The position numbers and the translations under genes are program-made. Below the pieces are notes generated by a model. It saw only the letters and a list, made by a program, of their open reading frames with translations, was not told the origin of the DNA and searched no databases. From contig NZ_MUHH01000017.1 in assembly GCF_002217475.1 (NCBI RefSeq), forward strand, positions 48,999 to 112,998: a DNA stretch of 64,000 bases, written 5' to 3'. This DNA comes from Flavobacterium tructae. Its GTDB lineage: Bacteria; Bacteroidota; Bacteroidia; Flavobacteriales; Flavobacteriaceae. Numbering within the stretch: the stretch's first letter is position 1; every line of letters starts with the position of its first letter. This document shows positions 1 to 64,000 of the stretch, in pieces.

Positions 1-24
1 ATCCTTTCAATCTGTGGCAAGACG

Positions 25-1212
25 TTATGTAATCTTTGTTTTGTTCTTAGCGCTAAAAGCGGTTAAAAGTAAATAACTTATCAGACCTGCTGAGAGCGCT
101 AAAACGGATGCTAAAATAAGACTTCCCACGATATATTGTGTTGCATTTTTTTGAATATCATCAAGTGTAACCGAACCATTTGCAGTTAGCATAACATCGT
201 TTGAAACAAAGTAACTTCCCATTTTTAATGATCCGTAAATAACAAAAGGAATGAAAGGTGGAAAACTTACATTTGAAGCCAGAAAAGCGATCACTTTGTT
301 AAGCTTAAATAAGGTAGCAAAAGTTAAAAGCAGGATGGTTTGGAACCCCCAAAAAGGAGAAATTCCGATAAAAATTCCCAAAGCAATTGCCGCCGATTTT
401 TTGAAATTGGAATCACTACTTTCTAAAATGTCTTCTAAAAAGAATTTTTTAAAACCTTTTTTTTTTGCTTTTCTAAAAAAGTCTCTGGGTTTGATGTACA
501 GCAATGCCCAAATGACCAAAACGGTATTTAATATACTGATACGGGTAAAGTCTTTAAACGGACGAAAATGAGAAACACGTTCAGCAGGATCGTACAAAAT
601 TTGAACAGGAATATTTTTAACCACAATACCTTTCCAGGCAGAGCGAACTATTACTTCAATTTCGAATTCAAATTTATTCGTATAAAATTGTTTCGGAATG
701 AGCTTCAAGGGATACAGTCGGTAACCGGATTGAGTATCGTCGAGTTGAATTCCGGTTTCAAATTTAAACCAGAAATTAGAAAACTTATTTCCGAAACTGC
801 TCTTTTTGGGTACATTTTCCTGAGTCATATTTCGGCTCCCAATCAATAATGAATTAGGATGGTTTTGAATCTCGGCAATAAAATTCGGAATATCGGCAGC
901 AAAATGCTGTCCGTCCGAATCAATTGTAATCGCGTACTCAAAATCTAACTCGATTGCTTTTCTGAAACCATTTCGTAAAGCTCTTCCTTTTCCCAGATTT
1001 TTAGGATGATGAATCTGAGTGCATTGCGAATAGTGTTTCAGAATTTCAGAAGTTTCATCGGTCGAACCGTCATTAACAATAATGACATTTGAAGTGAAAT
1101 CTAAAACAGAATCCAACACTCTTTTCAACGTTTTGTGATTATTGTACGTTGGAACAATCACACAAAAATTTGTAGCGTTTAGTAATTCCTGCTGTGGTAA
1201 AGTAGGTATCAT
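25..1212 (-). CDS. Family 2 glycosyltransferase with C-terminal DUF2062 membrane domain
   Basis: The N-terminal half (about residues 15-245) is a GT-A glycosyltransferase: it has the opening VIVPTYNN strand, VNDGSTDET for nucleotide binding, and DSDGQH as the DxD-type metal site. The C-terminal part (about 265-390) is hydrophobic with GISPFWGFQT and NVSFPPFIPF, as in DUF2062. Such fusions occur in flexirubin/aryl-polyene clusters, where they may attach a sugar to the pigment or a lipid carrier; the substrate is not evident here. It lies 18 bases after the next minus-strand gene and is the last complete gene at the left edge. Family call firm, role inferred. Confidence 0.88.
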   Translation of the reverse strand: MIPTLPQQELLNATNFCVIVPTYNNHKTLKRVLDSVLDFTSNVIIVNDGSTDETSEILKHYSQCTQIHHPKNLGKGRALRNGFRKAIELDFEYAITIDSDGQHFAADIPNFIAEIQNHPNSLLIGSRNMTQENVPKKSSFGNKFSNFWFKFETGIQLDDTQSGYRLYPLKLIPKQFYTNKFEFEIEVIVRSAWKGIVVKNIPVQILYDPAERVSHFRPFKDFTRISILNTVLVIWALLYIKPRDFFRKAKKKGFKKFFLEDILESSDSNFKKSAAIALGIFIGISPFWGFQTILLLTFATLFKLNKVIAFLASNVSFPPFIPFVIYGSLKMGSYFVSNDVMLTANGSVTLDDIQKNATQYIVGSLILASVLALSAGLISYLLLTAFSAKNKTKIT

Positions 1213-1230
1213 GAGTTTTTTTTCCTTTAT

Positions 1231-1716
1231 CTACTTCACAAATTGTTTCTCTTTCTCAGAGAAACTCTTTGATTGTAAAACAAAGTTTTTTAGATATTCT
1301 TTTAAAGCAGCACTTTGCTCTGCGTAATGATCGGTGAGGAATTTTTTGTCTTCTTTAATGTTTTTTCTATAGCCTGTAATTCCGGGAACGTTCTCCTGAA
1401 TACTCAGGCGAATCATTCTCATTTCGATATTATTGGGATCATTTTTTATAGTGGATTCCAATAATTTTGCGCCTTCTTTAAAACGATCCATTTTATCTTT
1501 TAAACGGTTTTTAAACTTTGAATCCAATAAAATAGAAGCCGCTTTATAGGCTACCAGAATTTTATCATCGTCGGCAGAAATACCGGAAAGTTTTTCTGAA
1601 AATTCTTTAGCGTTTGCTTCTGATTTTGTGACGTCGGCATACATTTTTCTAATGCTGGATAAATCCGGAGTACTCACAAAATGAACCCATAAAAACAATG
1701 ACAATACTAATTTCAT
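1231..1716 (-). CDS. Hypothetical secreted protein of the flexirubin cluster
   Basis: This 161-residue protein starts with a short hydrophobic stretch (MKLVLSLFLWVHFVS) that reads as a signal peptide, followed by a charged, lysine-rich helical body (about residues 25-160). I see no catalytic motif. It is 2 bases downstream of the hotdog gene and 18 upstream of the glycosyltransferase, so it is almost surely co-transcribed with the pigment genes. It could be a periplasmic helper in pigment placement, but that is only inferred from position. Confidence 0.7.
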   Translation of the reverse strand: MKLVLSLFLWVHFVSTPDLSSIRKMYADVTKSEANAKEFSEKLSGISADDDKILVAYKAASILLDSKFKNRLKDKMDRFKEGAKLLESTIKNDPNNIEMRMIRLSIQENVPGITGYRKNIKEDKKFLTDHYAEQSAALKEYLKNFVLQSKSFSEKEKQFVK

Positions 1717-1718
1717 AG

Positions 1719-2090
1719 TTATATTTTTTTGTACACATTGCTCAGTTTCAGCGCAACGGTGTCGTTAAAATAAGTGGTGTTTTTCACCTTAACCAAATCT
1801 TCTTCTGTTGTAACAATATCAAGTTCTAAGCGTAATTCCGGATTTACTTCCGGATTAATCAGCGCCATAAACTTCACATTGGAAAGTGTCTGCATGATCA
1901 AAGTACTTTTGGTGATAGACTCCGTAAGTTCTTTTATAATCTGAATCATGCAAACTCCCGGCATAATCGGATTGCCCGGAAAATGACCTTTGAAAACGTC
2001 GTGTTTTTCATTGATCAGAATCGAAATTGTGTATTTAGAATCTCCTGTTTTTTCTTCGGAAAGAACTTTGTAAAAATCTTTTAAAACCAT
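1719..2090 (-). CDS. Hotdog-fold 3-hydroxyacyl-ACP dehydratase-like protein
   Basis: A single hotdog domain of 123 residues. The FabZ signature GHFPGNPIMPG is present at about residues 35-45, including the catalytic-loop His. The acidic residue expected on the following helix of FabZ (Glu) appears to be Gln here (CMIQIIKEL), so activity is not certain. In aryl-polyene pathways such proteins dehydrate 3-hydroxyacyl-ACP after FabG reduction to build the conjugated chain. It is the most FabZ-like of the three hotdog proteins in this cluster. It sits between a tandem pair of barrel proteins and a secreted hypothetical, all on the minus strand. Confidence 0.8.
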   Translation of the reverse strand: MVLKDFYKVLSEEKTGDSKYTISILINEKHDVFKGHFPGNPIMPGVCMIQIIKELTESITKSTLIMQTLSNVKFMALINPEVNPELRLELDIVTTEEDLVKVKNTTYFNDTVALKLSNVYKKI

Positions 2091-2096
2091 ATTTTT

Positions 2097-2711
2097 TTAT
2101 TTGCCAAAAGGATAAGAAACACCTATTTGAAAACTAACATTTGTATTATAATCTCTAAACCAATAATCATTATTGTTACCGTTGCTGCCGTAATAATCAC
2201 TATCAAGAACATCCACAATTCCTTTTTTGAAACGGGCCTCAAAAGTCAATCCGGAAGGTAATCTATAACCAATACCCATTATAAAAGCCAGATCAATATC
2301 TGATTTTTCATAAAGTAAGTTGTCTCGTAATCTAAAATCTAAAGTGGGCCCAGCCTGAAACTGAAAGCCATTTTTTAAAGTAAATTTATTGACTACAGCA
2401 ATGGAAAGATAATCAATTTCTAAATCTTTTAAACTCACAACATCGTTACCGTTATTATAACTGATAAAAGTTTTAACGTTACTCGCTCCTTGCTGGCTAT
2501 ACGTGATTTCGGGTTGTAAAGTGTAAATTTTGGTTAATTTGATTTCACCAAAACCACCTATATAAAAATCAGTTTTATAGTCGGAACGTGTATTGGAGAA
2601 TGTAGAAAAAGAAGCTCCTGCTCTCAAACCGGGTTTAAAGGTAACCTGTGCCTGTAAACTTGTTAAGGCAAACAAGGCCAATACGATAATTATTAAATTT
2701 CTTTTGTTCAT
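2097..2711 (-). CDS. Outer-membrane beta-barrel protein, paralogue 1
   Basis: 204 residues with a Sec signal peptide ending near LQAQ, then alternating amphipathic strands typical of the 8-strand PorT/OmpW-like barrels of Bacteroidetes (PGLRAGASFS, YTLQPEITYSQQG, FQFQAGPTLDF, GLTFEARFKKGIVD, FQIGVSYPF). The final aromatic-rich strand fits recognition by the barrel-assembly machinery. It is clearly a paralogue of the next gene upstream, with the same strand order and many shared residues. Function unknown; it may be carried with the pigment genes by chance or help hold the pigment in the outer membrane. Confidence 0.8.
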   Translation of the reverse strand: MNKRNLIIIVLALFALTSLQAQVTFKPGLRAGASFSTFSNTRSDYKTDFYIGGFGEIKLTKIYTLQPEITYSQQGASNVKTFISYNNGNDVVSLKDLEIDYLSIAVVNKFTLKNGFQFQAGPTLDFRLRDNLLYEKSDIDLAFIMGIGYRLPSGLTFEARFKKGIVDVLDSDYYGSNGNNNDYWFRDYNTNVSFQIGVSYPFGK

Positions 2712-2719
2712 GATTTAAT

Positions 2720-3349
2720 TTATTTTACTTTGAAAGTGTAACTAATACCTATTTGGAAAACCTGATTTAAAGTAATGTCATCATAATAGCGTCTGTTTTC
2801 ATTATCATAATCATATCCGTCGTAGCCATAAATATCAACTAATCCCTGTTTTAATCGGGCTTCAAAAGTTAATCCGTTTGGAAGGGTATACCCAACTCCG
2901 CCAACAATAGCAAAGTCAACATCAACAGGGTTCTCTCCAAATTTGTCAAAATTATCATTGGTTTTAAAATCTATAGAGGGTCCGGCTAATACGTGGAAAC
3001 CCTTTCCTTTAAAATTAAATTTAGCCACAGCTCCAAGTGTAAGATAGTTAATTTCGGCTTTCTGGCTTCTGCGACGGGAAGTATTGTTGTCAAAATCTAA
3101 ATAAGACAAACGAATCTCAGAACCCTGTCTGGAATAATTCAACTCAGGCTGCAACGTAAAATATTTATTGAATTTTATAGCCATTAATGCACCCACATAA
3201 AAATCAGATTTAGAACTGCTATTTTCCGGCATATTACTTAAATCCGATATATTTAAACCTCCGCGTAATCCCGGACTAACCTTTACCTGGGCATTTGACG
3301 TTATAATTCCAATACATAAAACAAAGGCAATTACGGTTATTTTTTTCAT
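2720..3349 (-). CDS. Outer-membrane beta-barrel protein, paralogue 2
   Basis: 209 residues with a signal peptide (cleavage near SNAQ) and a small beta-barrel closely similar in layout to the neighbour 8 bases downstream (PGLRGGLNIS, FTLQPELNYSRQG, FHVLAGPSIDF, NGLTFEARLKQGLVD, FQIGISYTF). The two differ most in loop regions rich in Tyr, Asp and Asn, as expected for surface loops after duplication. No enzymatic motif. About 37 bases separate it from the lipoprotein gene upstream, so it may have its own promoter or be read through from the cluster. Confidence 0.8.
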   Translation of the reverse strand: MKKITVIAFVLCIGIITSNAQVKVSPGLRGGLNISDLSNMPENSSSKSDFYVGALMAIKFNKYFTLQPELNYSRQGSEIRLSYLDFDNNTSRRRSQKAEINYLTLGAVAKFNFKGKGFHVLAGPSIDFKTNDNFDKFGENPVDVDFAIVGGVGYTLPNGLTFEARLKQGLVDIYGYDGYDYDNENRRYYDDITLNQVFQIGISYTFKVK

Positions 3350-3386
3350 TTTTGGTTTGATTTAAGTTTAGGTTTAGTTTAAATTT

Positions 3387-4022
3387 TTACTCTGATTTCA
3401 AATAATTTAATTCAATTTTCAGTTTAATATTTTGATGATTAATCAAAATTTTCTCAGCAAAAATATTGTTTTCTGAACTAAATGTCAGTGTAAATTTTTC
3501 TTTTGTTTTAGAAGACTGAACGACCTTTTCTAACTTTTGGTCCTTTTTGGAGATAAAAAGATAGTTGTCACGTTTTCCATCCTGTGATTTATAGATGTCC
3601 GCTGATTCATTTTCGAATTGTTGCTGAAAGATATAATCTTTTTTCAGTAGCAAGCGAAAATCTTCTCTTAAGGTATTGATAAGGATTTTTCGGTCTAATT
3701 CGGATACAATCGAATTGATTTTAAAGTTTGTTTCAGAAATTTCAAAATCCATTAATTTGTTGCCAAATTCTGTTGTAAAAACAATACGATGTGTAGTGTC
3801 ATTGATTTTTTTGGCGATGAAAATTCCAGACATTTCATGACCGTAAACTGTGATGTTGGTTTTATAAACGTAATCGGTTTTTGAATCTGCGAAATAAGGG
3901 ACCTGGTAAGACGTTCGGTCTAATTTTTTAGGAGTATAGTTTTTTGTGACAGACCCGCAAGAAACCAGAACAATTGCAAGGAAGCAATTAATTATTAAAA
4001 ACTGAATCGTCGATTTTTGCAT
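3387..4022 (-). CDS. Hypothetical lipoprotein downstream of lolA
   Basis: 211 residues. The N-terminus has a lipobox (LVSCGS, with Cys at about residue 22), so it should be acylated and envelope-anchored. The remainder is beta-rich with no motif I recognise. Its start lies inside the end of the LolA-like gene (35-base overlap), which implies translational coupling. LolA-plus-lipoprotein pairs recur in aryl-polyene clusters and are thought to help traffic the lipid-like pigment to the outer membrane; that role is inferred from the pair, not seen in the sequence. Confidence 0.75.
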   Translation of the reverse strand: MQKSTIQFLIINCFLAIVLVSCGSVTKNYTPKKLDRTSYQVPYFADSKTDYVYKTNITVYGHEMSGIFIAKKINDTTHRIVFTTEFGNKLMDFEISETNFKINSIVSELDRKILINTLREDFRLLLKKDYIFQQQFENESADIYKSQDGKRDNYLFISKKDQKLEKVVQSSKTKEKFTLTFSSENNIFAEKILINHQNIKLKIELNYLKSE

Positions 4023-4614
4023 TGATCACTTTATTTTTAAGTACAATTCGGGTATAATCTTCAGAGGACTCTAACAGTTTTACCTGAATTACGGTTGCTT
4101 CTTCTTTGTCGAAAGTCAGTTCAATTTGTTTGATGTATTTTTTTAAAGTAGCATCTTTAGGAACAAACTTCGCTATATTTTGTCCTTTTGATTTGAAATA
4201 AGAAATGACAAACTCCTTGTCGTCAAACATATTACCGCTTACACTTCCGACAATCAATTTGTTGATTCTGCCAAAGATTTTGCTATTGCCAATATCAACG
4301 GCACTTTTCTTCCCTTCGTCGTTAATCAGTATTTTTCCGTTTTTAAAAACTATGCTGTAATTGTATGGTTTCTTGTATTGCCATTGTAATAAAGAAGGTT
4401 CTTTAAAAATCATTTTTCCCGAAGTTTCAATATCTTTCGATAAAAAGTCCAAGTGTTTGTACTGAACAAAATCGGTACTCAGGGTTTTGATTTTTTTGGA
4501 AACTACATTTACATCCTGCTTGAAAGCATTAATTTCGGCATCAGACATTTTTTGTTCCTGAGCGAACAAATTGCCTGAGATGAATAAAATTAAGAGTGCT
4601 ATTTTAGTTTTCAT
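3988..4614 (-). CDS. LolA-like outer-membrane lipoprotein carrier protein
   Basis: 208 residues with a signal peptide (LLILFISGNLFAQ) followed by a LolA/LolB-type half-barrel: early FVQYKHLDFL (hydrophobic ligand-facing strand), GKMIFKEPSLLQWQYKKPYNYSIVFKNG, which is the characteristic LolA stretch, and FVPKDATLKKYIKQIELTFD near the C-terminus. LolA chaperones acylated proteins across the periplasm. A cluster-specific copy is a standard part of aryl-polyene and flexirubin loci, where the cargo is presumed to be the pigment lipid. It overlaps the lipoprotein gene by 35 bases. Confidence 0.85.
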   Translation of the reverse strand: MKTKIALLILFISGNLFAQEQKMSDAEINAFKQDVNVVSKKIKTLSTDFVQYKHLDFLSKDIETSGKMIFKEPSLLQWQYKKPYNYSIVFKNGKILINDEGKKSAVDIGNSKIFGRINKLIVGSVSGNMFDDKEFVISYFKSKGQNIAKFVPKDATLKKYIKQIELTFDKEEATVIQVKLLESSEDYTRIVLKNKVINAKIDDSVFNN

Positions 4615-4642
4615 ATTTATTACGAATTGCGCTTTATTATTT

Positions 4643-4735
4643 TGCCACAGATTAAAGGATTTTCACAGATTAAATTATTAAAATCCGCTTTTTATCCGCG
4701 TCTTCGCGTAAGCGAATCTGCTTCATCCGCGTTCA
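4643..4735. repeat. Dispersed intergenic repeat (ATCCGCG family)
   Basis: The gap between the deacetylase and lolA carries text with ATCCGCTTTTTATCCGCG, CGTAAGCGAATCTGC and ATCCGCGTTC. The same words recur near 43.9, 45.1, 47.9 and 63.9 kb, so this is one member of a dispersed non-coding family. It may form hairpins but has no open frame. Confidence 0.7.
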
Positions 4736-5509
4736 GTTTTCATAAGCATTAAGATTCAAAAGTTCTTCGGTTGAAATTACTTTATAATTGTTTTGCTGCA
4801 AAAATTGCAAAAACTGTTCCAGTACCAAAACAGAGTGTGCTCCAGTGTCGTGCAAAAGTACAATTCCTCCCAGAGAAATACGTTTTATGATTCGGTTGAA
4901 AATTAAACTTTGGTTGGTTGTGCCACCGTCCAGCGAGCGAATATTCCATCCAATTACTTTGTGGCCTGTACGTTTTAAAGCTCTTCGGATGGAGGGTGTT
5001 GTAACTCCGTAGGGCGGGCGGAAGAAGTTTATTTTTTTGAAAGTGTATTTTTCTAAAAGAGCGTCTGTTCTCTGAATTTCGGCTGTGATTTTTTTAGCAT
5101 TGTAAAAATCAAAAAAAGGAGAATGGCTGTACGAATGATTGCCAACCAAATGTCCTTCTGCTATAATTTGTTGTACGATTTCAGGATGAGTTTCGATGTT
5201 TTTTCCAATGCAGAAAAAAGTAGCTTTGAGCTCATATTTCTTTAAAAGAGCCAAAACTTCCGGAGTAAAAATAGAGGGGCCATCATCAAAAGTAATCGCA
5301 ATTTTCTTTTGGGTTTCTGAGGAATTATTGCAGTAAGCTTTTACGTGATAATTAGAAGAAATTACAGCAGAGCCCACAGCATTTATGCTTAACCAAATTA
5401 AAACAATTGCGATAAACCATGCCCCGTTAATTGCTGTATAGAGATTCAGAAGAAGCAATAGCAGCAATACAAAGAGAAAGAATAACGAAATGTTTTTATG
5501 CGTTATCAT
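4733..5509 (-). CDS. Membrane-anchored polysaccharide deacetylase (NodB fold)
   Basis: 258 residues. Residues about 7-50 form one or two membrane helices. The NodB domain follows with all main motifs: TFDDG at 73-77 (metal and catalytic Asp), HSYSH at 125-129 (metal-binding His pair), RPPYG at 164-168, and LLHDTGAH near the C-terminus. This family removes N-acetyl groups from sugars such as GlcNAc on peptidoglycan or glycolipids. The start overlaps the stop of the chain-length-factor-like gene as ATGA, so it is coupled to the pigment operon. The substrate in this setting is unknown. Confidence 0.9.
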   Translation of the reverse strand: MITHKNISLFFLFVLLLLLLLNLYTAINGAWFIAIVLIWLSINAVGSAVISSNYHVKAYCNNSSETQKKIAITFDDGPSIFTPEVLALLKKYELKATFFCIGKNIETHPEIVQQIIAEGHLVGNHSYSHSPFFDFYNAKKITAEIQRTDALLEKYTFKKINFFRPPYGVTTPSIRRALKRTGHKVIGWNIRSLDGGTTNQSLIFNRIIKRISLGGIVLLHDTGAHSVLVLEQFLQFLQQNNYKVISTEELLNLNAYEN

Positions 5510-6573
5510 TTTGAAAGTAACGTGAAACTATGGTTTTTTCCGTTGAGCTGATTGTACAATAAAATCGTATTATAAGCCGGTCTTTCGACTGAATTTACTT
5601 TTATAATTTCAGGGATTTCCTGAGTTTTTAAAATTTTAGACGCCATCCATAAAGCAAAAGCTGAAGCTGTATCGTATTCACCACTCAAATGTTTGTAATA
5701 CAATTGCGGAGTTTGAGCGAAGTCCTTTTGGGTTAGATTTTTATAATAATTTTCAAAATCTGCATTACCGTCAAATCCTAAAATCAAGGCATCAACATCT
5801 GAAATTTCTAATTGATTGGATTTCAGAAACGATCTGATTGCTGCTTCAATTTCATTTTCTTCCAGAGTATTTACTATGGCAATGTCCAGTACTTCAGCAT
5901 AGGTAGTTTCTTTTCGCTCATTTTCTAAAACAAAAAAACTGGCACCTTCTCCATAAACGGCACCACTTGTAGTAGCCTCTAAAAGGTTGTAGGGTTGCTG
6001 ACCGTCTGGTTTGATACGTCCTGACAATTTAAAAAGCGCAGTAGTATAATCGCCATTTTCATCGACACCGCCCACAAGAACAGACTGTACTTCTTCTTCC
6101 TCAATTTGCATTTTAGCATCTAAAAGTGCCGATTCAAAAGAGACCGCTCCGTTAACATAGGTAAAATTGTAACCGTTGCATTTTTGTAGCAACGCAATTT
6201 GAGCGCCAACCGTATTATGTGTCGATTGAATGAATGAAGTTGGTGTTAAGAATTGCTCATTATTATCGAGGATGTTGGTCAGGAATTTTTCAGAATCTTC
6301 AATACATCCTAATCCTGTTCCGGTAATAATGGCATCCACATTTTCGAGTTGTGCATCTTTCATGGCAATTGCCGAGGCCACGATTCCGTTTTTTACACCT
6401 TTTGCCATTCTTCTTATGGCAGCAGGAGAAATATAATCCTTGTAAACCGGCGGAACGATTTTAAGCACATTCTCGTCGAGGTTGTGTGTGGCTTCTTCTA
6501 AAAAAACAGTATCAAATGTTTTTTGAGTCGAAATACAACCTATTCCATTTATATATGTTTTTTTTAATTGCAT
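5506..6573 (-). CDS. Degenerate beta-ketoacyl synthase, chain-length-factor-like
   Basis: 355 residues of thiolase fold aligning along its length with the adjacent ketosynthase but lacking the catalytic triad. The Cys position falls in NGAVSFESA, the first His motif (normally NxHGT) is replaced by ILGFDGNADF, and the second (TGH) by HLSGEYDTAS. It starts inside the end of the intact ketosynthase gene (10-base overlap), the order expected for a KS-CLF heterodimer. In aryl-polyene synthesis a KS-CLF pair elongates the polyene. I infer it is the non-catalytic partner that stabilises the complex and sets length. Confidence 0.82.
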   Translation of the reverse strand: MQLKKTYINGIGCISTQKTFDTVFLEEATHNLDENVLKIVPPVYKDYISPAAIRRMAKGVKNGIVASAIAMKDAQLENVDAIITGTGLGCIEDSEKFLTNILDNNEQFLTPTSFIQSTHNTVGAQIALLQKCNGYNFTYVNGAVSFESALLDAKMQIEEEEVQSVLVGGVDENGDYTTALFKLSGRIKPDGQQPYNLLEATTSGAVYGEGASFFVLENERKETTYAEVLDIAIVNTLEENEIEAAIRSFLKSNQLEISDVDALILGFDGNADFENYYKNLTQKDFAQTPQLYYKHLSGEYDTASAFALWMASKILKTQEIPEIIKVNSVERPAYNTILLYNQLNGKNHSFTLLSK

Positions 6574-7763
6574 TTTGAAAAGATAAGAGTGGAACAGTTT
6601 CCTCCAAACCCAAAAGAGTTTGATAAAACGTGTTCAATTTTTTTATTCTTTAAAGTTGTTTGCGGTTTTAAGTCAAACTCTTCCATTGGTGTTTCAAAAT
6701 TCAGATTGGGGTAAACCACATTATTCTGAATCGCCAGAACGCTGTAAACAGCTTCAATGGCCGCCGCAGCTGCCAAAGTATGTCCTGTATAAGGTTTCGT
6801 CGAACTAAAATCGGGTACTTTTTCATCACCGTAAATTCGAAGTATAGCTCTTCCTTCAGACAAATCATTGTTGGGAGTGGCTGTTCCGTGAACGTTGATA
6901 TAGTCAATTTCACTTGGTTTTAAACCCGAAACGTCAAACGCTTTTTTCATGGCCAGGTAAGCACCGTCTCCATTTTCTGAAGAAGCCGTTTGGTGAAAAG
7001 CATCATTGGCATTGCCATAACCTGAAACACGGGCCAGCACTTTTTTGTTTTGTTTCTGAACGACTTCATCAGATTCTAAAACCAGAAAAGCAGCTGCTTC
7101 ACCCAGATTTAGTCCTTTTCGGTTGTTGTCGAAAGGTTTGTTGTATTCGTCAGATAAAATCATGAGGGTTTTGAAGCCGTTGATTGTAAATTTTGCCAGA
7201 GCGTCGGTTCCGCCTACTATTACGCGGTCCAGTTTTCCGGATTTTATAAGTCTTGCACCCAGCATAATTGCGTTTGCTGCTGATGAACAAGCTGTACTTA
7301 TAGTGGTAACAATTCCTTTTAAACCTAACTCTTCGGCAATTTTTTCGGCTACATCGCCGGCATCATGACAGGTAATGTATTTGACAAGTTCAGGATGTTT
7401 GAAATAATCGTAATAATGTTTTTCGGTCATATCCATTCCACCCACACTTGTCGCCGAAATGAGCCCGGTTCTGAATTCGTTTATTGCCGTAATTCCGGCA
7501 TTTTTAACAGCTTGTTTCGCTGCAAAAGTGCCAATCATCGCAGTTCTCGAAAAGTTATTATCGGGAGTAAGTTCTAATTCCTGAACCAATTCATCATTGG
7601 TTTTTTTAATCTCCCCTACCTTATTTATAGCAGCGTGAATTGTTTCAATGTTTTCGATACGCGTTACCGCAACTTTATTTTCGATTAACGAAATGTAATT
7701 TTCTTCGACTGAATTTCCAATCGAGGAGATAATTCCCATTCCGGTTATTGCAACACCTTTCAT
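6564..7763 (-). CDS. Beta-ketoacyl-ACP synthase (FabF class), KS of the KS-CLF pair
   Basis: 399 residues with a complete C-H-H triad: Cys159 in STACSS, His292 in NVHGTATP and His328 in YTGHTLAA. It condenses malonyl-ACP with the growing acyl chain. The overlap with the degenerate partner gene downstream suggests the two are made in equal amounts as a heterodimer. It is likely the main elongating enzyme for the aryl-polyene part of the pigment. Upstream is a 134-base gap holding a hairpin-forming repeat, then the acyl carrier protein. Confidence 0.92.
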   Translation of the reverse strand: MKGVAITGMGIISSIGNSVEENYISLIENKVAVTRIENIETIHAAINKVGEIKKTNDELVQELELTPDNNFSRTAMIGTFAAKQAVKNAGITAINEFRTGLISATSVGGMDMTEKHYYDYFKHPELVKYITCHDAGDVAEKIAEELGLKGIVTTISTACSSAANAIMLGARLIKSGKLDRVIVGGTDALAKFTINGFKTLMILSDEYNKPFDNNRKGLNLGEAAAFLVLESDEVVQKQNKKVLARVSGYGNANDAFHQTASSENGDGAYLAMKKAFDVSGLKPSEIDYINVHGTATPNNDLSEGRAILRIYGDEKVPDFSSTKPYTGHTLAAAAAIEAVYSVLAIQNNVVYPNLNFETPMEEFDLKPQTTLKNKKIEHVLSNSFGFGGNCSTLIFSKCN

Positions 7764-7768
7764 TTTTA

Positions 7769-7900
7769 GACTTGCTTAGATTAATGGATATTAGACTTGC
7801 TTAGATTGTTAGATATTAGACTTCTTAGATTTTGAGGGTTCTAGGTTTTAGAGAATTTTACCTAAGTAGTCTAAAGATCTAAGAAAGTCTAAGCAGTCTA
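7769..7900. repeat. Hairpin-forming intergenic repeat built of AGACTTcTTAGAT words
   Basis: The 134-base gap between the ketosynthase and the ACP gene contains three left-arm words of the form TAGACTTGCTTAGAT or TTAGACTTCTTAGAT and right-arm words in the opposite sense (TAGTCTAAAGATCTAAG, AAAGTCTAAGCAGTCTA). The whole would fold into a long imperfect hairpin. A second member of the family lies at 55863-56010. It may attenuate or stabilise the pigment transcript between acp and KS. Confidence 0.8.
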
Positions 7901-8155
7901 TTTAGTTCTGTTAGCGCTAATGTACGCCGCCATAGTTTCGATGGATTGAAAAATGGTTTTTCCTTCTTTTGGGTCTACCAGTTTAATTCCGTAATCTTTA
8001 TCCAGAATCACGATCAGTTCAAGCGCATCAATGGAGTCTAAACCTAAACCATCTCCAAACAAAGGATCGTTATCTGCAATATCTTCGATCGCGATATCTT
8101 CAAGGTTTAAAGTAGTAATGATTTTGTTTTTTAATTCTTCTTTTAATGCTTCCAT
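7898..8155 (-). CDS. Acyl carrier protein, pigment cluster copy 1
   Basis: 85 residues with the phosphopantetheine attachment motif GLGLDSIDALEL (Ser in DSI at about residue 41). The four-helix layout and acidic character are typical of ACPs. It would carry the growing aryl-polyene or fatty acyl chain for the neighbouring condensing enzymes. The degenerate ketosynthase-like gene ends 2 bases upstream, so the two are probably translated together. The cluster has a second ACP at 18172-18426, and a housekeeping AcpP is at 54889-55125. Confidence 0.93.
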   Translation of the reverse strand: MEALKEELKNKIITTLNLEDIAIEDIADNDPLFGDGLGLDSIDALELIVILDKDYGIKLVDPKEGKTIFQSIETMAAYISANRTK

Positions 8156-8157
8156 GA

Positions 8158-8775
8158 TTATTTATTGTATAATGTATTGATAGTTTCGTTGGTATATTTT
8201 GTGCTTTCTTCCTTGCTAATCGTGCAAAGGAACGCCTTGTATTCGTCATTAAAATATTCTACCCAGCCACAAAGAACTATATCGGCTTTATTTGTATTCA
8301 GAAGAATAGCAGAATAATTGGATATAAATTCGGTGTTAAAGGCATCAAATATAAAGAAAGAATTTTCACTTTTCAGCTGATGGCGGATACTTATTTCGCC
8401 CAGACATATATTTGGCAGGGTATAGACAAAAACCGCAGGGCTCGGAAAGTAGTTTTCTTTGTCGGAAATAGATTCCTGGTATTTCACATCGGTATCTAAA
8501 CTCGAGGATTTGTTGGCCAGAACCAAGGCAATATTGTTCTCTTTTTCATCAGAAGTTATCGGACTCAAAAGTAACTCGGCTCCTAAAAAAGCCAGTTTGC
8601 TCAACGCATCCATTTTGAAAAACTTTGGATATTGCAGGTCAAAATTGCGATAGGCCTGTTTAGAGAAATCACTAAAATTGGTCGGTTCAATTTTGAATAT
8701 CGAAGTTCCGTTCAAAACAATTTCGTTGTTTTCAATGGTGCAATAGGATTGTATGTTGGTTTTGTTTGGATTCAT
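8158..8775 (-). CDS. Half-length, catalytically dead ketosynthase-like protein
   Basis: 205 residues. Spacing resembles the N-terminal half of the 381-residue ketosynthase upstream: a helix near MDALSKLAFLGAELLL, a core strand NNIALVLANKSSS, then FPSPAVFVYTLPNICLGEIS and a final strand ADIVLCGWVEY. Where a ketosynthase has its nucleophile Cys this protein has FFIFDAFNTEF, and the C-terminal half with both His motifs is missing. It cannot be a condensing enzyme by itself. It sits 2 bases upstream of the ACP gene, so a scaffold or ACP-binding role is plausible but unproven. Confidence 0.7.
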   Translation of the reverse strand: MNPNKTNIQSYCTIENNEIVLNGTSIFKIEPTNFSDFSKQAYRNFDLQYPKFFKMDALSKLAFLGAELLLSPITSDEKENNIALVLANKSSSLDTDVKYQESISDKENYFPSPAVFVYTLPNICLGEISIRHQLKSENSFFIFDAFNTEFISNYSAILLNTNKADIVLCGWVEYFNDEYKAFLCTISKEESTKYTNETINTLYNK

Positions 8776-8790
8776 TATTTTAATTTAACA

Positions 8791-8875
8791 CTAATTGCAC
8801 AAATTAGCACGAATTGATTTTGGGGTTAAATTACACTAATTAATCTGTGAAAATTAGTGCAATTCGCGGTTAATC
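8791..8875. repeat. Intergenic inverted repeat (AATTAGCACGAATT type)
   Basis: The gap between two pigment genes carries AATTGCACAAATTAGCAC and, in the other sense, AATTAGTGCAATTCGCGG. The arms are partly complementary and would fold into a loose hairpin. This belongs with the other simple intergenic texts of this genome (see 10030-10125). No open frame. Confidence 0.6.
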
Positions 8876-10015
8876 ATTTTTTACCTTTTCAAATATCACC
8901 GCCGTATTACAACCTCCAAATCCGGAAGCTGTTTTCAGGAAAAAATCAATTGTCTTTTCTTCCTTTTTCTCAATAACATTTATTGGTTCGCTCACGCCCA
9001 TCTCGTCAAAACCTTTTGATTCGAAAAGCCTATTTTGATTGGCAGATTCAATGGCAATTACGGTTTCTAGTAATCCCGAAGCACCTAAGGTATGACCGTA
9101 GAATCCTTTTAAACTATTTACAGGAACATTTTGTAAACCTAAACGATTTAAAGCGATGGCTTCCATTTCGTCGTTGAAAGGCGTTGCAGTTCCGTGTGCT
9201 GAAATATAATCGATTTTGTCAGCTTCAATTTGAGCTTCTTTCAAAGCATTTTGAATACTTCTGAACAAACCTTCGCCTGTTCTCGATGGACCCGAAATAT
9301 GATTGGCATCGTTTATCGAACTGTCTCCGATCACTTTTATTTTGGCATTTGCAGTTTCGGCGGTAACTAACACTGCGGCCGTCGCTTCCCCCAAACTTAC
9401 ACCGGTTCTGTTTTTAGAATACGGTTTGCAAGGCAAGTCGCTCATAGCCTGAAAAGCATTAAAACCAGACAAAACAAATTCTGAAACTTCGTCACCCGCT
9501 ACGACAAAAGCATGGTCATAAAGACCTGACTGAATCATTCTTTTGGCAATAGAAATGGCTAAAATTCCTGATACACAGGCATTCGATACCACAATGGGGG
9601 GTGTTTGAAATCCGAAAAAAGCGGCAACATTTTTTGCCAGAACGTCTAAATGTGCATTATTAAAACTGTCAGCAGAATCATTTTTTAAAGCCGTTACATT
9701 GCCTTTGGTTGTCGAAAGGATAAAGGCTGCTTTGGAATTTAGTTCAACTCCCGAGTTTTTGATAATTGGTTCTAAAGCCAAAATCATCATTTTCTCTAAA
9801 CGGGAATATTTAGTTTCAGTACTTATTTTTGCAAAAGCACTGTTGAGTTTTTCATCAGAAATAATAGAAGCATAAAATGAATGGGGCATTAAAGAAATAT
9901 CATTTTGAAGCTGAATGCCGGAATCTCCTCGAAGAATCGCTTCAACGTTTGATTCGACATCAAAACCTAATGGTGTGATGCAGTTGGTTTGTGTAATGTA
10001 TATTTCTCTTAACAT
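8870..10015 (-). CDS. Beta-ketoacyl-ACP synthase (FabF class), pigment cluster
   Basis: 381 residues with an intact triad: Cys147 in SNACVSG, His274 in SAHGTATP and His308 in FYGHTLGASG. It differs markedly from the KS of the KS-CLF pair, so it probably takes a different substrate, for example the first condensation on the aryl starter or synthesis of one of the alkyl chains for the resorcinol; sequence alone does not decide. A thioesterase lies upstream and the ACP-linked degenerate ketosynthase downstream, all on the minus strand. Confidence 0.9.
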   Translation of the reverse strand: MLREIYITQTNCITPLGFDVESNVEAILRGDSGIQLQNDISLMPHSFYASIISDEKLNSAFAKISTETKYSRLEKMMILALEPIIKNSGVELNSKAAFILSTTKGNVTALKNDSADSFNNAHLDVLAKNVAAFFGFQTPPIVVSNACVSGILAISIAKRMIQSGLYDHAFVVAGDEVSEFVLSGFNAFQAMSDLPCKPYSKNRTGVSLGEATAAVLVTAETANAKIKVIGDSSINDANHISGPSRTGEGLFRSIQNALKEAQIEADKIDYISAHGTATPFNDEMEAIALNRLGLQNVPVNSLKGFYGHTLGASGLLETVIAIESANQNRLFESKGFDEMGVSEPINVIEKKEEKTIDFFLKTASGFGGCNTAVIFEKVKND

Positions 10016-10029
10016 TTTATGATTTTATT

Positions 10030-10125
10030 TCAGCGTGATTTTTATAGCACGCAGATTTAGCAGATTAGGCAGATTTGCACTGCTTGTTTTATTCTTAAAT
10101 TTGTGAAAATTCGTGTCATTCGTGT
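10030..10125. repeat. Short intergenic repeat text (GCAGATTTAGCAGATT)
   Basis: Between a ketosynthase and the thioesterase gene there is a run of near repeats: CACGCAGATTTAGCAGATTA, GGCAGATTT, then AAATTCGTGTCATTCGTG. It resembles other simple repeats seen between genes in this window and has no coding potential. Confidence 0.5.
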
Positions 10126-10126
10126 T

Positions 10127-10576
10127 TTACTTCAACAGCCCGACTTTTCGTTTCCATTCTTCATAAAAAGGAGGATTAGTCAGCATTAGATTTCCTTCCT
10201 GATCTAAAAAAACCTGAACGGTTTCTCCGGTACAAGCCACTTCACCTTTATCGTCCAGTATTCTGAAACGATAGATCATTTTGGCGGCGGGTGTGTCAAT
10301 TACCGTAGTTTCTATGGTTACCACATCGCCATAACGCAAAGACAATTTGTGTTCGCATTTCGATTTTACGATAGGAGTTGTGTAGCCTGTTTTGGCAATA
10401 TCCAAATAGGTAAGTCCGTGTTGGCGACCAAAAGCTTCACGTCCGTCTTCAAAATAGGTGATATAATTGCCGTGCCACACGATTCCAAGCGGATCCGTTT
10501 CGTTAAAACGAATTCTGATTTCATGTGAAACGGTTAGTTCGGTTGCTTCGTTAAACTGTTCTTTTCTTTTTGTCAT
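10127..10576 (-). CDS. Acyl-CoA/ACP thioesterase, 4HBT hotdog family
   Basis: About 149 residues. The motif RFNETDPLGIVWHGNYITYFEDGRE near the N-terminus is the 4-hydroxybenzoyl-CoA thioesterase signature; the Asp in TDPLGIVWHGN is the usual catalytic residue. It would release the finished acyl chain, or edit misloaded ACP. I place the start at the ATG at 10576; a longer reading from 10588 would need TTG. It overlaps the end of the ABC permease gene by 26 bases, so the two are translationally coupled. Confidence 0.88.
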   Translation of the reverse strand: MTKRKEQFNEATELTVSHEIRIRFNETDPLGIVWHGNYITYFEDGREAFGRQHGLTYLDIAKTGYTTPIVKSKCEHKLSLRYGDVVTIETTVIDTPAAKMIYRFRILDDKGEVACTGETVQVFLDQEGNLMLTNPPFYEEWKRKVGLLK

Positions 10577-11840
10577 AGAATAATGCAATGGATGTTGTGA
10601 TAATGAAGAACAAAAATAGCAAACTTATTTTTGGAATGATTTCAAGGAAAGATACGTTGCGGAGTAAAACATCATAGAAAGCTTCTAATCCCCAGTTCAT
10701 GGGTGATGATTTGGCTATAAGCTGCATGATGCCCGGCATTGCAAAAACGGGAACCCAGATTCCGCCAATCGCCGCCAGGATAATAACACTTGTCGCACCA
10801 AAAGGAGCTGATTGTTCCTGCGTGCTCGCGACCGTTCCCAATAAAATTCCGAAACCAATGGCAGCGAAACCTGAAAATAAGGCTACAACACTCATTAAAA
10901 ATAAATGGCCTTCAACATTCAAAGGAGGTAAACCAATATGCGGAAATAAAAAGATTGCCACAGCGACCATCATGTAAAACTGTATCATACAAATGACAGA
11001 ATAGGTTATGGTTTTACCAATTATAACCACAATATTAGAAACCGGATTGGTCAATAAACGAACAAACGTTCCCTGTGATTTTTCTTTTACAATATTGATA
11101 GACAATGGAATTACAATAAAGAATATAGCAAAAAGTGTCCAGGCCGGAACATTATGCTGTACTGAGTTGGGACGCACTTCTTTGTTGTTTATTTTAGGAA
11201 TAATTTCTTTAAAAGTGATGAAACTTTTTTGTTCAAATTCGGCATTTCCTTCTCCCAGCTGATTTTGAAAAGTAGTATAAATTGATTTGGTTTCGATCTG
11301 TGAAATCATCTTATCGATGGAACTCATCACGGCATTCTTGAAGCTCATTTGAACTGCCGGATCAAAATACAATTTGACTTCTTTTTCTTTAATTACTTTC
11401 GGTTTTTTGGCTTGAGCCGAGGTATCTGTTTCTGTTAACCCCATTTTGCTCACAATGTTTTCGACATTCTGATCAATTTTGGTCTGCAGATCAACACTTA
11501 GTTTTTCCGGAATTACAATGGCCAGCTGAAATTTTCCTTTGTAAACGGCTTCCCTGGCAATTTCTTCCGTGATGGGTTTATGATCAATTTGTGTGACCAC
11601 ACTAAAAAGCTGACTTTTCTCCAGATTATCAAAAACGGTTTTAGACACTGAACCTTTGTCGTTATCAACCAGTAAAATCTGAATTTTGTTATCGCTAACG
11701 GTTTTGAAAGTACTGTCCTGAATCAAGGTTACTGTAATCACCAAAACCAAAGGCATGATGAATAAAATGATCAAACCGCCCAGATCTCGTTTGAGCAGGA
11801 GGAATTCTTTTACGACCGACATCCAAATTTTATATACCAT
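10551..11840 (-). CDS. ABC-2 type transporter permease
   Basis: 429 residues with the ABC-2 layout: a first membrane helix at about 24-44 (LIILFIMPLVLVITVTLI), a large extracytoplasmic domain to about residue 225, then five more helices in the C-terminal half, the last near LLFLFFIITTSIALFY. It pairs with the ATPase gene directly upstream (11-base overlap). This pair could export the pigment or a lipid precursor across the inner membrane; such ABC pairs are common in flexirubin clusters. Substrate is inferred from context only. Confidence 0.88.
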   Translation of the reverse strand: MVYKIWMSVVKEFLLLKRDLGGLIILFIMPLVLVITVTLIQDSTFKTVSDNKIQILLVDNDKGSVSKTVFDNLEKSQLFSVVTQIDHKPITEEIAREAVYKGKFQLAIVIPEKLSVDLQTKIDQNVENIVSKMGLTETDTSAQAKKPKVIKEKEVKLYFDPAVQMSFKNAVMSSIDKMISQIETKSIYTTFQNQLGEGNAEFEQKSFITFKEIIPKINNKEVRPNSVQHNVPAWTLFAIFFIVIPLSINIVKEKSQGTFVRLLTNPVSNIVVIIGKTITYSVICMIQFYMMVAVAIFLFPHIGLPPLNVEGHLFLMSVVALFSGFAAIGFGILLGTVASTQEQSAPFGATSVIILAAIGGIWVPVFAMPGIMQLIAKSSPMNWGLEAFYDVLLRNVSFLEIIPKISLLFLFFIITTSIALFYDKKKRTV

Positions 11841-12582
11841 CTCTAAAGTCTTTACCGGTTAATGAAATAAAAACTTCTTCAAGATTGCGGGCTTCTTCAG
11901 TAGAAGCAATTAGGCTCGAAGGTGTACCTTGGGCATAAATTCTGCCGCGATCTAAAATGGCAATATGAGTACAGAAATCTTCCGCTTCTGCTAAATGGTG
12001 TGACGTATATATAATGGTGGTTCCGTTTTGATTTAAGAATTTTAAATAGTCTATGATGGCATTTTTCGATTGTACGTCAACACCAACAGTTGGTTCGTCT
12101 AAAAACAAAACTTTAGGATTGTGTAAAATTCCGGCAATCAAATTGACTCTGCGCTTCATACCGCCTGAGAAAGTCTCAATACGTTTGTCGGCAAATTTTA
12201 ATAATCCTAAAAGATCCAAGGTTTCAATGACCTTGTCTTTTAGATAATTGCCTTTTAGTCCGTACATGCTTCCGAAATAATGTAAATTTTCCCGGGCTGT
12301 CAAAGTAGGATACAATGCATATTCCTGAGGGACAACGCCAATTATTTTTTTGATTTTGGAGGAATGATGAGTATAATTCAGACTATCAATAGTGAAATGC
12401 CCTGAAGTTGGTTTGATCAGTCCGCAAAGCATGGAGATTAAAGTGGTCTTTCCGGCACCATTTGGTCCCAATAACCCGAAAATTTGACCTTGATTAATCT
12501 CCAGCGAAACATCGTTCAAAGAATACAGATCTGCATTTTTGTACTTTTTCGAAAGGGATTCTATTTTTATTATGGATTGCAA
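11830..12582 (-). CDS. ABC transporter ATP-binding protein
   Basis: 250 residues with Walker A GPNGAGKTT, the ABC signature FSGGMKRR, Walker B VLFLDEPTVG and the switch His in YTSHHLAEAE. It powers the ABC-2 permease encoded next to it. No in-frame ATG precedes the conserved IIKIESLSKKY start, so translation probably begins at the TTG at 12582, 7 bases after the stop of the BtrH-like gene. Its place inside the run of tightly packed pigment genes suggests export of pigment or intermediate. Confidence 0.92.
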   Translation of the reverse strand: MQSIIKIESLSKKYKNADLYSLNDVSLEINQGQIFGLLGPNGAGKTTLISMLCGLIKPTSGHFTIDSLNYTHHSSKIKKIIGVVPQEYALYPTLTARENLHYFGSMYGLKGNYLKDKVIETLDLLGLLKFADKRIETFSGGMKRRVNLIAGILHNPKVLFLDEPTVGVDVQSKNAIIDYLKFLNQNGTTIIYTSHHLAEAEDFCTHIAILDRGRIYAQGTPSSLIASTEEARNLEEVFISLTGKDFRDGI

Positions 12583-12589
12583 AATATTC

Positions 12590-13588
12590 TTAGCTAATAG
12601 CTTTTTTTAGTTTTTTGAAAAAGATTTCTTCACGATTGGCAATGTCCAGAAGTTCATCGGCAATTGTATTGTAGGCATCTTCTTTGGCGCTTCTGTTTTT
12701 GTAAATTCTTGAGGCTTCAACGGCAAAATCACGCCATGAATCTCCGATTTGTGTCATCTCTTTTGAAAGGGATTTTAATTCTTCATTGTTCAGAATAACT
12801 GAAGCTTCCTGTAAAAAAGCGGCATAAATAAATCGGAAACCTCCGCCTCCTGTACCTATTTCTTCCTGCATACGAACCATTTGTGCCAAATAATGATTGG
12901 CTTTTTTAGTACCGTGTTTTACAGGCCATTTTCGGATTTGTTTGGAAACAAATTTGATTCCGCGGACACCCACGATAGGCATTGGTGCCAACATATCGCG
13001 GCAGGTATTTTTGATTCCTTTTATAATAGCACTTTTTAAATCAACATCCTTCGGAATTTGAATCGGATAGTACATTTGTCCTCTTGGTGCAAAAGCTCCT
13101 TTGGCAAAACGCACCTTGTCGAGTTCGTCATGTGTCAGGGTGGTAACGGTTTCCATTACAGGATCGCTCACCAGATAATCGGTTTCGGTTTTTCCGTAAA
13201 CCACTAAATTGTGTGCGTTAAAATGAAAGCGGTATTCATCAGGGAAATAACTCAAATGGTACACGCCAACTTGTAATCCGGTTGGAATATTATTTTTTAA
13301 ATTTTCATCTAAGGCCTTGTTGGCATTTATTACAGAGGAAAATTTTTGTCTTTTTATTTTTAAGTTTAAACGACTCGCCAGTTTGTTAAAAATCTGTCCG
13401 GGCAAAGTTCTGTAACTAATGGCCGGAGCGTGATTGACTTTTATAAACGGCAGGTATACGAAGAAAAGTCCGGAGCCAATACCAAAAACCATTGGTTCGC
13501 TGATATTCAGTCCGTTGTTTTTTAACAAATTCGAAGCTACTCCATTTTCGCAATGGGCAGATTGATGATGTGTAAAATTAGTTTGCAT
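12590..13588 (-). CDS. BtrH N-terminal domain protein, candidate acyltransferase
   Basis: 332 residues. The opening SAHCENGVASNLLKNNGL with Cys at about residue 13, followed by GIGSGLFFVYLPF, matches the BtrH/DUF4872 type of papain-like fold. BtrH of butirosin synthesis moves an acyl group from ACP to an amine, so this protein is a candidate for the acyl transfer that joins the polyene acid to the resorcinol. That function is my inference. Its start overlaps the stop of the small upstream gene as TAATG. Confidence 0.72.
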   Translation of the reverse strand: MQTNFTHHQSAHCENGVASNLLKNNGLNISEPMVFGIGSGLFFVYLPFIKVNHAPAISYRTLPGQIFNKLASRLNLKIKRQKFSSVINANKALDENLKNNIPTGLQVGVYHLSYFPDEYRFHFNAHNLVVYGKTETDYLVSDPVMETVTTLTHDELDKVRFAKGAFAPRGQMYYPIQIPKDVDLKSAIIKGIKNTCRDMLAPMPIVGVRGIKFVSKQIRKWPVKHGTKKANHYLAQMVRMQEEIGTGGGGFRFIYAAFLQEASVILNNEELKSLSKEMTQIGDSWRDFAVEASRIYKNRSAKEDAYNTIADELLDIANREEIFFKKLKKAIS

Positions 13589-13992
13589 TACGCGGTTTTA
13601 ATATTTTTTAATTCAGCTATTGAAATTTCAAAAGCATCGGCATATTTCTGTAAAGTAGTGTTGCTCAATTTGGCAAAAACAGAGGGTTTAAAATGTCTTT
13701 TTACACGCCATTTCCACATTCCAACATAACTGGAAAGAATGGTAAGATCCATTTTATTAAGCTCCATATAATAACAAATCGGACTTACTTCACCCATTTC
13801 TACCTGTTGTTTTGCTTCGGCAATTCGTTCATTTATGTCATCAATCGAATTGGATAGTGCGATGGTTTTAGGTTCCCAACCGGTACTTAAAGTTGTGGTA
13901 TAGTCACCATTTTCATCGGTGGCGTAAAGCAGTTCTTTGAGATTATTTTTGGTTAAATTGCCGTTGTCTTGTGGTACTTTTTCTTTTTCCAT
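13588..13992 (-). CDS. Hypothetical 134-residue protein paired with the BtrH-like gene
   Basis: The protein has a polar N-terminus with YATDENGDYTTTLSTGWEPK (about residues 28-47), then an amphipathic helical body, and no signal peptide. I do not recognise a family. It overlaps the BtrH-like gene as TAATG, so the two are produced together and may form a complex. The conserved-looking GWEPK and the C-terminal helix (LQKYADAFEISIAELKN) are the features most likely to be functional. Confidence 0.65.
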   Translation of the reverse strand: MEKEKVPQDNGNLTKNNLKELLYATDENGDYTTTLSTGWEPKTIALSNSIDDINERIAEAKQQVEMGEVSPICYYMELNKMDLTILSSYVGMWKWRVKRHFKPSVFAKLSNTTLQKYADAFEISIAELKNIKTA

Positions 13993-14015
13993 GGCCTTTT
14001 TATTTTCGGGAGAAG

Positions 14016-14480
14016 TTATGAAATAGCCGAAATCGTTTGTTGAATGAACAGATTAATTTCGCATTCTAAAAGTAGTTTGTCATCAACTAAACTTTCGCAG
14101 CTCATGGTGCATAAAGTATAATCGTCACCCGCAAATTTTGAAACTAAATTTGCTTTGGTAATAATAGTGTCATTAACTTTTGGCAACGCATGTACTTTCA
14201 GATTCTTTATAGCGCTGATGAAACCAATTACATTTACATTTTCATTTTCTGTTCCGTCATCGTCAAAAAAATATTTTTTACCTACAATTGAGGAACAGGT
14301 TTGTGCGGTATTTTCGATGAGCCCGGCTTCAATAAAAATGTTGTTGTCAACAAAAATATTGTCTTCACGGATCAAAAATGTGGTTTCTACAAAACTGGAA
14401 TTTATATCCAAAATTAAATCCACCATAAGCAATGGTGCTCTGTGGGGTAGGTAGTTTTGTATGTCGACTCCGGTTTTCAT
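14016..14480 (-). CDS. Hotdog-fold dehydratase-like protein A
   Basis: 154 residues with the FabZ/ApeP-type opening LPHRAPLLMVD and the central helix EAGLIENTAQ, where Glu corresponds to the catalytic acid. The GHFPG loop of FabZ is missing; VDNNIFIEA takes its place, so the catalytic His of FabZ is not where expected. Aryl-polyene clusters use two ApeI/ApeP-type dehydratases, and this together with the next gene is the likely pair. It lies 10 bases downstream of that paralogue. Confidence 0.8.
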   Translation of the reverse strand: MKTGVDIQNYLPHRAPLLMVDLILDINSSFVETTFLIREDNIFVDNNIFIEAGLIENTAQTCSSIVGKKYFFDDDGTENENVNVIGFISAIKNLKVHALPKVNDTIITKANLVSKFAGDDYTLCTMSCESLVDDKLLLECEINLFIQQTISAIS

Positions 14481-14490
14481 TCCTATTATA

Positions 14491-14922
14491 TTATTTAGCT
14501 AAAACGGTCTTCATTTGCCCGTTCGCAATTTCTTCATTATTCAGATACGTTACGATGTCTACCAGAGTAATTCCGGCAAACTCCTGTAAAATAGTTATGG
14601 TCGATTGAATTGTGTCGTTGACTTTGGGTAACTTTTTTATTTCAATTTCTTTGATCGATCCAATGTAGCCTGTTGGGGCTGTTTCGTTTTTCAGGAAAAA
14701 TTGATAGCCCGTGTGCAAAGCCACAGATTGCGCCATATGCTCGATTAAACCGGCTTCTAAAAAGGTATCGTTGTCAGAAAAAATATTATCGTTTTCAATT
14801 TTTAATCCCGCAACCAATGAGGTCTCGGTAAACGAATACATTTTATCAACCATAACAAAAGGAAACTTTTGTGGCAATAAATTTTCGACAGCGTTTTTTT
14901 CTAAAAGTAAAGCAGTTTCCAT
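14491..14922 (-). CDS. Hotdog-fold dehydratase-like protein B
   Basis: About 143 residues, related to the gene next to it: LPQKFPFVMVD replaces LPHRAPLLMVD, and the helix reads EAGLIEHMAQ. The first His-Arg of the motif is Gln-Lys here, so the two copies have diverged. The start is the ATG at 14922, which overlaps the darB stop as TAATG; a longer reading would use TTG. Probably forms a hetero- or homodimer that acts on 3-hydroxyacyl-ACP in polyene building. Confidence 0.8.
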   Translation of the reverse strand: METALLLEKNAVENLLPQKFPFVMVDKMYSFTETSLVAGLKIENDNIFSDNDTFLEAGLIEHMAQSVALHTGYQFFLKNETAPTGYIGSIKEIEIKKLPKVNDTIQSTITILQEFAGITLVDIVTYLNNEEIANGQMKTVLAK

Positions 14923-16055
14923 TAGCAAACAGTTAAATAAGCATACGCAAAAGAGAATCTTCCGCTTTCAGGGACAGATAATAGAATACGTTCTCCTTTT
15001 TTCAAATTTCCTGAATTCATTAATTCTTCCAAAGCTAAGTAAATAGAGGCAGAACCGACATTCCCAACTCTTGAAAGATTCATGAACCATTTTTCATCGG
15101 CCATACCGATTCCTTTTTCATTCAGTCCTTTTTTTAGTCCTTCCACAAAAAAGTTAGAAGAAACGTGAGGGATAAAATAATCGACATGATCTGATGTGAT
15201 ATTGTTTTTATCCATAGCATCTTTCATACTTTCTGCTCCTTTGGAAAGAATAAATTCGTCCAGTAATTTTACATCTTGTTTGATGGCAAAAACCGATTCG
15301 TTTAACCATTGTTCCGGTGCATAATCGCTCCAGGCTTTGATCTCACCATTTTCTAATTTATCACCACCGGCATACATACAGGTTTCTAATTCGTAAGCAT
15401 ACGAAAAGGCTTCCATCCACTCAATTTTTAATGAGATCGCTCCTTTTGGTTGGTTTTCTAATAAAAACGCTCCTGCACCATCAGATAACATCCAGCGTAA
15501 AAAATCTTTTTTGAAGGCAATGATGGGTTGTTCTTCCAGATTTTTCAAATTCGCCGCTTCGTGGTTGTACATTTGGGCATTGAGCCAGGTCGAAACTTTT
15601 TCAGATCCCGTACAAATGGCATTTTTAGAGTTTCCGGATTTTACAGACAGGAAACCAAATTTTAAAGAATTCATACCTGCACAGCAAACTCCTGTTGAAG
15701 AATTTAGTTCTACAGATTTGTTTTTCAATAAACCGTGTACCATCGCAGCATGTGAAGGAAGAAAGATATCAGGTGTTGAGGTTCCGCAGGAAAGTACTTC
15801 AAGATCCAGTGCTGTAAAGTTTTCATCAAACAATTGCAGAATTGCATTTCGGGTTAACTCGGCGTTGTTATGCGTGCTTTTCCCGGACTTATCTATTGCG
15901 TAATAACGAGTTGTGATTTTATTATTGCGCAAAATAATACGTCTTGCTTTAGAGGCAGCATCATTAATGAGGCCTAAATAACTTTCCATCTCATCATTAG
16001 AAATGGCTTCATTTGGCAAATACTTTGCGGCTTTGGTAATATATACTTCAAACAT
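14922..16055 (-). CDS. darB: DarB-like ketosynthase III of dialkylresorcinol synthesis
   Basis: 377 residues of FabH/KASIII fold with a complete triad: Cys125 in TGVCCAGMN, His297 in FIPHVSSN and Asn332 in RVGNVGSAS. In the DarA/DarB system DarB condenses two beta-keto acyl units to start the resorcinol ring. The darA gene is 16 bases upstream on the same strand, the classic order. Alkyl chains come from ACP-bound acids, consistent with the many ACP and KS genes here. Assignment rests on triad plus neighbour. Confidence 0.9.
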   Translation of the reverse strand: MFEVYITKAAKYLPNEAISNDEMESYLGLINDAASKARRIILRNNKITTRYYAIDKSGKSTHNNAELTRNAILQLFDENFTALDLEVLSCGTSTPDIFLPSHAAMVHGLLKNKSVELNSSTGVCCAGMNSLKFGFLSVKSGNSKNAICTGSEKVSTWLNAQMYNHEAANLKNLEEQPIIAFKKDFLRWMLSDGAGAFLLENQPKGAISLKIEWMEAFSYAYELETCMYAGGDKLENGEIKAWSDYAPEQWLNESVFAIKQDVKLLDEFILSKGAESMKDAMDKNNITSDHVDYFIPHVSSNFFVEGLKKGLNEKGIGMADEKWFMNLSRVGNVGSASIYLALEELMNSGNLKKGERILLSVPESGRFSFAYAYLTVC

Positions 16056-16071
16056 AATCTAATTTCGTCTT

Positions 16072-16974
16072 CTAAACTCCTTGATAATATTGAGTTTCTC
16101 TTTTTATGGTATTTAACTTAAAGGGGTAGGTAATAAGGTGCAATATATACACTATTGGCGAGATTAACCATATTGCAAGGAATAAATAAACATTAAATAC
16201 TTTAAGAAGTGTTTTTCTGTTTTTTTGATTTTTATAAATCAGATTCGACCACTTATTAAAAATTTTATTTGCCGTTTTATCAACGGTGACCAAATAAGGG
16301 CTGATTTTAACGGCATCAATGGCAACTAATTTGGGCTGTAAGTTCTGTAATTGATTTTGCTTAAATTCAGAAAGTATTGTTTCTCCAAATTTATCTGACT
16401 CCTGAATGTCTTTTTCTGATACTCCCGGCAGTGGAAAAATACCAAGATATTTTTTCTTTACGCCCGAAAACATCCATTCTACAATCGTAATTACACTGAT
16501 TAAATTTCCAACACGATCTACTAAAGCCACATTTCCAACAAGCTGAGCATTGGCTTCTTTTAGTAAAACTTTGATTTTTTCCTGCGCCATAATCCACATA
16601 TTACGAGAGCCGCTGATGGTGATAACAGGTGTGTTGTTTAATATTTTTTTCGCTTCGGCACTTTTCAGAAAAGAGTTAATCGGAATAGAAGGGGACAAAT
16701 ACCAAACCTGATAGTGAAACAATACCAGATCGTATTTGGTGTTTAGAATTTCTTCCGGAACCGGTTTTAGTTCGGTTGGAATTTGCAGAAATGATTCGGG
16801 AAAAGCGTCGAAAAAAGCGTCTTTATTCCATGGAAAAGGAAAAGATTTCTGCAGTTGTATTTCGTGAAAAGTTACATTTATCTCCTCTGAATTCAGGAAG
16901 GGTTTTGCAATATTTCGTGCAATTGTTCCCAGTTGTCCAGACTGCGTATAATAAATAACAAGAACATTTTTCAT
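16072..16974 (-). CDS. darA: DarA-like dialkylresorcinol-condensing enzyme
   Basis: 300 residues. The N-terminus (MKNVLVIYYTQSGQLGTIA) looks like a flavodoxin-type nucleotide loop; the C-terminus has a strong hydrophobic segment (about 262-287, YLFLAIWLISPIVYILHLI) that should anchor it to the membrane. DarA works with DarB to form 2,5-dialkylresorcinols, the alcohol part of flexirubins. It is the first gene after a 319-base gap with a good promoter-like element, so a transcript probably starts here and runs left through darB and the hotdog genes. Confidence 0.87.
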   Translation of the reverse strand: MKNVLVIYYTQSGQLGTIARNIAKPFLNSEEINVTFHEIQLQKSFPFPWNKDAFFDAFPESFLQIPTELKPVPEEILNTKYDLVLFHYQVWYLSPSIPINSFLKSAEAKKILNNTPVITISGSRNMWIMAQEKIKVLLKEANAQLVGNVALVDRVGNLISVITIVEWMFSGVKKKYLGIFPLPGVSEKDIQESDKFGETILSEFKQNQLQNLQPKLVAIDAVKISPYLVTVDKTANKIFNKWSNLIYKNQKNRKTLLKVFNVYLFLAIWLISPIVYILHLITYPFKLNTIKRETQYYQGV

Positions 16975-17293
16975 TGAGGTTTATTTGCTTTTGGTTGCGA
17001 ACAAAAATAGGCAAATTTATTTAAACGAATTTTCTTGTTTAAATGAATTGTTTTTGGGCCACAGATTTTGCGGATTAAACTGGTTTTCACAGTTTTTTCT
17101 TTTCGTAGAATGTCAAAAAGAAAGTGATTCCTAAGTGTAAGTAGTTTATATGTAGTGTCTTGTGTTCGGATTTAAACAGTGATACGGTTTTTGTAAATCT
17201 TCATTTTTACTTTTATAGAATAACTTTTACAAGAGCCCCAAGAAAATAAATCCGTGTAAACCAGTTTAATCCGTGTAATCCGCGGGCTGATTT
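16975..17293. other. Gene-free gap with a 16-base inverted repeat
   Basis: No open frame. Near the left end is the darA promoter element. A perfect inverted pair, CGGATTAAACTGGTTT at 17071-17086 and its complement at 17258-17273, encloses about 170 bases. The right arm is followed by ATCCGTGTAATCCGCGGG, which is text of the dispersed ATCCGCG repeat family. Confidence 0.7.
17002..17009 (-). promoter_or_regulatory. Promoter -7 element upstream of darA
   Basis: On the minus strand this reads TATTTTTG, a full match to the Bacteroidetes -7 consensus TAnnTTTG. It is 27 bases upstream of the darA start, which would give a leader of about 20 bases. I do not see a clear -33 TTG. Confidence 0.6.
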
Positions 17294-18172
17294 TTAATGA
17301 GCTTTGTTCCAGAAATCAAAATAATTGAACCATTGCAACGGATATTTTTGCAGAATAGTCTCAACGCTTTGTACATATTCTTTCAGCAATCCTTTTTCAT
17401 CACGATGTTTCGAGGCAGCTTCTCTGGCGTACAAATGATAATGTAAGTTAGGTTCTTTCATTACGTAAACAAAAACAACAGGAACTTTTAATCGTGAAGC
17501 AATTAAAAATGGACCTGCAGGGAAATTAGCTTCCTTACCTAATATATTTTCCGAAAGAGATTTGGTGCCTTCAAAGTAGCGATCGCCGGTAAAACAAACC
17601 AATTCGTTATTGGTCAAAGCAGCATTGATCTCAAAAATATGAGACAAATCGTCTTTAATGATGATAAATTTTACGGTAGGTTTTTGGGTAACGCTCTCCA
17701 GATAGTTTTTTATAGCAGAATGTTCCAAATCGGTAGTAACCAGATTGATTTGAAAATTAAGATCAATATCACCCAGGAAATGTTCGGCAATTTCGAAATT
17801 TCCAACATGAGCACTAATTAAAACACCTCCTTTTTTCTCGGCCAGAAGTTTTTTCAGTACCTCAATTCCGTCAAATTCATAAGTGAATCTGTTTCGCATT
17901 CCTGCAGAAATGGAAATTTTATCAATGATCGTCTGTCCAAAAGTATAGTAACTTTTGAAGACCATTTTTTTAGATTTGAACCAGGAATATTGAAGCCTTT
18001 CTTTAAAGTAATAGAAAATGGCTTTGTTGCTTTTTTTTAAAAACAAAAAGTAATATGAAGCAACAAAATAAAGCAGGACATAAGCAGCCTTAATACCCGC
18101 TTTTTGTATTAAAAAAACGAATATTCTATAGCCTAAAACTGTTCCTTTTGATTTGCCATCCCATTGACTCAT
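17294..18172 (-). CDS. LpxL/HtrB-type lysophospholipid acyltransferase
   Basis: 292 residues. It has the family motif SAHVGNFEIAEHFLGD (His of the HxGNxE site at about residue 120) and a later FTGDR motif, as in Kdo-lipid A acyltransferases, plus an N-terminal membrane helix at about 27-45. In flexirubin clusters such an enzyme is thought to form the ester bond between polyene acid and dialkylresorcinol. Its start overlaps the ACP stop as TAATG, giving a FabF-ACP-acyltransferase trio. Confidence 0.85.
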   Translation of the reverse strand: MSQWDGKSKGTVLGYRIFVFLIQKAGIKAAYVLLYFVASYYFLFLKKSNKAIFYYFKERLQYSWFKSKKMVFKSYYTFGQTIIDKISISAGMRNRFTYEFDGIEVLKKLLAEKKGGVLISAHVGNFEIAEHFLGDIDLNFQINLVTTDLEHSAIKNYLESVTQKPTVKFIIIKDDLSHIFEINAALTNNELVCFTGDRYFEGTKSLSENILGKEANFPAGPFLIASRLKVPVVFVYVMKEPNLHYHLYAREAASKHRDEKGLLKEYVQSVETILQKYPLQWFNYFDFWNKAH

Positions 18173-18426
18173 TAAACAGCTTTAGCTTTTAGTTTGGTTT
18201 CAATAAGGTCATAAAAATTCTGAAAAGTAGCAATTCCAACAAAATCAGCTTCTACCAGTTTTACACCAAAGTTAGATTCGATCGAGACTACTAAATCTAC
18301 ATAATCTAAACTATCTAATCCAAGTGTGTTTTTTAAATTAGCATCCGGTTCGATATCATCATTGTCTACTTCAAATTCATCAACCAAAAAACCATTAATT
18401 CTTGCTATAATCTCTTCTTTATTCAT
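18172..18426 (-). CDS. Acyl carrier protein, pigment cluster copy 2
   Basis: 84 residues with the attachment motif LGLDSLDYVDLV (Ser at about residue 38). It is acidic and of typical ACP length. It overlaps the FabF-like gene upstream by 8 bases and the acyltransferase downstream by 1 base, so it likely serves these two enzymes. Having two ACPs suggests separate carriers for different chains. Confidence 0.93.
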   Translation of the reverse strand: MNKEEIIARINGFLVDEFEVDNDDIEPDANLKNTLGLDSLDYVDLVVSIESNFGVKLVEADFVGIATFQNFYDLIETKLKAKAV

Positions 18427-19654
18427 CGTTCAATTTAAACTTTTTAACCACCAACGCAGAGTTGGTTCCTCCGAATCCGAAGGAATTGGACAAAAATATG
18501 TCAAATTTTTTGTTTAAAGTAGTTTTGACCAAATTTAATTTAGCAGCATCTTCGTCAGGATTTTCTAAATTGATGTTTGGAGCAATGAAATCGTGCTGCA
18601 TCATTAGGATAGAGTAGATTACTTCGCTTGCTCCTGCCATCCAGCATTCGTGACCTGTCATCGATTTGGTAGAACTTACATATGGATTTCTTTCTCCGAA
18701 AACTTCAAAAATAGCTTTGGCTTCATTTCCGTCTCCAACAGGAGTTGAGGTTGCGTGAGCATTTATATAATCAACATCCGTTGCTTTTAGCTGTGCATCG
18801 TCAAGCGCTCGTTGCATGGCTATAGACGGTCCTTCAACATTAGGTGTCGAGATGTGTCCGCCGTTAGAAGAGAATCCGTAACCTGCAACTTCGGCAATGA
18901 TGGTTGCGCCTCTGGCAATAGCCGATTCGTAGCTCTCCAGAATTAACGTTGCACCGCCACCACTCGGAATTAATCCGTCACGATCTTTGTCGAACGGACG
19001 GGAAGCTTTTTCCGGTTCGTTTTCTCTGGCCGAAAAAACACCCAAACCATCAAAACTGCTCATCGCATATTTATTGATTTCCTGTGCGCCTCCACAGATG
19101 ATAACGTCCTGAAATCCGCTTTTGATTAAAAAATAAGCGAGTCCTATAGAGTGTGATCCGCTGGCACAGGCTGCACTTACAGTAAGATTGATACCGCGAA
19201 GTTTAAAAATCGTTGATAAATTCATGGTTACCGTTGAATTCATCGATTTAAAAATAGCACCTGAACCTATCAAAGCGGTGTCTTTTTTATCTCTGACAAT
19301 ATCAGTAGCTTCAATAACAGCTTTAGACACACTGTCATTTCCATACATGATTCCCACTTCGCGTTCTTCAAAAAAGGCATCATCTATATTCGCATTTTTC
19401 AATGCTTCGATCGTAGCCATATAAGCATACTCGGTCTCTTCACCAATGCTCATTCGCTGTCTGCGGGTCAATAAATTTTTTAAATCAGCCTTCGGAACCA
19501 TTCCCGTTAGGGCCGATTGGAAACCAAATTCTTTTCTTTCAGAATCAAACTGAATACCTGATTTTCCCTGGTATAAAGATTCCTTTACTTCATCTAAAGA
19601 AGTTCCGATACAAGAATAAATTCCCATTCCAGTAATTACAACTCTTTTATTCAT
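18419..19654 (-). CDS. Beta-ketoacyl-ACP synthase II (FabF-like), pigment cluster
   Basis: 411 residues, the most FabF-like of the cluster enzymes. The triad is intact: Cys163 in SAACASG, His300 in NAHATSTP and His335 in MTGHECW. The usual HGTST has become HATST, a small change seen in secondary FabF copies. It overlaps the ACP gene by 8 bases. It may extend the chains of the dialkylresorcinol or the polyene. A 138-base gap separates it from fabG. Confidence 0.92.
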   Translation of the reverse strand: MNKRVVITGMGIYSCIGTSLDEVKESLYQGKSGIQFDSERKEFGFQSALTGMVPKADLKNLLTRRQRMSIGEETEYAYMATIEALKNANIDDAFFEEREVGIMYGNDSVSKAVIEATDIVRDKKDTALIGSGAIFKSMNSTVTMNLSTIFKLRGINLTVSAACASGSHSIGLAYFLIKSGFQDVIICGGAQEINKYAMSSFDGLGVFSARENEPEKASRPFDKDRDGLIPSGGGATLILESYESAIARGATIIAEVAGYGFSSNGGHISTPNVEGPSIAMQRALDDAQLKATDVDYINAHATSTPVGDGNEAKAIFEVFGERNPYVSSTKSMTGHECWMAGASEVIYSILMMQHDFIAPNINLENPDEDAAKLNLVKTTLNKKFDIFLSNSFGFGGTNSALVVKKFKLNDE

Positions 19655-19792
19655 GGTGGTATTTCAAAGTATTTTCTATCCTTAAAGTGTATTTTTTTGA
19701 AGTTTTGTTAATAAAACTTCGGGGCTCTGCGTCTTTGTGAGCAATTTTTGACGTTTAAAAAAACTTAAAACAATCTCACAAACATAGGATTA

Positions 19793-20524
19793 TTAAGAAT
19801 ATATTCCTCCATTTATATTGATAATCTCTCCTGTAATGTAACTTGATTTTTTTGAAATCAAAAAGCTTACCAAATCTGCAACTTCCTCCGCTTCTCCAAA
19901 ACGGTTTACCGGAATCAGCTTTAATAATTCTTTTTCATCCAGTTCACTGGTCATGTCCGTTTTAATAAAACCGGGTGCAACAGCATTTACAGTAATATTT
20001 CGTTTGGCAACTTCCTGAGCCAGTGCCTTGGTTGCTGCAACAATTGCGCCTTTTGCTGCCGAATAATTCGTTTGTCCGGCTGTTCCTTTTACTCCTGAAA
20101 CAGAAACCATATTAACAATTCGGCCGTATTTATTGCGCAGCATTTTTTGAATAAAAAACTGTGTAACATTAAAAAATCCGTTTAAACTCGTGTTTACTAC
20201 ACCGTTCCAGTCTTCGGGACTCATCCACATAAAAAGACCATCTTTTGTAATTCCGGCATTGTTTACAATTGCCTCTACAATTGCTTCCGGATTAGCTTCC
20301 TGCCATTGTGTTAGCGTTTTTTGTACGTCTTCAAAATTGGAAACATCAAAACCTAAGATTTCTCCCGTTGCTCCTAGTTTTTGTATTTCCTGAAGTGTTA
20401 CTTCAGCAGCTGTTTTATTCGAGTGATAGTTAATCAGGATATGATAATTTGCATCAACGGCTAATTTTTTACAAATAGCACTTCCAATTCCTCGTGAACC
20501 GCCAGTTACTAATACACATTTCAT
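19793..20524 (-). CDS. fabG: 3-oxoacyl-ACP reductase (FabG), pigment cluster
   Basis: 243 residues of short-chain dehydrogenase fold: TGGSRGIG at 7-14 (NADPH site), NNAGITKDG, Ser in VSVSGVKG, and the catalytic YSAAKGA (Tyr and Lys). It reduces beta-keto groups made by the condensing enzymes, the step before dehydration in polyene formation. It is the only reductase in the cluster part seen here, so it probably serves all elongation cycles. Confidence 0.93.
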   Translation of the reverse strand: MKCVLVTGGSRGIGSAICKKLAVDANYHILINYHSNKTAAEVTLQEIQKLGATGEILGFDVSNFEDVQKTLTQWQEANPEAIVEAIVNNAGITKDGLFMWMSPEDWNGVVNTSLNGFFNVTQFFIQKMLRNKYGRIVNMVSVSGVKGTAGQTNYSAAKGAIVAATKALAQEVAKRNITVNAVAPGFIKTDMTSELDEKELLKLIPVNRFGEAEEVADLVSFLISKKSSYITGEIININGGIYS

Positions 20525-20606
20525 ATTCAGAATTTATTTTTATTTGTTCGGTATAAAATCACTTTTTTTAGCAATTTCATTTGCAGAACTTATTGGTTAA
20601 TAGGTT

Positions 20607-21842
20607 TTATTTCTTCTTTTTGGCTACCGGTTTTTTGGTAGTTTTTGTCTCTGACTTTTCAGTCGTTTTGGCTTCAGCTTTTGGTTTCTCTGCGGCGATT
20701 TCTGCTGTGCTGATTCTTTCTTTTGATTGTGAAAATAGTTCGGCATTTTCAAACCATTGGTTGCCTAATACCGTTCCATCTGGTTTTAAGAAACCCCATT
20801 TCCCTTCATTTTTTACTCGGGCCAGACCATCGATAAAGCCTTTGTCTTGTTTTACGAACAGCGCAATAACAAAACCATTTGCTGTAATATTGTATTGGGT
20901 TGGAATAACTAATTTTCCGGTTTGATTGATGAATCCCCAGTTTTTTTCTTTTACAGGAGCCAGTCCATCAGCACTAAAAACTTCGGCATCGCTGTAGGTA
21001 GGTTCAATTACAAATTCAGCTTTCGGATTGATATACCCCCATTTTGAACCTACACAAACCGGAGCTAAACTTTTTGAAAACGCTTTCACCTTGTCATAAA
21101 TTGGAGTAATTACCCAATTTCCTTTTAAGTCAATGAATCCAATTTTGCCATTTTTCTTGGCGTATGTAAGATCCTGCGTGTCAAAATCCCAGATTTTTTC
21201 AGCTCCGTCAACAGGAATAAAACTTCCTGAACTAACAATTCCAAAGGTTTTATCTTTTCTTGCCCAGCTTGTGTTCTTGAAATAATTGCCTATTTCTTCA
21301 TACGCAGGCTCGATCATTTCTTTACCGGAAGTATTAATAATTCCCCATTTTTTATTGTTTTCAACTCTGGCAAAACCGTTTTCAAAAGATTTGATCTGAT
21401 CGTATTTTGGTTCTAAAACAACAGTCATTTTCGAATTGATTAATCCTACTTTGCCATTTTGTCGAATGAACGCTACGCCATTTTCGAAATCAAAAAGTTT
21501 GTCTGATACAGGAGCGTTTTGAATTTCTCCTTTTGTATTGATATAAACCCAGTCTTTGTCTTTTTGTACAACTGCAATTCCGCTGTTGAAATCTTTAACA
21601 TTTTTAAAATCTGCCGGAATTACCCAGGCTCCTTTAGCATCTATAAACCCCCATTTTCCATTATTTTCCACAGCTGCCAATCCTTCAGAAAAGCTTCTTG
21701 CGGATTTATACTGAGGTTCAATTTTAAAATTTCCGTCTTTGGAAAGATATCCAATTTTTGAATCTTTTTTAACTAACGCCAATTCCTGACTATTAACAAA
21801 TTGAATAGTGAATGCAAATAAAATAATAAGTGTCTTTTTCAT
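20607..21842 (-). CDS. WG-repeat (KWG) secreted protein
   Basis: 411 residues with a signal peptide (LIILFAFTIQFVNSQ) and about ten WG repeats of the form KWGFIDxxGxWVIxPxY from residue 25 to 375, which fold as beta strands in a repeat or propeller. The C-terminus is a Lys/Thr/Glu-rich tail ending in KKPVAKKKK. No catalytic motif. It lies between TAL and fabG on the same strand, 39 bases from TAL, so it probably shares the pigment transcript. Role unknown. Confidence 0.85.
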   Translation of the reverse strand: MKKTLIILFAFTIQFVNSQELALVKKDSKIGYLSKDGNFKIEPQYKSARSFSEGLAAVENNGKWGFIDAKGAWVIPADFKNVKDFNSGIAVVQKDKDWVYINTKGEIQNAPVSDKLFDFENGVAFIRQNGKVGLINSKMTVVLEPKYDQIKSFENGFARVENNKKWGIINTSGKEMIEPAYEEIGNYFKNTSWARKDKTFGIVSSGSFIPVDGAEKIWDFDTQDLTYAKKNGKIGFIDLKGNWVITPIYDKVKAFSKSLAPVCVGSKWGYINPKAEFVIEPTYSDAEVFSADGLAPVKEKNWGFINQTGKLVIPTQYNITANGFVIALFVKQDKGFIDGLARVKNEGKWGFLKPDGTVLGNQWFENAELFSQSKERISTAEIAAEKPKAEAKTTEKSETKTTKKPVAKKKK

Positions 21843-21881
21843 GATTTTAAAGGTTCAATATTAATAATGTAAAAATAAGTA

Positions 21882-23402
21882 TTAACTGTGAATCAGGTAA
21901 TCTTTTACTTTCTGAACAAAAGGATACATCACCTGATCTTCTTTAAATTCAGGAATAATGTTTCGGATATCGTCATACCATTTTTTGGTAACGGATGAAA
22001 TTTTATCTTTTTGTCCTAAATAATCAATAGCCTGAACGATGGTGATCATTTCGATACCTAAAACTTCAAAGGAATTTTCGATTACTTTTGAAGTAATAAC
22101 GGCAGCATTGGTACCCATACTTACAATGTCCTGATTGTCGTTGTTGTTCGGGATGCTGTGAACGTACATCGGGTTAGACAACATCTGGCTTTCGGCAGTG
22201 GTTGAGGTAGCGGTAAACTGAACCCCCTGCATTCCGAAATTGAATCCTAAAGTTCCTAAGTTAACAAACGGAGGAAGGATTTCGTTGATTTTTGAATTCA
22301 GTAAATAATTCAGCTGACGTTCTGCCAGCATGGTTAGTTTGGTAATAACAATTTTTAGTTTATCCATTTCAAGCGAGATATAATCGCCGTGGAAATTTCC
22401 TCCGTGATAAACGTGTTTGTTTTTTACATCTATAATAGGATTGTCGTTTGCCGAGTTAAATTCGTCTTCAAGAATTGAAGCGACATTGTTTATAGTTTCT
22501 AAAACCGGTCCTAAAATTTGAGGAACACAACGCAAAGAATAGTATTCCTGAACTTTTTCTTTGAAGATTTCTTCGGTGTTTTCTCCAGAATATAAGTGAT
22601 CTTCTCTTTTACGGATCAAGGTACTGTCTGAAAGATTTTGTCTCATTCTTGAGGCTACTTCCTGTTGTCCTTTATGACGTTTGGTTTGGTTTAATTCTTC
22701 AGAGAAATGATCGTCGTATGCCTGAACCAATTCGTTGATTGCGCAGGAACATTTTAAAGACCAGTCTAATAATTTTTTGGCAAGATGTACATTTACAACT
22801 CCAATTCCGGTCATTACCGAAGTTCCGTTGATTAAAGCCAGACCTTCTCTGATTTCTACCTGAATAGGTTTTAAACCTTCAATTTCGAAAACTTCAGCGG
22901 TTGATCTTCTGTCTCCTTTATAAAAAACTTCGCCTTCGCCAATTAAAACCAAAGCTAAGTGTGATAATTGTACTAAATCTCCGCTGGCACCTACACCGCC
23001 ATGCTCAAAAATAAGAGGAGTAATGTCTTTGTTGATCAGCTCTGCCATCAGATGAATTACAGAAGGATGAACCCCTGAATTACCTAATGATAAAGTGTTT
23101 AAACGAGCCAAAATTGCTGCTTTCGCACAAACAGGGCTTAAAGGTTTTCCCGTTCCCGAAGAGTGGCTTCGGATTAAATTGTATTGTAATTGTATTTGAT
23201 CAGATTCTTTAATTCTATATTGGGCCATTGGTCCGAAACCAGTGTTGACACCATATATTACTTTGTTTCCTGAAAATTCTTTTAGGAAATTGAAGCTTTC
23301 ATTCACTCTGTTTAAAACAATATCGCTGATGACAACTTTATTATTTCCAAAAATAATAGACTCGAATTCTGCTAAACTTAAATATTCATTAATTGTGTTC
23401 AT
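21882..23402 (-). CDS. Tyrosine ammonia-lyase (HAL/PAL family)
   Basis: 506 residues. The MIO cofactor triad is Ala-Ser-Gly at 139-141 (GGVGASGDL), the catalytic Tyr lies in IYGVNTGFG at about 50, and substrate-loop residues read LIRSHSSGTGKP with His80, as in bacterial tyrosine-preferring enzymes. From memory it is almost identical to the characterised F. johnsoniae TAL of the same length. It deaminates tyrosine to p-coumarate, the aryl starter of flexirubin polyenes. It is transcribed divergently from the halogenase-like gene. Confidence 0.94.
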   Translation of the reverse strand: MNTINEYLSLAEFESIIFGNNKVVISDIVLNRVNESFNFLKEFSGNKVIYGVNTGFGPMAQYRIKESDQIQLQYNLIRSHSSGTGKPLSPVCAKAAILARLNTLSLGNSGVHPSVIHLMAELINKDITPLIFEHGGVGASGDLVQLSHLALVLIGEGEVFYKGDRRSTAEVFEIEGLKPIQVEIREGLALINGTSVMTGIGVVNVHLAKKLLDWSLKCSCAINELVQAYDDHFSEELNQTKRHKGQQEVASRMRQNLSDSTLIRKREDHLYSGENTEEIFKEKVQEYYSLRCVPQILGPVLETINNVASILEDEFNSANDNPIIDVKNKHVYHGGNFHGDYISLEMDKLKIVITKLTMLAERQLNYLLNSKINEILPPFVNLGTLGFNFGMQGVQFTATSTTAESQMLSNPMYVHSIPNNNDNQDIVSMGTNAAVITSKVIENSFEVLGIEMITIVQAIDYLGQKDKISSVTKKWYDDIRNIIPEFKEDQVMYPFVQKVKDYLIHS

Positions 23403-23438
23403 TAAATCGTTTTTGGTTGTGCTAATTTAATTTTATTT

Positions 23439-23464
23439 ATCAAAATAAATGTAGTTATTTTGAT
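23439..23464. promoter_or_regulatory. Palindromic operator candidate between TAL and halogenase genes
   Basis: A perfect 10-base inverted repeat, ATCAAAATAA and TTATTTTGAT with a 6-base spacer, sits in the 101-base gap between the two divergent starts. Each arm includes a TTATTTTG word resembling a -7 element on its own strand. A regulator bound here could control both genes. No cluster regulator gene is visible in the window. Confidence 0.5.
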
Positions 23465-23503
23465 GATGGCAAATGTAGGTTAATAATTGATAATAATATT
23501 AAT

Positions 23504-24754
23504 ATGATAAAGGAGTTTGTTGATGTTTTAGTCATTGGCGCAGGACCATCAGGATGTGTCTCGGCATCGTATCTTCACAAAAACAACATTAAGATAAAAG
23601 TAGTTGAAAAAACAAAGTTTCCAAGACTTGTAGTAGGGGAAAGTCTGATTCCTCGAGTAATGGATCATTTTGCTGAGGCTGAGCTTTTTGAGAGTTTGGA
23701 TGCGATGAATTTTGAGAAAAAACTTGGCGCTCGTTTTATCAGAGGAGAAGAAATTTGTGTTTTTGATTTCAGCAAAAAATTTGGTGAAGGCTGGGACTGG
23801 ACCTGGCAGGTACCGCGTGCTGATTTTGACAACACCATGGCGCAGGAAGTGATTAGAAAAGGAATTGATCTGGAATTTGAAACAGAGGTTCTGGAGGTTT
23901 CTTTTGAGGGTAAAAACTCTAAAACAATTGTAAAAGATAAGGATGGAAACCTAAAAGAAATACACGCTAAATTCATTATTGATTCCAGTGGATACGGCCG
24001 TGTTTTACCAAGACTTTTAGACTTGGACACCCCATCAAAATTAGATCCGCATTCTTCGATATTTACACATGTAAAAGATATTAACAGAGAAGAAGGAGAA
24101 GAGGGAACTCAAATCTCCTTTGATATTCTGGAAACCGAAGTTTGGTTATGGGTAATTCCTTTCTCAAACGGAAATACGAGTCTGGGGGTTGTAGGACCAA
24201 CCGATTTTATTAATTCGCTTTCAGAAAATAAAGACAATGCCGCTGCTTTAAGAAATGCGATTCAGAAATCAGATTATTATATTAAAAGATTTAAAGGAAC
24301 AGAATTTTTGTTTGAGCCGGTAAAATTGGAGAATTATTCAAGAGCGGTAAAAAGAATGTACGGTGATGGTTTTGCCCTGACCGGAAACAGTTCTGAATTT
24401 TTAGATCCGGTATTTTCATCTGGAGTGGCCTTTGCAACCGAATCCGGAATGTTGGCGGCTAAATTGTACCTTAAAGAATCTCAGGGAATCGAAGTAGACT
24501 GGGAAACAGAATTTACCGGATATATGAAAAGGGGGATAGCTGTTTTTACCACGTATGTACAGGAATGGTACACTGGGAATCTTCAGACTTTGTTTTTTCA
24601 TCAGCCGGAAAACCCGGATGTGAAAGAAAAGATCTGTTCGGTATTGGCAGGATATGTCTGGAACGAAGAAAATCCGTTTGTGAAGAAACACGATCACGTA
24701 ATTAAAAATATGGCGTATTTACTAAATATGCAAAAAGAACAAAGCCCTGAATAA
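23504..24754 (+). CDS. FAD-dependent halogenase-like oxidoreductase
   Basis: 416 residues. The FAD motif GAGPSG is at 12-17, GESLIPR follows at 45-51, and WLWVIPF at 214-220 corresponds to the WxWxIP motif of flavin-dependent halogenases. A Lys pair at 72-73 (EKKLGARF) is near where these enzymes carry the catalytic Lys. Some flexirubins are chlorinated on the aryl ring, so halogenation is plausible; ring hydroxylation is the alternative. It is the only plus-strand gene of the pigment region and ends in an intrinsic terminator. Confidence 0.85.
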   Translation: MIKEFVDVLVIGAGPSGCVSASYLHKNNIKIKVVEKTKFPRLVVGESLIPRVMDHFAEAELFESLDAMNFEKKLGARFIRGEEICVFDFSKKFGEGWDWTWQVPRADFDNTMAQEVIRKGIDLEFETEVLEVSFEGKNSKTIVKDKDGNLKEIHAKFIIDSSGYGRVLPRLLDLDTPSKLDPHSSIFTHVKDINREEGEEGTQISFDILETEVWLWVIPFSNGNTSLGVVGPTDFINSLSENKDNAAALRNAIQKSDYYIKRFKGTEFLFEPVKLENYSRAVKRMYGDGFALTGNSSEFLDPVFSSGVAFATESGMLAAKLYLKESQGIEVDWETEFTGYMKRGIAVFTTYVQEWYTGNLQTLFFHQPENPDVKEKICSVLAGYVWNEENPFVKKHDHVIKNMAYLLNMQKEQSPE

Positions 24755-24764
24755 TCAGGGCTTT
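24741..24764 (+). terminator. Intrinsic terminator of the halogenase-like gene
   Basis: AAAGCCCTGA, a four-base loop and TCAGGGCTTT, followed by TGTTT. The left arm overlaps the last codons and the stop at 24752-24754. Confidence 0.85.
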
Positions 24765-24779
24765 TGTTTAGATGATTGT

Positions 24780-25060
24780 TTCATTGCAGCGTCATATTTC
24801 GCCCTTACAGGGCTCTAATTTATAAATAAACCTTTTATTTCTATAAATATGTTATCCCTCCGGGATATAAAAAAAGGGAAGTAGTTTTTTTAGTTAGAAA
24901 ATTACTGTTATTTGCTCCAGCGGAGCAAAATCTTTATAGCAAATAGATTTATACGGGGAAGAAAGCACCAGCGGATTGCTCCATCGGAGCAAAATATTTA
25001 TAGATTCCGGAGGAGCGGCATATTTTAGGTTTTATCGTTTTTTAAAATCAATATAGGGTA
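24780..25060. repeat. GCTCC(n)GGAGC palindromic intergenic repeats
   Basis: This gap holds TTTGCTCCAGCGGAGCAAAA at about 24910 and TTGCTCCATCGGAGCAAAA at about 24978, each followed by a T/A-rich CTTTATAG or ATTTATAG word, plus a related TTCCGGAGGAGCGGC at about 25005 and CCCTCCGGGATA at about 24855. They are short palindromes of the REP type. No open frame. Confidence 0.75.
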
Positions 25061-25063
25061 ATA

Positions 25064-25097
25064 AAGAGGAGAGCTGTCATAAAACAGCTCTCCTCTT
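25064..25097 (-). terminator. Terminator hairpin of the 201-residue secreted protein gene
   Basis: A 14-base perfect stem (AAGAGGAGAGCTGT and its complement) around a six-base loop lies just after the stop on the minus strand. The T-run after it is short. Confidence 0.75.
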
Positions 25098-25103
25098 ATC
25101 GTT

Positions 25104-25709
25104 TTATTTATATGCTTTTTTTACTATCAGTTTAGACATTGATTTTGCTGTTTTGGCGAAACCTTCACCAATTCTGGTTTCGTTACTGAAATTACTGCCC
25201 CATTGATCACCCGGAGCTTCTTCGCTTGTAATTTCTAAAAGGACATTTGATTTATTAGCAGTTTCAACAAATTTTAAGTTGGTTGTTACTTTTGCGGGCT
25301 GCTTCATAATTCCGGCATCCCAACCCGGATAGATCCATACTGCAGTCACGATTAAAGTATAAGGAGTTTTTAAATTTTCCTGAAAGTTCAAATCCTTTTT
25401 TTCTTTGGTTAAAACAATATTGGCAATTTCTAAAAATTTAGGCGTCCAGATTTGGTCTTTTGCACTAATCCATTTTTTTTCCCAGATGTTTCCGTTGCCT
25501 TTTGCCTTTTGATCTAACTCGGCTTTATGCTCCTGGACATACTGTGCTTCCGATTTTTTTTCCTTCATCATCGTGAAGTTGCTGTAATCAAATTCGGTAT
25601 TGATTTCTTTCTGATCTTTTAAGAAATCAAAGTTTCCTTTTACTACTTTCATGTCCTGTGCAAAAGCTGCTCCGGAAATAATAAATAAAGCAAAGATTAA
25701 TTTTTTCAT
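25104..25709 (-). CDS. Hypothetical secreted protein
   Basis: 201 residues with a signal peptide (LIFALFIISGAAFAQ). The mature part has NFDFLKDQKEIN, NIWEKKWISAKDQIW and a C-terminal SKLIVKKAYK; no motif I can assign. The middle (YTLIVTAVWIYPGWDAGIM) is hydrophobic but looks like beta strands rather than a membrane helix. It has its own terminator and is followed by repeats, so it is probably a single-gene unit and may or may not belong to the pigment region. Confidence 0.72.
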   Translation of the reverse strand: MKKLIFALFIISGAAFAQDMKVVKGNFDFLKDQKEINTEFDYSNFTMMKEKKSEAQYVQEHKAELDQKAKGNGNIWEKKWISAKDQIWTPKFLEIANIVLTKEKKDLNFQENLKTPYTLIVTAVWIYPGWDAGIMKQPAKVTTNLKFVETANKSNVLLEITSEEAPGDQWGSNFSNETRIGEGFAKTAKSMSKLIVKKAYK

Positions 25710-25821
25710 TTTTTGTTTTGTTTTTGGTTAATTAGTGTGTTAAAAGTAATTAAAATGTTTGTACAAATATTTTTCCTGTTAAAATAAAATCATCTATACG
25801 CTAAAGTTAAAAATGGTTTTT

Positions 25822-25990
25822 ACCGCTAAGAGAGCAAAGGTTTACGCAAGGAGGTTGTAACAAATTATTTTTTTATTCCAATTTGTTTCAAAAGCTGTAA
25901 CAATTTTTATAAAATTTCAATTTTGTTTCAAAAGCTGTAACAAAATATTTTTATTTCCTGTTTTGTTACAAAAACTTTGAAAAGGTAACA
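25822..25990 (+). repeat. Dispersed 165-base repeat, copy 1
   Basis: Starts with ACCGCTAAGAGAGCAAAGG and TTTACGCAAGG, then has three phased words of the type TTTCAAAAGCTGTAACAA with A/T-rich spacers. The whole block matches 44855-45017 in inverted orientation over nearly all its length. The remaining part of the gap from 25710 to 25821 shows nothing more. Confidence 0.85.
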
Positions 25991-26010
25991 GATACACCAA
26001 AACAAAAAAA

Positions 26011-26030
26011 GAGGCGTTAGTAAACGCCTC
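26011..26030 (-). terminator. Intrinsic terminator of the T9SS protein gene
   Basis: GAGGCGTT and AACGCCTC around a four-base loop; on the minus strand it is followed by TTTTTTTG. It lies 40 bases past the stop of the large secreted protein. Confidence 0.88.
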
Positions 26031-26070
26031 CTTTATTATCTAAAAAATAATTTTAGGTTTAAGATCCTGT

Positions 26071-28917
26071 TTAATTTTTTAATATTTTGTTAGAAATCTT
26101 TTTACCATTTTCAAGTTTTACAGCTACTATATACCAGCCGTTTTTAAGTTCGGAGAGATTGATTTTAGTTTTATTTTTCAGGGTGATAACATTTTCACCA
26201 TTCATATCAAAAACATATACGACTTCAACTTTTTCTTTTGTGTCGATACTTAGCTCTTCCTTAACGGGATTAGGGTAGATAATCAGAGAGGAATTAAAAG
26301 TTAGATCATCATTTAGAGCAGCAGCACTGGACGTGCTAGCGCCGGAAGTTTGATTGATATAATAATCCTGTAATTTTTGAATCCAAAAATGATCATCAGT
26401 CAGCGTAGTTCCCGGGTTTCCAATTCCATCCGTACTGGCTCCTACGCCTGCTCCCATTAAGACAAGTTTGGTTCCGCTATTTTTTACTTCTGCAAAGTGA
26501 TTTCCAAAAGTCACTTTTTTTGTAGTGGGATTAACCAGAAGTTTAGGGTCGGCATGTTTATTCTGACTGAAATAGTTATAACGAGTCGCGTCATTTGAGA
26601 AATTTACGGTATCTCCAAAGAAAAAAGTAGAAGCAGAATCTTCGTAGTGCTGGCTGGTATTATTTAAAATTTGAAAAGGACCTGCTGTTCGTTCATTTAC
26701 GGTTTCTGAACCATTGATATGTCCTACCGGGATTTGCCAGAGGACAACATGTTTGCCAGAGGCTTCGTAAAGTTTTTGAACAAAATTCAGGTAATTCATC
26801 CAGTGGTCATTATTCCAGAACCAGGTATAAGAGAAGGGATCAGCAGGGTTTCCGGTACTTCCGGCGCCCATGGCATCAAGACCATATTTGTCTATAGAAA
26901 TAAAGTCTGCATTATTAGACATAATTCCCATACTATTGGTGTACTGAAAAATATCTGCAGCGGTTTGTTTAATTTTGTTAAGCTGGGTAGTAAAAGTTCC
27001 GGTATCCGTTTCTCTGATAATTCCTTTTGGACCGGCTACACCAGCTTTTGCCCAAAGATTAAGCTGCCATCCAAATTCCATATTCAGGTTTTCGTCTGTT
27101 CTTTTCTTGTTGAGCTCAAAATTGATTCTTTCTACGAGGGTTTTTAATGTACCTGCATTTTGGGCAATACTTGTTGCATTTACGGCAGTTGTAGTCGTTA
27201 TAGGTTCGTTAAACTGCTGCATATAGCCCAGAAAATCAGGTTCTAATACCACTCCAAAAAACTCATCTCCCAGTTCAGCTTTAACCTGATTCAGAAAAAG
27301 GTTGAGATTATTGAAATAAGCCGTCATATAGGAAGCATCTTTTACGTGTGCCAGATCCAGTTCGTAAGATTCGCTTCCGTCGGGAATGTTATAAAAAACA
27401 AAGAAAGGAATAAGCCCCATTTTTAAAGAATTCCTTGCAAATTTTATAGCTCTGTCAGGCTGCCAGGTATTCCATCCTGCGATTGGCCCTCCATTGATAT
27501 AGATGTATCTTACATCCATTCTGTTGTTTTTGAGCAGATTGCTGTCGTCGATATTGTTGTTGTAAAAATTGACATCGTCGGTAGTGTCTTCAGATACAGA
27601 TCCTACAGAAACATAATCAGGATATTTTAATACGCTTCCATTGGTATTGTCTATTCTTAAACCAAGATGATATATGGTACCATCTGAAGTGGTTATCTGA
27701 AGTCCGGATCTGCCTGCTTTTTTAGGGATAATTTTTAAAGTATTTCCGGTAATAGTATAATCAAATACGGTAGTGTTTCTTCTTTTTAATGAAGTGATAG
27801 CCTTATCGAATACGAATGTTTTAGGTATTCCGTTAACCGCTTTTATTTGATTTGGAAGTGAAGCAAAGGAAATATTTTGTGTGGCAGGATTCACAATAGT
27901 AAGTTGTAAACCGGTTGTTGCTATGGTCCCATTGTTGTCTGTGACTGCTATTTGCAGTGAATTGTTTCCATAATTCTGAGGGGTCCAATTAAAGGTATAA
28001 GAATTTTGTGAATTGGTACTCACATTAGCATTAGTTCCGGCGGTAAGATCTTTAAACAGTATATTGCTAATTGAACTTCCGGACGAAGGCTGAATAGTAA
28101 AAGTAATGCTTATAGGCGAAAAATTAAGTTGAGTATAGGAAGTGGCGTTTGGCGGACCGGTAATCGTTATTACAGCAGGAGCAGTAATCGCAATTTTAAT
28201 AGTTGTGTTTACTACGGTGCTTATTCCAATCGAATTTACAGTGGTATATCGAATGTTGTAATCTCCATAAGCGGTCGGGGTCCAGTTATACGATATCGTG
28301 TTGCCAGATAAACTCATATTGTAAGTTGTATAAGAAGACTCTGTTGTCTTTTTTATTTCGACCTTATTTTGTGTTGCCGAAAAACCGTACAGATTGAGTG
28401 ATGCGGTAAGATTGATAGCCGATAATGTACTTTTTATAATAATTTGTCCATCGGCGTAGGCAGGAGAAATAGCTATGGGCTTGATACACACACCAAGAAA
28501 AGTGTAAGCAGAAGACTGATCAGGAATTTCTGTTCCGGCGACCCAGTATTTGGCTTTATAGACACCATTGTTGTATCGTATAATGTTGTTTACATTGTAG
28601 TTGGGTGTTGCGCTGTTCCAGTCAGAAACGGTATTGCAGGCAGTATAAGCCAGAGATGGATTATTAATAATTAATTGCTCGTCACAGCTTCCTACTGCCG
28701 ACCAGACACTACTAGATCCGGGAGTACTGCCAGCTCCCTGAGACCAGGAATTGTTTTTGTACACTATATTATTGTAACGGACATAAGAGTTACTGGAATA
28801 TTGTGTGGCGGAATACCAAGCTGGAATTCCACAGGAGCTGCCTAACTGGGCTTTGGCCAGAGTTGGAATAAAACAGACAAGAAAAGAGAAGAATAAAAGT
28901 CTATAATTTTTTATCAT
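26071..28917 (-). CDS. T9SS-secreted protein with chitin-binding-like modules and putative hydrolase domain
   Basis: About 948 residues. Start set at 28917 so that a normal signal peptide (LLFFSFLVCFIPTLAKAQ) is first. Residues about 35-140 contain two CBM5/12-like modules (PAWYSATQYSSNSYVRYNN and a similar copy). Two Ig-like domains follow to about 340. From about 410 to 860 is an alpha/beta barrel-like region with VLEPDFLGYM (Glu near 559) and FISIDKYGLDAMG as possible active-site strands. The end (IYPNPVKEELSI to KILKN) is a type A T9SS sorting domain. It is probably a secreted polysaccharide hydrolase; I cannot assign a GH family. Confidence 0.8.
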   Translation of the reverse strand: MIKNYRLLFFSFLVCFIPTLAKAQLGSSCGIPAWYSATQYSSNSYVRYNNIVYKNNSWSQGAGSTPGSSSVWSAVGSCDEQLIINNPSLAYTACNTVSDWNSATPNYNVNNIIRYNNGVYKAKYWVAGTEIPDQSSAYTFLGVCIKPIAISPAYADGQIIIKSTLSAINLTASLNLYGFSATQNKVEIKKTTESSYTTYNMSLSGNTISYNWTPTAYGDYNIRYTTVNSIGISTVVNTTIKIAITAPAVITITGPPNATSYTQLNFSPISITFTIQPSSGSSISNILFKDLTAGTNANVSTNSQNSYTFNWTPQNYGNNSLQIAVTDNNGTIATTGLQLTIVNPATQNISFASLPNQIKAVNGIPKTFVFDKAITSLKRRNTTVFDYTITGNTLKIIPKKAGRSGLQITTSDGTIYHLGLRIDNTNGSVLKYPDYVSVGSVSEDTTDDVNFYNNNIDDSNLLKNNRMDVRYIYINGGPIAGWNTWQPDRAIKFARNSLKMGLIPFFVFYNIPDGSESYELDLAHVKDASYMTAYFNNLNLFLNQVKAELGDEFFGVVLEPDFLGYMQQFNEPITTTTAVNATSIAQNAGTLKTLVERINFELNKKRTDENLNMEFGWQLNLWAKAGVAGPKGIIRETDTGTFTTQLNKIKQTAADIFQYTNSMGIMSNNADFISIDKYGLDAMGAGSTGNPADPFSYTWFWNNDHWMNYLNFVQKLYEASGKHVVLWQIPVGHINGSETVNERTAGPFQILNNTSQHYEDSASTFFFGDTVNFSNDATRYNYFSQNKHADPKLLVNPTTKKVTFGNHFAEVKNSGTKLVLMGAGVGASTDGIGNPGTTLTDDHFWIQKLQDYYINQTSGASTSSAAALNDDLTFNSSLIIYPNPVKEELSIDTKEKVEVVYVFDMNGENVITLKNKTKINLSELKNGWYIVAVKLENGKKISNKILKN

Positions 28918-29361
28918 AGTAAAAACATTTAATGCGTTATACATTCCGTTAATTGTGATTGTTTGAAAAAACGTATCGTTTTTGCCTCTTTAAATTTGGT
29001 ACCTAAAGTCTAAAGATTAACCATACGTAAATCAAATATAGTAAGAAATTACTTTGCACAAATACCAGTTGTTGTAGGTAAAATATTTGAATTTCAATGA
29101 TTTGGTTTTTTTTATTCTGAAAAAAGGCAAAGAATTTAGTGATGAAGATTTTGTGGGAAATAGTGTAAAATAAGGCGGTGACCTACAATAATTAAAAACC
29201 CGACAAGCTCTAAAACTTGTCGGGTTTAATAAAATTTCGCACTTAAAAGCCTGATTAACAATGGTTAAAAAAGTGTATTTTTTTTTAAATTAATAACATA
29301 ATATTTAAAAAATGTGATTTTCCCGGTACGGTTTTATTTTTCAAAAAAGAATACAATAAAA
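28918..29361. other. Gene-free gap upstream of the T9SS protein gene
   Basis: No open frame of note. It should hold the promoter of the large secreted protein (minus) but no perfect TAnnTTTG is seen. The terminator of the symporter gene is at 29196-29227. Otherwise I see nothing in it. Confidence 0.6.
29196..29227 (-). terminator. Intrinsic terminator downstream of the symporter gene
   Basis: AAACCCGACAAG and CTTGTCGGGTTT form a perfect 12-base stem with an eight-base loop; on the minus strand a short T-run follows. It ends the gal/symporter transcript. Confidence 0.88.
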
Positions 29362-31047
29362 CTACCAAAATTTAATGTACAGGGCTGCAATAATCAATAA
29401 TGTAATGACGATTAAAACAGTCGTTTGTGGTTTTACTTTAAACATTTCGGCATCGATTTCGAATGCTTTAGGATTCACTTTAGGACCTGCAAAGCTGATT
29501 AAAACCATCACCAAAGTGGTAAAGATGAACGATAATCCCATACAAATATGAAAAGGGATTTCAAAAGCTCCTTTTCCGTTTGGATAAGCAGTATACAATA
29601 AAGTCTCATTTCCAAATAAGGCAGGAGCATATTCGTTGAATAGTACGGATAATACAAAACCTAAAATTACACCTACTACAGCTGCAGCTCCCGTAGTTCG
29701 TTTCCAGAACATTCCTAAAACAAACATGGCAAAAACTCCCGGACTGATAAAGCCCGTGTATTTTTGGATATAGGTAAATCCGCCAACACCTCCAATTCCT
29801 AAAATATCATTCCAGGTAAATAATACTGCTAAAAGCATCGCTCCAAAAACGGCAATTCTTCCAATGTTTACCTGCTGTTTTTCACCAGCTTCTTTTTGAA
29901 TGTATTTTTTGTGAATATCCAAAGTGTAGATTGTCGAGATACTGTTTACTTTTCCGGCTAACGAAGCTACAATTGCTGCGGTTAGTGCCGCTACTGAAAG
30001 TCCCTTTAATCCGGTTGGAAGGAAAGTCAGTACAGCAGAATAAGCTCCGTCTTTTCCTCCGACTAATTGTGGTAAATGTCCGTTTTGATATAAAACATAG
30101 GCAGCAATACCCGGTAACATTACGATTAAAGGCATTAACAATTTGAGCATACCGGCAAACAAAATACCGGTGCGTGCAGTTTGCAAATCGGCACCCAGGG
30201 CTCTTTGCGTAATGTATTGGTTGCACCCCCAGTAATTCAGGTTGATGATCCAAATACCAGCAAGATAAGACATCAGACCAGGGAAAGTAAGGTATTTGTT
30301 GATGTCAAGCTGAGAAGATGTTGCAGTTGGCCTTGGAATAATCATTTTAAAATGTTCCGGTGCTTCTTTCATTAAAACTTTGAATCCTTCGATTGCATTT
30401 TGTCCAACTCCAAAATATTGTCCTACAGTCGTAAGAGCAATATATGAGGTAACTAAACCTCCAATGATTAAAACGGCCACCTGAATAACATCGGTATAAG
30501 CAACAACTTTCATACCTCCAAGAGAGATGAATAGGGCAAACAATGCCAATCCGATCATGATAATATGCAGATATTCTCCACCGGCCATACCGTTAATGGC
30601 CACAGCTCCTAAATATAAAATAGAAGTTAAGTTTACAAAAACGTACAAGAACAACCAGAAAACGGCCATGATTAACGCAGTAGAATCATTATAGCGTGTT
30701 TTTAAGAATTGTGGCATCGTATAGATTTTATTCTTTAGGTATACGGGAATAAACCAAACGGCGACCACAATAAGACTTATGGCTGCAATCCACTCATAAG
30801 CCGCAACGGCAATTCCTAAAAAGAAACCTTCACCACTCATTCCGATAAATTGTTCTGCCGAGATATTTGAAGCAATTAAAGAAGCTCCAATAGCCCACCA
30901 GGTTAGGTTTCCTTCGGCCAAAAAGTAAGCTTTAGCATCCTGTTCGTCTTGTTTACGTTTTCGGTAAACCGTATAACCGTAGGCCGAAACTACGATGAAG
31001 TAAATAATAAAAACCGCATAATCTGCGAAAGCAAGGTTCTGGTTCAT
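29362..31047 (-). CDS. Sodium/sugar symporter (SSS family, SglT-like)
   Basis: 561 residues with about 14 membrane helices. The SSS signature is seen in the N-terminal region (WWAIGASLIASNISAEQFIGMSGEG) and GLSVAALTAAIVASLAGKVNSISTIYTLD around residues 345-375. These proteins bring in galactose, glucose or related sugars with sodium. It is downstream of galT on the same strand with a 251-base gap, so it is likely part of the galactose system. Confidence 0.92.
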   Translation of the reverse strand: MNQNLAFADYAVFIIYFIVVSAYGYTVYRKRKQDEQDAKAYFLAEGNLTWWAIGASLIASNISAEQFIGMSGEGFFLGIAVAAYEWIAAISLIVVAVWFIPVYLKNKIYTMPQFLKTRYNDSTALIMAVFWLFLYVFVNLTSILYLGAVAINGMAGGEYLHIIMIGLALFALFISLGGMKVVAYTDVIQVAVLIIGGLVTSYIALTTVGQYFGVGQNAIEGFKVLMKEAPEHFKMIIPRPTATSSQLDINKYLTFPGLMSYLAGIWIINLNYWGCNQYITQRALGADLQTARTGILFAGMLKLLMPLIVMLPGIAAYVLYQNGHLPQLVGGKDGAYSAVLTFLPTGLKGLSVAALTAAIVASLAGKVNSISTIYTLDIHKKYIQKEAGEKQQVNIGRIAVFGAMLLAVLFTWNDILGIGGVGGFTYIQKYTGFISPGVFAMFVLGMFWKRTTGAAAVVGVILGFVLSVLFNEYAPALFGNETLLYTAYPNGKGAFEIPFHICMGLSFIFTTLVMVLISFAGPKVNPKAFEIDAEMFKVKPQTTVLIVITLLIIAALYIKFW

Positions 31048-31100
31048 TGATAGTACTATTTTTAATAATTAGATAGTGATTGTTTGATTAGTAGAGGGTA

Positions 31101-31140
31101 AAAAACAATATTTGTCTGAGGTGGTTTAAATATTGTTTTT
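31101..31140. promoter_or_regulatory. 13-base AT-rich inverted repeat upstream of the symporter gene
   Basis: AAAAACAATATTT and AAATATTGTTTTT are perfectly complementary with a 14-base spacer. They lie in the gap between galT and the symporter. It could be a weak bidirectional terminator or an operator. The rest of the 251-base gap holds no gene. Confidence 0.5.
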
Positions 31141-31298
31141 TTTATTTTTTTTGATTTGGGTCGATTATTCGTTTTTGATTTGATTTATTAATGTGATTCT
31201 GTATTAAAGGGTAAAAAAGAGCTAAGACGTACCTGTTTTTTTAAGTATGTTGTTCAAAGCTGTAACAATTTGTGGGGCAAAATAGGCTAAAGTTTATT

Positions 31299-32348
31299 TT
31301 ATTTTTGTTTGTAATGAATGTCTGATTGCTGTCTTAAAACTTCGGCACATCTTTCAGGGGTAATGTCTCTTTGAGATTCGCCTAACATTTCGTAACCCAC
31401 CATAAATTTCTTTACTGTGGCTGATCGCAACAAAGGCGGATAGAAATGCATGTGGAAATGCCATTCCGGGTGTTCTAAACCATCTGTAGGTGATTGATGG
31501 ATTCCTGATGAATACGGAAAAGAAGTACTGAATAAATTATCGTATTTGATGGTGAGTTGTTTTAAAATTACGGCAAAGGAATTGGTTTCTTCTTCCGTAA
31601 AATCAGTAATTTTATTTACAACCCTTTTGCTTACAATCATTGTTTCATAAGGCCAGATTGCCCAAAACGGAACTAAAGCAATAAAATCATCGTTTTCGAT
31701 TACTACACGATCACCCGTTTTTAATTCTGCCTGAACATAATCCTGAAGAAGTGTTCGGTTGTTTTTATCAAAATAAGATTTGAGATTTTGTTGCGTTCTT
31801 TCAACCTGAGTTGGAAGCGACGACTGCGCCCAGATCTGACCATGAGGGTGCGGATTACTGCAGCCCATAATACTTCCTTTGTTTTCAAAAATCTGAACGT
31901 GATTGATGTATTTGATGCTTCCCAGTTCAGCGTATTCTTTTTGCCAAACTTTTACAATGCTCTCAATTCCTTCAATTTCCATTTCCGGTAAAGTAAGATC
32001 ATGTCTTGGTGAAAAACAGACTACTCTTGAAATTCCCTGTTCGGGTTTGGTTTTAAAAAAAGTGTGCTTGATGTCTTCTTCAAATATAATTTCGTCCTGC
32101 TTCATTGCGGCGAAATCATTTTCAAAGACAAAGCTGTCTTTGTAGGTCGGATTGTGTTCTCCATTGGCGCGAACGTTACCCGGACAGAGATAACAGTTTG
32201 GGTCGTGCTTTGGAAGGGTTTCAGTTGCAAGAGTCTCGTTTTGCCCTTGCCACGGACGTTTGGCTCGATGAGGTGATACCAGAATCCATTCGTTTAGTAA
32301 TGGATTGAAACGTCTGTGTGGATCTTCGTTGATGTCAAAGTTTTTCAT
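31299..32348 (-). CDS. galT: Galactose-1-phosphate uridylyltransferase
   Basis: 349 residues. The active-site His motif NPHPHGQIWA is near residue 165, zinc-type Cys residues are in CYLCPGN near 52-58, and the second HIT-like motif WHFHMHFYPPLLRS is near 298. The opening HRRFNPLLNEWILVSPHR is typical. It exchanges UMP between UDP-glucose and galactose-1-phosphate in the Leloir pathway. It is 17 bases downstream of galK, in the operon order galM-galK-galT. Confidence 0.96.
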   Translation of the reverse strand: MKNFDINEDPHRRFNPLLNEWILVSPHRAKRPWQGQNETLATETLPKHDPNCYLCPGNVRANGEHNPTYKDSFVFENDFAAMKQDEIIFEEDIKHTFFKTKPEQGISRVVCFSPRHDLTLPEMEIEGIESIVKVWQKEYAELGSIKYINHVQIFENKGSIMGCSNPHPHGQIWAQSSLPTQVERTQQNLKSYFDKNNRTLLQDYVQAELKTGDRVVIENDDFIALVPFWAIWPYETMIVSKRVVNKITDFTEEETNSFAVILKQLTIKYDNLFSTSFPYSSGIHQSPTDGLEHPEWHFHMHFYPPLLRSATVKKFMVGYEMLGESQRDITPERCAEVLRQQSDIHYKQK

Positions 32349-32365
32349 TTATAGTTTTTGTGATG

Positions 32366-33529
32366 TTAAAGAAGTAGTCTTGTTCCATTAGAGATTGTTA
32401 CATCATAAAATTTTAATTCAATCCCAAATGTATTTAAATAAAGATTTGAAAACTTATTTTTCACCTCATTTTCATGCCCTTTTTTTATAAAATTTATGGT
32501 ACACCCCCCGAAACCACCCCCCATGAGGCGTGATCCACTAATAAAAGCGTCTGTTTTTGCCGTATTTACAAGCATATCCAGCTCTTTACAGCTAACTTCG
32601 TATTCTTGCGATAAACCATAATGGGCTTCGAAAAGTAATTGCCCTAAAAGTGTAATATTTCCCTGATCTAACGCTTCACAAGCTTTTTTAACACGATCAA
32701 TTTCTTTTACTACAAAATGTGCTCTTTTAAAAATAGTTGCTGACATTTGATTCTGCAGCGTCAAAAGCTGTTCTTCGGTACAATCTCTAAAACTTTTTAT
32801 TTGAGGAAAATGATGTTTTATAATTGCCAGCCCCTGTTCGCACTCCTGTCTTCTGGTGTTGTATTCAGAGGTAAAAAGAGAATGTTTTACATTACTGTCA
32901 AACAAAACCAGAGCGTAATCTTTAAAATCGGCATTGTGATATTCAAAATCCAAGGTGTTGCAATCCAGTTTTATGACCTTGTTTTCAAGACCATGAACAC
33001 TTGAAAACTGATCCATAATGCCACAATTGATTCCTACCCAGTGTTCTGCCTTTTGCCCTAACAAAGCGATGTCGGCTTTTTTGATTTTTAAATCGAACAG
33101 CGATGCAATTCCGAAAATCATTCCACATTCTAAAGCAGCAGAAGAGGATAAACCGGAACCTACTGGAATGTTGCTGCTAAAGACACAGTTGAAACCTTCA
33201 AACACAAAACCGTTGTCCTGTAATTGTTTGATTACGCCACGAATATAATTGGTCCAGACCTCTTCGCTTAAAAGAATTTCTGCAGTTAAATCAATTTCAA
33301 AGGCTTCGTTCAAATCGATGGCTATTATTTTAGAGCTGTTGGTATTGTTCTTTTCAAAAGCAAAACAGATAATCTTGTCAATAGCCGCCGGTAAAACATA
33401 GCCGTCGTTGTAATCAATATGTTCTCCTATAATATTGATCCTTCCGGGAGAGAGCACCACTTTTTGCGGAGCCGACCCAAAAGACTTTTCAAAAAAAGCG
33501 GTTGTGTTTTGTATTAAAATATCATTCAT
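32366..33529 (-). CDS. galK: Galactokinase
   Basis: About 387 residues. The GHMP signature GRINIIGEHIDYNDGYVLPAAID is near the N-terminus and the ATP loop PVGSGLSSSAALE follows near 115-127; a C-terminal GGGFGGCTINF completes the fold. I put the start at the ATG at 33529 because the 17 residues of a longer reading are basic and unlike the family. Phosphorylates galactose at C1. About 54 bases lie between it and galM. Confidence 0.95.
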   Translation of the reverse strand: MNDILIQNTTAFFEKSFGSAPQKVVLSPGRINIIGEHIDYNDGYVLPAAIDKIICFAFEKNNTNSSKIIAIDLNEAFEIDLTAEILLSEEVWTNYIRGVIKQLQDNGFVFEGFNCVFSSNIPVGSGLSSSAALECGMIFGIASLFDLKIKKADIALLGQKAEHWVGINCGIMDQFSSVHGLENKVIKLDCNTLDFEYHNADFKDYALVLFDSNVKHSLFTSEYNTRRQECEQGLAIIKHHFPQIKSFRDCTEEQLLTLQNQMSATIFKRAHFVVKEIDRVKKACEALDQGNITLLGQLLFEAHYGLSQEYEVSCKELDMLVNTAKTDAFISGSRLMGGGFGGCTINFIKKGHENEVKNKFSNLYLNTFGIELKFYDVTISNGTRLLL

Positions 33530-33583
33530 TAGGTAGTGGTTGAAAGAAATAGCTTTTCGTTTTGGTTGTTTTTTTAGCAAATA

Positions 33584-34639
33584 TTAGGTTATGGTTTCAA
33601 ATCGGTAAAGGGTTTTTTGATGATAGGTTTCCCCTTTTCGTAAAACCGAATTCGGAAAATTTTTGTGGTTTGGGGCATCCGGAAAATTTTGTGCTTCAAA
33701 ACAGATTCCACTAAATGTATGATAATTAGTGTTTTCTTTTCCTTTTATAGATCCAAAACAATTTCCGCCTACATATATATGTACGCTGGGCTGATCCGTA
33801 ATAACCTTCATCTGCAAATTGTTTTCGACACTGGATAAAGTGGCGGAAACCGCTTTTTCAGACTCAATTACAAACGAATTGTCAATAAATTCCGGGCATT
33901 TTTTAGCCGTTCTAAAATCAAAATCATGGCCAGAAAGAGTAATGAAATTCCCGGTTGGAATATTCTCAGTATCCGTTTCCAACATTTTGTCAGAATCAAT
34001 AAAGAGTGTTTGGTTTAACAAATCCCGATGATGTCCGTCAAGATTAAAATAAGTGTGATGCGTAAGATTCACGATCGTATCTTCAGTTGAGGTCGCTTTA
34101 TATTCCAGTTTTAATTCGTTTTCTTCTGTTAAAGTATACGTCAAATCAACCTGTAAAGCTCCCGGATAATTCTCCTCTAAATTCTCACTCAAAAGGCTTA
34201 AAGTTACCGAAGGATTATCGCCCGAAGTAATATGGGTAATGTTCCATGTTTTTTGTCCAAAGCCAATGTTCCCGCCATGTAAAGCATTGCCATTGTTGTT
34301 GGTATTCAATTGAAATGTCTGGTCGTTTAAGGCAAAAAGACCCTTGTCGATTCGTCCGGCATAACGCCCAACGGTAGCGCCAAAGTAAGGAGCGCTTGGT
34401 AAATGATAAGAAGCCAGATAAGATTCTAAAGTATCGAAACCTAAAACAACATCAACACCCCCACCTGTTGCAACCGGAATTAACAAAGAGGTCAGGGTTG
34501 CACCGTAATTGATAATTTTTGCTTTCATTCCGTTTTTGTTGCACAATTCACAAGAAAGAATTTCTTCGTTATCGGGCAATAAACCAAATGATTCCATGGC
34601 AGATGTATTCGGAAGGTGCGATATTTGTTTTATATTCAT
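33584..34639 (-). CDS. galM: Aldose 1-epimerase (mutarotase)
   Basis: About 351 residues. It has NALHGGNIGFGQKTW (catalytic His region), HHTYFNLDGH and the C-terminal FEAQNFPDAPNHKNFP (catalytic Glu). The start is set at the ATG at 34639; the upstream extension is hydrophobic and overlaps the promoter. It converts beta- to alpha-galactose before galK. It is the first gene of the minus-strand gal operon, divergent from a GntR regulator. Confidence 0.94.
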   Translation of the reverse strand: MNIKQISHLPNTSAMESFGLLPDNEEILSCELCNKNGMKAKIINYGATLTSLLIPVATGGGVDVVLGFDTLESYLASYHLPSAPYFGATVGRYAGRIDKGLFALNDQTFQLNTNNNGNALHGGNIGFGQKTWNITHITSGDNPSVTLSLLSENLEENYPGALQVDLTYTLTEENELKLEYKATSTEDTIVNLTHHTYFNLDGHHRDLLNQTLFIDSDKMLETDTENIPTGNFITLSGHDFDFRTAKKCPEFIDNSFVIESEKAVSATLSSVENNLQMKVITDQPSVHIYVGGNCFGSIKGKENTNYHTFSGICFEAQNFPDAPNHKNFPNSVLRKGETYHQKTLYRFETIT

Positions 34640-34663
34640 ATTTTTTTTGCCAAAAATGAAAAC

Positions 34664-34671
34664 CAAAAATA
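34664..34671 (-). promoter_or_regulatory. Promoter -7 element of the gal operon
   Basis: TATTTTTG on the minus strand, a full match to TAnnTTTG, 25 bases upstream of the galM start. The -33 region would lie at about 34690-34700, over the direct-repeat operator candidate. Confidence 0.65.
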
Positions 34672-34692
34672 GAAACAATATCTGTTTTTACA

Positions 34693-34709
34693 TACCAGTA
34701 CCTACCAGT
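34693..34709. promoter_or_regulatory. Direct-repeat operator candidate between galM and the GntR gene
   Basis: TACCAGT occurs twice at a 10-base period (34693-34699 and 34703-34709), so the two copies face the same side of the helix. They overlap the -33 region of galM and lie just upstream of a TATATTG word in front of the regulator gene. The likely binder is the GntR protein encoded beside it. Confidence 0.55.
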
Positions 34710-34740
34710 TTTTTGTATATTGCGCCAAAATCCATTTTGT

Positions 34741-35739
34741 ATGAATATAATTTCTATCCAAAGTAATATTGGTTTGCCAAAATACAGACAGATTATTCTC
34801 TCCGTAGAGAAAGCAATTGAGGAAGAAAAATTGGTAAAAGGCGATCGGCTTCCGTCTGTCAATAAAGTTTGCCTGGCATTTTCGCTGTCACGTGATACGG
34901 TATTGTTGGGATATGACGAGCTTAAAAAAAGAGGTATTATTTATGCCATTCCGGGTAAAGGGTATTATGTTAAAAGCGTTGAAATCAATATCAAGCAAAA
35001 GATTTTTTTACTTTTTGATGAGTTAAACAGTTTCAAAGAAGACATCTATAATTCATTTATACAGAATATTGGAAAGAACGTTCAGGTTGATATTTTCTTT
35101 CATCACTTTAATGTTCAGGTATTTCAAAAACTGATTACTGACAGTAACGGAAATTACACCAAGTACATTATTATGCCTACCAATTTAACCGATGTGGCAG
35201 AGGCGATAAAAAACCTACCAGTAGGGGAGGTTATCATATTGGATCAGACCAATCCGGATTTGAAATTGTATCCGGCAGTTTATCAAAATCACGAAAAAGA
35301 TATTTTCGAAGGTTTAGTTAAAGGGAAATCACGAATGGATAAGTACAAAAAGCTTATTTTGATTTTTCCGGGATTTAGAGAACCATTGGGAATGAAAACC
35401 GGTTTTATTGCTTTTTGTACAAAGTATGATTTTAAGTTTGATATCATCACAGAATTTACAAACGGAGAAATCAATGCAGGCGATTTGTACATTATACCAA
35501 ACGATCGTGACCTGGTTCGCGTTATTGAAAATGCCCAATCGCAAAGCCTTAAACTTGGAACGGATTTTGGAATTATTTCTTATAACGAAACTCCTTTGAA
35601 AAAGATTGTGGCTAACGGCATTGCCACCATTTCGACCGATTTTGAAATGATGGGAGAAATTTTAGCCGATATGGTGCTTCACGGACACAAGCAGCAGATA
35701 GAAAATAAATCATCTCTTTTGATTCGAAACTCATTATAA
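34741..35739 (+). CDS. GntR-family regulator with sugar-binding-like C-terminal domain
   Basis: About 332 residues. Residues 1-75 are a GntR winged helix (PKYRQIILSVEKAIEEEKL, GDRLPSVNKVCLAFSLSRDTV, GYYVKS). The rest (about 80-330) is a LacI/periplasmic-binding-like domain that would sense a sugar. The start is the ATG at 34741; the longer reading would need TTG and runs into the promoter. It faces the gal operon and probably represses or activates it in response to galactose or a glycoside. Confidence 0.88.
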   Translation: MNIISIQSNIGLPKYRQIILSVEKAIEEEKLVKGDRLPSVNKVCLAFSLSRDTVLLGYDELKKRGIIYAIPGKGYYVKSVEINIKQKIFLLFDELNSFKEDIYNSFIQNIGKNVQVDIFFHHFNVQVFQKLITDSNGNYTKYIIMPTNLTDVAEAIKNLPVGEVIILDQTNPDLKLYPAVYQNHEKDIFEGLVKGKSRMDKYKKLILIFPGFREPLGMKTGFIAFCTKYDFKFDIITEFTNGEINAGDLYIIPNDRDLVRVIENAQSQSLKLGTDFGIISYNETPLKKIVANGIATISTDFEMMGEILADMVLHGHKQQIENKSSLLIRNSL

Positions 35740-35786
35740 TTATTCCGTCTGCGCTTCCGGATTTAAGAAATTACAGACGAATTACT

Positions 35787-36476
35787 TTACAAGTTTAAAA
35801 CAAAATTGTTGCGTAGTTTTTCCTCGTATTTTTCTTTATTGAAAGTGTAGAGATACGATCCTTTTCGGGAAGACTGCATGTCTTTTTCGTCCAGTTTGTT
35901 CAGGATTCCCATCGTGTTAATCTTAGTGATAAAGTTTCTTTTGTCCAGTTCTTTGCTCAAAATAGCTTCGTACAACTCCAATAATTGGCGCATGGTGAAT
36001 TTCTCAGGAAGTAATTCAAAACCAATTGGCTTAATCGAAGTTTTATAACGTAATATTCTGATCGCTTGCTGCACCATTTCGTTATGATCAAAAATTAAAC
36101 TCGGAGCATCGGCAACACTAAACCATTGCGCATGATAATTTTCAATAAGTTCGGCATTGTGATCTTCAATATTAATCAAAGCATAGTACGAAACTGAAAT
36201 GGTTCTTTCTAAGGGGTCACGATCAATTTCGCTGTAGGCATAAAGTTGTTCCATATACACATCGTTTAATCCCGTATACATTTTTAAAACTCTTATCGCA
36301 GCATTATCGAGTACTTCGTCTTGCTTTAATAAACCTCCCATCAAAGACCATTTTCCTTTTTCAGGCTCGAATCCTCTTTTGATTAAGAGAATTTTCAAAC
36401 CTTCGCGATCAAACCCAAAAATAATACAATCTACTGCTAATAAAACTTTATCTGCAGAGCTATAACTGTTAAGCAT
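35787..36476 (-). CDS. Nudix-fold transcriptional regulator (NrtR/AraR type)
   Basis: About 229 residues. The N-terminal 140 are a Nudix domain, but the Nudix box is degenerate: GGLLKQDEVLDNAAIRVLKMYTGL lacks the REUXEE catalytic acids, so it should bind but not hydrolyse. The C-terminal 80 form a winged-helix-like region (FTMRQLLELYEAILSKELDKRNFITKI, GSYLYTFNKEKYEE), as in NrtR and Bacteroidetes AraR. ATG at 36476 is the start; the longer reading uses TTG. It probably regulates a sugar pathway; its ligand is unknown. Confidence 0.85.
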   Translation of the reverse strand: MLNSYSSADKVLLAVDCIIFGFDREGLKILLIKRGFEPEKGKWSLMGGLLKQDEVLDNAAIRVLKMYTGLNDVYMEQLYAYSEIDRDPLERTISVSYYALINIEDHNAELIENYHAQWFSVADAPSLIFDHNEMVQQAIRILRYKTSIKPIGFELLPEKFTMRQLLELYEAILSKELDKRNFITKINTMGILNKLDEKDMQSSRKGSYLYTFNKEKYEEKLRNNFVLNL

Positions 36477-37139
36477 ATTCAAATTTTTAGTGGTAAATAT
36501 ATAATCCTGTTAATTTCGTTTCTCAATTTTTTAAACGTTGTGTATACACTTAATAAATGTAACCGTCTGTAAAAGTTACATTAACTGCTTTGATTGAGAC
36601 TTCTGCTACAAAAGTAATGGTTTTTTAATGCTAAAATCATTATTAAAGCGGTCATTTTTTAACCTTTTTCACAAGTTTTTTTAAATAAAATATCATTTTA
36701 CATAGCAAAGCGTCACTTTTACACAATAAAATAAGAAGATAATTCTTACTTGTCATAAATGCTTTCAGGACCATTTTTTGCTGCTAAATTGATTCCGAAG
36801 CGAAAGGAGTTGGCGTTGTCAATTGATCAATTTTTGATCTAGTGATGCTTTGGCGAAATGAATAAGCATTACTGAAAAAGAAAGACGATTCTGATAGGAC
36901 CTGATGAAAGGAAATACAATTTATAACAAAGAAAACATTGCGGTATTTCCTTACAGCTCTAAGGCAAATATTGGTTTAATCCCAGTAAAATAGAGGCTAT
37001 ATCGTGATTTTTTTTGCTTTTTTAAAAGGCAAATTACCAGAATATTACACAAGCAGATTTAAAAATACAGCACAAATTTTAAAAATTCTTAATTTTATTT
37101 AGTCTAAATAAGATAGTTTTGCGTCATATTTTTATTTCT
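36477..37139. other. 660-base gap upstream of the ECF sigma gene
   Basis: No supported gene. A 27-codon frame begins at the ATG at 36759 (MLSGPFFAAKLIPKRK...) but has no further support. The right end holds the palindrome and promoter described separately. Apart from A/T-rich text I see nothing else. Confidence 0.6.
37095..37121 (+). promoter_or_regulatory. Palindrome overlapping the promoter of the FecI-like operon
   Basis: TTATTTAG-T-CTAAATAA (37095-37111) is a perfect 8-1-8 inverted repeat of the form seen for iron-dependent repressors (Fur-like). Two bases later is TAGTTTTG (37114-37121), a full -7 match. A protein on the palindrome would cover the promoter. The ATG at 37140 is about 18 bases further. 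Confidence 0.6.
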
Positions 37140-37727
37140 ATGGAAAAGCAATATCTAAACATTAACGCCAAAAATTTCCCGGAGATTTATGATTTGTATT
37201 GGAATGAACTGTTTTGTTTTTGCAGACATCATGCAGGCGATGAAGAAGCAGCAAAGGAAATTGTACAGCAAATTTTCATCAGTATCTGGGAAAGGCGGGA
37301 ACAACTACAAATCGAAACCTCCGTCAGAGCATATTTATACGGTGCTGCAAAACTCAAAATAGTAGAATATCATCGAAAGCAGGTTACTAAAAAGAAGCAC
37401 GAAAGTACTCATTTTGCCGAAATGAATAAAGTTTCAAACAATACAGAAGAGCATATTTTGCATAAAGATTTGCTTCGGGAACTACAGTTAGCCATCAGCA
37501 CACTTCCGGAACGTTGCAGGCAGGTATATTTAATGAGCAGAGAAGACGGGATGGACAATCGCTCTATTGCCGCCTCTCTTGTTATTACAGAGAAAGCCGT
37601 TGAAGGAAATATCACTAGAGCGCTTAGGCATATTCGCGACCATTTAAAAGTTTTTCGCAGTTTGGTCATTTTTTTTACTCCCCTATGTAGGGTTAGCGAG
37701 GACTTGTGCAACTACATCATTATATAA
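37140..37727 (+). CDS. RNA polymerase ECF sigma factor (FecI-like)
   Basis: About 195 residues. Region 2 is seen in FPEIYDLYWNELFCFCRHHAGDEEAAKEIVQQIFISIWERRE and region 4 in LPERCRQVYLMSREDGMDNRSIAASLVITEKAVEGNITRALRHI, as in Bacteroidetes sigma-70 of the FecI group. The start is 37140 because the earlier ORF start would lie on the promoter. It is followed by a FecR-like gene and a TonB receptor, the usual signal-transduction trio. The C-terminus ends in a hydrophobic tail, which is a little unusual. Confidence 0.9.
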   Translation: MEKQYLNINAKNFPEIYDLYWNELFCFCRHHAGDEEAAKEIVQQIFISIWERREQLQIETSVRAYLYGAAKLKIVEYHRKQVTKKKHESTHFAEMNKVSNNTEEHILHKDLLRELQLAISTLPERCRQVYLMSREDGMDNRSIAASLVITEKAVEGNITRALRHIRDHLKVFRSLVIFFTPLCRVSEDLCNYIII

Positions 37728-37740
37728 CAAAACCAAGACT

Positions 37741-38400
37741 GTGTTTATTACATCCGATTTATTAGAAAAATATGCGCGAAAGGAATGCAATGCTGCCGAA
37801 AGGGTAACAGTGGAGCAATGGTTAAGTGTTATAGATTTAGAACGTGAAGTTATTACCTCTCCGCAACAAGCCGGGTTAAAAGAAGAGATCTGGAGCAATA
37901 TTGCTTCCAGAACGATTCTTGCAAAACCAAAATCTCAGAACAGATTTCTTTATGCTGCACTAACAACTGCGGCCTGTGTGTTATTTGGGATTGTCAGTTT
38001 ACATTACTACAATTCATCAACATTTGCTTCGCAGATTTTAGTGAACAATTTAAACGGTCAGGAGATTAAGAAAATAAATATTGGCAGTTTATCTTTTTTG
38101 GTTGAGCCGGGCAGCCAGTGCAACATTTCAATGGATTTTTTGGGTGAGGCAAGCGATGTTAAGTTTTGCGGGGCCGTTTCGGTTATTAGCGATTCGGCAA
38201 AAGTACAGGAATTTAATATTGGCACCGGAACTTCAGGTTGTACAACGGTGTATCAGGACAAGGTAAAACTGCAAAAAGGACAAACGTATCTCGCCATGAC
38301 AGATGCTGACTATGAGGTGATAACGGCAACCAGAGATGAAATTGCCGAAGGTTTGCCAAGAGTATTTAGCTCCAGACTGTCGGAACGTTTTAAGTTATAA
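37741..38400 (+). CDS. FecR-like anti-sigma factor
   Basis: About 219 residues. Begins with a DUF4880/FecR-type segment (FITSDLLEKYARKECNAAERVTVEQWL), has a membrane helix at about 77-98 (FLYAALTTAACVLFGIVSLHYY), and ends in a periplasmic domain with LNNLNGQEIKKINIGSLSFLVEPGS. No ATG is available, so it uses the GTG at 37741, 13 bases after the sigma stop. It should hold the ECF factor until the TonB receptor signals. The periplasmic part is shorter than in classic FecR. Confidence 0.82.
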   Translation: MFITSDLLEKYARKECNAAERVTVEQWLSVIDLEREVITSPQQAGLKEEIWSNIASRTILAKPKSQNRFLYAALTTAACVLFGIVSLHYYNSSTFASQILVNNLNGQEIKKINIGSLSFLVEPGSQCNISMDFLGEASDVKFCGAVSVISDSAKVQEFNIGTGTSGCTTVYQDKVKLQKGQTYLAMTDADYEVITATRDEIAEGLPRVFSSRLSERFKL

Positions 38401-38485
38401 GAAAATACAAATAAGAAGAATAGAGAAGAAAAACCGATATAACTGAAATAGAGATGTTATTGGTTTTGGGAACAAATTATCAGTG

Positions 38486-40882
38486 ATGCAATTTAAAAGA
38501 TTTTTTTTAACGGTTATTTTAACGATCATATGTACTGCAGTTTATGCTCAGAATAATGGGAATGCCAGTTTTACAGGTTATATACTTGACGATGACAATC
38601 AGCCTGTTGCCGGTGCCGAAATTCAATTGCAAAATACTGCTGTAGTAGTGAAAAGTAATAGCTCAGGGAAATTTGTTTTTCAAAATATTGCATCAGGAAA
38701 ATATCAGTTAGTGGTATCGATGACGGGTTATCAAATCCGGGAAATGGCTGTTGTTGTTGGACAGAATCAAAAAGAAGAAATTGTTATAGCGTTAAAATCG
38801 AATTCGGTTGTGTTAAATTCTGTTGATTTGTTTGGCAAAACGATTGAAACCAAAATCAAAGAACAGCCGTTTGCCGTTTCTGTTATCAGTACAAAAAAAT
38901 TAGCCGAACGTGATGTCGATTTAAATCGTTTAATGGATGGAGTATCCGGTATTCGCGTACAGGAATCTGGTGGAATGGGCTCTGAAACCAATTATTCGAT
39001 TAATGGATTATCCGGTAAAGCCGTAAAGTTTTTTGTAGATGGAATTCCGATGGAAAACTTCGGATCATCCTTCAGCATCAATAATTTTTCCATCAATACA
39101 CTCGAAAGAATCGAAATCTATAAAGGAGTTACTCCGGTGTCCTTTGGTGCCGATGCACTTGGAGGTTCTGTAAACCTGGTAACACGCAGCCGACTTAAAA
39201 ATTATATCGATGTGTCGCAAACCATAGGTTCATTTAATACCTATCGTACAGCGGTTTCCGGAAAATGGAGAAATGAATCCGGTTTTACGTTGCAAACCAA
39301 TTCTTTTTTTAATTATTCCGATAATAATTATCCCGTTTGGGGGCCAACGGTAGAAGTTGCGGGAGAAAATGGAAGACCTATTCCCGGTTATCCAAGATTC
39401 AGAAGATTTAACGACGATTATAAATCGTACACCATTAGAACTGATATTGGATTTACCAATGTCAAATGGGCAGATGCCTTGCTGTTAGGTTTTACTTTAG
39501 CAGATCAGGACAGAGGAATACAGACCGGAAGAACAATGGCTTATGTGTATGGAGACGTACGCTATAATGAGAAGTTTGTTATGCCTTCTCTGCGCTATTC
39601 TAAGAAAGGGTTTTTGTTTTCAAATTTAGATGTAGATCTGTATGCTTCTATAAACAAGTTAAGAGGTACAACTACAGATACCAGTTCCTATAAATACAAC
39701 TGGACAGGAAAACCTATCGGAACAGTAGATGGAGAATTGGGCGGAATTAGATCAGGAAAGTCCATTTATTCGTTTCAGGATCGTACACAGTTGGCGAGAA
39801 TTAATTTTGTATATCACCTAAAAGAAAATCAGGAGGTTAACTTAAATTATGTGTTTACCGGTACCAGAAGAAAAGGCAGTGACGCTATTGCGGAAGCTGA
39901 TTGGACAATTCCGCTTAGACAACCTCAGGATCTGAACAAACATATCGCAGGTTTATCGTATGAGATTTCTTCATTTGAGGACCGTTGGAAGAATATTTTC
40001 TTTACAAAGTATTTTGCTTATGAAGCCAATGCTGTTGTATTTGATTACAATGGCGGGAGTTCTAAGGAAACTTTTTATCAGAATACAAAAGACAATGCAT
40101 GGGCTTTTGGATACAGCTCTAAATGGTTATTACCAAAAGACTATACCATAAAATTTTCTGCCGAAAATACTGCCCGGTTACCTGAAGCCATAGAGCTTCT
40201 GGGCAATGGTAATACGATTGTAAATGCACCGGATTTACAGCCTGAAAGAAGTTTCAATGTGAATGCATCCCTTCAGAAAACAATCCGTAATACGGTTCAG
40301 AATGTAAATTTCGGTCTTAATGTTTTTTTCAGAGACACCAAAAATCTGATTTGGTTAACAGAGGGGGACTTGATGGGAACCGCCCGCTACGAAAATTTAG
40401 GAAAAATACGTACGCTTGGGGTTGAGGTTGAAGCCAATTATGCCCGAAAGCAATGGCTTGAAACATCATTCAATTTTACGTATCAGGATATCAGAAACAT
40501 GCAACGTTTTGAAGGAAACGGTGCACCAAATCATGTTTATAGAGACCGATTACGAAATACGCCTTACGTAATGGCAAATGCAGAGGCGAGATTATTTCTG
40601 GATGAGATGTTTCAAATGAAACCTAAAATTTCATTTTTTGTTAGCACACATTATGTTCATCAGTATTACTTAGGCTGGCCAAGTCTGGGAGAAGCACGCG
40701 AGAAAATGTACATTCCAACCCAGTTCGTTCAGGATACCGGTTTTGGTTACACTTTTGGAAACGGACGTTACAGTGCCAATTTCGCCTGCCGCAATATTTT
40801 AGACAAGCAAGTTTATGACAATTACTTACTGCAAAAGCCGGGAAGGTTTTTCAGTTTGAAACTAAGATATTTTTTACAATAA
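38486..40882 (+). CDS. TonB-dependent outer-membrane receptor
   Basis: About 798 residues. Signal peptide (FFLTVILTIICTAVYAQ), then a carboxypeptidase-regulatory-like domain at about 28-105 (ASFTGYILDDDNQPVAGAEIQLQ), the plug (PFAVSVISTKKLAERDVDLNRLMDGVSGIRVQESGG; IEIYKGVTPVSFGADALGGSVNLVTR), then the 22-strand barrel to the C-terminal LKLRYFLQ. The ATG at 38486 is preferred over the adjoining GTG. It likely takes up a ferric siderophore, given the sigma/anti-sigma genes and DUF4374 lipoprotein beside it; ligand not known. Confidence 0.92.
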   Translation: MQFKRFFLTVILTIICTAVYAQNNGNASFTGYILDDDNQPVAGAEIQLQNTAVVVKSNSSGKFVFQNIASGKYQLVVSMTGYQIREMAVVVGQNQKEEIVIALKSNSVVLNSVDLFGKTIETKIKEQPFAVSVISTKKLAERDVDLNRLMDGVSGIRVQESGGMGSETNYSINGLSGKAVKFFVDGIPMENFGSSFSINNFSINTLERIEIYKGVTPVSFGADALGGSVNLVTRSRLKNYIDVSQTIGSFNTYRTAVSGKWRNESGFTLQTNSFFNYSDNNYPVWGPTVEVAGENGRPIPGYPRFRRFNDDYKSYTIRTDIGFTNVKWADALLLGFTLADQDRGIQTGRTMAYVYGDVRYNEKFVMPSLRYSKKGFLFSNLDVDLYASINKLRGTTTDTSSYKYNWTGKPIGTVDGELGGIRSGKSIYSFQDRTQLARINFVYHLKENQEVNLNYVFTGTRRKGSDAIAEADWTIPLRQPQDLNKHIAGLSYEISSFEDRWKNIFFTKYFAYEANAVVFDYNGGSSKETFYQNTKDNAWAFGYSSKWLLPKDYTIKFSAENTARLPEAIELLGNGNTIVNAPDLQPERSFNVNASLQKTIRNTVQNVNFGLNVFFRDTKNLIWLTEGDLMGTARYENLGKIRTLGVEVEANYARKQWLETSFNFTYQDIRNMQRFEGNGAPNHVYRDRLRNTPYVMANAEARLFLDEMFQMKPKISFFVSTHYVHQYYLGWPSLGEAREKMYIPTQFVQDTGFGYTFGNGRYSANFACRNILDKQVYDNYLLQKPGRFFSLKLRYFLQ

Positions 40883-40901
40883 CCAATTAAATTTAAAATC
40901 A

Positions 40902-42134
40902 ATGAAAATGAAATCGTTCTTAAAGAAAACAACATTTATGGTTTCTGCTGTTACTGTGTTTGCTGCAGTTGTAAGTTCTTGCAGTTCAAAGTCAGATGAA
41001 GTAGAAGTCGAAACGGCACAGCATTTTACAATTGCCAGCTGGACTCAGGATTTGCAATATATCGCATCGGTACCTTCATTATCAGAAGGATCTTTAACTT
41101 TTAAAGGCAAAGGTATTGAGGCTAACGGATCTCGTTATATCTGGCACAAACAGTATGTTTATTTGATGAACCTTCCGCAGAAAAAATTCATCCAATACGA
41201 AATGGGTAAAGACGGAAGCTTAAAAGAAAAAGGGGCTATACTTACAGACGGAGTGGTTCCGAATTACTTTCAATCGCTGAATATTGTAGACGATAATACC
41301 ATGTTGGTTCTTGGAGGACTGGATATCAATAATGGTACTGTGGGCTGGGCCAGAATCAAACTAAGTGATTTCACAATCGAAGCAAAAGGAACATTGGCCG
41401 TACCATACGACGCTGCTAAAAAAGGAGTTCAGTTTTCTGTTGGAAGAGCATTTGTAGACAACGGAAAGCTTATTCTGGGAGGTTATTTTTACGACAACGA
41501 ATCAAAATCATATACTGTTGATGGCGTAAGAGCTTTAGTTTATGATTATCCTGCAATGAATAACTTAAAAGTAATCAAAAGTACTGCAACTGAAGGTGGA
41601 GTGGGTTATGACTACTTAAATTCATTAGACAAAGACGAAGAAGGAAACCATTACTTTGTAGCGAGTGCCGGTAAATTCTGGACAGGTGTAGGCGGAAAAT
41701 CAGGAGTGGTACGTATTAAAAAAGGCGCAGCAGATTTTGATAAAGATTATTTTATTGATGTGACAACACCATTAGGAAAACAAGCCTGTTTGATGGGAAT
41801 CAATTATGTGGGTAACGGAATTGCAATTGGTACCGTTCAATACGAAGAGTTAATGACTTCAGTAAGAGACCGTTTAAAAAACGTAGGGCAGTTGGTTAGA
41901 ATTGATTTGAAAAACAAAACAGTTTCGTTGATTAATACACCTTTAAGCCCGGTTTCAATGGTGCGTTCACCATTGGTATACAAAGGAAAGTATTACACCG
42001 CAATTAGTCCTGTTGATGCTGTAGCCTCAATTTACGAAGTTGATCCTGCTACAGGAGCTTTCAAAAAAGGAACTACTTTAGATGGCGGAGGTTCTGTTAC
42101 AGTTAATTTAATAGCTCCACATCCAACAAAATAA
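40902..42134 (+). CDS. DUF4374 domain lipoprotein
   Basis: 410 residues with a lipobox (VVSSCSSK, Cys near residue 27). The body is a beta-propeller-like repeat (IWHKQYVYLMNLPQKKFIQYEMGKDGSLKEKG and similar). DUF4374 proteins are commonly encoded next to TonB receptors of Bacteroidetes siderophore systems, and are thought to bind the ligand or the receptor at the surface. It is 19 bases after the receptor and has a strong terminator behind it, so the operon ends here. Confidence 0.87.
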   Translation: MKMKSFLKKTTFMVSAVTVFAAVVSSCSSKSDEVEVETAQHFTIASWTQDLQYIASVPSLSEGSLTFKGKGIEANGSRYIWHKQYVYLMNLPQKKFIQYEMGKDGSLKEKGAILTDGVVPNYFQSLNIVDDNTMLVLGGLDINNGTVGWARIKLSDFTIEAKGTLAVPYDAAKKGVQFSVGRAFVDNGKLILGGYFYDNESKSYTVDGVRALVYDYPAMNNLKVIKSTATEGGVGYDYLNSLDKDEEGNHYFVASAGKFWTGVGGKSGVVRIKKGAADFDKDYFIDVTTPLGKQACLMGINYVGNGIAIGTVQYEELMTSVRDRLKNVGQLVRIDLKNKTVSLINTPLSPVSMVRSPLVYKGKYYTAISPVDAVASIYEVDPATGAFKKGTTLDGGGSVTVNLIAPHPTK

Positions 42135-42165
42135 TAGTAAACTCAAGTTTCTAATTGAGTAAGTA

Positions 42166-42189
42166 TGGCCGGAAGAAATTCCGGCCATT
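42166..42189 (+). terminator. Intrinsic terminator of the iron-uptake operon
   Basis: ATGGCCGGAA, GAAA loop, TTCCGGCCAT, followed by TTTTTTG. Perfect 10-base stem with a stable tetraloop. Confidence 0.93.
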
Positions 42190-42289
42190 TTTTGTTTGGG
42201 ATGAGTTTGTAAAAAACGTCACATTCAGATAAGACTAATTCGCAAACCATATAAAATCTTAACTTCGCAAGAACAAAAATGCAATCGTG

Positions 42290-42751
42290 ATGAAACATTT
42301 ATTCAAGGCAGCCGTAAAATGGACTTTTAAAGAAAAAGGAGAAGACGCAACAAAAAGATTTTACAGCAAAAGCCATCAGATTACCATAGAAGGGAAACCA
42401 GTTTTAAAGGTTTCGGCTGCCAAAGCTTTTAAAGGAGATCCTGAATTGTATAATCCCGAAGATTTATTGCTGAGCAGTCTCGTTTCCTGTCACATGATGT
42501 CCTATCTGTATGTATGTTCTCAAAACGGAATAGAAGTTCTGGAATATTCAGATCATGCAGAAGCAACCCTTGAAGTTTCTCCTGATGGAAGCGGGCGCTT
42601 TGTTGCCGTTCATCTCAATCCAAAAGTAAAAATTGCAAACGCCGATCAGATTGAACAGGCCAATGCACTTCATACCAAGGCCAACCAATTGTGTTTTATT
42701 GCCAATTCCTGCAATTTTCCTGTTTCACATCATGGGAGCTGTGAGGTTTAG
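42290..42751 (+). CDS. OsmC/Ohr family protein
   Basis: About 153 residues with the OsmC fold: NPEDLLLSSLVSCHMMSYLYVCSQNGIEV holds the first redox Cys (SCHM) and the C-terminal FIANSCNFPVSHHG the second (SCNF). These thiol peroxidases detoxify organic hydroperoxides. ATG at 42290 is used in place of the adjoining GTG. No neighbour suggests an operon; a single gene after the iron locus. Confidence 0.9.
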   Translation: MKHLFKAAVKWTFKEKGEDATKRFYSKSHQITIEGKPVLKVSAAKAFKGDPELYNPEDLLLSSLVSCHMMSYLYVCSQNGIEVLEYSDHAEATLEVSPDGSGRFVAVHLNPKVKIANADQIEQANALHTKANQLCFIANSCNFPVSHHGSCEV

Positions 42752-42829
42752 AACCTTTATTTCTGTTAGTGAACTTCTGTGATTTTAAAGCAACAGCAAA
42801 TAAGTAGAAGTCTCAACTTTACAGTTATA

Positions 42830-43513
42830 TTATTTTCGGGCCACTTTACTAGCCGAATTTTTAATTTCGAACAGTTTCATTATTTCATTGGCTTTTTCGA
42901 TCTGATTAATTTCTTTTAAGGATTGTGCATAGCGGTAATAATACATGGCCTCCAGATCAGCATTCATTTCAATAAGCTGGCCATAATATTTAGCAGCCGT
43001 AACCAAATCACCTTCAAAATAAGCTCTGTCAGCCACTTTTGCAAGCATTTCCGGTGTTTTGTAACCTTTGTCGATTACTTTTTCGTAGGTCGTTACCACA
43101 TCTACATTGATGTATTTCTGAGGTTTAGTGGGAGCAATTACCGCGACTTTAACGGGGTTAATGACATTAGTAACCGTTTTAGAAACAGTTTTAGGCTGCA
43201 AGTTTTCTTCCGCTATTTTTACTTTTGCTTTTCCATAAATGGGAGTTACTGTTCGGGTGTTGTTCGGACCCAGATTGTAGGTATCGATCATACTTATTTT
43301 TGGGACTTCGTATTGGGTAATTCTTTTTCCAAAAGCCATATTAACGGTTTCTTCGACATAATAGCCCACAATAACAAGTCCGTCTTTAGGGGTGCCGTCC
43401 AATAGTAAAGTTGCGTTTTCGATTGCTGCCGGAGTGGGAGCTGAATGCTGACCAAATGAGTTAAACGAAAAAACAGGCACCATAATGAGTAAAAGTGTTG
43501 CATACGTTTTCAT
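42830..43513 (-). CDS. Secreted protein with TPR-like C-terminal part
   Basis: 227 residues with a signal peptide (LLLIMVPVFSFNSFGQ). The N-terminal half has ATLLLDGTPKDGLVIVGYYVEETVNMAFGKRITQYEVPK, unknown; the C-terminal part (about 160-222, VADRAYFEGDLVTAAKYYGQLIEMNADLEAMYYYRYAQSLKEINQIEKANEIMKLF) reads as TPR helices like those in Bacteroidetes OmpA/PorE-type proteins. No partner gene is adjacent. Function unknown. Confidence 0.72.
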   Translation of the reverse strand: MKTYATLLLIMVPVFSFNSFGQHSAPTPAAIENATLLLDGTPKDGLVIVGYYVEETVNMAFGKRITQYEVPKISMIDTYNLGPNNTRTVTPIYGKAKVKIAEENLQPKTVSKTVTNVINPVKVAVIAPTKPQKYINVDVVTTYEKVIDKGYKTPEMLAKVADRAYFEGDLVTAAKYYGQLIEMNADLEAMYYYRYAQSLKEINQIEKANEIMKLFEIKNSASKVARK

Positions 43514-43932
43514 GATGTTTAAATTAGTTTGTTGAAAATATCAGAACTTTACTTAAAGGTACTTATAGTTCTTTGGTATATTTTATTTAATCTACCAACG
43601 ACCTTTTAAAAACGTTAAAACGCTCTTTCGGACTGCTTAATCCTTCTAAATATTCCTGATTTTAAGGCAGGTTTTTTCTGTTTCCTGATCAGTAAAAGGT
43701 TTCCGCACTCCTTGCGTAAACCTTTGCGCTCTTTGCGGTTAAAAAATAGCCCACGGATTGTACGGATTCGTTTCACGAAAACACGGATCAGCACGGATTT
43801 TTTTATATTATTTGTCTGAGGATAATTTTTATTCTTAATGTTATAAGTTCTTTTTAGATGTCCTTTAGAAATCCGTTTTTATCAGCGTTTTCGCAAAGCG
43901 AATTTGCGTAATCCGCGTTCCTTTTTTTAGTG
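43514..43932. repeat. Gap with ATCCGCG/CACGGATT dispersed repeats
   Basis: From about 43708 on: CCTTGCGTAAACCTTTGCGC, then CACGGATTGTACGGATTCG, GAAAACACGGATCAGCACGG and, at the right end, GCGTTTTCGCAAAGCGAATT followed by GTAATCCGCGTTCC. The same words in the same order are at 44985-45195 and, in part, at 47663-47962. No gene. Confidence 0.8.
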
Positions 43933-44214
43933 CTAATTTGTATTCAACATTTCGATACTGGCTTTTTCGATTTCCTGATCGGTAAAAGGATCTAAGGCTT
44001 TTGCCAGCATTTTACTGGTTTTGATACAGCTGATCATTTTGGTTCGCAGATCAAGATCGTCTCCAATTTCGGTTTTAAGAATCTCTTCAAAAATCTCCGT
44101 TAGATAAGCGGGCTGGTCTCTAAATTCTCCTTCCATCCAGAGTGCTGAGAGAAATTGAGCTACAGCAGTTATTACGTTATTTTGATCTTCAGGGCTTTGA
44201 TTTTCTTTTGACAT
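43933..44214 (-). CDS. Hypothetical 93-residue protein
   Basis: An acidic, helical protein without signal peptide: NNVITAVAQFLSALWMEGEFRDQPAYLTEIFEEILKTEIGDDLDLRTKMISCIKTSKMLAKALDPF. I do not recognise the family. It stands alone between repeats and a divergent XRE regulator gene, so it may be a small regulator or the target of that regulator. Confidence 0.6.
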   Translation of the reverse strand: MSKENQSPEDQNNVITAVAQFLSALWMEGEFRDQPAYLTEIFEEILKTEIGDDLDLRTKMISCIKTSKMLAKALDPFTDQEIEKASIEMLNTN

Positions 44215-44370
44215 GGCGTTTAGTTTATGATTATTAATTATACGAAAAAACGTACTTTTGTTTGAGCCGCAATTAAGCGATAGATAGCGTGGTATCGAAA
44301 AAAGTAAGATTGTAAACCACTAAGCAAAGCTTGTGTTTCACAATCGTCATAAATTCTCAACAATTTTAAA

Positions 44371-44378
44371 TATCTTTG
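44371..44378 (+). promoter_or_regulatory. Promoter -7 element of the XRE regulator gene
   Basis: TATCTTTG, a full match to TAnnTTTG, ends 4 bases before the ATG at 44383. If right, the mRNA is leaderless or nearly so. Confidence 0.6.
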
Positions 44379-44382
44379 AATT

Positions 44383-44772
44383 ATGAGCACAGCAATAAAA
44401 CCAAAACATATCGGCAGAAACATTAGCCGAATCAGAGAGCTTAGAGGAATGAAACAGGAAGCCCTAGCAATTGCTATTGGTGTAAGCCAGCAATCGGTTT
44501 CTAATATCGAAGGAAGCGAAACGGTTGATGAGGAGAAATTGGCGAAAATTGCTGAGGTACTTGGTGTTTCTGCGGAAGCTATCAAAAACTTTTCAGATGA
44601 GGCAGTTTTAAATATTATTGGAAATACTTATCACGACAGCAATGTTGTTAATGGAAGTGCATATAGCTGTAATTTCAACCCTCTCGATAAAGTGGTGGAG
44701 CTTTACGAACGCTTGGTTCTGGCTGAAAAAGAGAAAGTAGAATATTTAGAAAAATTATTGAAAGAGAAGTAA
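44383..44772 (+). CDS. XRE-family transcriptional regulator
   Basis: 129 residues. The N-terminal 70 form an HTH of the Cro/CI type (RNISRIRELRGMKQEALAIAIGVSQQSVSNIEGSETVDEEKLAKIAEVLGVS). The C-terminal part ends in a coiled-coil-like helix (VELYERLVLAEKEKVEYLEKLLKEK) suited to dimerisation. Has its own terminator. Divergent from the 93-residue protein, which it may control. Confidence 0.9.
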   Translation: MSTAIKPKHIGRNISRIRELRGMKQEALAIAIGVSQQSVSNIEGSETVDEEKLAKIAEVLGVSAEAIKNFSDEAVLNIIGNTYHDSNVVNGSAYSCNFNPLDKVVELYERLVLAEKEKVEYLEKLLKEK

Positions 44773-44798
44773 TTCTTTTTAAAACATATCATTTATAT

Positions 44799-44830
44799 AA
44801 AAGAGAGATCTCAAACGAGATCTCTCTTTT
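44799..44830 (+). terminator. Intrinsic terminator of the XRE regulator gene
   Basis: AAAAGAGAGATCTC, AAAC loop, GAGATCTCTCTTTT and a T-run. Perfect 14-base stem. Confidence 0.93.
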
Positions 44831-44854
44831 TTTGTTTTAATGTGTCTGTTTGTA

Positions 44855-45017
44855 TTTCAAAGTTTTTGTAACAAAAAATAAATTAAAAATATTTTGTTAC
44901 AGTTTTTGAAACAAAATTGAAATTTTTTTAAAATTGTTACAGCTTTTGTAACAAATTGGAATAAAAAAATAATTTGTTACAGATTCCTTGCGTAAACCTT
45001 TGCGCTCTTTGCGGTTA
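44855..45017 (-). repeat. Dispersed 165-base repeat, copy 2 (inverted)
   Basis: Reverse complement matches 25822-25990 over nearly all its length: GTAACAA words with TTTCAAAA/CTGTAACAA phasing, then TTTACGCAAGG and CGCAAAG. The two copies are inverted with respect to each other and 19 kb apart. Confidence 0.85.
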
Positions 45018-45195
45018 GAATAGCACACGGATTGTACGGATTCGTTTCACGAAAGCACGGATCAGCGCGGATTTTTTTATTATTGATTAGAGAATAATTC
45101 TTCTTTCTAAGAAATCCGTTTTTATCAGCGTTTTCGCAAAGCGAATCTGTGTAATCCGCGTTCCTTGTGTAAACCTCTGCATTCTTTGCGGTTAA
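45018..45195. repeat. Dispersed CACGGATT/ATCCGCG repeat tract
   Basis: CACACGGATTGTACGGATTC, GAAAGCACGGATCAGCGCGG, TCAGCGTTTTCGCAAAGCGA and GTAATCCGCGTTCCTTG repeat the text at 43708-43925 with few changes. It is contiguous with the 165-base repeat on its left and with the peptidase-end duplicate on its right. No gene. Confidence 0.8.
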
Positions 45196-45196
45196 A

Positions 45197-45297
45197 AAAA
45201 AAAGCGCTACAATTTTCATTGCAGCGTTTCTTTAGTCTTAAAACTCTAAGGTAATTATACCCCTAATTTCTTAACAAGATCAAAAAGAATTCTCAAT
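45197..45297 (-). pseudogene. Truncated duplicate of the C1 peptidase 3' end with its terminator
   Basis: On the minus strand this reads ...ILFDLVKKLGV and a stop, then a hairpin like that after the true gene. The intact gene at 48120 ends in IPSDLAKKLGV and has almost the same 3' flank (AAACTCTAAGGTAATTATAC, then ATTTTCATTGCAGCG). Only about 12 codons of coding sequence survive. It abuts the stop of the DyP-type peroxidase gene. It is a remnant of a lost second copy or of the event that placed the peroxidase genes here. Confidence 0.8.
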
Positions 45298-46818
45298 CTA
45301 TGATGACGGTGGAATTTTTCCTTCTGAAATATATTTTAAACCGGTAATTCCCGGTAAAAACAAATACAAACTTCCATCAGTACGAATGAAACGGGTCAGA
45401 CCTGGAACTTCGTTATAGGTGCCGTTTTTATTGAAAGCAAAAATGGAATCATAGGGATTGGTATCCGAAACTTGTGGACCAAATAGTGGATCAACACCGC
45501 TGTAATTTGGAGAATCATCGGGATTTCTGAAACCACCCATTTCTAACCAGAGTTTCGTAACGAAGCGAAATTGAAAATCGAGAACAGCTCCAATAAACAG
45601 TCCAACGAGTCCTCTTTGTATACCGGCTTTTTCATTAGGATCGTATACGGGACCATAAGGTGAAGCGCGTCTTACAATTCTGTGGGTTTCGGCATTGTTA
45701 CTGTTTCCGGTTACATTAAAATCGTCCCGTGGGTTTGCTCTTCGTATATGTGCTGCATAAGGACACTTTAACCCATTTTCGTCACTGCTTTGATCGCCAT
45801 GCTGGTTGGGACTTGGTGCTAAATAATTGAAGTTCGTAAAATTGAAATTTTTAGAACTTGGTTCTCCCAGAGTTTTATCTTCTTTGTCAGGAGAGACCAC
45901 AAGAGGTGTACCATCGCGCCAGCGTCCGCACATTTTGGCAGCCATCAATTCGGGTGACGTTTTAGGGTCTGAATGGATGAATTTGTTGAACTTCGCTTCA
46001 TCTTGATACAATAATCTAAATGCCGCAAAGGAACCGTTTACCAAAAGGGGATGTGCATTATAATCATCGGCATCCGAACTTATTACAAAACGATCCAGAG
46101 GAACTTTTGGTCTGTCGTCGATACTGCTTATTCTCATTAATTTTTTTAGTTTGGGTTTGTTCCAGACAATATCATCAATACGCGGCTGAGATAAACTGTC
46201 CCGATAACCAAAATGTACATAATCTGAATTACCATCGACCGTTATAGGATCTGAATCCTGATAGTAAACCGGAATTACTGATGCTCCTCCCGATGCTGCT
46301 TTGGGAATCATTTGCAACAAATCGGTATAATATTTTTCTCTGTTTTTGGGTGTTAAAGTAAAAAGCGTTAATTGAATATGAAGATCACTGCCGTCCGGTT
46401 TCGGTTTTTGTTTTGGTATCCAGCCTCCGTTTTTCCACCAGTTAGCGGGAGCACTTTCGTCTGTGTCTCCCATTTCGGTTGCGTCAGCTATAGCTCCTTT
46501 TTTAAACGAAGCAAAGACTTCGGCACTTGAATCATCATTTATTTCGTCGCAATTGACTGTTCCTATAAGTTTTTCCAAACCCCAATACGTAAACCCGATA
46601 TTCAGACAATAATCGGGTTTAACCATGTTTTCCCAAGGTTCAGCAGTGGTAATATGCAAACCTGTGGTATTATTTTGTGAAGCAAGACCGGCACAGAATT
46701 TTTTTGCTCCATTAATGTCTTTTATGCTTAGAATAATGTACCTGATATGGGGGAAATTATACCCTTTGAGTATTAATCCCTGCACATCATTCATCTCAGC
46801 CTGATTTGAATTGCTCAT
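45298..46818 (-). CDS. DyP-type heme peroxidase
   Basis: 506 residues. The GXXDG motif is altered: VHFGYRDSLSQPRIDD keeps the Asp but has Ser instead of the last Gly. The proximal His is probably in CPYAAHIRRANPRDDF and the distal Arg in DFQFRFVTKLWLE. No signal peptide. These enzymes oxidise dyes and other substrates with peroxide. The gene is 24 bases downstream of a 224-residue unknown gene, forming a two-gene unit between two copies of the C1-peptidase 3' end. Confidence 0.87.
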   Translation of the reverse strand: MSNSNQAEMNDVQGLILKGYNFPHIRYIILSIKDINGAKKFCAGLASQNNTTGLHITTAEPWENMVKPDYCLNIGFTYWGLEKLIGTVNCDEINDDSSAEVFASFKKGAIADATEMGDTDESAPANWWKNGGWIPKQKPKPDGSDLHIQLTLFTLTPKNREKYYTDLLQMIPKAASGGASVIPVYYQDSDPITVDGNSDYVHFGYRDSLSQPRIDDIVWNKPKLKKLMRISSIDDRPKVPLDRFVISSDADDYNAHPLLVNGSFAAFRLLYQDEAKFNKFIHSDPKTSPELMAAKMCGRWRDGTPLVVSPDKEDKTLGEPSSKNFNFTNFNYLAPSPNQHGDQSSDENGLKCPYAAHIRRANPRDDFNVTGNSNNAETHRIVRRASPYGPVYDPNEKAGIQRGLVGLFIGAVLDFQFRFVTKLWLEMGGFRNPDDSPNYSGVDPLFGPQVSDTNPYDSIFAFNKNGTYNEVPGLTRFIRTDGSLYLFLPGITGLKYISEGKIPPSS

Positions 46819-46842
46819 TTTTTATCGCAATAAGATTAGGAA

Positions 46843-47517
46843 TTATTTGCAATCCGGTTTTTGGGCTTTTGGAAAACTATAAGTGACATCACTTGGAGCC
46901 GGTGGCCATATTTCACTGGCTTTTGGATATTTATCAATAATCTTGGCGACTGTAAGACCCGGGAAATTGGTGCCAAAAGTATATTTTCCGTTTTTATCGC
47001 CGGCAGAAAAAACAGGATCTCCAAAATTATAACGCATTAGGAAACAAAAGAATGCTGCTGCATTTTTTTTAACTCCTTTCTTTTTTATGATATGTTTTGC
47101 TGAGGTTGGTCCGTCCGGGTCTACACCAGGAATTCCTGTTTCATCTATTAAATGTAACAGCCCATTTAAGCCATTTACAACGGCGTCAATTTCAAAAAAA
47201 GCATTGATATAAGCATCAAATTGCCCGTCGTAGATTGACATTACCACCATTACGTCTTTTCCCGGAAAAGATTGAAATCCCGGAACCGGAATTCCCGGAG
47301 TAGGTTTTCCGTCTTCTTGTGCATAAATTGTAAAATAATGAACGCCGGTTGTTTTGCGGAGATCTCCGTTTGGAGCTGTTGCAGGAGCAGCAGCTTCTCT
47401 AATTAGCTGAGAAGCTTTTAGTGCCTCTGCCAAAAGGCCTTTTTTTAACGGAAGAAATAAAAATAGCAGATGTTGCTGCTCTGTAATAGGTACTGTAATT
47501 ACTTGTGATGTTGACAT
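46843..47517 (-). CDS. Unknown protein co-encoded with the DyP peroxidase
   Basis: 224 residues with no signal peptide. It has TTGVHYFTIYAQEDG, then VMVVMSIYDGQFDAYINAFFEIDAVV, a pattern like the ferredoxin-like half-domain of peroxidase-related proteins, and a polar tail with YPKASEIWPPAPSDVTYSFP. The likely partner or substrate-binding companion of the peroxidase downstream (24-base gap). I cannot name a family. Confidence 0.65.
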   Translation of the reverse strand: MSTSQVITVPITEQQHLLFLFLPLKKGLLAEALKASQLIREAAAPATAPNGDLRKTTGVHYFTIYAQEDGKPTPGIPVPGFQSFPGKDVMVVMSIYDGQFDAYINAFFEIDAVVNGLNGLLHLIDETGIPGVDPDGPTSAKHIIKKKGVKKNAAAFFCFLMRYNFGDPVFSAGDKNGKYTFGTNFPGLTVAKIIDKYPKASEIWPPAPSDVTYSFPKAQKPDCK

Positions 47518-48119
47518 GTTTTAATAGTTGATTTGTTTGTCCTACTCTTTTCAGGCTTTTCGGAGGTGCCTCTTAATTGCTTAAGCAAGACGAATTTATG
47601 GATACTAAAAACAACTCATCCAAGTACTTATACCTGATTTAGGCGAAAAAATAGAGCTTAACGTTCCTTGCGTAAACCTTTGCGCCTTTTGTGGTTAAAA
47701 AGATAGCCCACGGATTGTACGGATTCGTTTTACGAAAGCACGGATCAGCGCGGATTTTTATTATTGGTTACCTATAAAAGGTTTCTGCGTTCCTTGCGTA
47801 AACCTTTGCGGTTTTTGCGGTTAAAAAATAGCCCACGGATTATACGGATTCGCTTTGCGAAAACGCGGATTAGCACGGATTTTTTTTATTATTGGTTAAC
47901 TTCTGAGAAATCCGTTTTCATCAGCGTTTTCGCAAAGCGAATCTGCGTAATCCGCGTTCCATTTTTGTAATGTTAATTTGGACACAGTATTTTGATATTG
48001 GTTACTGATAAGGTGTTTTTACGTTCCTTGCGTAAACCTTTGCGCTCTTTTCGGTTAAAATAAAAAAGCGCCACAATTTTCATTGCAGCGCTTCTTTATT
48101 TTTTAAAACTCTAAGGTAA
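47518..48119. repeat. 600-base gap filled with dispersed repeats
   Basis: From 47663: CTTGCGTAAACCTTTGCGCC; CCCACGGATTGTACGGATTC; then a second copy at about 47795-47885 (CTTGCGTAAACCTTTGCGG, CCCACGGATTATACGGATTC), GCGTTTTCGCAAAGCGAATC and TAATCCGCGTTCC at about 47920-47960, and a third CTTGCGTAAACCTTTGCGC at about 48028. No supported gene; a 68-residue frame at 47764 is just repeat text. Confidence 0.8.
48066..48093 (-). terminator. Intrinsic terminator of the C1 peptidase gene
   Basis: On the minus strand AAGCGCTGCAAT, GAAA loop, ATTGTGGCGCTT and TTTTT. Two G-U pairs fit the minus-strand RNA, showing direction. A near copy is at 45202-45232. Confidence 0.88.
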
Positions 48120-49316
48120 TTATACCCCTAATTTCTTAGCAAGATCAGAAGGAATTCCTCCTTTGTTTACCATTAAGGCAGTTGTTTTGTATTTCACGAA
48201 GTTTTTAGTTACAAACAAGAAACCTTTGTAGTCGTTTGTTTCTCCCCATGAATTTTTAACGATGTAATATTCTTTTCCGGTTTGATCTTTGGCTAAACCA
48301 ATGATGTGCATTCCGTGATCATCTGTAGTCGTGTAGTTGTCAAATGCTGTTTGACGCATTTCCGGTGTGATTTCTGGCTCGGCTTTTGGTCCGTTAAACA
48401 TGTCTGCTTTTTCTTCAGCCGTCATATCGTCGAATTTTTTAGTAGCTACATAAGCTACACCATTTTTCCAGCTAAAGCTTTTCTCACTTACGTCAGTTGC
48501 CCATGCTACAGTGTATCCTTTTTTCAAAGCATTGTCGATAACATCTGTCATGTCGTTTACTTTTACGTTGTAAACCTGATCAAATGACCAGTTGTCCGGT
48601 ACCATCATAGTTGTTTTTTGGTAGTACGGAGAAGTTGTGAAAGATGAAATTTCGATATACTCATCAGGATTAATTCCTACTACTTCTTTAGCAAAAGATT
48701 GCGGAGTATAGTTTTTTCCTTTGTAAGTAAAGTTATCCGGTGTTTTTCCTAAATAAGAGTCGATAACAGCAGCGTATGCTTTTTGCCAGTTTGGAGTTAA
48801 TTCTCCGTTTGGATTTTTCACTACAGCAGCCAAAACACCTTCGATAAGAGCGGCCATTTCGCCAAATTTATTTTTGTCGGTTCCGTAGTTTAATCCTGTG
48901 TAAACTTCTCTCGGAACGGTTCCGTATTTTTTGTACATATTAATTACATCGTGCAATGCACCACCGTCGCCTAAGCTAACCGCTCCGTGCATACGTACGT
49001 AATTGATTCCTTTTTCAACATAAACGTTTCTTGCCGAAAAAATCTGAGACAATTCAACCGGTTGTTTTCCTAAACGAATCATTTCTGATTCTAAGAAAGA
49101 GTTGGTCGAATAACTCCAGCAAGTTCCTGATGAACCCTGAGCTTTTACTGAGGTAGTTCCAAGATTAATAACTTCAGTGAATTTAAAGTTTTCTTTACTT
49201 TTTTCGCTTGCATTCAGTTTTAGTGAATTCACTAAAATGTCCTGTGCAAAACATCCAGTTGCCCCAACAAAAAATACAGAAGCTGCCAGTACTGATTTGA
49301 ATGAAAATGTATTCAT
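48120..49316 (-). CDS. C1-family cysteine peptidase (bleomycin-hydrolase-like), secreted
   Basis: 398 residues with a signal peptide (VLAASVFFVGATGCFAQ). The catalytic set is intact: Cys66 in GSSGTCWSYS, His337 in HGMHIIG and Asn355 in VKNSWGE. This is the C1B/PepC type of aminopeptidase, but exported. It probably degrades peptides in the periplasm or outside. Single gene with its own terminator; a truncated copy of its end lies 2.8 kb away. Confidence 0.9.
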   Translation of the reverse strand: MNTFSFKSVLAASVFFVGATGCFAQDILVNSLKLNASEKSKENFKFTEVINLGTTSVKAQGSSGTCWSYSTNSFLESEMIRLGKQPVELSQIFSARNVYVEKGINYVRMHGAVSLGDGGALHDVINMYKKYGTVPREVYTGLNYGTDKNKFGEMAALIEGVLAAVVKNPNGELTPNWQKAYAAVIDSYLGKTPDNFTYKGKNYTPQSFAKEVVGINPDEYIEISSFTTSPYYQKTTMMVPDNWSFDQVYNVKVNDMTDVIDNALKKGYTVAWATDVSEKSFSWKNGVAYVATKKFDDMTAEEKADMFNGPKAEPEITPEMRQTAFDNYTTTDDHGMHIIGLAKDQTGKEYYIVKNSWGETNDYKGFLFVTKNFVKYKTTALMVNKGGIPSDLAKKLGV

Positions 49317-49617
49317 AATTTATGTTTAAGATTTTGATAAATTAGTCTCTCGTGTTTCTAATTTGTTACAAAACAATTAAATTTTAACTAATAAAACTAA
49401 CCTGTAACCGTTAATTTTTATAAAATGTTTTTGTTAAGCTATATAAACTTACAAAATACGCAAAATACAAACAGCATCAAACCCTACCAGTTTTTCAACC
49501 GGTAGGGTTTGATGTTGATAGAGAATCTACTAGGCAACCTCTTACTAGTTGCTAAGTCTTGAGGTTTTTTTGCCGTATTAGCATCTGTACAGATTTTAGA
49601 TTTAGAAGTAGATAATT
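49317..49617. other. Gene-free gap between the C1 peptidase and DUF4136 genes
   Basis: Holds the hairpin at 49475-49514 and, to its left, the A/T-rich leader of the peptidase gene. No other feature seen. Confidence 0.6.
49475..49514 (-). terminator. Terminator hairpin downstream of the DUF4136 gene
   Basis: CATCAAACCCTACC and GGTAGGGTTTGATG form a perfect 14-base stem with a 12-base loop, about 100 bases past the stop. T-run on the minus strand is weak. Confidence 0.75.
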
Positions 49618-50199
49618 TTATTTTTTTGCTAGTCCGGGAGGAAATCCTGCCAGGATTTTTTTGACAGAGGACGCAATAAACTCTTCCGGATTGTTAGGTT
49701 GGCTGTCTATTTTTGCATTACCTATTCCTTGCCATATCAGTTTTTTTGTTTTCGTTGATACAATATCGATGATTAGAGAGCCATCGACATAATCATAGGT
49801 GTTGACGATGGTATTGGCACCTCCCATCATGGCACCTCTACCCCAATATCCATACGGACGATACATGCCACCATAGCCATAGAAGTCAGTGTTTGCCGTT
49901 ACCTCAGTTTTGTTTTTTAAGATTGATATAGCATTGATTTTTAGATCCGGGCTAGCTGTAGTTTCTGTAAAACCTTTACTCAGCATTTCGCTGCGGATGG
50001 CTTTTGTAACACGATCAACATTTAATTGACTAATCTGACCTTCCTGTGCTTTTAAGTCGTAAACAGCAAAAGTTTTATACTCGCTGAAATTGGTGTCACG
50101 ATCGTAATCGGTGGTAACTCGTACAGTTGGAGAGCAGCTGTACAGTAAACCCAATAAAAACAGTGGGATTATACGAAGATTCTTTCTTTTAATATTCAT
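49618..50199 (-). CDS. DUF4136 lipoprotein
   Basis: 193 residues. Lipobox LLYSCSPT (Cys near 22), then the DUF4136 opening VRVTTDYDRDTNFSEYKTFAVYD and the later GSLIIDIVSTKTKKLIWQGIGNAKI. Family of small envelope lipoproteins of unknown function, widespread in Bacteroidetes. Gly/Tyr-rich loop in the middle (FYGYGGMYRPYGYWGRG). Monocistronic. Confidence 0.88.
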   Translation of the reverse strand: MNIKRKNLRIIPLFLLGLLYSCSPTVRVTTDYDRDTNFSEYKTFAVYDLKAQEGQISQLNVDRVTKAIRSEMLSKGFTETTASPDLKINAISILKNKTEVTANTDFYGYGGMYRPYGYWGRGAMMGGANTIVNTYDYVDGSLIIDIVSTKTKKLIWQGIGNAKIDSQPNNPEEFIASSVKKILAGFPPGLAKK

Positions 50200-50589
50200 C
50201 TTTTGGTATTTAAATTAATGATTAAATTAGTTTAATTTGATATTATTAAAATATTGATTAAATCCGGAGTATAGGTAAAGTTGTGTTAAATGAAAATAGT
50301 GGTGTTTGTTGTAAGTTGTTGTAATTTAGTTAATTGCTTCTCTGTCAAAGATAAATGATTTTATTTAAATGGCATAATGCGAGGTCCTTGCTTTTGATGA
50401 AAAGAGGAGAGTATAATCAATTTTACTTATATTTTAGCCCAATGTTTTCTGATATAAATGCCGATGTAATATGAAAATAGTACAATGCAACAGGACTATT
50501 ATCAATATACAATTGGTATTAAAATGCAGGAATAAAAAAAAAGCCACTCGATAATCGAATGGCTTTCCATGTAAACTTTAAGAAGTAAA
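50200..50589. other. Gene-free gap between pyk and the DUF4136 gene
   Basis: Contains the pyk terminator (50540-50566) and presumably the DUF4136 promoter. I see no other feature in about 340 bases of A/T-rich sequence. Confidence 0.6.
50540..50566 (-). terminator. Intrinsic terminator of pyk
   Basis: AAAGCCACTCGA and TCGAATGGCTTT form a stem with one mismatch (wobble on the minus strand), followed on the minus strand by TTTTTTTT. Confidence 0.9.
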
Positions 50590-52023
50590 CTATTCTATTT
50601 CAGAAACTCTCATGGTGTTTACCATTCCTTTTTCTTTAATTGGCATTGCTGCAAGATTGATTAAATAATCTCCTTTTACAACATATCCTTTTTCTCTTGC
50701 AATTTCGTTAACATCAGTTACGGTATCATCTGTACTTTCGTCTTTGTCATAGAAGTAAGATCTTACTCCCCATAATAAATTCAATTGTGTCAGGATTCTT
50801 CTGTTTGAAGTAAATACTAAAATATGTGCAGATGGTCTCCAGGCTGAAATTTGGAAAGCAGTATAACCACTATTTGTCAAAGTACAAATTGCTTTTGCTT
50901 TGATTTCATTAGCCAATAAAGCTGCCTGATGACAAACTGTTTTAGTAACAAAACGTTTTGTTTTAATTTGTGGTGTGTTTTGCGGAACCTGAATAAGCGG
51001 AGAGTCTTCAACTGCCTCGCAAATTTGTGTCATTTTTTGAATAACCTGTACCGGATAGTTTCCTGTAGCCGTTTCACCTGACAACATTACTGCATCAGCT
51101 CCATCCATTACTGAGTTAGCAACGTCGTTAACTTCAGCTCTTGTAGGCGTTAAACTAGTAATCATTGTTTCCATCATTTGTGTTGCAACGATAACCGGAA
51201 TTCTTGCCGTTTTTGCTCTGCGGATCAGATCTTTTTGTACCAATGGTACTTCGTGAGCAGGAAGTTCAACCCCTAAATCTCCACGAGCTACCATTAAGGC
51301 ATCACAATATGCTACAATTTTATCCATGTTCTCAAGAGCTTCCGGCATTTCAATTTTAGCTACAATTGGAATTTTATGTTCTGAATGTTTTGCGATTAAT
51401 TCTTGAAGATCTTGTAAATCACGAGGTGTTTTTACAAACGAAAGCGCAATCCAGTCTACTTTTTGTTCGATCGCGAAAATCGCATCAGCAATATCTTTTT
51501 CTGTTAAAGCCGGTAAAGAAATTTTAGTGTTTGGAAGATTAACTCCTTTTTTAGATTTTAATTCTCCTCCCTGAATTACTTTAGCGGTAACTTCTGTTTT
51601 TTTGTCTGTGGTAAGAATTTCGAAGATTAATTTACCGTCATCCAATAAAATACGTTCTCCCGGATTAACATCATTTGGGAAATTTTGATATTTCATGAAC
51701 ACTTTCTGAGCGTTTCCTATGATATCTTCAGCAGTTGTAAAAGTAATAACATCACCATCATTTACTACTGTTCCTTCCTCCATTACCCCAACTCTAAGTT
51801 TTGGTCCCTGTAAATCACCTAAGATTGCAGTAGTGTAACCAAACTCTTCATTAAGACCTCTAATAATATTAATTTTATCTTTTACTCCGTCGTAATCAGC
51901 ATGCGAAAAATTGATTCTAAACACATTAACCCCTGCCTCGATCATATCCTTGATAATCTCCCTCGTACTACATGCAGGCCCAAGTGTAGCAACAATTTTG
52001 GTTTTTTTGTTTGTTTTTAGCAT
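50590..52023 (-). CDS. pyk: Pyruvate kinase
   Basis: 477 residues. TKIVATLGPACS at the N-terminus, RINFSHAD, the K-containing active-site strand PIVAKIEMPEALEN and MVARGDLGVELP are all in place, with the C-terminal regulatory domain following from about 350. Last step of glycolysis (PEP to pyruvate, makes ATP). It is 5 bases downstream of the IPExxxVDY gene, a gene pair typical of Flavobacteria. Confidence 0.97.
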   Translation of the reverse strand: MLKTNKKTKIVATLGPACSTREIIKDMIEAGVNVFRINFSHADYDGVKDKINIIRGLNEEFGYTTAILGDLQGPKLRVGVMEEGTVVNDGDVITFTTAEDIIGNAQKVFMKYQNFPNDVNPGERILLDDGKLIFEILTTDKKTEVTAKVIQGGELKSKKGVNLPNTKISLPALTEKDIADAIFAIEQKVDWIALSFVKTPRDLQDLQELIAKHSEHKIPIVAKIEMPEALENMDKIVAYCDALMVARGDLGVELPAHEVPLVQKDLIRRAKTARIPVIVATQMMETMITSLTPTRAEVNDVANSVMDGADAVMLSGETATGNYPVQVIQKMTQICEAVEDSPLIQVPQNTPQIKTKRFVTKTVCHQAALLANEIKAKAICTLTNSGYTAFQISAWRPSAHILVFTSNRRILTQLNLLWGVRSYFYDKDESTDDTVTDVNEIAREKGYVVKGDYLINLAAMPIKEKGMVNTMRVSEIE

Positions 52024-52028
52024 TTTTT

Positions 52029-52517
52029 TTAAAAAATTAGATTGTTTTTTGATTTTATCTTGTCAGTATCTACAGCATAAATTGCTGCAATACTTTCTAT
52101 TTTGTTTAATTGCTGTTGAATTTCTGAAAAGTCAAGAGCCTCTTCGCTATTGTCTATTTTCAGGAAAAAATCTACTTTTTTGAATTCAGGAAGTAAATGA
52201 ATTGTTGTTGAAACCTCACTTGTTTCATTGGAAAACAAATCTTGAGAATCATTTTTACTCACTGAAATGATCTCATTTTTATTCTGAATCAGATTCCATG
52301 AAACTGCTTTTTCGGAGTCATAATAATAAAATCTCGAAAAATTTGCCTCGCCTTCTTTAGTCTGAGCATGGATCTCGTTTTTGCTCTTACTTAAGTTTAT
52401 CGGAAGGTTTTTATTGATAAAATAGGCCAATCTGTAATCTTCTAATGAAGTGTGAATTGCCATTAAATAATAATCAATTTCGTCAAATTCGTCTAAATCC
52501 AATCTATGAATAGCCAT
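52029..52517 (-). CDS. IPExxxVDY family protein
   Basis: 162 residues. The opening HRLDLDEFDEIDYYLMAIHTSLEDYRLAYFINK and the LPEFKKVDFFLKID stretch match the IPExxxVDY family (with I to L and Y to F). These are flavobacterial proteins of unknown function found next to pyk. It starts at 52517 and overlaps no gene; 5 bases separate it from pyk. Confidence 0.85.
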   Translation of the reverse strand: MAIHRLDLDEFDEIDYYLMAIHTSLEDYRLAYFINKNLPINLSKSKNEIHAQTKEGEANFSRFYYYDSEKAVSWNLIQNKNEIISVSKNDSQDLFSNETSEVSTTIHLLPEFKKVDFFLKIDNSEEALDFSEIQQQLNKIESIAAIYAVDTDKIKSKNNLIF

Positions 52518-52535
52518 GTCATGAAAAATAAAGTG

Positions 52536-52564
52536 TAAATATACTATTTCTAACGGAGCATCAA
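52536..52564 (-). promoter_or_regulatory. Promoter of the IPExxxVDY-pyk operon
   Basis: On the minus strand TTG (52562-52564), 18 bases, TATATTTA (52536-52543), close to the Bacteroidetes TTG-N19-TAnnTTTG rule with one mismatch. The ATG is about 18 bases downstream. Confidence 0.55.
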
Positions 52565-52641
52565 TAGTTAAGAAGTGTATGTTTTTGTTAAATTATAAAC
52601 GAAAACGTTATAGCTTTAAGATAGTTACAAGTGTTTTGTAG

Positions 52642-53382
52642 CTATTTCTTGTCTATTTTTTCCTGAAATGCAAAATATGCCCTTTGTGAGGCTTTTTCTT
52701 CTGCTTTCTTTTTTGAGGTTGCTCTTGCTCTTGCAATGACTTTATCGTCTATGCTTAATTTTACGCCAAACAAACGTTGGCCATCAATGCCGTTATCTTC
52801 AAAAATGTCGTAATGAAAGATTCTTTTTTCTTTCTGACACCATTCGATAACCAAACTTTTATAGCTAATTACTTTTCCTTCAAGTCGTGCTATATCGACA
52901 TAAGGAGTGATCACTCTTTTTTGAATAAATTTTTCGCAAAACGAATATCCTTTATCGAGATAAATAGCTCCAATAAGAGATTCAAAAATATTACCATGAA
53001 TATTTTCGCCAAAATGCTGAATAGGAACTTTGCTTTCTACAAATCGAACGAGATTGAGGTCTTTGCCCAATTCATTCAAATGTTCGCGACTCACAATTTT
53101 CGAGCGCATTTTGGTAAGGTAACCTTCGTCGCCTTTGGGCGCTTTATTAAACAAATGTGCTGCGATAACGGCACTTAACATTGCGTCTCCTAAAAACTCC
53201 AAACGTTCGTAATTAATCGGATGCCCTGATTCGTCTAATTTATTGGAAGAGCGATGTGTAAATGCTTTCTTATAAAAATCGATAGAAACAGGCTGAAATC
53301 CAAGTATTTTCTGAATAGTGTCAAAAAAAATCCCGTCTTCTTGAGAACGGGATTTAGAAAATATTTTTTTGATAATATTCAT
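52642..53382 (-). CDS. rnc: Ribonuclease III
   Basis: 246 residues. The catalytic RNase III signature ERLEFLGDAML is near 60-70 (Glu and Asp), NIFESLIGAIYLDKG near 130-145, and a double-stranded RNA-binding domain occupies about 170-240 (YDIFEDNGIDGQRLFGVKLSIDDKVIARARATSKKKAEEKASQRAYF). Processes rRNA and structured mRNAs. Follows fabF by 9 bases in the order acpP-fabF-rnc, common in Bacteroidetes. Confidence 0.96.
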   Translation of the reverse strand: MNIIKKIFSKSRSQEDGIFFDTIQKILGFQPVSIDFYKKAFTHRSSNKLDESGHPINYERLEFLGDAMLSAVIAAHLFNKAPKGDEGYLTKMRSKIVSREHLNELGKDLNLVRFVESKVPIQHFGENIHGNIFESLIGAIYLDKGYSFCEKFIQKRVITPYVDIARLEGKVISYKSLVIEWCQKEKRIFHYDIFEDNGIDGQRLFGVKLSIDDKVIARARATSKKKAEEKASQRAYFAFQEKIDKK

Positions 53383-53391
53383 ATGCAGAAA

Positions 53392-54645
53392 TTAGTCCAC
53401 TAATTTTTTAAACAATACGCAAGCATTGTGTCCACCAAAACCAAAAGTGTTACTCATAGCAACATTTACCTCTCTTTTTTGAGGTTTGTTTAAGGTAAGA
53501 TTCAATGAAGGATCAATGTTCTCATCCACTACAGTATGATTAATCGTTGGAGGTACAATTCCGTGTTGCATAGCCAGAATAGAAGCAATTGCTTCAATAG
53601 CTCCGGCAGCACCCAGTAAGTGACCTGTCATTGATTTTGTAGAGTTAATATTGATTGTTTTTGCATGATCTCCAAAAACAGCACTAATTGCTTTTAATTC
53701 CGCAACGTCTCCAAGAGGAGTAGAAGTTCCGTGTGTGTTGATGTGATCAACATCTTCAGGATTCATTCCGGCATCTCTTAAAGTATTTTTCATTACTGCA
53801 ATAACCCCAATTCCTTCCGGATGTGGTGCTGTTAAGTGGTAAGCATCAGATGACATACCGCCACCGCCAATTTCACAGTAAATTTTTGCTCCTCTTGCTT
53901 TTGCATGTTCGTAATCTTCAAGAACTAATGCTCCGGCTCCTTCTCCTAATACAAAACCGTCTCTGGTTCCGTCAAAAGGTCTTGAAGCTGTTTCAGGGCT
54001 TTCGTTTCTTGTTGATAAAGCGTGCATAGAGTTAAAACCTCCCATACCTGCAATGGTAATGGCAGCTTCTGAACCACCGGATACAATAACATCACACATT
54101 CCTAAACGAATGTAGTTGAAAGCATCAATTAAAGCATTTGCAGAAGAGGCACATGCAGAAACAGTAGTATAATTTGGTCCCATATAACCGTTACGCATCG
54201 AAATGTGTGCAGGTGCTATATCGGCAATCATTTTAGGAATAAAAAAAGGATTGAATTTTGGTGTTCCGTCTCCTTTAGCATAATAAATTACTTCTTCCTG
54301 GAAAGTTTCCAGACCACCAATTCCTGCTCCCCAGATAACACCAACTCTTGTTTTGTCTATATTATCATTAGTAAGTCCGGCATCTTTAATAGCTTCATCG
54401 CTTGCAGCAACTGCATATTGAGCGAATTTATCTAATCTACGAGATTCTTTACGATCCATAAAATCTTCAATATTGAAGTTTTTTACTTCACAGGCAAATT
54501 TCGTTTTATGCTTCTCTGTATCATAATATGTGATAGGAGCGGCTCCGCTAACTCCATTCACAAGTGCATTCCAATATTCCTGGATATTATTCCCGATAGG
54601 AGTAAGTGCACCTAATCCTGTTACAACAACTCGCCTTAATGCCAT
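53392..54645 (-). CDS. fabF: 3-oxoacyl-ACP synthase II
   Basis: 417 residues. VVVTGLGALTPIG start, triad in SACASSANA (Cys near 164), NTHGTSTPLGD and SMTGHLLGAAG. This is the housekeeping copy, in the canonical acpP-fabF-rnc group, and is more like textbook FabF than the pigment copies. Elongates fatty acids. A 243-base gap with a hairpin separates it from acpP. Confidence 0.96.
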   Translation of the reverse strand: MALRRVVVTGLGALTPIGNNIQEYWNALVNGVSGAAPITYYDTEKHKTKFACEVKNFNIEDFMDRKESRRLDKFAQYAVAASDEAIKDAGLTNDNIDKTRVGVIWGAGIGGLETFQEEVIYYAKGDGTPKFNPFFIPKMIADIAPAHISMRNGYMGPNYTTVSACASSANALIDAFNYIRLGMCDVIVSGGSEAAITIAGMGGFNSMHALSTRNESPETASRPFDGTRDGFVLGEGAGALVLEDYEHAKARGAKIYCEIGGGGMSSDAYHLTAPHPEGIGVIAVMKNTLRDAGMNPEDVDHINTHGTSTPLGDVAELKAISAVFGDHAKTININSTKSMTGHLLGAAGAIEAIASILAMQHGIVPPTINHTVVDENIDPSLNLTLNKPQKREVNVAMSNTFGFGGHNACVLFKKLVD

Positions 54646-54780
54646 AAATATGTATTTTGTACTTTAAACAAATAAAACCCACGCTTTCTTAACTGTACTG
54701 TTTACTTAAGAGCCATGGGCATTACAATATAAATATATCTTTTTGATTGAAAATCAATCGAAATTTAATTTTGAGAAAAA

Positions 54781-54892
54781 ATAATAACACCCGATCCTTA
54801 AAAATTTCAAATTTTAAAAAACAAATACCAATAACTGGAGTTTGGAATTTCAAAAAATGGGGATTTTTAGAAATCGGGTGCGGTATTATTAT
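54781..54892 (-). repeat. Large imperfect hairpin between acpP and fabF
   Basis: ATAATAACACCCGATCCTTA on the left and ATCGGGTGCGGTATTATTAT on the right pair with small bulges; the inner part also pairs (CTTAAAAAT with GATTTTTAG). The right arm touches the acpP stop codon. It may reduce read-through from abundant acpP into fabF. Confidence 0.65.
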
Positions 54893-55125
54893 TTTTTAGC
54901 TTCTTCGATATAAGAAATAGCTTGACCAACAGTAGCAATGTTTTCTGCTTGATCGTCTGGAATTTGAATATCAAATTCTTTTTCGAATTCCATAATAAGC
55001 TCAACAGTGTCTAATGAGTCAGCTCCTAAATCATTAGTGAAGCTTGCTTCTGTTACAACTTCGTTTTCGTCAACACCTAATTTGTCTACGATAATCGCTT
55101 TTACTCTTGATGCAATGTCTGACAT
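54889..55125 (-). CDS. acpP: Acyl carrier protein
   Basis: 78 residues with [16 protein letters not shown] (phosphopantetheine Ser near 38), the textbook AcpP motif. Carrier for fatty-acid synthesis. First gene of the acpP-fabF-rnc group, with a near-perfect promoter 30 bases upstream. Confidence 0.97.
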
Positions 55126-55155
55126 AATCTTTAATTTTAGAATTTAATTTGTTGG

Positions 55156-55184
55156 CAAAAATAAAAAACTTTATTTTAAAACAA
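55156..55184 (-). promoter_or_regulatory. Promoter of acpP
   Basis: Minus strand TTG (55182-55184), 18 bases, TATTTTTG (55156-55163). Full match to the Bacteroidetes -33/-7 pattern. Confidence 0.75.
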
Positions 55185-55300
55185 CTATTTAGTTTATAAA
55201 TGTAACACTAATTTATAAAATTAATTTCAAGAAAGACTTTTTAAGACTATTTATTTTCGATTTTTATTCCGTTTTTTGCAGTCTAAAAATAAATTGGATT

Positions 55301-55864
55301 ATGAAAAAAATTATTGTTTTTGCCTCAGGATCAGGGACTAATGCTGAAAACATTATAAAGTATTTTGCGAGAACCAAAATTGCGAAGGTCGTTTCGGTTT
55401 TTACAAATAACGCTTCGGCAAAAGTTATAGAAAGAGCAAAAAATCATCAAATTCCAGTCGAAATCTTCTCTAAAAACGAACTTTTGGAGCGAAATGTATT
55501 ACAAAAAATACAAGAAATAGGTCCGGATCTGATAGTTCTTGCAGGTTTCCTGTTGAAATTTCCGGAGAACATCATAGAGCAATATCCCGATCAAATAATA
55601 AACATTCATCCTGCACTTTTACCTAACTACGGGGGCAAAGGAATGTATGGAATGCACATACACAGGGCTGTAGTGGATAATAAAGAAAAAGAAACCGGAA
55701 TCTCTATTCATTTTGTAAATGAAAATTATGATGAAGGCGGTATCATTTTTCAGAAAAGTGTGGCCTTAACCGAAGAAGATACCCCGGAAACTGTGGCTGA
55801 AAAGATTCACGAGCTCGAACAAAAGTACTTTCCGGAAATTATTTCGAGACTATTAGAGGATTAG
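55301..55864 (+). CDS. purN: Phosphoribosylglycinamide formyltransferase
   Basis: 187 residues. FASGSGTNAENI at the start binds phosphate; NIHPALLPNYGGKGMYG holds the catalytic Asn-His pair near 104-106; and ISIHFVNENYDEGGII the catalytic Asp. Transfers formyl to GAR in purine synthesis. Single gene, divergent from acpP; followed by a hairpin repeat. Confidence 0.95.
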   Translation: MKKIIVFASGSGTNAENIIKYFARTKIAKVVSVFTNNASAKVIERAKNHQIPVEIFSKNELLERNVLQKIQEIGPDLIVLAGFLLKFPENIIEQYPDQIINIHPALLPNYGGKGMYGMHIHRAVVDNKEKETGISIHFVNENYDEGGIIFQKSVALTEEDTPETVAEKIHELEQKYFPEIISRLLED

Positions 55865-56010
55865 ACTTTAGATTTCTTAGACATAAGACTTCTTAGATTT
55901 TAATTTCAAATAATAAAAATTTAAGAAGTCTGGAATATAAAAATCTAAGAGATCCAAAAACAAAAATCTAAGTAGTCTAACAATCTAAAATCTAAGAAGT
56001 CTAAAAAAAA
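55863..56010. repeat. Hairpin-forming AGACTTCTTAGAT repeat, second member
   Basis: Left words TTAGACTTTAGATTTC, TTAGACATAAGACTTC and TTAGATTTTAA; right words AAATCTAAGTAGTC and AATCTAAGAAGTCT. Same family as 7769-7900. It fills the gap between purN and rnhA and ends just before the rnhA ATG at 56011, so it may influence rnhA translation. Confidence 0.8.
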
Positions 56011-56487
56011 ATGAGTCACGAAGTACATATATATACAGATGGTGCTGCAAAAGGGAATCCCGGAAACGGGGGGTACGGAGTGGTGATGGAATTGGTTGGA
56101 ACTCCGCATAAGAAAGAATTCTATGAAGGGTTTCGCCTTACTACTAATAACCGAATGGAGCTTTTGGCTGTAATTGTGGGGCTTGAAAAGCTAAAAAAGC
56201 CCAATATGAAGGTTCTGGTAGTTTCAGATTCTAAATATGTCATCGATTCTGTGGTAAAGAAATGGGTCTTTGGTTGGGAGAAAAAAAACTATGCCGGTAA
56301 GAAAAACCCGGATTTGTGGAAACGCTTCCTGATTATTTACCGCAAACATCAGGTCGATTTTAAATGGATTAAAGGACATAACAATCATCCGCAGAACGAA
56401 CGCTGTGATGAGTTGGCTGTTATGGCATCGATGCAGAAAAAACTTTCTGTAGACGTTTATTACGAAACCATAGGTTCAAAATCATAA
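56011..56487 (+). CDS. rnhA: Ribonuclease HI
   Basis: 158 residues. The metal-binding acids are Asp10 (IYTDGAAKGNPG), Glu50 (TTNNRMELLA) and Asp73 (VSDSKYVIDS), with Asp133 and His123 (GHNNHPQNERCDELA). It removes RNA from RNA-DNA hybrids. Ends in a strong shared terminator. Confidence 0.96.
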   Translation: MSHEVHIYTDGAAKGNPGNGGYGVVMELVGTPHKKEFYEGFRLTTNNRMELLAVIVGLEKLKKPNMKVLVVSDSKYVIDSVVKKWVFGWEKKNYAGKKNPDLWKRFLIIYRKHQVDFKWIKGHNNHPQNERCDELAVMASMQKKLSVDVYYETIGSKS

Positions 56488-56489
56488 AA

Positions 56490-56526
56490 AAAAACGCGTC
56501 GAAAACAATTCTTTCGACGCGTTTTT
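56490..56526. terminator. Bidirectional terminator between rnhA and DUF6249 gene
   Basis: AAAACGCGTCGAAA and TTTCGACGCGTTTT make a stem of 14 bases or more, with A-run before and T-run after, so it serves both converging genes. Confidence 0.9.
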
Positions 56527-56553
56527 TGTTGTTAAAAGTATTACGGACTGTTT

Positions 56554-56901
56554 TTACTCTTTGTCTAATTCTTTTGCTTTGCTGAATCCGGCAAGTAAAC
56601 CAACTCCTGCCATAATAAAAATAATAGAAGGATATACTGCTGAATCTTCCAGTGAAGTGTAGGTTGTAATCAGTAAAGCAACGAAAATCCCGACACCGCT
56701 TCCTATTAATAAGAAGGCCAGGTTTAAAACAAGAACCTTCCAGGTTGGAACGCCTTTTCCGCTTCCTTTTAAAAAGATACTGGCATCAACGCCTTTTTCT
56801 ATAAGCGCTAAGCGCTCTCTGTTTCTGGTGGAATAAATAAGATAAATAATCCCGAAGATCATTAGAAACAGGCTTATTGGTACTAAAATTTCTGGTCCCA
56901 T
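56554..56901 (-). CDS. DUF6249-type small membrane protein
   Basis: 115 residues with an N-terminal membrane helix (ILVPISLFLMIFGIIYLIYS), then RNRERLALIEKGVDASIFLKG and two more helices (LVLNLAFLLIGSGVGIFVALLI; PSIIFIMAGVGLLAGF). The RxRxxLIEKG pattern fits DUF6249. Divergent from an ECF sigma gene and with the same promoter motif, so it is probably under that sigma factor. Confidence 0.82.
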   Translation of the reverse strand: MGPEILVPISLFLMIFGIIYLIYSTRNRERLALIEKGVDASIFLKGSGKGVPTWKVLVLNLAFLLIGSGVGIFVALLITTYTSLEDSAVYPSIIFIMAGVGLLAGFSKAKELDKE

Positions 56902-56931
56902 ATTTTTTATTGTTTAATTGATTGATACTCC

Positions 56932-56963
56932 ATAGGACGACAGCTTTAAATTTTAGGTTACAA
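56932..56963 (-). promoter_or_regulatory. ECF-type promoter of the DUF6249 gene
   Basis: On the minus strand TTGTAACCT (56955-56963), 11 bases, CTGTCGTCCTAT (56932-56943). The AAC of the -35 and the CGTC of the -10 fit ECF promoters. Leader of about 25 bases to the ATG. Identical, base for base and in spacing, to 57161-57192 on the plus strand. Confidence 0.85.
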
Positions 56964-57079
56964 CTTTAGGTAAAAAAAATCAAAAAATAAATTCCAAATT
57001 CCAAAACATGCTGATTATGAGTTAATTTTGAATATTGAAACTTTGACAAAGCGCTAATGTATTCAATAATCAGATTTTA

Positions 57080-57134
57080 GAACTTGAAACCTGGAACCTG
57101 AAACCTGAAACTTGAAACCTGAAACTTGAAACCT
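57080..57134. repeat. Tandem heptamer repeat (GAAACCT/GAAACTT)
   Basis: Seven consecutive 7-base units from 57086 to 57134: GAAACCT, GGAACCT, GAAACCT, GAAACTT, GAAACCT, GAAACTT, GAAACCT, with a partial unit at 57080. It is upstream of the sigma gene promoter, in the same 296-base gap. Confidence 0.9.
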
Positions 57135-57160
57135 GGATTTTGAGATTTATTTTAAAATTC

Positions 57161-57192
57161 TTGTAACCTGCAATAATAAACTGTCGTCCTAT
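57161..57192 (+). promoter_or_regulatory. ECF-type promoter of the sigma factor gene
   Basis: TTGTAACCT (57161-57169), 11 bases, CTGTCGTCCTAT (57181-57192). The ATG at 57198 is only 5 bases on, so the message has little or no leader. Matches 56932-56963 exactly, which indicates autoregulation. Confidence 0.85.
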
Positions 57193-57197
57193 ATAAT

Positions 57198-57764
57198 ATG
57201 AGTACAATACCGGATCAACATTATATCGATAGAATTTTGCGGGGCGAGACCAATGCGTTTGCCGTGCTGGTAGATCGCTATAAAAATATGATCTTTACTC
57301 TGGCGCTTCAAATGGTTAAAAACAGAGAAGAGGCTGAAGAAGTTTCGCAGGACACTTTTATTAAAATTTATAATTCGCTGAGTAAATTTAAAGGAGATTC
57401 GAAATTTTCGACCTGGGTTTACAAAGTAGCTTATAATACGTGTCTGGATCGTTTGAAGAAAAGTAAAAAAGAAGATCTGAATATTTCGATAGATGAATTT
57501 TCGGCACATTTAATTAAGACCATGGACAATGCTTTGAGTGCTTTAGAAGATAAAGAACGAAAGCAAACGATTCAGAACTGTTTGAATTTGCTGCCGGCAG
57601 AAGAGAATTTTTTATTGACTTTATTTTATTTCGAAGATCAGAGTTTAGAAGAAATTGGAAAAGTTATGGGAATTACAGCCAATAATGTTAAGGTGAAATT
57701 ATTTAGAAGCCGACAAAAATTAGCTGTGATATTGAAAAAGCAATTAGAACCAGAAATAGTGTAA
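57198..57764 (+). CDS. RNA polymerase ECF sigma factor (autoregulated)
   Basis: 188 residues. Region 2 (FAVLVDRYKNMIFTLALQMVKNREEAEEVSQDTFIKIYNSLSKFKGDSKFSTWVYKVAYNTCLDRLKK) and region 4 (LPAEENFLLTLFYFEDQSLEEIGKVMGITANNVKVKLFRSRQKL). This is the general (non-FecI) type. The next gene overlaps or abuts it and is likely its anti-sigma factor. Promoter evidence suggests it activates itself and the divergent DUF6249 gene. The signal may be envelope stress; that is inferred. Confidence 0.9.
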   Translation: MSTIPDQHYIDRILRGETNAFAVLVDRYKNMIFTLALQMVKNREEAEEVSQDTFIKIYNSLSKFKGDSKFSTWVYKVAYNTCLDRLKKSKKEDLNISIDEFSAHLIKTMDNALSALEDKERKQTIQNCLNLLPAEENFLLTLFYFEDQSLEEIGKVMGITANNVKVKLFRSRQKLAVILKKQLEPEIV

Positions 57765-57768
57765 TGTG

Positions 57769-58164
57769 ATGAAAGAGAGCGATAAAAACATAGAAAATCT
57801 TATTGATAAAATGATGAGCGAAACCACTTTAGATTCGCCTTCAATTGATTTTACCTCAAAAGTAATGGCTCAGATTCAGGTAGCTGAAAAGAGTGCAGTC
57901 AAAGTGTATAAACCTCTGATTTCTAAATCGACCTGGTTTGTGATTGGCTTAGGTTTGATTGCTTTGATGGTTTACGCAGTATTCTTTGGCGGAACCAATA
58001 ATAATCTGGAAATTGGAAAATCATATACGGATAAGATTTCGACGTTGTTTTCAGGAATACATTTATCTAAAAATGTTTTATATGCGATTTTAGTAGTTCC
58101 TTTTATGGTTTTGATTCAGGTTGGGGTTTTGAAAAATTATTTTGATAAAAAATATCAGGTATAA
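57769..58164 (+). CDS. Membrane protein, likely anti-sigma factor
   Basis: About 131 residues: a cytosolic N-terminus with DKNIENLIDKMMSETTLDSPSIDFTSKVMAQI, one membrane helix at about 50-70 (STWFVIGLGLIALMVYAVFFG), a short loop, and a second helix at about 108-128 (VLYAILVVPFMVLIQVGVL). ATG at 57769 is used instead of the GTG 3 bases earlier. It begins 4 bases after the sigma stop, the usual place for an anti-sigma gene. Confidence 0.75.
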   Translation: MKESDKNIENLIDKMMSETTLDSPSIDFTSKVMAQIQVAEKSAVKVYKPLISKSTWFVIGLGLIALMVYAVFFGGTNNNLEIGKSYTDKISTLFSGIHLSKNVLYAILVVPFMVLIQVGVLKNYFDKKYQV

Positions 58165-58350
58165 AACTGGTCTTAGTGTTGTAAATCAGTAAAAGCTTCA
58201 AAAGTATTTCGTAAAAATAAATCTTGTATTTTAAATCTGTAAAACATATTTTGACTTCCTAAAATATTATGGTGTAAGTATTTCATTTACAATTGTTTTG
58301 TGTTGAAAAACACTCTTGTTTATTTATGAAAATTTTGAGAACCTAAACCG

Positions 58351-58381
58351 TTGCAATATTGTAACTTATGAAGTATCTTTG
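58351..58381 (+). promoter_or_regulatory. Promoter of the PfkB kinase gene
   Basis: TTG (58351-58353), 20 bases, TATCTTTG (58374-58381). Near-perfect Bacteroidetes housekeeping promoter, 23 bases from the ATG. Confidence 0.75.
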
Positions 58382-58404
58382 CACCCTAATTCGAAATTCA
58401 TAAA

Positions 58405-59328
58405 ATGAATAAATTATTGATTGTTGGAACGGTTGCTTTCGACGCGATTGAAACTCCTTTCGGAAAAACAGATAAAATATTAGGTGGTGCTGCGACTTAC
58501 ATTGGTTTATCAGCATCTTTTTTCAACCTGCAATCGGCTATTGTTTCTGTAGTTGGAGACGATTTCCCTCAAGAACATTTGGATTTATTGACTTCAAAAA
58601 ATATTGATATCTCAGGTATCGAAATTGTAAAAGGCGGTAAAACATTTTTCTGGAGCGGTTTGTACCACAACGATCTAAATTCCAGAGATACTTTAGTGAC
58701 AGAACTTAATGTTTTGGCTGATTTCCAACCAAAAGTTCCTCAAAACTATAAAGATGCCGATGTGGTGATGTTAGGAAACTTACATCCATTAGTACAAAGC
58801 AGTGTTTTGGATCAGTTAGAGAAAAAACCAAAATTAGTAGTTTTAGATACTATGAACTTCTGGATGGACTGTGCTTTACCTGAATTGTTAGACGTTATCA
58901 AACGTGTTGACGTAATCACGATCAATGATGAAGAGGCAAGACAGCTTTCGGGAGAATATTCATTAGTAAAAGCAGCAGCTAAAATCCAGGAATTGGGACC
59001 AAAATATGTGGTGATCAAAAAAGGAGAGCACGGTGCGCTTTTATTCCACAACAGAGAAGTATTCTTTGCTCCGGCATTACCATTAGAAGATGTTTTTGAT
59101 CCAACAGGAGCGGGAGACACTTTCGCAGGTGGTTTCTCAGGATTCATTGCGCAAAGTGAAAACATTTCATTTGGCAATATGAAGAATGCGATCATCTACG
59201 GTTCAAATTTAGCTTCATTCTGTGTAGAGAAATTTGGAACAGAAAGGATGGAGAGCTTAAGCAAAGCTGAAGTAGCGATTCGATTACAACAGTTTAAGTC
59301 GTTAACTCAGTTTGACATAGAAATATAA
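58405..59328 (+). CDS. PfkB-family carbohydrate/nucleoside kinase
   Basis: 307 residues. The N-terminal GGAATYIGLSASFF and the C-terminal DPTGAGDTFAGGF (Gly235 to Asp238, anion hole and catalytic base) define the ribokinase/PfkB fold. Substrate not evident: adenosine, ribose or another sugar are possible. It is followed by a terminator and then the amidophosphoribosyltransferase gene, so a nucleoside role would suit the context. Confidence 0.9.
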   Translation: MNKLLIVGTVAFDAIETPFGKTDKILGGAATYIGLSASFFNLQSAIVSVVGDDFPQEHLDLLTSKNIDISGIEIVKGGKTFFWSGLYHNDLNSRDTLVTELNVLADFQPKVPQNYKDADVVMLGNLHPLVQSSVLDQLEKKPKLVVLDTMNFWMDCALPELLDVIKRVDVITINDEEARQLSGEYSLVKAAAKIQELGPKYVVIKKGEHGALLFHNREVFFAPALPLEDVFDPTGAGDTFAGGFSGFIAQSENISFGNMKNAIIYGSNLASFCVEKFGTERMESLSKAEVAIRLQQFKSLTQFDIEI

Positions 59329-59333
59329 TGCCC

Positions 59334-59361
59334 AAAAGCCTCGAATAATAACGGGGCTTTT
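59334..59361 (+). terminator. Intrinsic terminator of the PfkB kinase gene
   Basis: AAAAGCCTCG and CGGGGCTTTT with an eight-base loop and a T-run; one G-U pair. Confidence 0.88.
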
Positions 59362-59410
59362 TTATTACGTTTATACACACAACTTACAACAACACAAAAT
59401 ACACAACACA

Positions 59411-61309
59411 ATGAGCGACGCTTTAAAACACGAATGTGGTATAGCTTTGGTTAGACTTCTTAAACCGCTTGAATATTACAAAGAAAAATACGGAACAGCT
59501 TTTTATGGGATACAGAAAATGTACCTGATGATGGAAAAGCAGCACAACCGTGGACAAGACGGAGCTGGTTTTGCTAGCATTAAATTAGATGTGGCTCCCG
59601 GTGAACGTTATATCAGCAGAGTTCGTTCCAATCATTCACAGCCCATTCAGGATGTTTTCAAGCAAATCAACGAGCGTATTAATGAAGAGATGAGTTCTCA
59701 TCCGGAATATGCAGACGATGTTGCTAAACAGAAAGCAAACATACCTTATATAGGAGAGTTGTTTCTGGGGCATGTTCGCTACGGAACTTTCGGAAAAAAT
59801 AGCATTGAAAGTGTACATCCATTCCTGCGTCAAAGCAACTGGATGCACCGTAATTTAATTTTGGCAGGGAACTTTAACATGACTAATGTTAAAGAGCTTT
59901 TCGAAAATTTAGTAGAACTGGGTCAGCATCCGAAAGAAATGGCTGACACGGTTACTGTAATGGAGAAAATCGGACACTTTTTAGACAAAGAAGTAATGCA
60001 GCTTTATCAGGATTGCAAACTCGAAGGATATTCTAAAAGAGAGGCTTCTCCGGTAATTGCAGACCGATTGGATATTGCGAAAATTTTAGCCCGTTCTGCT
60101 AAAAACCTAGACGGAGGATATGCAATGGCCGGATTATTGGGTCATGGTGATGCTTTTGTTTTTAGAGATCCTGCAGGAATTCGTCCGGCATATTATTATC
60201 AGGATGATGAAGTGGTAGTTGTGGCTTCTGAAAGACCGGTTATTCAAACCGTATTTAATGTGCCTTTTGAAAGTGTACAGGAAATCGAACCGGGAAATGC
60301 TTTGATCATTAAGAAAAACGGAAAAGTTTCTATGAATCAAATCTTAGAGCCAACTGTTAAAAAAGCATGTTCATTCGAAAGAATCTATTTCTCAAGAGGA
60401 AGTGACGCTGAAATTTATCAGGAACGTAAAAATTTAGGAAAATTAATTTTACCTGCTGTTTTGGAATCAATTGACAGTGATACCGATAATACGGTGTTTT
60501 CTTATATTCCAAATACAGCTGAAACCTCCTTTTATGGTTTAGTTGAAGCGGCTCAGGATTTTTTAAATCAAAGAAAAAACAATTATATTTTAGCCAACAG
60601 AAACACACTTAATGCTGAGACTTTACAGGAATTACTGGCTGTAAAGATTCGTACAGAGAAAGTAGCGATTAAAGATGCTAAACTAAGAACCTTTATTACA
60701 GAAGACAGTAGTCGTGATGATTTAGTTGCTCACGTTTATGATGTTACGTATGGAGTAATTAAGCCAACGGACAATCTGGTTATTATTGACGATAGTATTG
60801 TTCGTGGTACTACTTTAAAGATGAGTATCATAAAGATGATGGATCGTTTGAAACCTAAACGTATCGTAATCGTTTCATCGGCACCACAAATTCGTTATCC
60901 TGACTGTTATGGAATCGATATGGCGAAACTGGAAGGCCTTGTAGCTTTTAGAGCGGCTCTGGCTTTGTTGAAAGAAAGAAATTTGTATCATATTGTTGAC
61001 GAGGTTTATACGAAGTGTAAAGCTCAGGAGAATTATGTAGACACGGATGTTGTAAACTACGTTACGGCAATTTACGATCAGTTTACTCCTGAAGAAATTT
61101 CAGATAAAATAGCCGAAATGTTAAGCTCTCCTGAAATTAATGCCGAAGTAAAAATTATTTTCCAAAAAGTAGAAGATTTGCATATTGCTTGTCCGAAAAA
61201 TCTAGGAGATTGGTACTTTACAGGGGATTACCCAACTCCAGGAGGGAACCGTGTGGTTAACAGAGCTTTCATGAATTTTTACGAAGGAAAAGACGCGAGA
61301 GCGTATTAA
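59411..61309 (+). CDS. purF: Long amidophosphoribosyltransferase-like protein
   Basis: 632 residues, about 130 longer than typical PurF. The N-terminal glutaminase part has HECGIALVRL (Cys9) and later QHNRGQDGAGFASI, GHVRYGT and NFNMTN; the C-terminal phosphoribosyltransferase part has VIIDDSIVRGTTLKM. The usual VPDSG element is replaced by YIPNTAETSFYG, and there is extra sequence at about 370-430 and at the C-terminus. It should make phosphoribosylamine from PRPP and glutamine, the first purine step. A variant or specialised clade is possible. Confidence 0.88.
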   Translation: MSDALKHECGIALVRLLKPLEYYKEKYGTAFYGIQKMYLMMEKQHNRGQDGAGFASIKLDVAPGERYISRVRSNHSQPIQDVFKQINERINEEMSSHPEYADDVAKQKANIPYIGELFLGHVRYGTFGKNSIESVHPFLRQSNWMHRNLILAGNFNMTNVKELFENLVELGQHPKEMADTVTVMEKIGHFLDKEVMQLYQDCKLEGYSKREASPVIADRLDIAKILARSAKNLDGGYAMAGLLGHGDAFVFRDPAGIRPAYYYQDDEVVVVASERPVIQTVFNVPFESVQEIEPGNALIIKKNGKVSMNQILEPTVKKACSFERIYFSRGSDAEIYQERKNLGKLILPAVLESIDSDTDNTVFSYIPNTAETSFYGLVEAAQDFLNQRKNNYILANRNTLNAETLQELLAVKIRTEKVAIKDAKLRTFITEDSSRDDLVAHVYDVTYGVIKPTDNLVIIDDSIVRGTTLKMSIIKMMDRLKPKRIVIVSSAPQIRYPDCYGIDMAKLEGLVAFRAALALLKERNLYHIVDEVYTKCKAQENYVDTDVVNYVTAIYDQFTPEEISDKIAEMLSSPEINAEVKIIFQKVEDLHIACPKNLGDWYFTGDYPTPGGNRVVNRAFMNFYEGKDARAY

Positions 61310-61351
61310 TAAAATACTAACAAAAGGTTAAATTGTGCAGTTCATCGATTT

Positions 61352-61480
61352 TTTTTGCCGTTCGTCTTATTTGTTTGGTGAAATTGGAAAGCTGCAATAC
61401 TTTTGAAATACCATAACATTAGTAGGTTAAGTTTATGGTAGATTTGGGGCAAAAAGGGTGGAAGTAATTCCACCTTTTTT
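61352..61480 (+). ncRNA. Candidate structured small RNA, tandem copy 1
   Basis: A unit that is repeated 185 bases downstream. Outer stem: TTTTTGCC (61352-61359) with GGCAAAAA (61448-61455). Inner hairpin: TACCATAA (61409-61416) with TTATGGTA (61433-61440). Intrinsic terminator: GGTGGAA, GTAA, TTCCACC and TTTTTT (61457-61480). The core from CCATAACATTAG to GGGGCAAAA is the same in both copies. No open frame. Rfam models 6S-Flavo and flavo-1 are worth testing. Confidence 0.65.
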
Positions 61481-61536
61481 ATTGGAATAAACTCAAGTAT
61501 TTCTAAAGTAAGATATTACATTCACTTTATCGGATA

Positions 61537-61665
61537 TATTTGCCATTCGTCTAGAAAGTTTTTTTCATTCGAATAGCTGCCATACCTTTACAGAACCATA
61601 ACATTAGTAGGTTAAGTTTATGGTAGATTTGGGGCAAAAAAGGTGGAAGTGATTCCGCCTTTTTT
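61537..61665 (+). ncRNA. Candidate structured small RNA, tandem copy 2
   Basis: Same layout as copy 1: TTTGCC (61539-61544) with GGCAAA (61633-61638), ACCATAA (61595-61601) with TTATGGT (61618-61624), and terminator GGTGGAA, GTGA, TTCCGCC, TTTTTT (61642-61665). The terminator arm has a compensated change (A-U pair to G-U pair), so the hairpin is kept. Just upstream is TATATTTG, a -7 match. The region between 61310 and 61351 shows nothing. Confidence 0.65.
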
Positions 61666-61680
61666 ATTTTCTTTTTTTTA

Positions 61681-61722
61681 GAGAATAGAACAAAGAGCAT
61701 AGAACAAAGAGAATAGAGTAAA
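61681..61722. repeat. Tandem 14-base repeat (GAGAATAGAACAAA)
   Basis: Three units: GAGAATAGAACAAA, GAGCATAGAACAAA and GAGAATAGAGTAAA. The reverse complement words CTTTGTTCTATTTTC and CTTTACTCTATTTTC occur at about 61787 and 62440. Confidence 0.85.
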
Positions 61723-61739
61723 GACGAAATATAACGACA

Positions 61740-61774
61740 AAAAAGACGAGTACCATTTGGCAGTCGTCTTTTTT
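61740..61774 (+). terminator. Terminator-like hairpin downstream of the small RNA pair
   Basis: AAAAAGACGA and TCGTCTTTTT with a 14-base loop and a long T-run. Up to 62020 the rest of the gap is A/T-rich and without a gene. Confidence 0.75.
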
Positions 61775-62020
61775 TTTATTTATAATCTTTGTTCTATTTT
61801 CTTCTGTATTAAGAAGAATTGGCTTTTAACGACAAGAAAGTTGGATTCTAAATAGTAATATGACTCTGAATTAAGTCAAACAATACGATGGGTTAATTTT
61901 CACACATTTCTCTTTTTTGTAATTTTTTTATTACCCTTTCTTGCGGTATATTAGGACTCAATTAGAAGTGCAATGCTTCTTGTGTAAAGAATAGGGAAGA
62001 ATAGGTTAACTCGAAAAAAA

Positions 62021-62365
62021 ATGAATCAGGAACTTAAGGAGTCTTTTGAGGCAGATAATGGAAATTCAAGGGGTGTAATTCTAAAAGCAAAAAGAGGAGT
62101 CAGGCATTTACTTGTCCGGATTGTAATTTTGGCTATTATTGCCGGAGGGCCACTCGTGCTATTGTCGCTTCCTGATTTGAGTAATAGAAGTGAGTTTGAA
62201 TTTCTGTTGCTTAGTATATTTGCTCCGATAGTATGGTTTGCTTATATGTTTGCTGAAACCATAGCTTTACAAATGAAGAAAGAGGAAGAATTGCGTAATA
62301 TTAATTTGATATTATTTTTTATGGCACTGCTGATCTACATGCTGGTTATATCCAGTATTATGTAA
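62021..62365 (+). CDS. Hypothetical three-helix membrane protein
   Basis: 114 residues. After a charged N-terminus (about 1-30) come three membrane helices: VRIVILAIIAGGPLVLLSL, FEFLLLSIFAPIVWFAYMFA and INLILFFMALLIYMLVISSIM. A KKEEEL linker separates helices two and three. No known family. It is preceded by a 711-base gap with the RNA pair and ends in its own terminator. Confidence 0.68.
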   Translation: MNQELKESFEADNGNSRGVILKAKRGVRHLLVRIVILAIIAGGPLVLLSLPDLSNRSEFEFLLLSIFAPIVWFAYMFAETIALQMKKEEELRNINLILFFMALLIYMLVISSIM

Positions 62366-62394
62366 ATGAAATGTTTGAGCGAAATTAAACGATA

Positions 62395-62433
62395 AAAAAA
62401 AGACGAATAACCGTTAGGCCATTCGTCTTTTTT
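62395..62433. terminator. Bidirectional terminator between the membrane protein and sod genes
   Basis: AAAAAAAGACGAAT and ATTCGTCTTTTTT form a 13-base stem with a 12-base loop. A-run before and T-run after suit both converging genes. Confidence 0.88.
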
Positions 62434-62455
62434 CTATAATCTTTACTCTATTTTC

Positions 62456-63064
62456 TTATTTCTCTAAAGCAAATCTTCTTGCAACTTCAGTCCAGTTGAT
62501 TACGTTGAAGAAAGCTTCAATATAATCAGGTCTTCTGTTTTGGTAGTTTAGGTAGTAAGCGTGCTCCCAAACATCCATTCCTAAGATTGGAGTTCCATCA
62601 CAACCTACTTCTGGCATTAATGGATTGTCTTGATTTGGAGTTCCGCAAACGTCTAATTTCCCACCTTTTTGTACGCATAACCAAGCCCATCCTGAACCAA
62701 ATTGTGTAGCACCGGCTTTAGCAAATTTTGCTTTAAATTCTTCAAAAGTTCCAAAAGAAGCTTCGATAGCAGCAAGTAAATCACCTGTTGGTAATCCACC
62801 GCCATTTGGAGACATTACAGTCCAGAATAAATTGTGGTTGTAAAAACCTCCACCATTGTTACGAACTGCTGCATTTGATTTATCTAGATTGATTAAGATG
62901 TTTTCGATAGTTTTACCTTCTAAATCTGTTCCGGCGATTGCTGCATTAAGATTTGTTGTGTAAGCATTATGATGTTTTGAATGGTGAATTTCCATTGTAC
63001 GGGCATCAATATGTGGTTCTAATGCATCATATGCATAAGGTAATTGAGGTAATTCAAAAGCCAT
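62456..63064 (-). CDS. sodA: Superoxide dismutase, Mn-type signature
   Basis: 202 residues. Metal ligands: His27 (IHHSKHH), His77 (FYNHNLFW), Asp164 and His168 (DVWEHAYY). [10 protein letters not shown] with Gln145 matches the Mn-type second-sphere Gln, and the Gly run at 71-73 also fits Mn rather than Fe enzymes. Converts superoxide to peroxide and oxygen. Single gene with its own promoter. Confidence 0.94.
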
Positions 63065-63099
63065 GATATTATGATTTTATGATTTATAATTATTTATTC

Positions 63100-63107
63100 C
63101 AAATTTA
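63100..63107 (-). promoter_or_regulatory. Promoter -7 element of the superoxide dismutase gene
   Basis: TAAATTTG on the minus strand, a full match to TAnnTTTG, 35 bases upstream of the ATG. Confidence 0.65.
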
Positions 63108-63202
63108 GACATTTAACTTTGGAATTGGAAATACTATTTCGTTATTATTCCATTTAATTAATTGATAATTCGTTTTTCGGAATGCTAACGTATTGTAATT
63201 CT

Positions 63203-63829
63203 TTATTTTCCGTTGAAAGTAGTCATCGTGTTTTCTAGACCGGCGGTACCAAAAGATTTAATGATCTCTGAAGCGACTTCTAAACGTTCGGGCAATTTTG
63301 CTTTTTCTTCTTCATCCCAATCTCCCAAAACGTAGTCTACCTGTTGCCCTTTTTTGAATTGATCGCTGATCCCAAATCTAAAGCGGGTATATTGTTGGGT
63401 GTTTAAAACTAAATTGATGTTTTTAAGTCCATTGTGTCCTCCGTCGCTGCCTTTTGGTTTGATGCGGATCGTCCCAAAAGAAAGGTTTAGGTCGTCTGTA
63501 ATTACCAGGATATTCTCTAATGGAATGTTTTCTTTGTCCATCCAGTACTTTACGGCTTTACCGCTCAGGTTCATGTAGGTATTTGGTTTGAGCAGAAAAA
63601 AAGTTCTTCCTTTAAATTTATATTCGGCCAAAGCGCCCAGTTTTACGGTTTCGAATGAAAGACTTTCTTTTTTAGCTAAAAAATCAAGTACTTTAAAACC
63701 TATGTTGTGTCGTGTATTTACGTATTCGGCACCAATATTGCCTAATCCAACGATTAAATATTTTTTCATATAATCAGTGTTCTCTTCTTTTTGGGTTGAT
63801 GAAAACAGTTTTGTTATCCATTTTATCAT
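63203..63829 (-). CDS. pth: Peptidyl-tRNA hydrolase
   Basis: 208 residues from the ATG at 63829, or 188 from that at 63769 (MKKYLIVGLGNIG), which is the usual family start. Motifs: GLGNIGAEYVNTRHNIGF (catalytic His), LLKPNTYMNLSGKAV (Asn) and DDLNLSFGTIRIKPKGSDGGHNGLKN (Asp, His). It frees tRNA from stalled peptidyl-tRNA. Alone on the strand, at the right edge of the window. Confidence 0.95.
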   Translation of the reverse strand: MIKWITKLFSSTQKEENTDYMKKYLIVGLGNIGAEYVNTRHNIGFKVLDFLAKKESLSFETVKLGALAEYKFKGRTFFLLKPNTYMNLSGKAVKYWMDKENIPLENILVITDDLNLSFGTIRIKPKGSDGGHNGLKNINLVLNTQQYTRFRFGISDQFKKGQQVDYVLGDWDEEEKAKLPERLEVASEIIKSFGTAGLENTMTTFNGK

Positions 63830-63889
63830 GGTACAAAAATAGGGTTAATTAGAGAATGTGCCAATTTGTTAATTAGATAATTTGCTTTT

Positions 63890-64000
63890 AACGGCAAAGA
63901 ACGGGATGCTGATGATGCGGATTTGAATGGGTCTACGCGGATTATTTTTTATCATTTTTATCATACCGACAAGATTGTTTGAAAACCTTTGCGCCTTTGT
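63890..64000. repeat. Dispersed repeat text at the right edge
   Basis: ATGCTGATGATGCGGATTTG, CTACGCGGATTATTT and, at the very end, AAACCTTTGCGCCTTTGT, which is the same word found at 43.7, 45.0, 47.7 and 48.0 kb. Cut by the window edge. Confidence 0.6.

Follow-up and report, generated by a model that had tools for sequence, protein, structure and literature searches.

The window (the whole stretch of DNA that was analysed, 64,000 nucleotides) contains a locus in which a gene for an ECF sigma factor and a gene for a small membrane protein of the DUF6249 family are transcribed away from each other, with a second membrane protein gene following the sigma gene. The features discussed below are as follows:

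56489..56527, minus strand: strong intrinsic terminator (17-bp stem and T tail) between the convergent RNase H and DUF6249 genes
56554..56901, minus strand: DUF6249 protein (PF19762), 115 aa, three predicted membrane helices, conserved NRERLALIEKG stretch
56932..56963, minus strand: predicted promoter of the DUF6249 gene, TTGTAACCT-N11-CTGTCGTCCTAT; exact match, none in shuffles, kept in 45/45 genus loci and across the phylum
57161..57192, plus strand: predicted promoter of the sigma/anti-sigma operon, same words with a different spacer; exact match, GTC-to-ATG distance of 9-11 nt in 45/45 genus loci
57198..57764, plus strand: ECF sigma factor, 188 aa, regions 2 and 4 only (PF04542, PF08281 and TIGR02937 above cut-off)
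57769..58164, plus strand: putative anti-sigma factor, 131 aa, two membrane helices, beginning 4 nt past the sigma stop codon

All three gene calls of the first-pass annotation of this DNA held. The sigma factor scores above the curated cut-offs of all three profiles (PF04542, 63.2 bits; PF08281, 48.4 bits; TIGR02937, 114.6 bits), and its closest solved structures are SigH, SigW and RpoE. Its ATG at 57198 is the sole possible start, since an in-frame TAA lies 21 nt upstream with no start codon between. The DUF6249 protein matches PF19762 with an E-value of 2.2e-15 (56.9 bits against a cut-off of 33); a search for a solved relative or fold of it returned weak matches only, which probably reflect generic membrane helices. 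Its transcript is closed by the strong terminator, and the gene is therefore probably monocistronic. The protein encoded after the sigma factor has a short cytoplasmic N-terminus with the stretch LExPSxDFTSKVM and membrane helices at 51-69 and 104-122 of a 132-aa open reading frame; a profile search of Pfam and NCBIfam gave no match to it, its structural model (poor, pLDDT 67) consists of two helices and no strands, and a distant relative (L268) has a sub-threshold hit to zf-HC2 (E-value 0.0099). By position and topology, this two-helix protein is probably the anti-sigma factor. On plasmids, no DNA similar to the locus was found.

Repeats are present in the intergenic DNA: a 7-bp tandem repeat (AACCTGA or AACTTGA, about eight copies) occupies 57081-57137, directly upstream of the sigma promoter, and imperfect TCTAAGAAGTCTAAAA-type repeats fill the intergenic gap at 55861-56011. 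The distance between the sigma and DUF6249 genes varies among relatives from about 120 to 560 bp, so that repeats of the 7-bp type may pad the region.

The promoter pair

ECF promoters are typified by an AAC core in the -35 element and a CGTC or GTC core in the -10 element, some 16-18 nt apart. The first-pass annotation had described two sites with identical words and the same spacer length on opposite strands, with differing bases between the words, and this description proved exact: TTGTAACCT-N11-CTGTCGTCCTAT (32 nt) occurs on the plus strand at 57161-57192 and on the minus strand at 56932-56963, the two sites lying 197 bp apart with equal words and different spacers. An AAC-N18-GTC core, which is the -35/-10 spacing of the ECF type, precedes both the sigma and the DUF6249 gene. 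No further sites with up to three mismatches were found in the window, and 100 dinucleotide shuffles yielded no match. A whole-genome search, as the annotation had proposed, was made with the strict pattern TTGTAACC-N(11-16)-TCGTC-N-TA (4.95 Mb in 100 contigs); the pattern occurs in two places only, which are the two sites of the window, and a single-mismatch scan added one more site (G000:C18:35837-35863), before a serine hydrolase gene. A two-mismatch scan of the same genome returned fewer sites than a reversed control, and sites beyond one mismatch were therefore disregarded.

A chance origin of the pair in AT-rich intergenic DNA has a negligible probability in our estimation, given the absence of matches in the shuffles and the conservation of the pair over genus and phylum described below. 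Rather than promoters, the words could also be operators that a DNA-binding regulator recognises, or a structural inverted repeat whose copies recombination keeps alike; two identical words 197 bp apart on opposite strands would have the same appearance. We consider this explanation very unlikely: the two copies share their words but not their spacers, which makes gene conversion improbable; the words have the AAC-N18-GTC spacing of ECF promoters and stand at a fixed distance of 9-11 nt from the sigma ATG; and the same element occurs singly before the distant hydrolase gene and before a co-directional operon (L278 and L279).

Distribution in the genus Flavobacterium

The closest named relatives belong to Flavobacterium, and the sigma factor is 98% identical in Flavobacterium sp. 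UGB4466. Among 199 genomes of the genus, 47 carry the sigma gene; DUF6249 above its cut-off is confined to these 47 and present in all of them, at the locus of the sigma gene. The motif TGTAACC-N15-TCGTC-N-TA is present in 45 of the 47 genomes with the sigma factor, whereas the other 152 have no such site; of the 90 strict sites in the genus, 87 lie at the sigma/DUF6249 locus, and the reversed control pattern occurs seven times in all. A divergent DUF6249 gene and a downstream two-helix gene accompany the sigma gene in all 46 genus relatives (the two-helix gene is present in all 47 loci), and among the orthologous loci of the genus only the most distant one, G085, lacks the pairing of the motif with DUF6249. 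Both promoters could be aligned in 45/45 genus loci (L083-L127), where the GTC lies 9-11 nt from the start codon of the sigma gene and 33-50 nt from that of DUF6249. Named Flavobacterium loci, including that of F. johnsoniae CI04, carry both strict sites in 76 of 80 cases. The annotation's claim that the sequence gives the target motif of the sigma factor is supported by this tracking of the motif with the sigma gene across the genus and by its fixed distance to the sigma start codon.

Chance was considered as an explanation of the extra sites found in the genus and rejected, as those in G063 and G091 are hydrolase promoters and that in G098 stands before a DUF6249 remnant; two further sites in G185 are probably noise.

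Transcripts from ECF promoters usually begin 5-9 nt after the -10 word. With a GTC-to-ATG distance of 9-11 nt, the sigma mRNA should therefore be nearly leaderless. In F. psychrophilum, leaderless mRNAs make up about 5.5% of the mapped mRNAs (PMC9723704).

Distribution in the phylum and co-variation of the two promoters

The search for DUF6249 was extended to 395 class-level and 345 phylum-level genomes; for distant loci, the E-values accepted and the choice of start codons were generous. An ECF sigma factor of this type lies near DUF6249 in 35 of 37 class-level loci, mostly divergently, and in the other Bacteroidota classes an ECF sigma factor was found within about 1.2 kb of DUF6249 in all 14 loci examined. 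Most loci of the Bacteroidia have TGTAACC and a -10 word ending in GTC at both promoters; in other classes, TGAAACC...GGTCTAA or GGTCAAA is present on both sides. The sigma and DUF6249 genes of L278 and L279 are co-directional and form one operon, with a single such promoter before DUF6249. Some distant loci (L286, L277, L322, L295 and others) have no recognisable promoter pair. In a quick tree, 55 of 59 DUF6249-linked sigma factors fall in one branch (with moderate SH-aLRT support of 88) that is separate from the remaining ECF factors of this genome. Two tandem promoter-like words, perhaps read by two sigma factors, were observed upstream of DUF6249 in L275 and L290, which belong to one family.

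An AAC-N17/18-GTC core is present at both promoters in 81% of 42 loci, against 3.7% for upstream regions shuffled so as to keep base composition only. The -10 words differ between lineages and match within a genome: both promoters have TAGTC in L270, L275, L280 and L287, GCGTC in L271, L274 and L285, and GTGTC in L288 and L292, and in L293 and L260 the spacer is one base shorter in both. Agreement between the two promoters was scored over 10 features, with one locus drawn per family for 15 families; it was 7.9/10 within genomes, a value attained by no permutation, and 5.8/10 between families. Promoter words that drift in step within genomes are strong evidence that one sigma factor reads both promoters.

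These results also bear on the possibility that the sites are real ECF promoters but serve chiefly a different one of the genome's roughly 20 ECF factors, the adjacent sigma factor acting elsewhere. TGTAAC-type -35 words also stand upstream of other ECF genes of the genome (L301, L302 and L304), so that other ECF factors could cross-read, and ECF promoters of F. psychrophilum have a common CGT box that may serve several factors (PMC9723704). Against this, none of the 152 genus genomes lacking this sigma factor has the motif, although the genus has many other ECF factors, and the promoter words drift in step with the lineage of the adjacent sigma factor; we regard reading by another factor as improbable. 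The gene of one of these other ECF factors, L304, has TGTAACA-N14-TCGTC 62 nt before it, which may represent cross-reading or a sister specificity.

A probable third target

The hydrolase gene preceded by the single-mismatch site (L003:409-1467, minus strand, equivalent to G000:C18:34748-35803) encodes an exported serine hydrolase of family PF00144 that contains SxxK and YxN motifs, and in this genome the site lies 33 nt before its ATG. Among the eight genus genomes that have both the sigma factor and a close orthologue (at least 55% identical), the hydrolase promoter is found at -58 to -60 in seven. G098, the eighth genome, has an intact site before a DUF6249 remnant, which lies immediately upstream of the hydrolase gene and next to a decayed copy of the sigma gene. 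This second sigma/DUF6249 pair of G098 (L263:1948-2688) has stops in both genes and one intact promoter, and adjoins an intact hydrolase gene. The hydrolase promoter was found in none of three genomes that have the hydrolase and lack the sigma factor, and no site precedes the more distant hydrolases (about 45-48% identical) of G053, G108 and G042, which do have the sigma factor. In G061 the hydrolase gene directly follows the sigma/anti-sigma pair. We conclude that the exported hydrolase is a probable third member of the regulon. It is related to D-aminopeptidases and class C beta-lactamases, far below their cut-offs, and this relationship hints at cell-wall stress.

Proposed circuit and comparison with known systems

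By building on the comparison of loci, promoters and sigma lineages, we hold it very probable that both sites are the -35/-10 elements of promoters for the ECF sigma factor at 57198-57764, and that this factor transcribes its own operon and the DUF6249 gene while held in check by a putative membrane anti-sigma factor. A membrane-bound anti-sigma factor, most likely the two-helix protein at 57769-58164, would hold the sigma factor until an envelope signal frees it. Once freed, it would transcribe its own operon from a nearly leaderless start together with the divergent DUF6249 gene, a step that the promoter evidence strongly supports, and sigma factor and DUF6249 would rise together; in some species, this one included, it would also transcribe the PF00144 hydrolase elsewhere in the genome, for which there is support, the regulon being otherwise nearly private. 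DUF6249 would be the constant output, and may be a small effector in the inner membrane or act with the anti-sigma factor in feedback. The comparison shows one sigma lineage, a paired promoter and a nearly private regulon.

Two further proposals of the first-pass annotation fit this circuit: that DUF6249 and the sigma/anti-sigma pair form one regulon, which is supported by their pairing in all genus loci except G085 and by the co-variation in 15 families, and that the sigma factor would be self-activating, as its promoter suggests. The annotation did not extend to the hydrolase as a probable third target, to the predicted near-leaderless start of the sigma transcript or to the occurrence of the module throughout the phylum.

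ECF loci that are autoregulated from a promoter of their own are already known as a kind. Like the autoregulated operons of the SigW, RpoE and SigH type, the present locus encodes an ECF sigma factor made up of regions 2 and 4 next to a membrane protein, and has a promoter of its own that resembles AAC...CGTC; it differs from them in having two or three promoters in the regulon instead of dozens, a putative anti-sigma factor that spans the membrane twice with a short loop, and DUF6249 as a constant divergent partner. EcfO-Reo and Das-Dma (ECF21) of Bacteroides are comparable in combining a Bacteroidota ECF sigma factor, an adjacent anti-sigma factor and a strongly induced local locus (PMC13088901, PMC13114119). 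Reo and Dma, however, reach from the cytoplasm to the outer membrane and end in a C-terminal beta-barrel, whereas the protein described here has 131 aa, two inner-membrane helices and, in a low-confidence model, no barrel. The SM6 promoters of Flavobacterium psychrophilum are similar in being ECF promoters with a CGT -10 box, one of which precedes an ECF/anti-sigma operon, but SM6 controls type IX secretion and other genes, and a link to DUF6249 is not described (PMC9723704). CirYZ of Phocaeicola vulgatus is a sigma/anti-sigma pair that also has a few local genes regulated together with it (PMC13114119); there, a co-transcribed Spy chaperone takes the place of the divergent DUF6249 membrane protein found here.

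A literature search for DUF6249 returned one unrelated plant paper and no description in bacteria, and TGTAACC was not described as a Bacteroidota sigma motif in the literature searched; the main ECF classification may already list a group and motif. The phylum-wide module, the link to DUF6249 and the short regulon appear to be undescribed in the literature searched.

A membrane family of unknown function is hereby tied to one ECF sigma lineage, and the target sequence of that sigma factor is named. We tentatively suggest, as a broader reading that may well not hold in full, a sigma circuit that is phylum-wide and nearly private: DUF6249 would be a partner dedicated to it, feeding back on the membrane anti-sigma factor, and the paired promoters would record joint change of the sigma factor and the -10 word from TCGTC to TAGTC, GCGTC, GTGTC and GGTCTAA. 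With no more than two or three promoters, the regulon could be solved completely in one species. As both promoters drift together in each genome, dozens of natural sigma/promoter pairs are available, which could help to explain how -10 words are recognised and could supply orthogonal switches for use in Bacteroidota. Residues of sigma region 2.3 may be linked to the -10 word, a lead that is confounded by ancestry: YK occurs with TCGTC, Y[ST] with TAGTC, and YR with many GCGTC and GGTC words.
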